Shown here in pieces: positions 1 through 33,614 of a DNA stretch of 33,614 bases. This stretch comes from a virus. The notes under the pieces are model-generated. The model was not told where the DNA came from. It worked only from the letters and a program-made list of their open reading frames with translations, and searched no databases. Made by a program: the position numbers and the translations under genes. The stretch is from the IMG/VR virus record IMGVR_UViG_3300033571_031326, positions 1 through 33,614 of that record; one strand, 5' to 3'. Each line of letters starts with the position of its first letter. Position 1 is the first letter of the stretch.

Positions 1-245
1 CCATCCTGACTGCGTATTTTGACATAGAAATCCACGAAATATCTATGGATTCTCTGGTCCACAGGCGATAAATAAGGTATAATGATCTCTTCGCTACCCC
101 ATTCCAACACAGCGGAATTGTTGTCGCACCACTTCATGAACTTTAGTTCCCACAGACTGCGATAAACAACCTGTGTGGGATTGCCAACATATTTGCTGGC
201 ATTGATGACGCGATAACGTCCTTTGTAGGTCTGGCGAGTATACAT
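1..245 (-). CDS. gp4: T4 gp4-like head completion nuclease, 5' part (runs off left edge)
   Basis: The reverse strand from the ATG at 245 stays open to the window edge and gives 81 full codons. The protein begins MYTRQTYKGRYRV and continues with VVYRSLWELKFMKW, then WGSEEIIIPYL, then RYFVDFYVKI. This series (YRSxWE, WxSEExxIPY, RYFxDFxV) is the hallmark of the T4 gp4/gp50 head completion protein, a small protein with a TnsA/RecB-like nuclease fold that acts on filled heads before tail joining. The Glu pair and the Asp in RYFVDF are the expected early active-site residues; the later part of the site lies outside the window. I see no good ribosome binding site before this ATG. It is the only leftward gene and diverges from the baseplate block with 30 bases between the starts. 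In T4, gene 4 also lies next to gene 53. Confidence 0.85.
   Translation of the reverse strand, partial: MYTRQTYKGRYRVINASKYVGNPTQVVYRSLWELKFMKWCDNNSAVLEWGSEEIIIPYLSPVDQRIHRYFVDFYVKIRSQD
67..74 (+). promoter_or_regulatory. Possible T4-type late promoter, rightward
   Basis: GATAAATA differs at one base from the T4 late promoter element TATAAATA. It lies inside the gp4 reading frame, about 200 bases before the tube-cap gene, and points rightward. The ten bases CGATAAATAA recur exactly at 14755-14764 before the gp8 gene. If used, the transcript would start around position 80 and be antisense to the start of gp4. Confidence 0.35.
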
Positions 246-270
246 AGAAACTAAAATAACGGAGCAAAAC

Positions 271-278
271 TATTTATG
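271..278 (-). promoter_or_regulatory. Possible T4-type late promoter, leftward (gp4)
   Basis: On the minus strand this reads CATAAATA, one mismatch from TATAAATA, about 25 bases before the gp4 start codon. A start site about 6 bases downstream would leave a leader of roughly 20 bases. The site overlaps the ATG of the rightward tube-cap gene, so the match may be chance. Confidence 0.3.
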
Positions 279-1433
279 GCTACAGCACCACCAAGCAATG
301 CACAGGGCGGACAGGTCAATGGCATCTACAGTGCCAATCAGGCCAATGCCACCAGATTAAATGCCTCGGGCGGGCAGGTCACAGGAACAGCGGGCGCTAT
401 ATTTAAATACAACGTCAACAAATACATGTACCCCGAAAATACCAGCGTTGCTCCAGACATGAAACACTATGTTGGGTTCTTCATCAACATACGCGGCAAA
501 AGCAAATACAAGGCCAGCTATACAACTCTGGAAGTCAATCGAGCCGATGAACAATCTCTTCCCACAGACAGACTTGGTACTGCTAGCAACGCAGTTTTAA
601 CTGGCGCCGCTGCCTATGTTGGTGCCAAGGTTGGTGCCAGTGCAATCAGTAAATTGACTGGACTGTTTTCTAAAAATGTTCCCAGCGCAGTACGTACCAT
701 TGGCACCATAGGCGGCGGCTTCGTTGGTGCTGCCACGGGTGCCATAGCAGCCAATTATTTTGAGCCTGATAAAACTTTTAGAATTTCAGACGCCATCATG
801 CTGGCAGTACAGGAAAGACCCAGTGTAAGCTATGGTGTAAACTATCAACAACAGGACATGGGTAGCCTAGCAGGATTTTTAGCTGGTGGTACGTCGGCCA
901 TTGATAGTGGTGCGTTGGATGCCGGTGGTGAAGCTGCCCGAGCAATGTTACTTAATCTTGCTCAAATTCCAGCTGGCGTTACCAATGCCATAGGAGCGTC
1001 AGAGATAGATCTTAAAGCCATGGCATCTCTGGGTACTGGTACAGCCATGAATCCATTTCGTGAGCAAATTTTTAAGAATGTGGAACCCAGAACCTTTGAC
1101 TTTAATTACAAGTTTGTTCCGCGCAGTGGCAAAGAGTCTGAAAAGGTCTGGCAAATTATTCAGGCATTCAAGTTTCACATGCATCCAGAACTATCCACTG
1201 GAGGACTGTTCTACATCTATCCCAGTCAGTTCAACATAGTTTATTATTTCAACGACGTACCCAATCCTACGTTGTTCAATATCAGCACCTGTGTTCTGCA
1301 AAACATGACCGTGGACTATGGCGGTCAGCAATTTGGTAGTTTTAGAAGTGGCTATGCTACTGAAATCAACATGAAGCTGAGATTCGTTGAACTAGAAACA
1401 ATGACCAAAGAACGCATCAACCAAGGATTCTGA
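276..1433 (+). CDS. gp48: Baseplate tail-tube cap, gp48/gp54 family
   Basis: 385 residues (T4 gp48 is about 364, gp54 about 320). The C-terminal half carries the family pattern: NPFREQIFKNVEPRTFDFNY, then PRSGKESEKVWQIIQAFKFH, a Tyr/Phe-rich strand pair, an MTVDYGG segment, and a last strand ending TEINMKLRFVELETMTKE. In T4 these proteins sit on top of the hub and start polymerisation of the tail tube. Residues about 100-165 are an unusual Ala/Gly-rich, low-charge stretch (AVLTGAAAYVGAKVGASA and, further on, GGGFVGAATGAIAANY) of glycine-zipper character. The ATG at 276 follows GGAG at 261-264, a rather long spacing. gp53 starts one base after the stop. gp48 and gp54 are paralogous and I cannot fully separate them by eye; length favours gp48. 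Confidence 0.78.
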   Translation: MATAPPSNAQGGQVNGIYSANQANATRLNASGGQVTGTAGAIFKYNVNKYMYPENTSVAPDMKHYVGFFINIRGKSKYKASYTTLEVNRADEQSLPTDRLGTASNAVLTGAAAYVGAKVGASAISKLTGLFSKNVPSAVRTIGTIGGGFVGAATGAIAANYFEPDKTFRISDAIMLAVQERPSVSYGVNYQQQDMGSLAGFLAGGTSAIDSGALDAGGEAARAMLLNLAQIPAGVTNAIGASEIDLKAMASLGTGTAMNPFREQIFKNVEPRTFDFNYKFVPRSGKESEKVWQIIQAFKFHMHPELSTGGLFYIYPSQFNIVYYFNDVPNPTLFNISTCVLQNMTVDYGGQQFGSFRSGYATEINMKLRFVELETMTKERINQGF

Positions 1434-1434
1434 T

Positions 1435-1935
1435 ATGTACTTCAAATCATTTCCTGTAATACATTATAGTCTGGACGATGGAAAGACCAGTTTTCAGATT
1501 GCCGACATTTTTCGGCGTGTACGATCCTTTGACGCAAATCTGCAGACCAGTACCTTCTATGATGACTACGATGTTCTAGACGGCGAAACTCCGGAAATCG
1601 TGGCCGATAAATTCTACAATGAAAGTTACTATCATTGGGTTATTTTGCTGACCAACAACATACTGGATCCCAGATTTGATTGGCCATTGGGCAACAAAGA
1701 ACTGATTGCCTTTGTTAAACGCAAATACAGCATTGCAAACGTCGACGCTGTCAAACACTATATCAATTCCGATGGCGATGTAGTGCACAGCAGCTATGCT
1801 GGTTCTAAAACTCCGGTAAGTTATTTTCAGTACGAAGAGGCTATCAATGAAGCCAAGCGTCGCATCAGCGTAATTAAACCTGAATTTTTACCAGTCTTTA
1901 TTAATAATCTTACTGGATTACTAAATGGCAACTAG
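1435..1935 (+). CDS. gp53: Baseplate wedge protein gp53
   Basis: 166 residues, slightly shorter than T4 gp53 (about 196). The signature is at residues about 44-85: VLDGETPEIVADKFYNESYY, then HWVILLTNNILDP and DWPL. In T4, gp53 joins neighbouring wedges around the hub at the end of baseplate assembly, and its DGxxPxxxAxxxYxxxxxxW pattern is the conserved part. AAGGA at 1423-1427 lies 7 bases before the ATG. The gene ends 11 bases inside the next gene, so translation is probably coupled. The neighbours (tube cap, hub, spike) fit. Confidence 0.88.
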   Translation: MYFKSFPVIHYSLDDGKTSFQIADIFRRVRSFDANLQTSTFYDDYDVLDGETPEIVADKFYNESYYHWVILLTNNILDPRFDWPLGNKELIAFVKRKYSIANVDAVKHYINSDGDVVHSSYAGSKTPVSYFQYEEAINEAKRRISVIKPEFLPVFINNLTGLLNGN

Positions 1936-3286
1936 TGCAAATTCACCAGAAGGCATACAGACTGCTGGTGATGTCAATGTCGTTGAAGTTGTTATAATCA
2001 AAGAGAACAACGAAGAGCTCAGCGTCTTTCAGCTGGTGGGCGAGATCAACATCTTTGAAGACATGTTTAAAAACGGTCTATATGGCAACATTCTGCTGAT
2101 TGACGCTGGCAACTTTGTTGGCAAGTTCCCCATTGTAGGCAACGAGTACATTCGTCTGCAGATACGCACACCGCAGTTAAATCAGCGTATCTACAAGACC
2201 TTCAAAGTCTACAGCATCACCAATCGCATGATGATCAGGGACACCAACACACAGAGCTATATTCTGCACTTCTGCAGCACTGAGTTGTTCATTGACATGC
2301 TGGCACCAGTATATTCACATTTCCGTGGTCCAGTATCAGACATAGTAACACAGATCTACAAAGATCGTCTGGCCGTGCCCCGAAACTCGGGCAATGACGA
2401 AGATGTTACACCCTTGGTCATTGTTGGCGAAACCGACAACGAAATATCCTTTACCAGTCCAGGCTGGCACGCCACACACTGCATCAACTGGTTGGCGGCT
2501 CGTACTCTGCCACGCAACCTCAAGGCTCCGTCGTATTTGTTCTATGAAACTACTCAGGCCTTTTATTTTGCCAATGTCGAAGCCATCATTGATATAGCCG
2601 CACAGGACAAGTTAATCTATCGCGAATATAACTATGTTCCCGCCAACCTTACTGGTGATCAAAAACGCGAAGAATATCGCAAAGACGTTGAACGCGATTA
2701 TAGCAAGGTCGAAGAATTGGAAGTTGTAGAAACCTTCAATGCCTTTAAAAATACGCACAATGGATACTATGCCAATCGTCTGATTACTCTGGACATCTTG
2801 TCCAGAAAATATGAAGTCATTGACTATGATCATGTAGCCAGCTACAAAGAATACAAACATCTGGAAGACATCAACGGCGGTGGCCAGGCTCCGTTTTCCG
2901 ATGTTACTCTGCGCGGTCCCAGCAGTCTGACACAGTTCTATCCCAAGCACGAAAAACTGTTCAATGATCTGGAAACCAATGCCAACAACATTATTGACAA
3001 GACTCTGCCACGCCGAGTCAGTACTATCAATGAATTGGGCAATTTTAAAGTTGTCATAACCGTACCAGGTCGCACTGATGCCGAGGTAGGATCAGTGGTG
3101 TATCTACACTACCCTGATGCCAGCCCCAGAGATCAGAGCGACACCTCCAAGACCGGTGGCGATCCGTTGTTCAGTGGATTCTATCTGGTAACTGCCATAC
3201 GGCATAAAATAACCCTACAAAAACACATGATGATCATGGAACTGGTCAAAGACTCATATCGCAAGGAAAAGGTCAATGAACGATAA
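1925..3286 (+). CDS. gp27: Baseplate hub protein, gp27-like
   Basis: 453 residues. The N-terminal part reads as the jelly-barrel pattern of phage hub proteins: VSIYEDMF-like segments (INIFEDMFKNGLYGNILLID), then FPIVGNEYIRLQIRTP and YKTFKVYSITNRMMIRDTNT with YILHFCS. The C-terminal part ends with a strand pattern around VVITVPGRTDAEVGSVVYLH and GFYLVTAIRHKI, common in gp27/gp44/VgrG-type hubs. In T4, gp27 is a trimer that holds the gp5 spike; the spike gene overlaps this gene's end by 11 bases. It also overlaps gp53 by 11 bases. No strong ribosome site precedes the ATG at 1925, which suits coupled translation. The role is well supported by context; direct likeness to T4 gp27 is remote, so it could be annotated only as a tail protein. 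Confidence 0.72.
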   Translation: MATSANSPEGIQTAGDVNVVEVVIIKENNEELSVFQLVGEINIFEDMFKNGLYGNILLIDAGNFVGKFPIVGNEYIRLQIRTPQLNQRIYKTFKVYSITNRMMIRDTNTQSYILHFCSTELFIDMLAPVYSHFRGPVSDIVTQIYKDRLAVPRNSGNDEDVTPLVIVGETDNEISFTSPGWHATHCINWLAARTLPRNLKAPSYLFYETTQAFYFANVEAIIDIAAQDKLIYREYNYVPANLTGDQKREEYRKDVERDYSKVEELEVVETFNAFKNTHNGYYANRLITLDILSRKYEVIDYDHVASYKEYKHLEDINGGGQAPFSDVTLRGPSSLTQFYPKHEKLFNDLETNANNIIDKTLPRRVSTINELGNFKVVITVPGRTDAEVGSVVYLHYPDASPRDQSDTSKTGGDPLFSGFYLVTAIRHKITLQKHMMIMELVKDSYRKEKVNER

Positions 3287-6071
3287 TATTTTTGGACGTG
3301 ACGGATTTTATTGGTGGATCGGCGTCGTTGAAGATCGCGAAGATCCAGAAAAACTGGGACGTTGCCGTGTGCGCATTTTAGGCTATCACATCGACAACAA
3401 AGAAGTTCTGCCCACAGGCGATCTGCCCTGGGCCATACCCATGCAGAGCATCACCAGTGCAGGTGTCAGCGGCAAAGGATCCTCACCAGTTGGGCCCTTA
3501 GAAGGCAGCTGGGTAGTTGGATTCTTCCTGGATGGTCGTGACAAACAGCAGCCCATGATCATGGGCACCATGGGTGGATTACCCGACAAGACACGTGCCT
3601 GTGGTGCACAGGAAGCCAATCAGTCAAAAGGTGACAACAACGTGCTGCGTGATGGCAGCGGCAACGTGGTCAGCGATGGCAGCGGCAATCCGGTGCGAAC
3701 CGATCAGAACAATTCAGTTGTAGCCAAGCCTGCACCAACAAATCAAAAGATACAGGAAAATTTAGAAAAAATTGTGCTGGCCTGCAAGCGACAGGGTATA
3801 ACCAATCATTACTTTGTGGCAGCGGTCATTGGTAATGCTCTCAAAGAAGCCGGTGGAACCACCAAGGCAGAAATCAGTTATAGCGGTACAAAATTTCCTC
3901 GCATTCTCGAAGTATTTGGACAACGACGATGCGCAATACTTTCCCCAGAAGAATGGGAACGCGTAAGCCAAAATGACATACAATTTTTTGATTACATGTA
4001 TGGCGTGACCTGTGCAGACAGATCAAAGCCCGAAGGATTCAAGCACTTTCAGGTTGGCGATGGTTTTAAATATCGTGGACGTGGTTTCATACAATTCACA
4101 GGTAAAAGCCTGTACAGCAGACTCAGTAAACTGGCCTATGGTGATGAACGATTTGTCAGCAATCCTGACCTGTTGTTGGACCCAGACAATGCCGCACAAG
4201 CTACAGCGGCATTCATGAGACTGTCCATAGATTCTGGTACTGCTCAGAGGTTGACAGGTATAAATTACCCACCGACGAACCAGGCCGATGCCAATGTATT
4301 GGTTACCAGCATGGTGGGTGGTGGCGGTGATATTCGCAGATTTAGCTATGGCGTAAAAATTCTGGGCATAGTTAATAGTTTTACACCTCCTTATACTGTG
4401 GGTGCCAGCCCCAATGGTACCAGGGTTGCTGAACTTCTGGGTCAGCCTGCGTCACGTCCGCCAGATCAGGCCAAACCCAATACTGCGCAGCCCGATCCTC
4501 AGACAACACCGCCTACTGAGACTCTGAACGATCCCAAGCTGGGCAGTCCCGATGCCTTTAAAGATCCCAACAGTGTATATCCTACCTGTGATTATACTGA
4601 TCGTCCCGACACCAATAAATTGGCCACAGGCGATACCTCGGGCACCATTGTAGAGGCCAAGGAAAGAAATCGTGTTGTAAGTGTCGACACAGCCAATGGT
4701 GGTAGCTGGAGTGAACCCAAGCCAGCATTCTGCGGCAAGTATCCCTATAACCATGTCGTGGAAAGCGAAAGCGGTCATGTCATTGAAATGGATGACACAC
4801 CCGCACACCAGCGTCTGCACATGTATCACCGCACTGGTACCTTTGTGGAAATTGACGAAAACGGAACCTATCATCAGCACGTACAGGGCGACCACTACGG
4901 CATCTATGTCCGAAACAATCACGTCTACATCAAAGGCGGCTATGACATTACTGTAGAAAATGCTGCCAAGGTGTTCATACGCGACACACTGGATGTGGAA
5001 GTCTGGGGCAACACCACCATCAATGTAAAAAACGATGCAGTACTGAACGTGGCAGGCAATCTTAAGACTCAGGCCAAGAACATCTACATGGAAGCGCAAC
5101 AGGACTTTCATGTCAAGGCCGGCGGCAGCATGTTTCTGCAGGCCAGCAATAGCATGAACATCAAGTCCGGTGGAAGCATGGCACTGGATGGCAGCATCAT
5201 TGACTTTAACGATGGCAAATCTGCGTCGGCTGCCGACTCAGGTCTGGAAGTGCTGAGCACAGCCACACCCACGAACAACAAACCCGTAGATCTAGATCGT
5301 GTTGAATGTACTCAGGATACAGATGACCGTAGCTCTGGCGATGCCGGCGACGATCCACTAAAGCAGGAAAAAGACGTGGCTGCTGGTAAGAAGACTCAGG
5401 AAGAAGTAGACCGTGGTAAAGAGATTGCCCGTGCTGGTTGCAAACGATCTGACACCAAAATTGCCATCATTGTACCACCCACACCCTACAAGATCGGCGA
5501 GTTCAATAGCTATCGGGAGTTCCCACTGAGCATACAGCTCAGTGCCAATTATACTCTGGGCGATATTCTGCCATCGCATATTGCCACGGCGACCCAGGCG
5601 CGCGCTTTCTTCAAGAGCAGCATACCCACAGCCAATGGATTGACCAAGGCACAGATACTGGACAACCTGCGTGGACTATGTGTCAATGTGCTGGAACCCA
5701 TCAAGAAGCGTTTCCCACAGATGAGCCTGACCAGTGTGTTCCGCATAGGACCTGGCGAGGCACAGCATGGTGAGGGCCTGGCCGCCGACATGCAGTTTGG
5801 TGGCGGAAAAGCCGCACCAAATCTATATGATGCTGCCCTGTGGATTCGCGACAATGTAGCCTATGATCAGCTGCTGCTGGAATATGGAACATTCAGCGGA
5901 GTGTTCCAGGGCTGGGTGCATTGCAGTTTCAATCCCAATGGTAATCGTGCAGCATTGCCAGTAAATGGACCCAGAGGATATCCCAAGGTTGCTACCTTCA
6001 TGGATCATAAGATTGCAACCACGGGCGATGGACAGTTAAAACTCTACTTATGCGATCTGAGCCGACCATGA
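3276..6071 (+). CDS. gp5: gp5-like spike with GH19-type lysozyme and M15-type peptidase domains
   Basis: 931 residues (T4 gp5 is 575). Domains in order: an OB-fold at about 10-100 (FYWWIGVVEDREDPEKLGR, then PMIMGTMGG); a GH19-like muramidase at about 155-330, with candidate catalytic Glu191 in KEAGG, SYSGTKFPRILEVFG, and RGRGFIQFTG at 267-276; a Pro-rich linker at about 395-430; a gp5C/VgrG-like triple-stranded beta-helix at about 490-648 (repeating V-x-G-x-x strands such as VKAGGSMFLQASNSMNIKSG); a linker rich in Asp/Lys; and a C-terminal M15-like zinc peptidase at about 740-910, with His831 and Asp838 in QHGEGLAADM, Glu869, and His882 in WVHCSF. In T4 the spike pierces the outer membrane and digests peptidoglycan. 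Here the sugar chain and the peptide could both be cut. AAGGA at 3263-3267 precedes the ATG, which overlaps the hub gene. The PAAR tip gene lies just downstream. Confidence 0.88.
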   Translation: MNDNIFGRDGFYWWIGVVEDREDPEKLGRCRVRILGYHIDNKEVLPTGDLPWAIPMQSITSAGVSGKGSSPVGPLEGSWVVGFFLDGRDKQQPMIMGTMGGLPDKTRACGAQEANQSKGDNNVLRDGSGNVVSDGSGNPVRTDQNNSVVAKPAPTNQKIQENLEKIVLACKRQGITNHYFVAAVIGNALKEAGGTTKAEISYSGTKFPRILEVFGQRRCAILSPEEWERVSQNDIQFFDYMYGVTCADRSKPEGFKHFQVGDGFKYRGRGFIQFTGKSLYSRLSKLAYGDERFVSNPDLLLDPDNAAQATAAFMRLSIDSGTAQRLTGINYPPTNQADANVLVTSMVGGGGDIRRFSYGVKILGIVNSFTPPYTVGASPNGTRVAELLGQPASRPPDQAKPNTAQPDPQTTPPTETLNDPKLGSPDAFKDPNSVYPTCDYTDRPDTNKLATGDTSGTIVEAKERNRVVSVDTANGGSWSEPKPAFCGKYPYNHVVESESGHVIEMDDTPAHQRLHMYHRTGTFVEIDENGTYHQHVQGDHYGIYVRNNHVYIKGGYDITVENAAKVFIRDTLDVEVWGNTTINVKNDAVLNVAGNLKTQAKNIYMEAQQDFHVKAGGSMFLQASNSMNIKSGGSMALDGSIIDFNDGKSASAADSGLEVLSTATPTNNKPVDLDRVECTQDTDDRSSGDAGDDPLKQEKDVAAGKKTQEEVDRGKEIARAGCKRSDTKIAIIVPPTPYKIGEFNSYREFPLSIQLSANYTLGDILPSHIATATQARAFFKSSIPTANGLTKAQILDNLRGLCVNVLEPIKKRFPQMSLTSVFRIGPGEAQHGEGLAADMQFGGGKAAPNLYDAALWIRDNVAYDQLLLEYGTFSGVFQGWVHCSFNPNGNRAALPVNGPRGYPKVATFMDHKIATTGDGQLKLYLCDLSRP

Positions 6072-6271
6072 AAAAATCAGAATTCACAGTAATGGTTAAT
6101 GGTAAAATAATGACCGTTAACCGTTGGGAAGACATCCCACAAAAAATTGATCATGTGATTAAATTTAATCCCAACATACCCGATCCGCCGCACACCGAAG
6201 CACAGCATGAAGAGATTGAAAAGTGGTATCCACGATTTCAAGAACTCATGCGCCGAGAGCGCGGCCAATAA
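6068..6271 (+). CDS. Small conserved-looking protein between spike and PAAR
   Basis: 67 residues from the ATG at 6068, which overlaps the spike stop as ATGA. An in-frame ATG at 6050 would add six residues but has no ribosome site, so I prefer 6068. The protein has a short beta-like N-terminus (FTVMVNGKIMTVNRWEDIP), a middle with IKFNPNIPDPPHTEAQHEE, and a charged C-terminal helix (WYPRFQELMRRERG). I do not recognise a function. Similar small genes lie between gp5 and gp25 in cyanophage-like T4 relatives as far as I recall. The position suggests a structural or assembly role with the spike or wedge, which is inference. The next gene follows after 9 bases with a strong AAGGAG at 6270-6275. Confidence 0.7.
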   Translation: MKKSEFTVMVNGKIMTVNRWEDIPQKIDHVIKFNPNIPDPPHTEAQHEEIEKWYPRFQELMRRERGQ

Positions 6272-6280
6272 GGAGAACAC

Positions 6281-6571
6281 ATGCCTGCTGCAACCCGAGT
6301 TGGCGATGCCGACATTGCACATTGTTCGGGAATGACTAGAGCTCAGGGCTCGCCCAATGTGCGTGTCAATGGCAGACCCTGGAGTCGTCAGGGTGACAAC
6401 AATACAGCACATCTGTTGCCTGGGTCGCCCTGCCCTGGTCATGCTGCACCCATAACTGCAGGATCCAGTACTGTGCGGGTCAATGGCAAGGGCGCAGGTC
6501 GAGTAGGCGATGCCATAACAGCCTGCACTGCCGTGGCAGAAGGTTCAACCAATGTGTTCTGCGGAGGATAA
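6281..6571 (+). CDS. PAAR spike-tip protein (T4 gp5.4-like)
   Basis: 96 residues, the usual size of PAAR-repeat proteins. The start, MPAATRVGDADIAHC, resembles the PAAR motif. It is followed by two similar halves (GSPNVRVNGRPWSRQGD and GSSTVRVNGKGAGRVGD). His14, Cys15, His44, Cys51, His54 and Cys82 give several possible metal ligands, as in PAAR tips that bind a metal ion at the apex. In T4 and VgrG systems the PAAR cone sharpens the end of the beta-helix spike encoded upstream. AAGGAG lies 5 bases before the ATG. Confidence 0.93.
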   Translation: MPAATRVGDADIAHCSGMTRAQGSPNVRVNGRPWSRQGDNNTAHLLPGSPCPGHAAPITAGSSTVRVNGKGAGRVGDAITACTAVAEGSTNVFCGG

Positions 6572-6579
6572 ATAATAAA

Positions 6580-6969
6580 ATGGCCAGAAAATCCCGAAGC
6601 TATACCGACCTAGATGCAGCGTTTTCGCTGACTCCACGTACACGTGACGTCGCCACCAAGAGTGACGACAATGCCATACGCGGAGCCTTGCGCAATCTAA
6701 TACATACCCGACACTATGAGCGACCCTTTGCCCCAGAGTTAGGATGTCAGATTCACAATTTGTTGTTTGAGCCCAACGATGCGCTAAGTCTTACCATAGC
6801 TGAACGAGCTATACGCGATGCCATAACCAAATTTGAACCACGCGTGGAACTGACCTTTGTTCAAGTTACTGCCACCGATGCCAATGAAATGTTTGTGCAG
6901 ATAGAATATCGCATACGCAACACCAATGAGCCCGGTGTGTTTACAACCTCATTTACCAGAGTACGATAA
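6580..6969 (+). CDS. gp25: Baseplate wedge protein gp25 (lysozyme-like sheath initiator)
   Basis: 129 residues, near T4 gp25 (132). It has the GPW/gp25 family layout: DLDAAFSLTPRTRDVATKSD, then AIRGALRNLIHTRHYERPFAPELGC, then LLFEPND, and the conserved EPR triplet at residues 86-88 (FEPRVELTF). gp25 nucleates the tail sheath and sits in the wedge core with gp6 and gp53. GGAGG at 6563-6567 is 12 bases before the ATG. The sequence GATAAATA at 6567-6574 resembles a late promoter but would give almost no leader, so I do not call it a promoter. The gp6 gene overlaps the stop by one base. Confidence 0.95.
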   Translation: MARKSRSYTDLDAAFSLTPRTRDVATKSDDNAIRGALRNLIHTRHYERPFAPELGCQIHNLLFEPNDALSLTIAERAIRDAITKFEPRVELTFVQVTATDANEMFVQIEYRIRNTNEPGVFTTSFTRVR

Positions 6970-8816
6970 TGGCCAACATCAGAGTAACCGAACTAGATTT
7001 TGATACCATCAAGGAGAATCTAAAAGATTATCTGAGATCTCAGAGCGCCTTTACTGACTATGATTTTGATGCCAGTAACCTCAGCGTTCTGGTAGATCTG
7101 CTGGCCTACAACACGCACTACAATGCTGTGTTGGCCAACATGGTGGGCAACGAGATATTCATTGATACAGCCTTGAAACGTGCCAGTGTTGTAAGCCTGG
7201 CCAAACAGCTAAGCTACACACCCAGATCTGCACGCAGTGCCGAAGCCTTGGTGAATATTACACTGCAAAATGTACCCAATACGCCGTCGTTTGTAACCTT
7301 GGATCGATACAAACTATTCAACACAGTGGTTGACTCTGTTACCCTGCCCTTTTATACCATAGAATCCTATGTGGCTACACCAGTGGACGGTGTCTATACC
7401 TTTGAGAATGTAAAATTATATCAGGGTCGAGCTTTGGAGTATTACTACACCGTGGGTGCCACCAGCTCTCCGGCCAACAAGTATGTGATCCCCAATCAGA
7501 ATGTAGACACCCGCAGCATACAGGTTGCTGTGCAATACTCTGGCACCAGCAGTTTCAGTCAGACATTTACTGCGGCTGACAACATTGTCAACATTACTGC
7601 AACCACCAATGTATTCTTCCTGGAAGAAAATACCGAAGGATTCTATCAGATTTATTTTGGTGATGATGTCATTGGTAAAAATCTCAGCGCCAGCGACGTT
7701 GTTAAAATTTCTTATCTGGTCAGCGACGGTGCAGTGGGCAACGTTCCTGGTAATCTGTCGTTGAGTTGGAACACGTCGACCATAGGCGGAGAAAGTTCAG
7801 GCGATCGCAGCGTTGCCACTGTCAGCAAACCCGTGGGTGGACTGGATCGAGAAAGCATCGACGACATACGATTCAATGCACTGAGTTCCTATACATCACA
7901 GAATCGTGCTGTGACAGAACAAGACTATGCCAATCTGATACTCAGAGAACTGCCAGCGGCACGCAGTGTCAATGTCTGGGGCGGCGAGCGCAACAGTCCG
8001 CCAGAATATGGTATCGTCTACATCAGCATTGCACCTAAAACTGGCTATGTACTGACCACCGACGAAAAGAACAGAATTATTCGAGACATACTGCAGCCGC
8101 ATAGTCTGGTTACCATGCGACATGCTTTTGTTGATCCCAGCTATACCTACATTGGATTTTTAATTACTGCACGCTACAGCACAGCCCGAACCAATCGCAG
8201 TGCTCAGCAGATCAGCGTGTTGATCAACAACAAGATTAATAGTTTTATTGAAGCCAATCTGCGACGTTTTAATCAGGTCTACTATGAATCACAGCTGCAT
8301 GAACAGCTCATGGATGTTGACGATAGTCTGCTCAGCATCAACATCATTAAACGTCTGCAGAAACGCATCACGCCCAACATTGGCACCGACGTATTTACTG
8401 GGCCAGTGCTGTTTCCTGTGAGGATCAATCCAGGAACAGTACGCAGCACCAGATTTGTAACCACCAAAGAAGCCGTGTCTTATACCGTGGAAATTCATGA
8501 TCAGCCCAATGAGATGCCGCCCAATCCTCTGGGCACTGGAGTTCTGCAATTGATTGACATGTCCAACGGTGCTGTGATAGAACAAAACATTGGCACAGTT
8601 AACTATGCCACGGGTGCCATGAACATCAATACCCTGCAGATAGTGGGCTATGTTGGACAAGTCTCCAGCGTGAGAATAAATATTGAGCAACAAGAAACCG
8701 ACGATGACATTCGTCCTACCTACAATGAAATTTTGCTGCTGGACGATTCAACCAATGATTCAGTGGCTGCCTTGGATAATGGTATTAGAATCAATACCAT
8801 AGGAACTAATACATGA
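6969..8816 (+). CDS. gp6: Baseplate wedge protein gp6 (baseplate J-like)
   Basis: 615 residues (T4 gp6 is 660). The N-terminus reads TELDFDTIKENLKDYLRSQS, then FDASNLSVLVDLLAYNTHYN, then NEIFIDTALKRASVVSLAKQ and LSYTPRSARSA, all typical of gp6. A baseplate J-like core lies at about residues 300-400 (RAVTEQDYANLILRELP, then SVNVWGGERNSPPEYGIVYI). gp6 dimers form the inner ring of wedges and fasten gp25 and gp53. The start overlaps the gp25 stop (TAATG) and the end overlaps the next gene (ATGA), consistent with one transcript. Confidence 0.95.
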   Translation: MANIRVTELDFDTIKENLKDYLRSQSAFTDYDFDASNLSVLVDLLAYNTHYNAVLANMVGNEIFIDTALKRASVVSLAKQLSYTPRSARSAEALVNITLQNVPNTPSFVTLDRYKLFNTVVDSVTLPFYTIESYVATPVDGVYTFENVKLYQGRALEYYYTVGATSSPANKYVIPNQNVDTRSIQVAVQYSGTSSFSQTFTAADNIVNITATTNVFFLEENTEGFYQIYFGDDVIGKNLSASDVVKISYLVSDGAVGNVPGNLSLSWNTSTIGGESSGDRSVATVSKPVGGLDRESIDDIRFNALSSYTSQNRAVTEQDYANLILRELPAARSVNVWGGERNSPPEYGIVYISIAPKTGYVLTTDEKNRIIRDILQPHSLVTMRHAFVDPSYTYIGFLITARYSTARTNRSAQQISVLINNKINSFIEANLRRFNQVYYESQLHEQLMDVDDSLLSINIIKRLQKRITPNIGTDVFTGPVLFPVRINPGTVRSTRFVTTKEAVSYTVEIHDQPNEMPPNPLGTGVLQLIDMSNGAVIEQNIGTVNYATGAMNINTLQIVGYVGQVSSVRINIEQQETDDDIRPTYNEILLLDDSTNDSVAALDNGIRINTIGTNT

Positions 8817-11800
8817 GCCTAGATAAAAAAGTTTCTGATCTGCTGCCAGCGCAGATTCCTGACTATGTTCAGGAATTTTATCCGTTGTTTGTTGTGTTCG
8901 TCACCAAATATTTTGAGTGGCTGGAACAAGAAGGCAATCCGCAGAGCATAATTCAAAATGTTCAACTCAACGTTGACATCGACACCACGGCCAGCAGTCT
9001 GGCCACGAAGTTTATGTCAATCTATGCTCCCAATCTGCCACAGACCTCGGCACTGGATCGCACCATATTGGTCAAACATTTTCGCGATTTTTATCGTAGT
9101 CGAGGCAGCGAAGAAAGTTTTAAATTCTTCTTCCGCGCATTCTTTGACGATGAAATCACCATAAAATTACCAGGCGAGCAGCTTTTTAGACCGTCCGATG
9201 CTGACTGGTATGTTGAAAAGAAACTGCGTGTCAATGCCGTCACTGGCAACCCCAGACAATTGACTGCAGTTGAAATCACAGGCAACAGCAGCAATGCCAC
9301 GGCCATTGTCGAAGAAGTTGTCAACACCTATGGCGCCTGGGATCTGCGTCTGCAGAATCGAAGTCTGATCGGAACCTTTAACAGTTCAGAAACCATTACT
9401 GGCGTATACTATGATCATGCCAACAATGTCAGCAGCACTATAACAGTACTTAACACCAACGAGTTAGAAACACTGCCGGGTCGTCAGCGTGGCAGTGCCA
9501 GTCTGCTGAGTTCAGATCAGGTCATACAGGACAGCATCTACTGGCAAAAGTTTAGCTATGTGATACGTACGCGCACCGATCTGAGTCGCTGGCAGGATGC
9601 CGTGCTGGAACAACTACACCCCACGGGCAGAAATCTTTTTGGTGAAATTTTGCTGGACAATTCAACCAGCATGGCTGTGAGTTCTACTACACAGTTTTCG
9701 CAGTCCAATCAGATCGTCAGCGAGGTACGACTATTTACTTCGTCCAATAGTTTTTATCTGGTGCCTGGTGTTACCTGGGACCGTCTGGCCAATTTCAGAA
9801 CCGGTACCAGCGCCACTACATCGGCCGGTGCTGTGGTTTTTGATCCAGCCTTTAGCTATGGCGGCGAAAATGTTACCTTTGCTCTGCAGGGTGCCATTGA
9901 CGGCGCCACAGTCTTTCAGGAATCATTTGCCTTTACCAGCATCACTGGAACTGTTGATGTGCCTGTGACCACAGGACAGACTTTGAGATACAGCATACCA
10001 GGCGTTGGATTGTTCTATCGCGATTTTGTTCGTTATAGCGCACCCGTGACCAGCATCACTGGCACCATCAATGCAGTGCAGCAGGCCGGCGGCGATGAAA
10101 TTACCTTTACTGGTACAGGCACGCAGTTTTCTTCGGAACTGATACCTTCGAGTCTACAGACCTGGTGGAGATTTTCTGGACGCAATATTGCACAGACTGC
10201 AGAATATAATTTCTATCCTGCGGTGCTGACCATACAAGAACTTCCTGTGACAGGAACTGTGACCATAGCTGCACAGACTCCTGTTGCCCCAGACTACTTT
10301 ATCTATGTAAGCGGAGTCAATACACGTTTTCGCCGAGATCTGCTGATTACCAATGTCAACACCAGCGCTGGCATTACAGCTGAAACCACGATACCTGCCA
10401 TTGAAGACGGTCAACCCGAGCCCCGAATCTATCTGGACAATCTGGCACTTGCTGGCGATCTTACCTTTACCTCGGGCAGCACCAGTGTTGTTGGCATCAA
10501 CAGTTTTTTACTCAGTGAAATCTATCCCGTTTCTGCTAGTTTGACAGTTACCAAGCCCTTGTTTGGTCGTTGGTCACAGGTTACCAGCATACCAGCAGTT
10601 CTGGAAAGCTGGGAATTTCAGACCAGTCTATCTCTGGGCACTACAATTTCGGGAACAACGCTGTCCTTTACGCTGACCACCAGCAACTATTCGGCCATCA
10701 GTACCACTGCATTTGGAACTGATCGCAGCACACGCTACGACATACCCTTGCCGTTTCCTGTGCAGATACTGAATACATCGACCACCAAGCTCTATGTTCA
10801 TGCCAGTGGATTCGTAGCCAGCGACACCAGCGTTCCATCGAGTTTCCTCGGAGTTTTTAGGCCTTTCCATACTGGACCCTTCATAGGCGTTTTTCCATCG
10901 GTGGAAAACAGACTGGATTCTGTGCATCATGGAGTTTCTGGTACTGCGCCCAACCGTTACTACACCATACACTACAATGGACGCAAGGGTCGAGCCGGTA
11001 CGGGGGCAACAATTGCTTTTGGTTTTGTTGCTCAGACTACCCAGACTATTCGAGGCGCTGCTGCACTGGGCACTGCACTGACCACACCCACCAGTGGAAC
11101 ACTGATCAATGGTTATTTTAGTGTGACTTTACCCTGGACTATCTGGGTTGGTAGGACAGTAGTTACATCGATTCATGTCTCAAATCGTGCATATATAGTA
11201 TTCAATACGCCACGTGATACCGATGGACTTACCAGTTTTGCCGGTCAGGAGGGTTTAGGCCTCTATGATCCTGGCTATTTATATCCAGGGTTTTTCGATT
11301 ATAATTATTCCACTCAAGAATACAACGATGTAACTTCGGTGCAGCGTATATACTCGGCCACCGTGGGTACTGCACCCAATCGAAGTCACATTGTAAGATT
11401 CGAAGGCGACTGGCAGACCAGCACTGTTACTGCAGGCAATTCAAAGTATATCTTTGAACTGGAATTCAAAGAGTCAGATCTGAGCAGTATAACCGTACAT
11501 TTTGGTCATCCTGCTCAGAATCCAGCGACATTCTATAACGTCTATGGGTTTTCCTATGAACGGCTCACCTACGGCAATTATTTTGGTTTACTTGTGTCTT
11601 CTGAAAATCAAGACGGAGTAAGCTATACCCGCAGTTATAATACTACTTATAATATTCCACCCAACGTCTATGATCAGAATTCTGGTTACTATGTTCCTGT
11701 GACTGCAGGACTAGTTACAGCTAATTTTTCTAACCCCGAACTACGTGTATATCCATTTTTTACACAGGCTTATATTACTCAACCATCAAATCAAAAATGG

Positions 11801-14752
11801 GAAGTAAGCTTTCCTGAAAACAGTGCCAGTCCTGTTATATTCAGAGGTGGTGATGTATCCACAGACAATGGCAATCCAGGCGCGGCGTATGCCAGATATA
11901 ACTATGCTACTGGTACCTACAATACCAGCAACCCAGTTTGGGCTACTAGCCTGGAATGGTCTGAATTCTATCCTCCGGATGTTAGCGGTATATCAACCCG
12001 CACGGGTCTGGCTACACTGATTTTTTCCGATGGGCGGATTGCGTTCAACGACTCATCTACCCTGCGTGTAAATTTTTCTAGAATTCCAAGCAGTGTGGCG
12101 ATAACCACCAGCATACCTGGTACCAGTAACTCCAGACTACTGCTGCGTTCCTGGAACGCCATCCAAGGAGATATTTTCAATCCGACCACATCATACACAG
12201 CAAGAGCGTTTTACTACAACATTGGCAATAACGCCAGACTTGTTATTGATAATACATTCTTTCTTAGCTATGTTGTCTTTGATACCAACCTTATTGGCAC
12301 CAGCACTGGCGTGATTGCTCGCTATCCTCAGGATGGTTACAATGCTACCAGTTTGAATCGCAACCCCAATCCAACACTGGACATAAGAAAAACCAGTACT
12401 CGTTATGGTACTATTAGCAGCGGTTGGTTCGGCAATTATGATAATCGAACAACCGCATTTGGCATTCTGTTCAGCTATGGCAGCAGTGCCACGGTGCACA
12501 GCAGATTTTTACAGACCGTGCCAGTGTATGGCAGAACACATAGGCTGAATGTAAGCGGATTCGCTGGATCCAGCGGTGTTGGCACAAGCAGTTACTACAA
12601 CAATGAGCTGGCACCAGTGTTTACTGGCCAGGACTTGGAAGCCTGGTACAGCACCAATCCCAATCCTCAGCCACCTACTGCAGGTCAGACTCCCAGTGCA
12701 CTGGGCTGGACTCGCTGGGGCGCATTGGTGACCCCAACCAATGCAACGTTTCCGCATGGCATGACCAGTAACTATGGCAATGCATTTGAAATCACGGCAA
12801 ACATAACAACTACAGAAAATACATCGGTGACCTGGTTGATCTGGCAAAAAAGTTTTACTACTCAGACCAGCAATGCAGCTCAGCGACTCAGTGAGTATCT
12901 GATTAACTTTATAAACGTTGTAGCAATACCCACGGAAACCCGGTCCAATAATCGCAACGTTTTGTCCAGCGGCAGTGTTGTGCGAGTGCCAGTGCGCAGT
13001 ACTCAGGCCGGAGCCACGGTGCTGGAAGACTACTACGTGGACGAAGATCCACGACGTCGAACAATATTTGGAGATCAGTATTTGGTTCTCAGACCCGTGG
13101 GTACGGTTACATCGGTGCCCTATCAGGCCAGCATCAACAGCTATAGCACTGGTGGCACCACCAGCTATGGTCTGTATGATGTATCATTGAGCAATGTTCA
13201 ATTAAATTTTGTCGAGACAAGAACCGTTAATAGTGTGATTAATCAGACTACCCTGACTGTCACTGCGGCCTGGAGCAGCACCAGCAATCGTGTCTGGGGC
13301 GGCGGAGCTGGCTCTGGAGTATCTCGACGCGCACTTGCCATTGAATCTGTGCCGAGTGACACCAGCCTGGTGTTGCGCAACGTTGTTGGTGCTAGCCGAT
13401 TCAATGCACCAATTACAATATCCACCACTGTAGCTGGTCTGCAGGCAGATCGCAGATTCACCATTGTGTCTGTAAACAACGACAACGACGTTCAGGTCAG
13501 CGGAGGCGGCATCTATGCCAACATTACTGGCAAGACAGCCACATTTGCCACACCGCGCACTACTACCATTGACGGCCAGACTGGTTATCTGATCTATGGT
13601 GCAGACGACAACATTGTCAACACATCATTGAATACACGCTGGGCCACCGATGGGTTGCCAGGCACAGACGATCAGGGCAATGGCTATGGCACTCGACTAG
13701 ACGATCTTACCGTTGTATTGGATACATTGGATGAAAATAACGAGATTGTAGAGACCAGCAGTTTTACTGTGCTGCGTATTTTCAGTGATTCATCTATACT
13801 GGTGACTGGTTCGGCAATTACTGGCAATTTCTTCAATGTTCCCATGGCCTGTATATTCCCAGCCAACTGCAGTCAGCTCACCATAGTAGGAACTGGCACG
13901 CAGTTCATTGCAACCTCGGTTACGGTTAGCGAAGCCACAAAGGTCTTCGAAGAAGTCACAGAATTTGATTTCAGTGATCGACGCACTGGCTATCTGGATG
14001 TCAGCGGGCAACTGCTGCGTGTAATCAGCATTGTTGATAACAATACCCTGATAGTCAGCAGCCTGGCCATACGAGCAGCTCTGCTGAGTTCCACAGCAAC
14101 AAGTTTCCGCAGAATTCGAGGATTCGAGCCACCACGAGCACTGGGACGTCCTGGTGGAGCCAGCTTTGACAAGGCCGGTGCCACCATCAGCAACGATGAA
14201 AGCCTGATAGTACAGGATGCCAATGTAGATTATACTCAGATCAGAGAACTGTATCACACTACATCGAATCTGACGCTGGGCACCAGCACCACGCTGCTCA
14301 GCACCAGCATCAGCGTCGCAGCGGGCAGCAGTGTACTGCTGCTGGTAACCTGGACCAAGGATCTGGCCGACAGCGCCGACGAAGTTCTGAACCAGCTGAC
14401 CATTGCAGTTTCGTCGACAGGAACCTTTGTAGTTGGATTCGACGATGAAGTACAAAGAAATCACAAGGACATTGCACAGGGCCGAACCCAGCTATATCGT
14501 GGATCAGTATATCTGAACAGCAGCAACAGCATCAGCAGCAACACAGTATCACATGGTGATGTCACCAGCACTGCCAGCTGGATCTGGGTTCCCTACAACG
14601 TCAAACGGTCTGGAACCTTCAGCAGATTTACCCTGCTGATCAGCAGCAGTCAGTCCACCAGCATCAGCATTGACATAGGCACAGGACTGACTGGTAGTTG
14701 GCAGAGTCTGGCATCAGACTTTTTAAATATCAGTGTCATAGGCACCAGTTAA
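8813..14752 (+). CDS. gp7: Giant gp7-like baseplate wedge protein with long beta-rich extension
   Basis: 1979 residues against 1032 for T4 gp7. The first ~285 residues match, as I recall the T4 sequence, the C-terminal part of gp7: FVTKYFEWLEQEGNP, then FRDFYRSRGSEESFKFFFRA, then FFDDEITIKLPGE, and near 233-280 VIQDSIYWQKFSYVIRTRTD with LSRWQDAVLEQLHPTG. The position between gp6 and gp8 is that of gp7. The rest is Ser/Thr/Gly-rich and beta-like. It includes modules with GTGTQF or GVNTRF, and two nidogen-like sandwiches at about 640-740 and 760-910, each with a GTAPNR motif. No signal peptide, coiled coil or enzyme motif is visible. AGGA at 8802-8805 precedes the ATG. The extension could be exposed outer baseplate or fibre material; that is inference. 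Confidence 0.75.
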   Translation: MSLDKKVSDLLPAQIPDYVQEFYPLFVVFVTKYFEWLEQEGNPQSIIQNVQLNVDIDTTASSLATKFMSIYAPNLPQTSALDRTILVKHFRDFYRSRGSEESFKFFFRAFFDDEITIKLPGEQLFRPSDADWYVEKKLRVNAVTGNPRQLTAVEITGNSSNATAIVEEVVNTYGAWDLRLQNRSLIGTFNSSETITGVYYDHANNVSSTITVLNTNELETLPGRQRGSASLLSSDQVIQDSIYWQKFSYVIRTRTDLSRWQDAVLEQLHPTGRNLFGEILLDNSTSMAVSSTTQFSQSNQIVSEVRLFTSSNSFYLVPGVTWDRLANFRTGTSATTSAGAVVFDPAFSYGGENVTFALQGAIDGATVFQESFAFTSITGTVDVPVTTGQTLRYSIPGVGLFYRDFVRYSAPVTSITGTINAVQQAGGDEITFTGTGTQFSSELIPSSLQTWWRFSGRNIAQTAEYNFYPAVLTIQELPVTGTVTIAAQTPVAPDYFIYVSGVNTRFRRDLLITNVNTSAGITAETTIPAIEDGQPEPRIYLDNLALAGDLTFTSGSTSVVGINSFLLSEIYPVSASLTVTKPLFGRWSQVTSIPAVLESWEFQTSLSLGTTISGTTLSFTLTTSNYSAISTTAFGTDRSTRYDIPLPFPVQILNTSTTKLYVHASGFVASDTSVPSSFLGVFRPFHTGPFIGVFPSVENRLDSVHHGVSGTAPNRYYTIHYNGRKGRAGTGATIAFGFVAQTTQTIRGAAALGTALTTPTSGTLINGYFSVTLPWTIWVGRTVVTSIHVSNRAYIVFNTPRDTDGLTSFAGQEGLGLYDPGYLYPGFFDYNYSTQEYNDVTSVQRIYSATVGTAPNRSHIVRFEGDWQTSTVTAGNSKYIFELEFKESDLSSITVHFGHPAQNPATFYNVYGFSYERLTYGNYFGLLVSSENQDGVSYTRSYNTTYNIPPNVYDQNSGYYVPVTAGLVTANFSNPELRVYPFFTQAYITQPSNQKWEVSFPENSASPVIFRGGDVSTDNGNPGAAYARYNYATGTYNTSNPVWATSLEWSEFYPPDVSGISTRTGLATLIFSDGRIAFNDSSTLRVNFSRIPSSVAITTSIPGTSNSRLLLRSWNAIQGDIFNPTTSYTARAFYYNIGNNARLVIDNTFFLSYVVFDTNLIGTSTGVIARYPQDGYNATSLNRNPNPTLDIRKTSTRYGTISSGWFGNYDNRTTAFGILFSYGSSATVHSRFLQTVPVYGRTHRLNVSGFAGSSGVGTSSYYNNELAPVFTGQDLEAWYSTNPNPQPPTAGQTPSALGWTRWGALVTPTNATFPHGMTSNYGNAFEITANITTTENTSVTWLIWQKSFTTQTSNAAQRLSEYLINFINVVAIPTETRSNNRNVLSSGSVVRVPVRSTQAGATVLEDYYVDEDPRRRTIFGDQYLVLRPVGTVTSVPYQASINSYSTGGTTSYGLYDVSLSNVQLNFVETRTVNSVINQTTLTVTAAWSSTSNRVWGGGAGSGVSRRALAIESVPSDTSLVLRNVVGASRFNAPITISTTVAGLQADRRFTIVSVNNDNDVQVSGGGIYANITGKTATFATPRTTTIDGQTGYLIYGADDNIVNTSLNTRWATDGLPGTDDQGNGYGTRLDDLTVVLDTLDENNEIVETSSFTVLRIFSDSSILVTGSAITGNFFNVPMACIFPANCSQLTIVGTGTQFIATSVTVSEATKVFEEVTEFDFSDRRTGYLDVSGQLLRVISIVDNNTLIVSSLAIRAALLSSTATSFRRIRGFEPPRALGRPGGASFDKAGATISNDESLIVQDANVDYTQIRELYHTTSNLTLGTSTTLLSTSISVAAGSSVLLLVTWTKDLADSADEVLNQLTIAVSSTGTFVVGFDDEVQRNHKDIAQGRTQLYRGSVYLNSSNSISSNTVSHGDVTSTASWIWVPYNVKRSGTFSRFTLLISSSQSTSISIDIGTGLTGSWQSLASDFLNISVIGTS

Positions 14753-14755
14753 ACC

Positions 14756-14763
14756 GATAAATA
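14756..14763 (+). promoter_or_regulatory. Probable T4-type late promoter for gp8
   Basis: GATAAATA lies in the 36-base gap between the gp7-like and gp8 genes, 26 bases before the gp8 ATG. One mismatch to TATAAATA. A start about 6 bases downstream leaves a leader of about 20 bases that contains AAGGA at 14778-14782. Being in one of the few real gaps makes it more credible than the matches inside genes. Confidence 0.5.
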
Positions 14764-14788
14764 AACTAGTACAATTCAAGGATTCAAC

Positions 14789-16222
14789 ATGGCCATAGTA
14801 ACCAGCAAATTTCGCGTAGCCGCTGCCAGCGGTTTCGCCACCAGATTTGCCATAGACAGCATCTACATGATGCTGGCACGCCCGCAGAGCTGGAATAATA
14901 CACTGAGCGCAAACTTCACAGCTCAGAGCGGACAAGTCACCAGCGATGTGCAGCCTCCGACGCCCACAGACAACTACATCAATGAACACAATCTATGGCG
15001 CGATGCCATGGCAGCAGTGCGGGTAACCGCCGGCGATGTTCGACTCTGCACAGCCAGAAACAACTGGATCAGTGGCACGCGCTATGACATGTATCGGCAT
15101 GACATCAGCACAGCCCAATCAACTGCCACGGGTAAATTCAATCTAAGCGAAAGCAACATGATTGTCTATGTTACCAGCAACAGTTCGGTCTACAAGTGTC
15201 TGTACAATGGTGCCAATGCCACCTTTACCACAGGCGTTCTCAGCACCGTTGCGCCAACGTCGACCAGCTTTGCACCCCAGACCACGGCCGATGGCTATAT
15301 CTGGAAATACATGTACACCATTACTGCAGGCGACGCAGACTTTGTTACAGCCAACTACATACCAGTGCCCAGCACTGTTAGTTCGGTCAGCAATCGACTG
15401 GGTCTGGATGTCATACTGGTCACCGGGGGTGGTAGCTACAGCAGCAATCCAACCGTGGTCATCTATGGCGATGGGTCTGGTGCCCAGGCTGTGGCAGTGA
15501 CCAGTGCTGGTGCCATTGCAGGTGTCACCATACTGGATCCAGGATCGGGTTATACCTGGGCCAAGATTCAATTCAGCGCAGCGTCAGTGGTGTCTCAGGC
15601 CAGTGCCGTAGCCATTATTGCACCCACCGGTGGCCATGCCAGCAACCTAGTTTCAGAATGCAATGCGCACAATGTCATGATTGTTGGCAGTGTACAGGCC
15701 TATCAGGGCGAAGACGTTCCAGTAAATCAGGATTTCCGCACCGTGGCTCTGATTAAAAATCCTCTGGTGTATCAGACATTGTCAGCCGCCTATACCACCA
15801 CCACAGTTGCCGTGGCAGATACTGTGCGTGTTGCACGAACCCTGGTCATGACCAGCACTGCTACTACAGCGCCCACCAACGACATCTTGCTAAGCAACAC
15901 CGCGGGTGCGTCAGTGCTGGCAGTATTCCAAAGCGCCAGCACCACCAGACTGCAGTTTATTCAGCCCGTGGCCAGCGATACCAGCGTTGTTTCTGCAACA
16001 GAACTGAGTCGCATTGATACATCAAATACTCTGCGTCTAAAACAAATCGCTGCTGGTGACGTCATTGCTGGCACAGGCTACAGCGAAGCAGTCAGCAGCA
16101 TTACCAGTGTTGCACCTGAGCTGCAGCACTACAGCGGTGAATTATTGTATCTGGATTATCGTGCTCCGGTTACACGCAATTTGAATCAAAACGAGAAAAT
16201 AAATATTGTAGTTAATTTCTAA
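14789..16222 (+). CDS. gp8: Baseplate wedge protein gp8-like
   Basis: 477 residues (T4 gp8 is 334). The first 180 residues carry the gp8 pattern: SKFRVAAASGFATRFAIDSI followed by YMMLARPQSWNN; NLWRDAMAAVRVTAGDVRLC; NNWISGTRYDMYRHD; then VYVTSNSSVYKCLYNG and TTADGYIWKYMYTITAGD. gp8 is a dimeric wedge protein that binds gp7 and gp10. Residues about 200-260 hold an inserted glycine-rich beta unit (VTGGGSYSSNPTVVIYGDGS, then GAQAVAV and DPGSGYTW) common in phage tail proteins, which explains the extra length. AAGGA at 14778-14782 is 6 bases before the ATG. A late-promoter-like GATAAATA lies just upstream. Confidence 0.87.
   Translation: MAIVTSKFRVAAASGFATRFAIDSIYMMLARPQSWNNTLSANFTAQSGQVTSDVQPPTPTDNYINEHNLWRDAMAAVRVTAGDVRLCTARNNWISGTRYDMYRHDISTAQSTATGKFNLSESNMIVYVTSNSSVYKCLYNGANATFTTGVLSTVAPTSTSFAPQTTADGYIWKYMYTITAGDADFVTANYIPVPSTVSSVSNRLGLDVILVTGGGSYSSNPTVVIYGDGSGAQAVAVTSAGAIAGVTILDPGSGYTWAKIQFSAASVVSQASAVAIIAPTGGHASNLVSECNAHNVMIVGSVQAYQGEDVPVNQDFRTVALIKNPLVYQTLSAAYTTTTVAVADTVRVARTLVMTSTATTAPTNDILLSNTAGASVLAVFQSASTTRLQFIQPVASDTSVVSATELSRIDTSNTLRLKQIAAGDVIAGTGYSEAVSSITSVAPELQHYSGELLYLDYRAPVTRNLNQNEKINIVVNF
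16198..16205 (+). promoter_or_regulatory. Possible T4-type late promoter before the DUF4815 giant gene
   Basis: AATAAATA, one mismatch from TATAAATA, lies at the end of the gp8 gene and 33 bases before the next ATG. The implied leader of about 25 bases contains AAAGGT at 16228-16233. Placement is right, but the motif is short and AT-rich and may be chance. Confidence 0.35.
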
Positions 16223-16238
16223 GACTCAAAGGTAAAAA

Positions 16239-19200
16239 ATGAATTTCAATCAGGCACCGTATTTTGACGACTTTGACGAGGACAAACAGTACTACAAGGT
16301 GCTGTTCAAGCCCGGTGTAGCTGTTCAGACTCGTGAGCTTAACCAGCTGCAGACCATACTGCAGAATCAGGTCACCAAATTTGGTAATCACGTATTCAAA
16401 GATGGCAGCATGGTCATCCCTGGTCAGGTCAACTACAATGACAAAGTAAGTTTTGTCAAGCTGGCCAGCACCAACCTGCTGGGTGAGGATCTGACCTGGT
16501 TGGAAGATCAGGTCATTACCAACAGTACTGGCGACAGCGGAGTCGAAGCCACGGTGCTCAAGGCCGTCGCTGCCACGGCCACGGGCGATCCCATTACACT
16601 GGTTATTCTCTACACACGCGGCAATCAGGACGACTTTGGCAACAACGAAAAAACATTTGCTGCCAATGCTACACTGTATGTCAAGGGCAACAACAACTAT
16701 ACCATGACAGTGCAGGGCGGCGATAATGTCACTGGACGCAGCGCCATAGCAGCACAGCAGGCCGGTGTGTACTATCTGGGCGGCTATTTTGTCACAGTGC
16801 CCAAGACTGTGGTGGTTGTAGAAAAATACGTCAGTGCCATAGCCAACATCAATTGCCGAATTGGTATTCAGTATACCGAATCAATTGCCACCTATCAGGA
16901 AGATATTAGTCTGCTGGATAATGCTGCAGGTACCAGCAACGTTGCTGCACCGGGTGCAGATCGCTATAAAATTAGCACAGATTTTATCAAGCTTGGATTA
17001 GAAGAAGCCGCTGAAAACTTCTTTGAACTTATTCGCATCGAAAGCGGCGAAGTGCAGCAGCTCATCAATGGATCGCAATACAATATTCTGGAAGAAGCTC
17101 TGGCCGAACGAACCTTCGATGAAAGCGGTAACTATGTAGTTCGTAACTTTGACTTTGACATACGTGAAAGCCGCAGCAACAATCGCGGCACCTGGCTGGC
17201 CAACACTGAGTATCAGGTAGGTGATTATGTTCGCGTTAACGCATCCACCACACGTTATTTTGTCTGCATTCAGTCCGGCATCTCGGGCAACGGTACCGAA
17301 CCCACAGAGTTTGCCACCTACAATGAAACTCAGAGTTTAAGCGATGGTTCGGTGCGCTGGCGTTACATTGCTCGCCCCGCGGGCAACCAGGGCTACTACG
17401 ACGTCGGCACCAGTGTAACCACGCTGGGCAACAGCAGTCAGCTGGTGCTGACCTTTGGTGCAGGACGTGCCTATATTCAGGGTTTCAAGATTGATAAACT
17501 CAACAGCACAGCGTTGCGTATCGACAAATCACGCGACACACGCGCTGAAAATAATCGGGCCATTGCCACCAACATTGGCAACTATGCCTACTTTGACCCA
17601 CAACAGACTCTGGGTCTGCCCAATGTCAGCGCCGGTCCCATTGTAGAATTCTATGATCGCATCATTGGCGACACTACTATACCCATTGGCTACGGCAACA
17701 AGGTGGGTACTGGACGCATCATCTACATCGATGGTGGCACGCAGGGTGCATTGAAGATTGGTTTCAGCGACATTGTAATGAACAGCAACAAGAGTTTCGA
17801 GCGTGACGTCAACCTGGTTCTGGTGCCTGATCCTGCAGGTTCGGTGCTAACCAAAAGCTACGAACATACTGGCGGTATGCGCTATGTTGGTCCTGACAGC
17901 GGTGGCAGCAGCTATGTTCAGCTCAGCGGTGCTGTACAGTTCATTCCCAATCTAAGTCCAAGTCTTGACCCCGAAAATCTGCTCAATGGCTTTGGCAATC
18001 CTGGTACAACTCTGTACTTTGGTCAGGGTGGCAATCGCAACGCACTATGGCAAAGTTTTGGCAACAGCAGCACAACTGGTCTGGCCTATGTTGGCTATGG
18101 AAATTTTTATTCAGGCATTGGTGCATATTATCAGGCCAGCACAGGCGCAACTTCGCGTACCTATGCCAGCTCTAATCTCACAGTACGCGGTGTAAACACA
18201 GCGTTCACCAGAGAGTTACTGGTTGGCGAAACCATTACCATTGCCAGCAGCAGCAACGCTGTAACAAGTAGCTGGACAGTTTCACGCATCCTCAGCAATA
18301 CTGCACTGACTGTAATTGGTGGCCCAGTGTTCAATCGCTATGTTTCCACAGGTTGGAGTACCTATGTGGGCAGCACCACAGGTGTACTGCGCTCACTGAA
18401 CACAACAGGTTTGCTGACCAACCGAGCTCTGAGTGGTCTTACCATTGGCGCAGGTACTGTCAGCAATAACTCGGTTTATTTCAATGTTACTGCTCCAACT
18501 GGGGCCGCTGGCTGGGGTGGTTTTAGCTCGCAGCTCAGCATTGGCAGCGTTGTTGCCTTCTGCGATGCACTCACAGGTATTCCCTGGAGCGCAGCTGGCA
18601 ACACCAACCTGGCAGGTACTTTTGGTGGTGCTCCGTATTTCAGAGAAACCGATCCACATCCACCCGAGGGCGGATATAATTACCGTGACGCTTCTCAGTT
18701 CCAAAACCTGCGTATTCAACCATTTAGATATCAATCAGCCAATGGTGGCTATGCCGAAGCAGGCAATCTAAGTTCCTACATGGTGGTAGCCTGGGGTGTT
18801 GATGGTCAGGGTCTTACATTGGTAGGCGGTAATATACCAGTAATTAGTGCAGGTTCGGGTATAGTGGTTCTGTTGCGTGGCACTGGCGCCAATCCTGTAC
18901 CACAGGCAGGCGGCACACCGGCCGATGCATCGACCAGCGCCTATGTGCGTGTAAATCAGGGTACGGTGTTTGGCATTGGCACTGGCACGTCCACCAGATT
19001 CCAGACCGAGACTCTGGACAACCAGGTCATCTATCTGGGTACAGCCAACCAAAGCTATGCCACCAGACAGCGTCGAGCCATCAATGAAAATCGCATGAAT
19101 GTGGAGTTTGCCACTACTAGCCTGACTGCCTATACCAGCCTGTCATTGATCAATGCCAGCACCAGTGTTACCATTTCATCGCCCTATGGTACCTGGTATA

Positions 19201-22200
19201 CTGGTGTGGCTGCCAGCTTTGCCACCGAGGTGTTTGACAGTTTTGCTCTGGGCATCAATGCACGTCGTCTGTCAGGCCAGTATCAGTTGCTGGACTACAA
19301 TGGCAGTACAGGCACAGCCGCAGTACATACCGCACTGCGCATTGTTGGTGACAGCACTGCTAAATTTACCCAGGAACTGCGTGAAAACGATCTGGTTAAA
19401 ATCAACGACAAACGCATCTTCATTACACACATTAGCAGCAACAGTGTAGCGTTCGGTATCAGCATGGATGAAAGCATTACTGGCACCACTGCACAGTTCC
19501 CCTTGCTAAAAATTACCAATGGTTTCTATGAAACCGAGAACAATAGTCTGCTGTTCAAGGTTGCCGATGCTCTGAACAACATGACAGACAACAGTTACTA
19601 TGTCTATCAAACTCAGCAGGTCGATGGTGTTATTAGCCAGACCGGCGTAACCATTACCCTGGCAGGTGCCAGCGGTACACTGAACACAGAACAGCTGGCC
19701 AGCCTGCAGCCCAGTTCCTTCATAGTAGCCGAAGACGCTGTTGGTAATCTGCAGCGACCAGCTACTGTAATCGATGTTGTACCTGGCAACAGCGACGTTG
19801 AATATCAGCTGATTGTGGATCAGCCCTTCCAGAGCGATCGAGTTCGTGTAATCTATCCTGTGCTGCGTACTGCGGTCAGTGCATCGGTGCTGGGCGGCGT
19901 TAAATCCAAGACTCTGACCTTCGATGCCACAGACACCTATCTGGGTAGTTCAGAAGCTACTCTGAGTGTCCTGACTCTGAGCAATTCAGACATCTATCGT
20001 GTGAACAAAATACTGATGTCTACTAGCTTTGTAACCACCTGGACCGAAGCAGTGCAGGCCTCGGCGCTGGATGTAACTGCCAAGTATACCCTGGATGACG
20101 GTCAGCGTCCCAACATGTATGATCTAGGAAAATTAAGAATTCTTCCTGGCCAGGCCGTGCCCATTGGCAGCATCAAGGTCTGGTACGACTATTTTGAACA
20201 TGGTCTGGGAGACTTCTTCTCAGCACAAAGTTATAACCGTCTGCAGGTTCCCTATGAGCAGACACCAGACTATCGCGGACTTAGCCTCAATGACTTCCTG
20301 GACTTCCGTGCCAGAATTGACGGCGATAGCAATCTGCTGATAGGCAACAATCCTCCGCGGTTTGACAGCAACTTCCAGACTGACCTAAGCTACTATCTGG
20401 GTCGCAAAGAAGTCATCATGCTGGATCGCCGAGCACGTTTCTACAACATTCCATCGGCACCGTCTACATCGCCACGTGATCCAGAAATTGCTCAGGACAG
20501 CACCAGTCTGCACATGTATTCGCTGACGCTGGAACCCTATACACGTGGCAGTGAAGCACCTTTCGTGACACAGAGCCGAAAAGAATATCGTCGCTACACC
20601 ATGGCCGACATCGGTGGCATGGACAAACGTATTACTGCTCTGGAAGAAATTGGGTCGCTGAGTCTGCTGGAAACCAATACCAAGAACCTGCAGATTCGTG
20701 ACAATGCCGATCCTACTCTGGAACGCTACAAGACTGGTTTCTTTGTTGATAATTTTGTAGACAACAGCGGTTGTGAACTTGAAAGCGATTCAAATTTCAG
20801 CAATGAAACTGTTTCCAAGACACTGAATCCTGCTGTGGCTCTGCGCGATTTTGATCTTGTAGAAAAGATTAACTTCAGTGGTGCCGTGGTCAGCGGCTTG
20901 GAACAGGATCCAGTGATTGCTGCGCGTGCCCTGGACAATTATAGAATCACAGGCGACGCCATTACGCTGAATTATACTACCAGCGTGATTCTGCAGCAGA
21001 CCATGGCCACTACATCGATCAGTGTGGCGCCGTTCCTGGACGCCAACTTCCTGGGCAAACTGACTCTGTCACCAGACAGTGACATCTGGGAATCAACAAC
21101 AACCATTGACAAAACTGTGGCGACTGCAGACAGTCAGAACTTTACACAGGCCGATGTCAATGCTGCAGTAGCCAGACTACGAGCCACTGGAGAACGACGT
21201 CCTATACAGGTAGAAGTACGAAGTATCCCATTGGTATTGAATCAGGAAGTTTCTTCCCGAGTCAATCCATTCTGCCGCGCCAACACCATATTGATGGTGG
21301 CGCGTGGTTTGCTGCCCAACACCAAACACTATGTGTATTTTGACGATGAGTTTGTGGGAGACTACGTACAGGGTGCCATGCGATTCACCTTTGACTCTGT
21401 ACCCAATCTGAACTTCACAGTGCCCTTGGCAGACCGTAACCAGTGGGCCAAGTGGCGTACACTGTATGAGAGTCGCTTTGTCAATGAGCCCTGGAAGATT
21501 ATCTACGTCAGACAAAGAAACGGCAAAGGCAAGGGCAGTAGTCTGGTCGCTCAACAGCTGTATCAGTATGTTCGTAGAACCATTGTGCCCAAGCAGGAAG
21601 AGCTGCGTCTGCCACAGTCTGCTCGCGGCGCGGCCTATCGCAAGGCCTTTGAAACTGGTAGATCAATTTATCATTATGCCAGTGGTGCCTATCAGGGCAG
21701 CGGTGTAGCTGTATATCAGAAGAACACTACATTGTACTGTGTAAACTGCCATGGCACCATGAGTCGCGGATTCATGTTGGGCAGACCCTTGGTCAACAAT
21801 GATCGTAGCTATGCCTATCCTGGCGTATTCTACGTGGCAGTGGACCAGAACGATCCCAAGAATCTGGCCAGCACATCGTTCTTGTCGCAAATGCAGACCA
21901 GCGACGATCAGGGCAACCTGTACAGTGACGCCGACGGTGTTATCTGCGCTACCTTTGATTTGCCCAACAGCGATCTGGTGAAGTTCTTGTCTGGTGAGAA
22001 GAAGATCATCATTACAGACAGTCCAGAAAACGATCCCGATGAATGGAATAGTCGTGCTGATGCTACCTATACTACACGTGGTATTGAGATAACCATCCAG
22101 AGAACCTATACCACACAACGTAGCTTTAGTGTGCGTCCCTATGACCCCATTGCACAAAGCTTCAAGTTACCAGATCAGTTCACCAACGGTGCATTCATTA

Positions 22201-24164
22201 CTGACATTGATGTGTTCTTCCATTCAAAACCCACCAATGAAACTGCACCAGTAACCATGGAGATGCGTCCCTGCGATGCAACTGGACGTCCCGACGGTTC
22301 TGGTGAGCTCATACCTGGATCAGAAATAATTAAATTCCCCAGTGAGATTCTTGTTGATGCCACCACAGGCAGAACACCAACCAAGTTTACCTTTAGGAAT
22401 CCTATTTACCTGTTGCCCAACAAGAACTATGCGTTCATCTTGAGATCAGATACGTCAAAGTATCGGGTATGGACAGCCACACTGGGTCAGGCCGATCTCA
22501 GCACATCACCGACCAGAACTTATAACCGTCAGGCAACGCTGGGCAGCTTCTTTAAATCACAGGATGGAACTCTGTGGACCGAGGACCAGCTCACTGACAT
22601 GAAGTTTGTCATGAACCGCGCAGTATTCAACTTCAACAACACTGGTGTTGTTAAGGTGGTGAACAAGGTATTGCCAGGCGAACCTCTGTCCGATGATCCC
22701 ATGATGTTTGTGCATGGCAGCAACAAGATCCGCATTCGTCAGCTTAATCATGGTCATGCTCCAGGCGATAAAGTGCGACTGGCCAGCAAGTACTGGTATC
22801 AGCAGTATTCAGCCAACAGTTCCATTACAATGAATGGCATACCTGTAGGAGAAATTTTTGGTACCGATGTCAGCACTCAGGACATTGTTCTGGAAACCGA
22901 TACTCCGCTGACAGTCAGTGTCAATGACACCATTGGCCATGATTACTATGTTGTGCAGGTAACTACTCCAGCCAATCTGGGACCGCAGGCCACCACTGGT
23001 GTGAGTGCAGTTATGGGAGGCGGCAGCGATGTAATAGCCACCTATAACCAGCTATATCATGTCGCCACACCGGCCAGCAAGGTGCTGAATTTCCAGGAAA
23101 CAAGTCTGACCTTCGAAGCAGATCAGACCGGAGGCTTTACCTATGACAGCAGCCTGCCTGGAAATTCAGGTCAGGTTTATACACGCACCAGTCAGAAGTT
23201 GGACTTCAGTACTACTAACTTCATGAACGACCCCAAGATTGTGTTGAGCCAGCCCAATGAATATGCTCGTGCTGCCGGTGCCACCATTGGCGGTGGTACA
23301 GGTGCCACAACCTGGAAAGAAAGTTTTGTTGGTACATTTACTCTGACCAGCAACAACGATGCGATCAGTCCATTGATTGATCTCAGCAACCTCAGTGTTC
23401 GTACCTGGCAGTGGCGCATTGATTCGCCCACACGTGCCAATCGCATGCCAACCATATTGCCAGCCATTGGTACACCGTTCACTGGTTCAACACAGTTTGT
23501 GGACTATGAAGAAATTGTTCTCAATGACACAACCATATCCTTTGATGGTGTCAATGAAGCCATTGTGTCTACAACACAAGAGTTGTTTAACAATGTTGCA
23601 CCCGGAACCTTTATTATAGTGTCGGGCAGCAGCATAGCAGGCAACAACAGCACCAGCACTGGTGTGCGTGTCAAAGACGTCAGTGAAGATGGATCCACAA
23701 TCTTTGTGGATGCCAACTTGACCAGCATTGGCGCAGGTGACAGCATTGACATCTACACTGTGCGTGAATTTGTCGATGAGCGTTCCTTTGGTGGTGCAAC
23801 GGCGATCAGCAAATATATTACCAAGAAAATCAATCTGGAGAACCCAGCAACCAGCATCAAGATGCTGCTGGATGCCAACATACCCAGTGCAGCTGACATC
23901 GATGTATATTATAAGATTGGTTCGCCCAGTGAAGAATTTAAGAACAAGCCCTGGGTTGAATTCACTCCGTTGCCAAACTTCAACAAAGAAGAACAACGTG
24001 GTGTCTACAGTGAGATACAGATCGATATCACTGACTTTGATGTCGGAGGTAATCCTCGCGATTTGCCGCCCTTTACTTCGTTCCAGGTCAAGATTGTGCT
24101 GAAGACCACCAATGGAGCGCGTTATCCTTCATTCCGTAGTTTGAGGATCATTGCCCATGCATAA
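16239..24164 (+). CDS. Giant DUF4815-type virion structural protein
   Basis: 2641 residues. The N-terminus (NFNQAPYFDDFDEDKQYYKV, then FKPGVAVQTRELNQLQTILQ, then FGNHVFKDGS) is the start of the DUF4815 family of T4-like phage structural proteins. Residues about 1440-1530 carry its other hallmark (RRYTMADIGGMDKRITALEE, then LSLLE and GFFVDNF). The C-terminal part at about 1965-2090 has the family segment RPYDPIAQSFKLPD ... ITDIDVFFHSKP ... LLPNKNYAFILRSD. Between these lie a small binding-type module at about 316-379 (WLANTEYQVGDYVR ... SDGSVRWRY) and beta modules with GVNTAFTREL-like motifs. A CVNCH segment occurs at 1834-1838. Function is not known in detail; it lies where T4 has gp9/gp10, so an outer baseplate or fibre-attachment role is inferred. 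Confidence 0.8.
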   Translation: MNFNQAPYFDDFDEDKQYYKVLFKPGVAVQTRELNQLQTILQNQVTKFGNHVFKDGSMVIPGQVNYNDKVSFVKLASTNLLGEDLTWLEDQVITNSTGDSGVEATVLKAVAATATGDPITLVILYTRGNQDDFGNNEKTFAANATLYVKGNNNYTMTVQGGDNVTGRSAIAAQQAGVYYLGGYFVTVPKTVVVVEKYVSAIANINCRIGIQYTESIATYQEDISLLDNAAGTSNVAAPGADRYKISTDFIKLGLEEAAENFFELIRIESGEVQQLINGSQYNILEEALAERTFDESGNYVVRNFDFDIRESRSNNRGTWLANTEYQVGDYVRVNASTTRYFVCIQSGISGNGTEPTEFATYNETQSLSDGSVRWRYIARPAGNQGYYDVGTSVTTLGNSSQLVLTFGAGRAYIQGFKIDKLNSTALRIDKSRDTRAENNRAIATNIGNYAYFDPQQTLGLPNVSAGPIVEFYDRIIGDTTIPIGYGNKVGTGRIIYIDGGTQGALKIGFSDIVMNSNKSFERDVNLVLVPDPAGSVLTKSYEHTGGMRYVGPDSGGSSYVQLSGAVQFIPNLSPSLDPENLLNGFGNPGTTLYFGQGGNRNALWQSFGNSSTTGLAYVGYGNFYSGIGAYYQASTGATSRTYASSNLTVRGVNTAFTRELLVGETITIASSSNAVTSSWTVSRILSNTALTVIGGPVFNRYVSTGWSTYVGSTTGVLRSLNTTGLLTNRALSGLTIGAGTVSNNSVYFNVTAPTGAAGWGGFSSQLSIGSVVAFCDALTGIPWSAAGNTNLAGTFGGAPYFRETDPHPPEGGYNYRDASQFQNLRIQPFRYQSANGGYAEAGNLSSYMVVAWGVDGQGLTLVGGNIPVISAGSGIVVLLRGTGANPVPQAGGTPADASTSAYVRVNQGTVFGIGTGTSTRFQTETLDNQVIYLGTANQSYATRQRRAINENRMNVEFATTSLTAYTSLSLINASTSVTISSPYGTWYTGVAASFATEVFDSFALGINARRLSGQYQLLDYNGSTGTAAVHTALRIVGDSTAKFTQELRENDLVKINDKRIFITHISSNSVAFGISMDESITGTTAQFPLLKITNGFYETENNSLLFKVADALNNMTDNSYYVYQTQQVDGVISQTGVTITLAGASGTLNTEQLASLQPSSFIVAEDAVGNLQRPATVIDVVPGNSDVEYQLIVDQPFQSDRVRVIYPVLRTAVSASVLGGVKSKTLTFDATDTYLGSSEATLSVLTLSNSDIYRVNKILMSTSFVTTWTEAVQASALDVTAKYTLDDGQRPNMYDLGKLRILPGQAVPIGSIKVWYDYFEHGLGDFFSAQSYNRLQVPYEQTPDYRGLSLNDFLDFRARIDGDSNLLIGNNPPRFDSNFQTDLSYYLGRKEVIMLDRRARFYNIPSAPSTSPRDPEIAQDSTSLHMYSLTLEPYTRGSEAPFVTQSRKEYRRYTMADIGGMDKRITALEEIGSLSLLETNTKNLQIRDNADPTLERYKTGFFVDNFVDNSGCELESDSNFSNETVSKTLNPAVALRDFDLVEKINFSGAVVSGLEQDPVIAARALDNYRITGDAITLNYTTSVILQQTMATTSISVAPFLDANFLGKLTLSPDSDIWESTTTIDKTVATADSQNFTQADVNAAVARLRATGERRPIQVEVRSIPLVLNQEVSSRVNPFCRANTILMVARGLLPNTKHYVYFDDEFVGDYVQGAMRFTFDSVPNLNFTVPLADRNQWAKWRTLYESRFVNEPWKIIYVRQRNGKGKGSSLVAQQLYQYVRRTIVPKQEELRLPQSARGAAYRKAFETGRSIYHYASGAYQGSGVAVYQKNTTLYCVNCHGTMSRGFMLGRPLVNNDRSYAYPGVFYVAVDQNDPKNLASTSFLSQMQTSDDQGNLYSDADGVICATFDLPNSDLVKFLSGEKKIIITDSPENDPDEWNSRADATYTTRGIEITIQRTYTTQRSFSVRPYDPIAQSFKLPDQFTNGAFITDIDVFFHSKPTNETAPVTMEMRPCDATGRPDGSGELIPGSEIIKFPSEILVDATTGRTPTKFTFRNPIYLLPNKNYAFILRSDTSKYRVWTATLGQADLSTSPTRTYNRQATLGSFFKSQDGTLWTEDQLTDMKFVMNRAVFNFNNTGVVKVVNKVLPGEPLSDDPMMFVHGSNKIRIRQLNHGHAPGDKVRLASKYWYQQYSANSSITMNGIPVGEIFGTDVSTQDIVLETDTPLTVSVNDTIGHDYYVVQVTTPANLGPQATTGVSAVMGGGSDVIATYNQLYHVATPASKVLNFQETSLTFEADQTGGFTYDSSLPGNSGQVYTRTSQKLDFSTTNFMNDPKIVLSQPNEYARAAGATIGGGTGATTWKESFVGTFTLTSNNDAISPLIDLSNLSVRTWQWRIDSPTRANRMPTILPAIGTPFTGSTQFVDYEEIVLNDTTISFDGVNEAIVSTTQELFNNVAPGTFIIVSGSSIAGNNSTSTGVRVKDVSEDGSTIFVDANLTSIGAGDSIDIYTVREFVDERSFGGATAISKYITKKINLENPATSIKMLLDANIPSAADIDVYYKIGSPSEEFKNKPWVEFTPLPNFNKEEQRGVYSEIQIDITDFDVGGNPRDLPPFTSFQVKIVLKTTNGARYPSFRSLRIIAHA

Positions 24165-24384
24165 TAATGAAACACAACGAATTGCTGGTTACGAGGAACT
24201 GCGCCGCACTCGCGGCGGCGCAGTCATCGATGTCGATGCCGAGGCCTATGAACGCTATGTTAAAATTAAACAGCATCGACAGCAGCAGCGTGAAAAGGTC
24301 GACACCATGGAAACCAGAATAAATAACATGGAATCGGACATCGCCGATATAAAGAATTTGCTAATCAGATTGCTGGAAAAGTAA
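24157..24384 (+). CDS. Small coiled-coil protein
   Basis: 75 residues from the ATG at 24157. A TTG at 24151 is also in frame, but GAGGA at 24143-24147 is spaced 9 bases from the ATG, so I prefer the ATG. The start lies 8 bases inside the preceding giant gene. The N-terminus is charged (ETQRIAGYEELRRTRGG); the C-terminal half is a heptad-like helix (METRINNMESDIADIKNLLI) that should form a coiled coil. I do not recognise a specific family. Small proteins of this look occur among structural genes of cyanophage-like T4 relatives. A role as a trimer foot, connector or assembly helper for the fibre genes around it is a guess from position. Confidence 0.75.
   Translation: MHNNETQRIAGYEELRRTRGGAVIDVDAEAYERYVKIKQHRQQQREKVDTMETRINNMESDIADIKNLLIRLLEK
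24318..24325 (+). promoter_or_regulatory. Possible late promoter inside the coiled-coil gene
   Basis: AATAAATA lies 63 bases before the ATG at 24388 and points rightward. It matches TATAAATA at seven of eight bases. It is inside a coding region (Arg-Ile-Asn-Asn codons), so it may be chance. If active it would serve the fibre block that starts at 24388. Confidence 0.25.
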
Positions 24385-24387
24385 ACC

Positions 24388-24726
24388 ATGGCCATAACTA
24401 CAAATCTTACCATAGACCAGGGTGCAGACTTCGAGGCTGTAATTAAATTATACAGCACCAACACCGAACCACTGAACCTGACCAACTATGGTGCCACTGC
24501 TCAGGTTCGGCGTAGTTATGATAGCACCACTGCCAGTGCGGTTTTTGCTGTAAGCATGCCTATTCCAAGCAATGGTGAACTGGTTTTAACCATGTCAAGC
24601 ACCACCAGTGCTGCGTTAAAATACGGGAGATATGTCTACGATGTACTGATCACCAACAGCTCCACGGGTGTAAAAACTCGGGCTGTTGAGGGTATAGTAA
24701 CCGTGACGCCACGCGTCACACGGTGA
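24388..24726 (+). CDS. Small beta-sandwich virion protein
   Basis: 112 residues. The pattern LTIDQGADFEAVIKLY, then LNLTNYGATAQVRRSYDSTT, then GELVLTMSSTTSAALKYGRY, then VYDVLIT and VEGIVTVTPRVT reads as a single Ig/BppU-N-like beta-sandwich. Proteins of this type (DQGxxFxxxxxL ... YxxxxxxRxSY ... GxYxYDV ... GxxxVxPxVT) are common small structural proteins next to fibre genes in T4-like marine phages and resemble the N-terminal domain of baseplate upper proteins in siphophages. It probably links the baseplate with the giant fibre gene that starts 4 bases after its stop. There are no cysteines and no signal peptide. Confidence 0.75.
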   Translation: MAITTNLTIDQGADFEAVIKLYSTNTEPLNLTNYGATAQVRRSYDSTTASAVFAVSMPIPSNGELVLTMSSTTSAALKYGRYVYDVLITNSSTGVKTRAVEGIVTVTPRVTR

Positions 24727-24730
24727 TGCA

Positions 24731-27700
24731 ATGGCAAAAATCAATCGGATAACACGCAGCGGTTCAAGTCTGGTCACTCTGGCCGAGCTTCAGAGTGGCT
24801 CACAACTATTCACCAAGACAGTCATCAACAAGACTCAGATAACACCTGAGCTACGTGACAACAACGTACTGGTAAAACGTGCCGAGCTGGTGCGTCGTGT
24901 CATTGATCGTATTGTCTATTCCGATACAGTCAGCGGTGTGCAGGTGTTTGCCGAATACCTGTTGCCAGTAGACAGTCCATTGCTGCTGTTTATTCGCGGC
25001 AGATTTTTTGATGATGCGGTATCGGTCACCGATGACGATGCCTTCCTGGTGCCTGGCAAGGGCTTCAATGAATTTGTGCAGGCCACCGACGATCGTCTGC
25101 GTCTACTGATCCGTGCCTTCCGAGTATTTGAAGACGCAGCACTGATGCAGAGTCGTACTGCGTTGCGACTAGACAAACCTCTGCCCACAGACCTGGTCAG
25201 TGCCCGAGATCTACCTAGCCTGGAACCAGGCCTCAATATATTTGATTCATTGCTGGCCACCGACGTGTCCAGAATTCTGGTGACATTTGGTCGTCTGTTC
25301 CAGCATGCAGTACAGATCACTGATCTGGAAAGTTTTGACATAGGCAAGGCACTGTTTGATGAGACTTCGGCACAAGAAGATCCTGTGTTTAGTCTGAGCA
25401 AGGTGCTGGCCGATGCCGTGGCAGAAATTGACAATGTTGCACTGCGCGCCGAGCTGTTAAAACAAGACAGCATTGCCTTTGCAGACCGCACCACATTAAG
25501 TAGCTTACTTGGTAAATTTGACGATGTTGTTACTCTGGATCAACTGTTCAAAGCAGTATCCATAACCAAGGCCGATGCCGTAATAATCCAGGATCAGACC
25601 AGCCGAATACCTGGCAAGGGGCTGGCTGATCAGACAGACTTTGCTGATCGTCTAATCCAAGACATTGTTAAGAATCTGGCGGACTTTGTTGTGCCTCAGG
25701 ATCTGGCCGGTGTATTTGACGGCATTACCTATAGCTATGGATTGTCACGTTCCTTTGAAGTTTTTGCCACAGATAATTTTAGATCGGCTACAAATTATTT
25801 CAGAACTCTGGATCCAGACTTTGTTAGTCTGCTGGACATTGCACGGCTAAGTTTGGGCTTCGGCTTACCAAACAACGTCGACGTTGTGATTGCGTCGGAT
25901 CAAAAACAACTATTCATTGGTCAGGGTATACGCGATGTACAGACATTGCAGGATGAACTGATTCGCACCACAGTAACTAGCCGTGTGTTCGAAGACGCCG
26001 AGCTGTCTGAAGATCGTACCGCATTGCGGTTGAATAAATTTGCTGCAGCGGATTCTGTGGAGTTCTTGGATGTAATATTGGCCGTGGTATTTAAACTGGT
26101 CAATCTGGCGGATGCACAGACTATTCAGGACGCAAGTCAGCTAGGCATTGGCCTGACAAAATTCGAAGACCAAATCACCGAGGATCAGACCAGCAAGTTA
26201 CTGAACAAGGTATTGTCCGATGCCAATGATCTGCAGGATTTCTCCAGACTAGCCGTTGTTAAAAATCTGGCCGACACTGCCATTACCGAAGATCTGGCCG
26301 GTGTGTTCGACGGCATTACCTATAACTATGGTTTGAACAAAACCGATGACACGCTGAGCACCGATGTATTTTCCAGACTATTCAATGCACAGCGCGTATT
26401 TGAAGACGATGAAATCATCGACGATGTTTTTTCCAAGATCTTTAATCGTTTCTTTTTAGTAGAAGATGCTCTGGATCAACCCGCAGATTTAATTTCTCTG
26501 CAACCTGGACTGAGTTTTGCTGATCGTGTTGGTTATGTCACAGTCTATATTGATAGTCCGCAGGATCTGCTCTACAACAGAGAGCTGGGAACAAACTTTG
26601 CCGGCTCCCAGTTGTTCTCGGCGACGTCGGTCACATCCAATGTTGCCGTGACCAGCAGTGGTACTGCGGCTAGTCAGTTCGATGGCTTCTATGCTCCTGC
26701 CATACCCAGCGATGGTCTGGGCACAGGCGAACCCGCAGGCGGCAATTATGTACTGTTTTCTGGTCTGGGTTCACGTTGGCTGGCCACTGTGCCGCTGGAT
26801 ACAACCACGGGCGACAACGTCATCTTTAGTTTCATAGCTGGCAATACTTCCAATGGTGGTGATCGACCCGAGGCTGGCGAAAATCTCATACTGGAATACA
26901 GTACTGATCTGGGCACCAGCTTCACCACCACAGCCACAATCTGGGCTGGTGCCACGCTCTGGCCCGACGGTGCCAACTGGCGTACCACCAGCATTACCAT
27001 GCCAGTGGCTTCCAAGACTTCGTCTACTATATGGCGCTGGCGTCAGACTGGCTCGCCCACCGAATTCGGTGACAACTATGCATTGTTTGAAATCTATGTT
27101 GGCAACAGAACTCCACTTACCATTGGTTTCATACCCGATGCCGAATTTTATAGCCTGACCAAAGTACTCCGTGAAACCGTAGAGCAGACCGACTCGGTAC
27201 GTCGAGCACACGCTGCCCGCCGCCGCGAAGCCGATCTCATTGATCTGCGTACTAACTTTGAACGGGTTTCAACGTCGGTAGCATCCAGTATTACTGCGCA
27301 AATAAGCGCCAGACTAAGTGCACCTACGCGCCCTACTATAGTATCTAACACCACGAACTGGTACGACCTGGCTGCACTGACCACCAGCGTGTTTGTTATA
27401 AGTCGAAGTGATAGCAGCTGGGGTGTGCGTTCTACCAACACGGGAACAACCTGGTCACCGATTAATTTTGGTAATAGCGTTTACAAATTTGCCAGCGACG
27501 GCCTGGTGGGCAATACCTCCATAGCTCTTATGAGCGCCACCGTAGGTCCATTTAAGAGTACAGATCAGGGTGCTAGCTGGGCCAGTGCTGCGGCCGCAAT
27601 AAACGTCAATGGTACACAATACTATTTACCTCACTGGGATAACAATCGTCGTATATTCATAGCATTTCATCGTCGAAGCATTCCGCCTTCAGGTAAAGGT

Positions 27701-30700
27701 TCCACACAATATAGCTGGCGCTATGATTACTCCAACAACCAGCTTACCACCTGGAATGCGGGTACTACTCACATTGGTCCCGGCGGTTTGGCGCTCACTG
27801 GCGATTATCCCGCAGGCGTAGCCAGCGGTGCCCTGCCAAGCGGCACAGGCTATACAGTACTGGTCAATCTTGACGGTCAAACCTGGTTTCTTAACAGCTC
27901 AGTGTCTATCGGCACATTTTTTACCAATGTGGGCAATGATTTCCCAGGCTGGCCCGGCGAAATTTCAAGTTCATACCTTGACAACAATTTCCTGACACAT
28001 GGTGCTGGTCAATTTGTTTTTGTCTATCCTGCCAGTGGAGGACCGGTCTGGAGAACAACGAGTCTGAATACCTGGTTTAGTTCTACTCTGACGGGATCGG
28101 CAGTTCCACAGGGTATATTCTGGGACACCAGTCTTTCCAGATTTGTTGTTATTGGTGAACTCAGCGCCGGTGTTCCCATAGTCTGGACCAGTACCGACGC
28201 TGATACCTGGAGTTCCAGCACTTCTACCACAGGCTCTGTGTTTGTTGACAATGCTGTACCCATACGGAGTGCTTTGGTGCCTGGTACTACTACTTCGGGC
28301 ACCAGTACGCTGGTGGGCATTGAATTAAACACTACTGTAAGCAGTGTATTACGCACTACCTTGTTTATAGCGGACACAAGTTTTACCAGCTTTACCACCA
28401 GTGTCAGCAATCGACCTACTCCGCGCGGTGCCGAGCTGCCCAGTGCCACGCGCTATGATGTGGTCAAATCTGCCCGAGCTGGACAGCAATACACCATCAA
28501 CTTCAAAGACACTGACGGCTCAACAGGCACCACGAGCCTGGTGTTTACAACCAGTGTTGCTACTACTTCAGGTCAGGTCACAACGTCAGACACCAACATT
28601 GCTACGCTGACCACCAGCGCCGGTGTATTCACCAACAGTAACATCTGGGCCTCGGGCATAGGTATACGCAACCGCGGGGCCGGCACGGGCTCGGGCGCTA
28701 CCGGTGGGTTTGCCACCTATGCACACTACTTCTTTGACACTGCTACTACACGTACTCTGACCACCAAGAGTTTCAGTACTGGGATTGCCAGTATAGCCTT
28801 CAGGCACATAGCTGGTAACGGCACCAACGGTGGCGAAACTCCTGATCTGAGTGGCGAACAACTGGTATTGCAGTATCTGTCATCGTCGACTGGCACCTGG
28901 GTTACGGCAACCACGGTTAATTTATTAACCACTGACAGCTGGACACTGACCAGCATAGCATTGTTGTTCAGCCCCACCAGAATACGTCTGGTGCAGTTTG
29001 CCTCCAGCGGCGGCACAACCGACAACTATGGTGTAGCCGAAGTTTCATTGTTGACTGTAACTTCAGTTGTTACTGTAACGTCGGTGACAACCAGCACAGT
29101 ATTTACAGGCACAGCCCATCCGCTGGACAGTTCCGTGGCGCTGACCTACACCAGTTCCGATACCGACCGAGTGGGTACTGTGGACACCTGGCGTCGTCTA
29201 ATTTCAGTGAATCGTGTATTTGAAGAGGCAGCACCGCCGTTGGATGCTGAACGGTTTACTCTGATCAAACCCATTAGTTCTGTGAACATTGTTGTAGGCT
29301 TTGGTGCCGACAACTTTGGGCAACGTGTCAGTGGCGACGATCTAGAACGTACTGCATTCAACATCAACAAGTCTGCACGACGCAGTGTGGCTGGAAGTCT
29401 GCTGGTCAAGACCATAGAATCTCTGGTTCCTTCGCAGTTCAGTACATCGGTGCAGACCATTGTAACACCATACTATGTCACTCTGCAGACCGATGGTTAC
29501 ATGAGTTCAGTTACCACGGGCAATAACTGGACTGGATCCACCTTGTTTTTGTCTACCAGTGATCGGTTTGGTACGGTTAGTACAGATGACTTTGGAAACT
29601 ATTTTACTTACCGTACGCCAGGCATCTTTCAGGGTGAATCACGCTACATTGACAGCAATTTACTGGATCTGCGCAATGCCACAGCCATTAGTTTTGATTG
29701 GCGAGTTTCAGGTCATGACGGCTCACCGTCATTTAGTGTTACAATAGGTGACACAACAACAACGATTTTTGATACCAGTAGTTCGCCATACAGTGGTACC
29801 AGTTATACAACCAAGACCATTGTTCTAACGCCGGCACAACGTCAGGCGAGTGTACTGGTTCGATTCCGTCAGAATGCCGATGATGAACTAGGGTCATCGC
29901 CCTTTGCTGCGTTTACCAATTTCCGTGTTCTAAACACTGAATATTCTACATCCTATGAAACCACGGTCACTGTCATAGGCTATACTGGTGTCAGAGATTC
30001 ATCGGTGCTGTTGTCACAGTCTGCACAGGATCGTGATGCTGTTGGTGTCATAGATCTCTGGACCAGCATCACTGACTACAAGCGTAATTTTGAACTGGAA
30101 ACACCGGCGCTGGACCGCATAGCCAAGCTGCTGATTCCTGCAACCTTGACTGATACTGTCAGTGTAGAAGATTCCTACAGTCTAGTCACAGACGGTCTGA
30201 CCTATGACGGCACCAAACTATTCCGAGAAATACAGCCTACTGCAGACTCACGTTTCTTCGATATTACCAAGAGTCTGACTGATCAGCCAATCATATTGGA
30301 TCGCACAGCTAAATTGGTTGGTCTGAATAAAACCGATGATGTCAAGGCTGGCATTGACATAGACCAGGCACGGGGCAATGAGCTGGAACGTCTGGCGTTC
30401 AGCATCACCATGCTGGCTCGTGCCGATGCAGGCAATCCTGCAACACATCCAGTTCAGATTGGCTTTGGTACTGCGGCGCCGGGCCTGCGTGTCAGTGGCG
30501 ACGATCTAGAACGCACCAGTTTTAACTTTACACTGCGTGCCAAGCAGGGCGCCAATGTCACGGTGAGTGGTGTTACCGTGGCGGCCAGCAGCACCAGTGA
30601 TACCCTACGCGTTGGTCAGCAGTTTGGCATCATTAGATTCAGCGGCGATGCCCAGGAGCGTATTAGCCTGAATGTCAACAAGGCCATCAGCAGCATCAAC

Positions 30701-32596
30701 ATCAGAGCAGGCAGCGGGGTAGACCAGGCACGTGGCAATGTGCTGGAACGTCTGGTGTTCAGCATCACCAAGCGCATCGGCGACAGCGTCATACCCGATG
30801 ACTTCCTGCAGACCTTCGACGGACTGACCTATCGCGCCACTCTGCTGGAGCGTGATAGTTTAACAGCAGGCATTGTACCCGCTCTGGGTATTCGTGTCAC
30901 GGGCTCGCCCCTGGAACGTACTGCCTTTGACTTTAGTCTGTTGGCCAAACAGGGCGCCAATGTCACTGTAAGCGGTGTGACCATTGCTGCTAGCAGCACC
31001 AGTGACAACGTACGAGTAGGACAACGATATGGTGTAATTCGTTTCAGTGGCGATGCTCAGGAACGCATCAGATTTGACATCAGCAAACCCATTAGCAGTA
31101 TTACACTACGAGCTGGCATTGACTACGATCAGCGCAGTGCCAACGAAGAGCGCAGCTTCTTTACTGTAGGAAAACGAATTTCTTCTGTGGCTGTGGTCAT
31201 AGGCTTTGGCGGTGGCACTTTTGGGGCTCGTGTTAGCGGCAATGATTTAGAAAGAACTAGCTTTGACTTCAGCCTGAGAGCCAAGCAAGGCGCCAATGTC
31301 ACTGTAAGCGGCGTAACCATAGCAGCCACCAGTACTACTGACATTGTACGCATAGGTCAGCGCTATGGCACAATCAGATTCAGCGGCGATGCTCAGGAAC
31401 GCATCAGTCTAGATTTTCTTAAAACGCCTTTGGTGGAAATTTCATATATTGCGGCAGGTGGCGCATCGGGTGCTGGTGGTGCACGCGGTACCTCATTGGC
31501 TTTACCAGATCCAGGTGCTGGTGGATCTAGTGGTGCCAATGGTACTACCAGCAGTGCTGGCGGTACCTACGGTGGCGGTGGCGGCGGTGCCGATGGCCTC
31601 GGCCGAGGCCTCGGCGATGCCGGTGTTGGTGTAGTACATCTGTATTGGAAAAATGCCAATGGTACAGACTCTTCTATAACATTTACCACATCGGCTGCGG
31701 CCACAACAAATTTTGTCACATCTTGGGTTTCCACTGTAAATGGCATAGTTGTAGCTATCTGTGTCGGTGGCGGTGGAGCGGGGCAGGACAATGGCGGCAG
31801 AGGTGGCGGTGGCGGAGGTTTAGGCTGGGCTGTTGTGCCTGTGGGGCTAGGCAACACCTACACAGTTCAGGTTGGTAGAGCTGGACTATTCTCAGTGCAA
31901 AATTCTGGAGGTGACAGTTATTTTAGCAGCATTACAACTGTAAAAGGCGGTGGTGGCGCCAACGGCATTGCAGGAGGAACTGGCGGCAATTACGTTGGTC
32001 AGGGCGGTGGCAATGGCGGCAACGGTGGTAATCGTACAGCTACCTATTCAGGCGGTGGCGGCGGTGGCGCTGGCGGTTATAGTGGCAACGGTGGTGCCGG
32101 TGGTAATGCAGATACTGGCAATACCGGTGTTCCTAACAATGACAGCACCGCCGGTTCTCCGGGTTCTGGGGGCGGTGCTGGCGGTGGTGGAGGCGGCGCC
32201 TATAGCGGTAGCTTGGGCCGAGGAGCTGGTGGCGGCGGAACAGGCATTGTTCCGCCCATTATAATACTGACCACTCAAAACATAGTAATTTCAGACGATC
32301 AGCGCAGATTCGCTAACTATAAACGTCCTGTTGAACTTAGTCTTTCCACAGAAAGTCGTTTTAACTATCTGCTGACCCAGCCCCGTCGTGAAGATCTGCT
32401 GGCCTCAGACGCTGTTACCATTAGCAACCTGCTGTTCCGAACTCTGGAAGACACACTGATCGACCCGCAGGGCGATCTTGACCCGTTCGGAAATATAAAT
32501 ACTATGGTCAGTAATGGATCTCTACGCATGACAGACTACGTTGACATAGAATATCTTGAGAACGACTATGTTGGCGCATCGCGATCATTTTCTTAA
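24731..32596 (+). CDS. Giant modular tail-fibre-like protein
   Basis: 2621 residues, no enzyme call possible. The N-terminus (LVTLAELQSGSQLFTKTVIN, then KTQITPELRDN) is probably the attachment end. Residues 92-600 hold about 26 copies of an 18-20 residue Asp-rich repeat (D-x-V-x-x-x-D ... GK-x-L). Then come a reelin/jelly-roll-like domain at about 637-795 (FIAGNTSNGGDRPEAGENLI); a beta-propeller-like stretch at about 870-1217 with Asp-boxes at 901-908 (STNTGTTW), 943-950 (STDQGASW) and 1154-1160 (STDADTW); a second jelly-roll at about 1283-1443; a third sandwich at about 1583-1738; three 61-residue repeats between 1920 and 2227; a polyglycine tip-like region at about 2241-2506; and a 115-residue tail with the Asp-repeat look. 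A late-promoter-like site lies in its last 110 bases. It probably binds host surface sugars; that is inference. Confidence 0.8.
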   Translation: MAKINRITRSGSSLVTLAELQSGSQLFTKTVINKTQITPELRDNNVLVKRAELVRRVIDRIVYSDTVSGVQVFAEYLLPVDSPLLLFIRGRFFDDAVSVTDDDAFLVPGKGFNEFVQATDDRLRLLIRAFRVFEDAALMQSRTALRLDKPLPTDLVSARDLPSLEPGLNIFDSLLATDVSRILVTFGRLFQHAVQITDLESFDIGKALFDETSAQEDPVFSLSKVLADAVAEIDNVALRAELLKQDSIAFADRTTLSSLLGKFDDVVTLDQLFKAVSITKADAVIIQDQTSRIPGKGLADQTDFADRLIQDIVKNLADFVVPQDLAGVFDGITYSYGLSRSFEVFATDNFRSATNYFRTLDPDFVSLLDIARLSLGFGLPNNVDVVIASDQKQLFIGQGIRDVQTLQDELIRTTVTSRVFEDAELSEDRTALRLNKFAAADSVEFLDVILAVVFKLVNLADAQTIQDASQLGIGLTKFEDQITEDQTSKLLNKVLSDANDLQDFSRLAVVKNLADTAITEDLAGVFDGITYNYGLNKTDDTLSTDVFSRLFNAQRVFEDDEIIDDVFSKIFNRFFLVEDALDQPADLISLQPGLSFADRVGYVTVYIDSPQDLLYNRELGTNFAGSQLFSATSVTSNVAVTSSGTAASQFDGFYAPAIPSDGLGTGEPAGGNYVLFSGLGSRWLATVPLDTTTGDNVIFSFIAGNTSNGGDRPEAGENLILEYSTDLGTSFTTTATIWAGATLWPDGANWRTTSITMPVASKTSSTIWRWRQTGSPTEFGDNYALFEIYVGNRTPLTIGFIPDAEFYSLTKVLRETVEQTDSVRRAHAARRREADLIDLRTNFERVSTSVASSITAQISARLSAPTRPTIVSNTTNWYDLAALTTSVFVISRSDSSWGVRSTNTGTTWSPINFGNSVYKFASDGLVGNTSIALMSATVGPFKSTDQGASWASAAAAINVNGTQYYLPHWDNNRRIFIAFHRRSIPPSGKGSTQYSWRYDYSNNQLTTWNAGTTHIGPGGLALTGDYPAGVASGALPSGTGYTVLVNLDGQTWFLNSSVSIGTFFTNVGNDFPGWPGEISSSYLDNNFLTHGAGQFVFVYPASGGPVWRTTSLNTWFSSTLTGSAVPQGIFWDTSLSRFVVIGELSAGVPIVWTSTDADTWSSSTSTTGSVFVDNAVPIRSALVPGTTTSGTSTLVGIELNTTVSSVLRTTLFIADTSFTSFTTSVSNRPTPRGAELPSATRYDVVKSARAGQQYTINFKDTDGSTGTTSLVFTTSVATTSGQVTTSDTNIATLTTSAGVFTNSNIWASGIGIRNRGAGTGSGATGGFATYAHYFFDTATTRTLTTKSFSTGIASIAFRHIAGNGTNGGETPDLSGEQLVLQYLSSSTGTWVTATTVNLLTTDSWTLTSIALLFSPTRIRLVQFASSGGTTDNYGVAEVSLLTVTSVVTVTSVTTSTVFTGTAHPLDSSVALTYTSSDTDRVGTVDTWRRLISVNRVFEEAAPPLDAERFTLIKPISSVNIVVGFGADNFGQRVSGDDLERTAFNINKSARRSVAGSLLVKTIESLVPSQFSTSVQTIVTPYYVTLQTDGYMSSVTTGNNWTGSTLFLSTSDRFGTVSTDDFGNYFTYRTPGIFQGESRYIDSNLLDLRNATAISFDWRVSGHDGSPSFSVTIGDTTTTIFDTSSSPYSGTSYTTKTIVLTPAQRQASVLVRFRQNADDELGSSPFAAFTNFRVLNTEYSTSYETTVTVIGYTGVRDSSVLLSQSAQDRDAVGVIDLWTSITDYKRNFELETPALDRIAKLLIPATLTDTVSVEDSYSLVTDGLTYDGTKLFREIQPTADSRFFDITKSLTDQPIILDRTAKLVGLNKTDDVKAGIDIDQARGNELERLAFSITMLARADAGNPATHPVQIGFGTAAPGLRVSGDDLERTSFNFTLRAKQGANVTVSGVTVAASSTSDTLRVGQQFGIIRFSGDAQERISLNVNKAISSINIRAGSGVDQARGNVLERLVFSITKRIGDSVIPDDFLQTFDGLTYRATLLERDSLTAGIVPALGIRVTGSPLERTAFDFSLLAKQGANVTVSGVTIAASSTSDNVRVGQRYGVIRFSGDAQERIRFDISKPISSITLRAGIDYDQRSANEERSFFTVGKRISSVAVVIGFGGGTFGARVSGNDLERTSFDFSLRAKQGANVTVSGVTIAATSTTDIVRIGQRYGTIRFSGDAQERISLDFLKTPLVEISYIAAGGASGAGGARGTSLALPDPGAGGSSGANGTTSSAGGTYGGGGGGADGLGRGLGDAGVGVVHLYWKNANGTDSSITFTTSAAATTNFVTSWVSTVNGIVVAICVGGGGAGQDNGGRGGGGGGLGWAVVPVGLGNTYTVQVGRAGLFSVQNSGGDSYFSSITTVKGGGGANGIAGGTGGNYVGQGGGNGGNGGNRTATYSGGGGGGAGGYSGNGGAGGNADTGNTGVPNNDSTAGSPGSGGGAGGGGGGAYSGSLGRGAGGGGTGIVPPIIILTTQNIVISDDQRRFANYKRPVELSLSTESRFNYLLTQPRREDLLASDAVTISNLLFRTLEDTLIDPQGDLDPFGNINTMVSNGSLRMTDYVDIEYLENDYVGASRSFS
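25004..26537 (+). repeat. About 26 Asp-rich 18-20 residue repeats (protein level)
   Basis: Within the giant fibre protein, residues 92 to about 600 can be laid out as consecutive units such as FDDVVTLDQLFKAVSITK, ADAVIIQDQTSRIPGKGL, ADQTDFADRLIQDIVKNL, FEDQITEDQTSKLLNKVL and SDANDLQDFSRLAVVKNL. Conserved features are an aromatic or Ala plus Asp at the start, a second Asp six residues on, and Lys-x-Leu near the end. Two units share DLAGVFDGITY. DNA identity between units is mostly low, so the array is old. Confidence 0.75.
30488..30670 (+). repeat. 61-residue repeat, copy 1
   Basis: Residues 1920-1980 of the giant fibre protein, from RVSGDDLERT to DAQERISL. By my count 46 of 61 residues match copy 2 and 49 of 61 match copy 3. 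The first 26 bases (30488-30513) are repeated exactly at 29324-29349, where only the start of the unit (RVSGDDLERTAFN) is present. Confidence 0.9.
30893..31075 (+). repeat. 61-residue repeat, copy 2
   Basis: Residues 2055-2115 of the giant fibre protein. The core AKQGANVTVSGVT is identical in all three copies, and so is IRFSGDAQERI near the end. By count, 49 of 61 residues match copy 3. Confidence 0.9.
31229..31411 (+). repeat. 61-residue repeat, copy 3
   Basis: Residues 2167-2227 of the giant fibre protein, from RVSGNDLERT to DAQERISL. It is followed after about 13 residues by the polyglycine region. Confidence 0.9.
31451..32249 (+). repeat. Polyglycine-rich tip-like region (protein level)
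   Basis: Residues about 2241-2506 of the giant fibre protein alternate Gly-rich runs (GGGGGGADGLGRGLG, GGRGGGGGGLGW, GGGNGGNGGN, GSGGGAGGGGGGAYSG) with short beta segments (IVVAICVGGGG; NTYTVQVG; GGDSYFSSI). This V-x-V-G-x-x-G plus polyglycine pattern is that of receptor-binding tips such as gp38-type adhesins of T-even relatives, where glycine runs form a packed polyglycine II layer. Confidence 0.75.
32494..32505 (+). promoter_or_regulatory. T4-type late promoter, exact TATAAATACTAT
   Basis: These 12 bases match the T4 late promoter TATAAATA at every position and also the extended form TATAAATACTAT as I know it. The site lies in the last 110 bases of the giant fibre gene and faces the gene at 32611, giving an expected leader of about 100 bases. 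It is the only exact rightward match I found in the window. Confidence 0.6.
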
Positions 32597-32610
32597 ATAA
32601 GGAGCACTAA

Positions 32611-33162
32611 ATGACTAAATACGAAGATACACAAAAGCTTCGTGGTAGCGTTGACATTAAACTCATCGGTCCCGACGGCGAAATCAAGGACAGTCGCTAC
32701 ATTCCCAACCTAGTAGTACAGTCTGGTAAAACCTATATTGCCACACGCATGGTTGGTCCCAACAGTGTGGCTGGCCTGGCTGCCGACAACCGCAGCACTA
32801 GCACACTGACCAGCTGCATGTCGCACATGGGCATTGGTACCAGCACTACTGCTGCTGCCAACGCTGACACCAGCCTTACAGCCGAAGTTGCCGTGGGTGG
32901 CGATATCTTCGCCTATAGCCGCGCAAGCCTGACCACCAGCAGCTTCTCAACTGGTATTGTTACCTATGTGTCTACATTTGGTGTAAACAATCCACAGCGC
33001 ACCAACACCAGCAACACCACAGCCATTACTGAAGCTGGCATTTTCAACAGCTCCAATACTCAGGCTTCTGGTGGTACCATGCTTTGCCGCACAACCTTCA
33101 ATGCTGTCAACAAAGGTAACGACGATACGCTGCAGATCACCTGGACCATTACAATCTCCTAA
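32611..33162 (+). CDS. Conserved small virion / fibre-associated protein
   Basis: 183 residues. The layout SVDIKLIGPDGEIKDSRYIP, then NLVVQSGKTYIATRM, then SHMGIGTSTTAAA, then TAITEAGIFNSS, then GGTMLCRTTFNAVNKGNDDT and LQITWTITIS is that of a widespread family of small phage structural proteins (NLVVxxGKxxIAxR ... MxIGTG ... EAGIFN ... MLxRTxFxxVxKxxxDTLxITWxI). Members usually lie next to fibre genes; their exact role is not settled. The N-terminus is more hydrophilic and may be an arm. A strong AAGGAG at 32599-32604 lies 6 bases before the ATG, and the best late-promoter match of the window lies about 105 bases upstream, so high late expression is likely. Confidence 0.8.
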   Translation: MTKYEDTQKLRGSVDIKLIGPDGEIKDSRYIPNLVVQSGKTYIATRMVGPNSVAGLAADNRSTSTLTSCMSHMGIGTSTTAAANADTSLTAEVAVGGDIFAYSRASLTTSSFSTGIVTYVSTFGVNNPQRTNTSNTTAITEAGIFNSSNTQASGGTMLCRTTFNAVNKGNDDTLQITWTITIS

Positions 33163-33180
33163 TTATAATGGGGCAGCCAC

Positions 33181-33614
33181 ATGGCCAGTATAACACTGCG
33201 TATAGACAAGGGCTCGCCGCTTACCAACAGTGAACTCGATGATAATTTCCGCCAGCTCAATTTACTAAAGATTGAGCTCGGCGGCGATCTAGGGGGCGGC
33301 ACCAGTGCCCCCGTCGTCACCAAACTGCGTGGCAACGCAGTCAGCTCGGCAACACCCACCACAGGTCAGGCTCTGACCTGGAGCGGCACCGCTTGGACTC
33401 CGGTAACTCCCAGTGTAACCAATGTCAGCAGCACAGTGACCAGCACTGTGGTCAGCACAATAACACCTGCGCTTAGCAGCACCACAACTACCTATCCGGC
33501 GTTCAGTGTATATCCCAGCAGCAGCGTTACGCAGACAATTACCAGCGGATCACAACAAAAGGTTCTGTGGCAGAACGAAGAATTCGATGTAGGCAGTTGT
33601 TTTGCCGATAGTAA
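33181..33614 (+). CDS. Tail fibre protein with C1q-like domain, 5' part (runs off right edge)
   Basis: The frame from the ATG at 33181 is open to the edge: 144 codons and two bases. The N-terminus (ITLRIDKGSPLTNSELDDNF, then RQLN) is the short LTxxELDxNF peptide found at the start of many phage fibre proteins. A linker with TTGQALTWSGTAWTP follows, a common stalk motif. From about residue 105 the text AFSVYPSSSVTQTITSGSQQ, then KVLWQNEEFDVG looks like the first strands of a C1q/TNF-like trimeric head. It could form short fibres or a fibre tip. GGGG at 33170-33173 gives a fair ribosome site. The remainder is outside the window. Confidence 0.8.
   Translation, partial: MASITLRIDKGSPLTNSELDDNFRQLNLLKIELGGDLGGGTSAPVVTKLRGNAVSSATPTTGQALTWSGTAWTPVTPSVTNVSSTVTSTVVSTITPALSSTTTTYPAFSVYPSSSVTQTITSGSQQKVLWQNEEFDVGSCFADS

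Follow-up and report, generated by a model that had tools for sequence, protein, structure and literature searches.

The central spike of phage T4, gp5, keeps a lysozyme before its needle and stops where the needle ends. How, then, can a spike of the same type carry a second, predicted wall enzyme beyond the needle, at the end where a PAAR tip protein should dock? The question is raised by a gene on IMG/VR virus record IMGVR_UViG_3300033571_031326, of which positions 1 to 33,614, a stretch of 33,614 nucleotides, were analyzed as a whole and are called the window here. A preliminary description had placed a GH19-like enzyme before the needle and an M15-like zinc peptidase after it, and had regarded the position of the latter as an oddity of geometry.

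Identity of the spike and its neighborhood

The open reading frame lies exactly where the preliminary description had put it, among the following genes and regions.

3276..6071, + strand, gp5-type central spike protein, 931 aa (Gp5_OB, PHROG 430 and T4 gp5 matches)
3276..3590, + strand, N-terminal OB fold, residues 1-105 (Pfam Gp5_OB; T4 gp5 alignment)
4446..4706, + strand, linker, residues 391-477, including the counterpart of the T4 maturation cleavage region S351/A352
1925..3286, + strand, tail protein directly upstream of gp5 (PHROG 350 match)
6281..6571, + strand, PAAR tip protein, 96 aa, in a gene of its own, counterpart of T4 gp5.4 (Pfam PAAR_motif, E=1e-11; PHROG 281)
6580..6969, + strand, gp25-like baseplate wedge protein (Pfam match)

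Pfam Gp5_OB matches the protein at E=2e-19 (70.6 bits against a cut-off of 25), PHROG 430, "baseplate hub subunit and tail lysozyme," at E=3e-80, and T4 gp5, in a search of the PDB, at E=1e-34 with both the OB fold and the β-helix aligned. By Pfam and PHROG, the gene sits among those for gp53, hub, PAAR, gp25 and gp6, as for a T4 gp5-type spike. These matches firmly identify its product as a T4 gp5-type central spike, and the PHROG 350 protein upstream is probably the hub partner. The 931-aa protein has a 100% counterpart in a 166.9-kb IMG/VR contig (L010), and counterparts at 69-78% in other contigs. A search of the virus for psbA, a marker of cyanophages, gave a sub-threshold match only. It is to be noted that T4 gp5 is cut during maturation between S351 and A352, before the helix (PMC7650644), and that near the matching region of linker 391-477 some relatives encode the halves of the spike as separate genes.

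The predicted enzyme at the base of the needle

3723..4445, + strand, GH19-like glycosidase domain, residues ~150-390, in the slot of the T4 gp5 lysozyme (profile and fold search)
3846..3848, + strand, codon of E191 (KEAGG), predicted catalytic acid, invariant in 42 sequences
3870..3872, + strand, codon of E199, predicted second catalytic acid (alignment of 42 sequences, column E50 of the first sequence)

The GH19-like motifs pointed out before, E191 in KEAGG and RGRGFIQFTG at residues 267-276, are where they were said to be, and profile and fold searches agree with them. A GH19 profile reaches solved GH19 endolysins in the PDB (8p8e, E=2e-18; 4ok7, E=4e-12), and the predicted model (pLDDT 93) shows the anticipated GH19 fold, with a Foldseek probability of 1.00 to GH19 structures and endolysins. 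In Pfam, the window's sequence alone falls below the GH19 cut-off; among 42 relatives, 36 reach E≤0.01. The pair of GH19 catalytic acids is present in the 42-sequence alignment as E191 and E199, the latter conserved in at least 90% of the sequences. Profile, model and alignment support a GH19-like glycosidase, a predicted glycan cutter, at the base of the spike. The preliminary description had overlooked E199, the other acid of the GH19 site.

The top fold match of the domain is TseP, a dual-function T6SS effector (PDB 8xcl); TseP is a secreted effector, whereas the window protein is a phage spike. Does the gp5 domain also serve lysis? This role as lysis endolysin was considered and dropped, since the same virus encodes, on a longer contig, a separate protein with GH19 and PG-binding parts, which is likely the lysis endolysin; the gp5 domain would therefore be dispensable for lysis. 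Among relatives, the base slot is swapped, too, being occupied by GH19, Phage_lysozyme2, a VanY-like domain or nothing that was found.

The predicted enzyme beyond the needle

5520..6068, + strand, M15-like zinc peptidase domain (predicted), residues 749-931 (family alignment, model, fold and Pfam matches)
5766..5768, + strand, H831, predicted zinc ligand
5787..5789, + strand, D838, predicted zinc ligand
5880..5882, + strand, E869, predicted catalytic or supporting glutamate
5919..5921, + strand, H882, predicted zinc ligand

A Pfam search with the window's M15 part alone gave no family, and relatives were therefore brought in. In the resulting alignment, all four residues that had been named for the zinc site stand at the positions given and are invariant in 40 relatives, and the His-Asp-His ligands (H831, D838, H882) fall in HxxGxAxD and WxH motifs. 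Pfam Peptidase_M15_3 is matched by 31 of the 40 members at E≤0.05 (best 6.8e-6), and stand-alone relatives of the domain carry phage endolysin or peptidase annotations. A search for the DUF882 family in a longer contig of the virus was empty. The predicted model (pLDDT 88, pTM 0.86) gives a mixed picture of the proposed M15 fold: viral structure models named Peptidase M15A match it down to E=1.6e-14, while the only notable fold match in the PDB, the Zn DD-peptidase 1lbu, is weak (E=0.02, probability 0.95, TM 0.36).

Classical M15 enzymes rely on an acid three positions ahead of the last His. In the window spike this acid is replaced by G879, for which reason we call the domain M15-like, and the invariant E869 lies 13 positions before that His; E869 would therefore have to take the role of the acid. 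Family profiles and viral structure models support residues 749-931 as a predicted M15-like zinc peptidase, and solved structures do so weakly.

Position of the predicted peptidase in the window and in relatives

4707..5219, + strand, triple-stranded β-helix (predicted), residues 478-648, matching the T4 gp5 helix and ending in LDGSIIDFN
5220..5519, + strand, post-helix linker, residues 649-748, of low complexity, with 80% disorder-promoting letters

The needle of the window spike is complete at its end: LDGSIIDFN aligns with IDGSRIDIG, the final residues of T4 gp5. Because the helix ends in this T4 gp5 motif and a linker of about 100 residues precedes the peptidase, docking of PAAR and a C-terminal extension should be compatible. 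The peptidase appears to be added beyond a T4-like helix end, as in the evolved VgrGs of type VI secretion (T6SS), which have a C-terminal extension (PMC6899460), and the geometric oddity seems largely to dissolve.

Where do relatives keep this peptidase? At loci where the spike gene is complete, M15 is on gp5 in 65, on PAAR in 9 and on both in none (a count per locus, with duplicates kept). Phages Milchi, Vibrio 1.244.A, Aura, PA5oct and others have a domain of the same M15-like family as a C-terminal fusion to PAAR, and the record of the PA5oct protein bears the note ESI-MS/MS. At loci where a PAAR-M15 gene and a spike gene are both in view, the spike is without M15 and in most cases ends at the helix tip; seven spikes with the peptidase on PAAR stop right at the helix-end motif (0 residues beyond). 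In M15-bearing spikes with the motif found, mostly 83-188 residues lie between it and the M15 domain, and these values are to be read knowing that over half of the spikes with M15 escape the motif search, owing to a divergent helix end or to too narrow a pattern, and that a few come from chance pattern matches outside the helix end, as in L093 (222 residues) and L075 (32 residues). In a tree, the M15 domains linked to the baseplate cluster in a single supported group (100/99), separate from stand-alone relatives from bacterial genomes, and PAAR-fused domains are nested among gp5-fused ones. This distribution suggests that the peptidase can sit either on the needle or on the tip cap, so that it would enter the host with the tip.

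The preliminary description had left three ways out for the peptidase, namely to fold back, to be cleaved off, or to be delivered first. Tethering at the tip and entry with it are favored, since other phages have this peptidase family on their PAAR cap, and the other two are less favored.

Proposed mechanism and other readings

Comparative evidence now supports both predicted enzymes, and with them the idea that the spike could act on glycan as well as peptide bonds. We propose, at a probability of roughly three in four, that this protein forms the trimeric central spike of a T4-like phage and bears a GH19-like glycosidase at the needle base, where T4 keeps its lysozyme, and an M15-like zinc peptidase tethered to the needle tip, adjoining the PAAR cap, by the flexible linker of about 100 residues. 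Upon contraction, the cap and the needle would pierce the outer membrane, and three peptidase copies would reach the periplasm together with the tip and could cut wall peptides there; the GH19 copies would come with the needle base and cut glycan strands, allowing the tube to pass. For this scheme we infer the enzymatic activities, their order of action and the tether at the tip in the virion. A more specific version, to which we give somewhat less than even odds, has in T4-like phages an exchangeable tip slot, filled by one M15-like family through gp5 or PAAR and not both, together with an exchangeable base slot, so that the wall would be opened in a set order, with peptide bonds cut first and glycan second.

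Might the peptidase instead stay on the spike, fold back along the needle and act beside the glycosidase, not ahead of it? The linker is perhaps long enough to span back over a helix of roughly the length of the T4 needle, which measures 100 Å (PMC4576200). Nevertheless, we consider this unlikely: in other phages the same domain is on the PAAR cap, a site serving delivery by the tip, and linkers of such widely varied length (mostly 83-188 residues) do not point to a single docking place along the shaft.

Slightly less probable still is that the domain, as a scaffold with a zinc site and no peptidase activity, would serve to bind the wall. A PDB sequence search with a first small M15 alignment found nothing real, and one with a larger alignment reached hedgehog proteins as the only solved sequences, weakly (E=0.08). 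Hedgehog proteins retain the fold and the zinc without known proteolysis, and the lack of the usual acid before the last His would fit such a scaffold. E869, which in a weak match aligns with the zinc-site glutamate of hedgehog proteins, is, however, invariant together with the zinc ligands, and the Peptidase_M15_3 matches and the annotations of stand-alone relatives also argue for an enzyme. That the C-terminal domain is an assembly aid removed before or during maturation is improbable: cleaved-off C-terminal chaperone domains are known in fibrous proteins (PMC4576200) and T4 gp5 is also processed, though before the helix, but the zinc-site residues are invariant across 40 diverse sequences, other phages have the domain on PAAR, spikes that lack it stop at the tip of the helix, and the PA5oct PAAR-M15 protein bears the mass-spectrometry note.

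Comparison with known systems

Like T4 gp5 with gp5.4, the window spike combines an OB fold, a wall enzyme before the helix, a triple β-helix with the same end motif and a downstream PAAR gene; unlike T4 gp5, it has GH19 in place of T4's own lysozyme type, and adds the linker and the M15-like domain where T4 gp5 stops. The gp5 proteins of pf16, Cr30, BUCT-ZZ01 and Melnitz share with it the OB fold, the helix and a C-terminal domain of the same M15-like family, and BUCT-ZZ01, a homologue with both enzymes of the kind that was to be sought, shows the whole order OB-GH19-helix-M15. In contrast to the GH19 of the window spike, no base enzyme was found in pf16, Cr30 has Phage_lysozyme2, and Melnitz has a VanY-like domain and a gp5 split into two genes. 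The C-terminal peptidase of these gp5 proteins receives no mention in PMC5587285 and PMC9004378. The PAAR-M15 proteins named above have the same M15-like family at the same needle end, on the PAAR cap instead of gp5.

In T6SS, evolved VgrG and evolved PAAR proteins carry an effector enzyme after the needle or on PAAR, and one metallopeptidase family occurs on either (PMC6899460). As in VgrG3 of V. cholerae and VgrG2b of P. aeruginosa, the enzyme of the window spike is covalently added past the needle, an arrangement that is T6SS-like and does not make the spike a T6SS member. The enzyme of VgrG2b, a thermolysin-like HEXXH peptidase, has no wall hydrolase activity, whereas that of the window spike is predicted to be M15-like, belongs to a phage and has a second enzyme at the base.

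Experiments have already established a baseplate hub with two activities: hub gp15 of the Anabaena myophage A-1(L) has glycan- and peptide-cutting domains in one baseplate protein, with activities shown (PMC10966104), and the window spike is a variant of such a protein. Both kinds of domain are likewise in one baseplate protein here, with activities that are predicted only, while in A-1(L) it is the hub that carries the enzymes instead of the spike, and no enzyme stands after a needle.

What does this mean for T4-like phages? The window spike would be the phage counterpart of the evolved VgrG and PAAR proteins of T6SS, with one peptidase family on either partner. Many aquatic T4-like phage spikes are predicted to be two-slot enzyme carriers, not single-lysozyme needles, and cultured phages, among them pf16 and Cr30, make the delivery of wall enzymes by the tip open to testing.

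The spike gene and its surroundings

The open reading frame at 3276-6071 was confirmed to encode 931 residues, with all motifs quoted in the preliminary description at their positions, and its product is a spike of the T4 gp5 type, as seen from Pfam Gp5_OB, PHROG 430 and a PDB match to the OB fold and β-helix of T4 gp5. Its neighbours encode a tail-tube cap, gp53, a tail protein in the hub position, a PAAR protein, gp25 and gp6. Over its first 11 kb the window matches a 166.9-kb IMG/VR contig (IMGVR_UViG_3300032295_003840) at all but 4 bases.

3276-6071 (+), gp5-type central spike
6281-6571, PAAR protein, gene separate from the spike
24731-32596, 2621-aa protein, probable structural component of a fibre or of the baseplate

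The last of these contains internal repeats (e.g., 182-nt units at 30488, 30893 and 31229) and a glycine-rich part near its end, and has almost no family matches.

Predicted enzymes on both sides of the needle

A profile built on residues 150-390 with their close relatives retrieves GH19 endolysins of solved structure, among them 8p8e and 4ok7 (the SPN1S endolysin), E191 is kept in all 42 sequences of the GH19 alignment and E199 in at least 90%, and the AlphaFold2 model (pLDDT 93) gives Foldseek probability 1.00 to the TseP GH19 domain and GH19 endolysins. Thus, the GH19-like domain suspected before the helix is borne out. Another protein, of 309 aa and with GH19 and PG_binding_1 domains (138290-138820 on the 166.9-kb contig; 1225-2154 (-) of the compared locus L189) is probably the lysis endolysin of the same virus, and therefore the spike domain would be a second, virion-type copy. 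The closest GH19 relatives outside spikes (loci L104-L125 and L135) belong to unassigned proteins, most of which are about 950-1500 aa long.

How well does the domain after the helix fit the M15 peptidase first proposed? H831, D838, E869 and H882 are common to all 40 aligned sequences (39 besides that of the window, most of them <50% identical to it), 31 of which match Peptidase_M15_3 at E<=0.05, and the model (pLDDT 88) strongly matches viral models named Peptidase M15A, some being gp5 proteins. On the other side, a Pfam search with the window's own domain gave no match, and the one sensible PDB match, Zn DD-peptidase 1lbu, is weak. Hedgehog proteins give a weak profile match in which all four residues align with the hedgehog zinc site. 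M15 enzymes usually have an acidic residue at the third position ahead of the last His; it is absent here, and the domain is therefore called M15-like, with E869 its likely catalytic residue. One protein from a bacterial bin (L198:4956-5897) has two such domains in tandem.

The needle tip

The preliminary description found a peptidase at the PAAR docking end odd. The window helix ends in LDGSIIDFN, which aligns with IDGSRIDIG, the final residues of T4 gp5, whose last strand binds gp5.4, the T4 PAAR protein (PMC4576200). The window helix is followed by a stretch of about 100 residues with a high share of disorder-promoting letters, and then by the peptidase. Since the helix keeps this T4-like end, followed by a linker, and the PAAR gene is separate, the cap site is intact and the enzyme is appended beyond it, which largely removes the oddity; that the peptidase folds back or is cleaved off is less likely than its entry with the cap. 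The arrangement of the window spike is shared by T6SS VgrGs that carry an enzyme at the C-terminus (PMC6899460). In the gp5 of L052, L057 and L070-L074 (about residues 270-795), about 520 residues with a coiled-coil-like part and no known domains separate the helix start from the M15-like domain.

Peptidase on gp5 or on PAAR

In Milchi, Vibrio 1.244.A, Aura and PA5oct, and in further contigs, the same peptidase family is found on the PAAR protein, in the four phages at its C-terminus. Spikes paired with such proteins, where in view, lack both M15 and a base enzyme, and most end exactly at the helix-end motif. Among complete-spike loci, which were partly selected by M15 searches and are non-independent, M15 is on gp5 in 65, on PAAR in 9 and on both in none; a separate PAAR gene is visible in 40 of the 65. 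In a tree of 80 de-duplicated M15 domains, a single group (support 100/99) unites the 51 that come from spikes, PAAR proteins and similar phage proteins, and inside it PAAR-fused domains adjoin gp5-fused ones. One T6SS metallopeptidase family is likewise carried by either VgrG or PAAR, depending on the species (PMC6899460).

Other carriers were seen. In L029, L030, L086, L089 and L092 the part N-terminal to the domain is short and has PAAR-like repeats, PAAR models all scoring below cut-off. In L063:1470-2450 and L077 the domain follows a third, unrelated N-terminal part (about 180 aa), with an M15-free spike and a separate PAAR gene as neighbours.

An exchangeable base slot

Judged from sequence, the slot between OB fold and helix is exchangeable as well. 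It holds GH19 in the window group, phage BUCT-ZZ01 and others, Phage_lysozyme2 in Cr30, a domain named SLT-like from its ESS...GKYQFG motif alone, a VanY-like M15 domain in Melnitz and related contigs, whose spike is encoded by two genes, or no domain. GH19-bearing spikes require five label changes on the M15 tree, so that repeated gain or loss of GH19 is probable, the well-supported branches alone forcing no more than one.

Split spikes (L002:4001-7044 and 16 similar loci) pair OB plus VanY-like peptidase with helix plus M15-like peptidase, so that two different M15-type domains flank the needle. The Melnitz-like split and the T4 gp5 maturation cut, which is between S351 and A352 (PMC7650644), lie in one and the same inter-domain region.

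A proposed spike with two activities

GH19 and M15-like domains, gp5 spikes, PAAR caps, evolved VgrGs and dual-activity hubs are already known. In the open-licence papers searched, none was found to discuss gp5 spikes that carry enzymes on both sides of the needle, or the alternation of this peptidase between gp5 and PAAR, which is weak evidence of absence. The evidence best supports a spike that has a glycosidase at its base and a peptidase tethered to its tip, the latter of which would enter along with the cap; enzyme activity, order of action and the peptidase's place in the virion are what we infer. The hub gp15 of A-1(L), with both activities shown experimentally in one baseplate protein (PMC10966104), is a precedent for what is proposed for the window spike.
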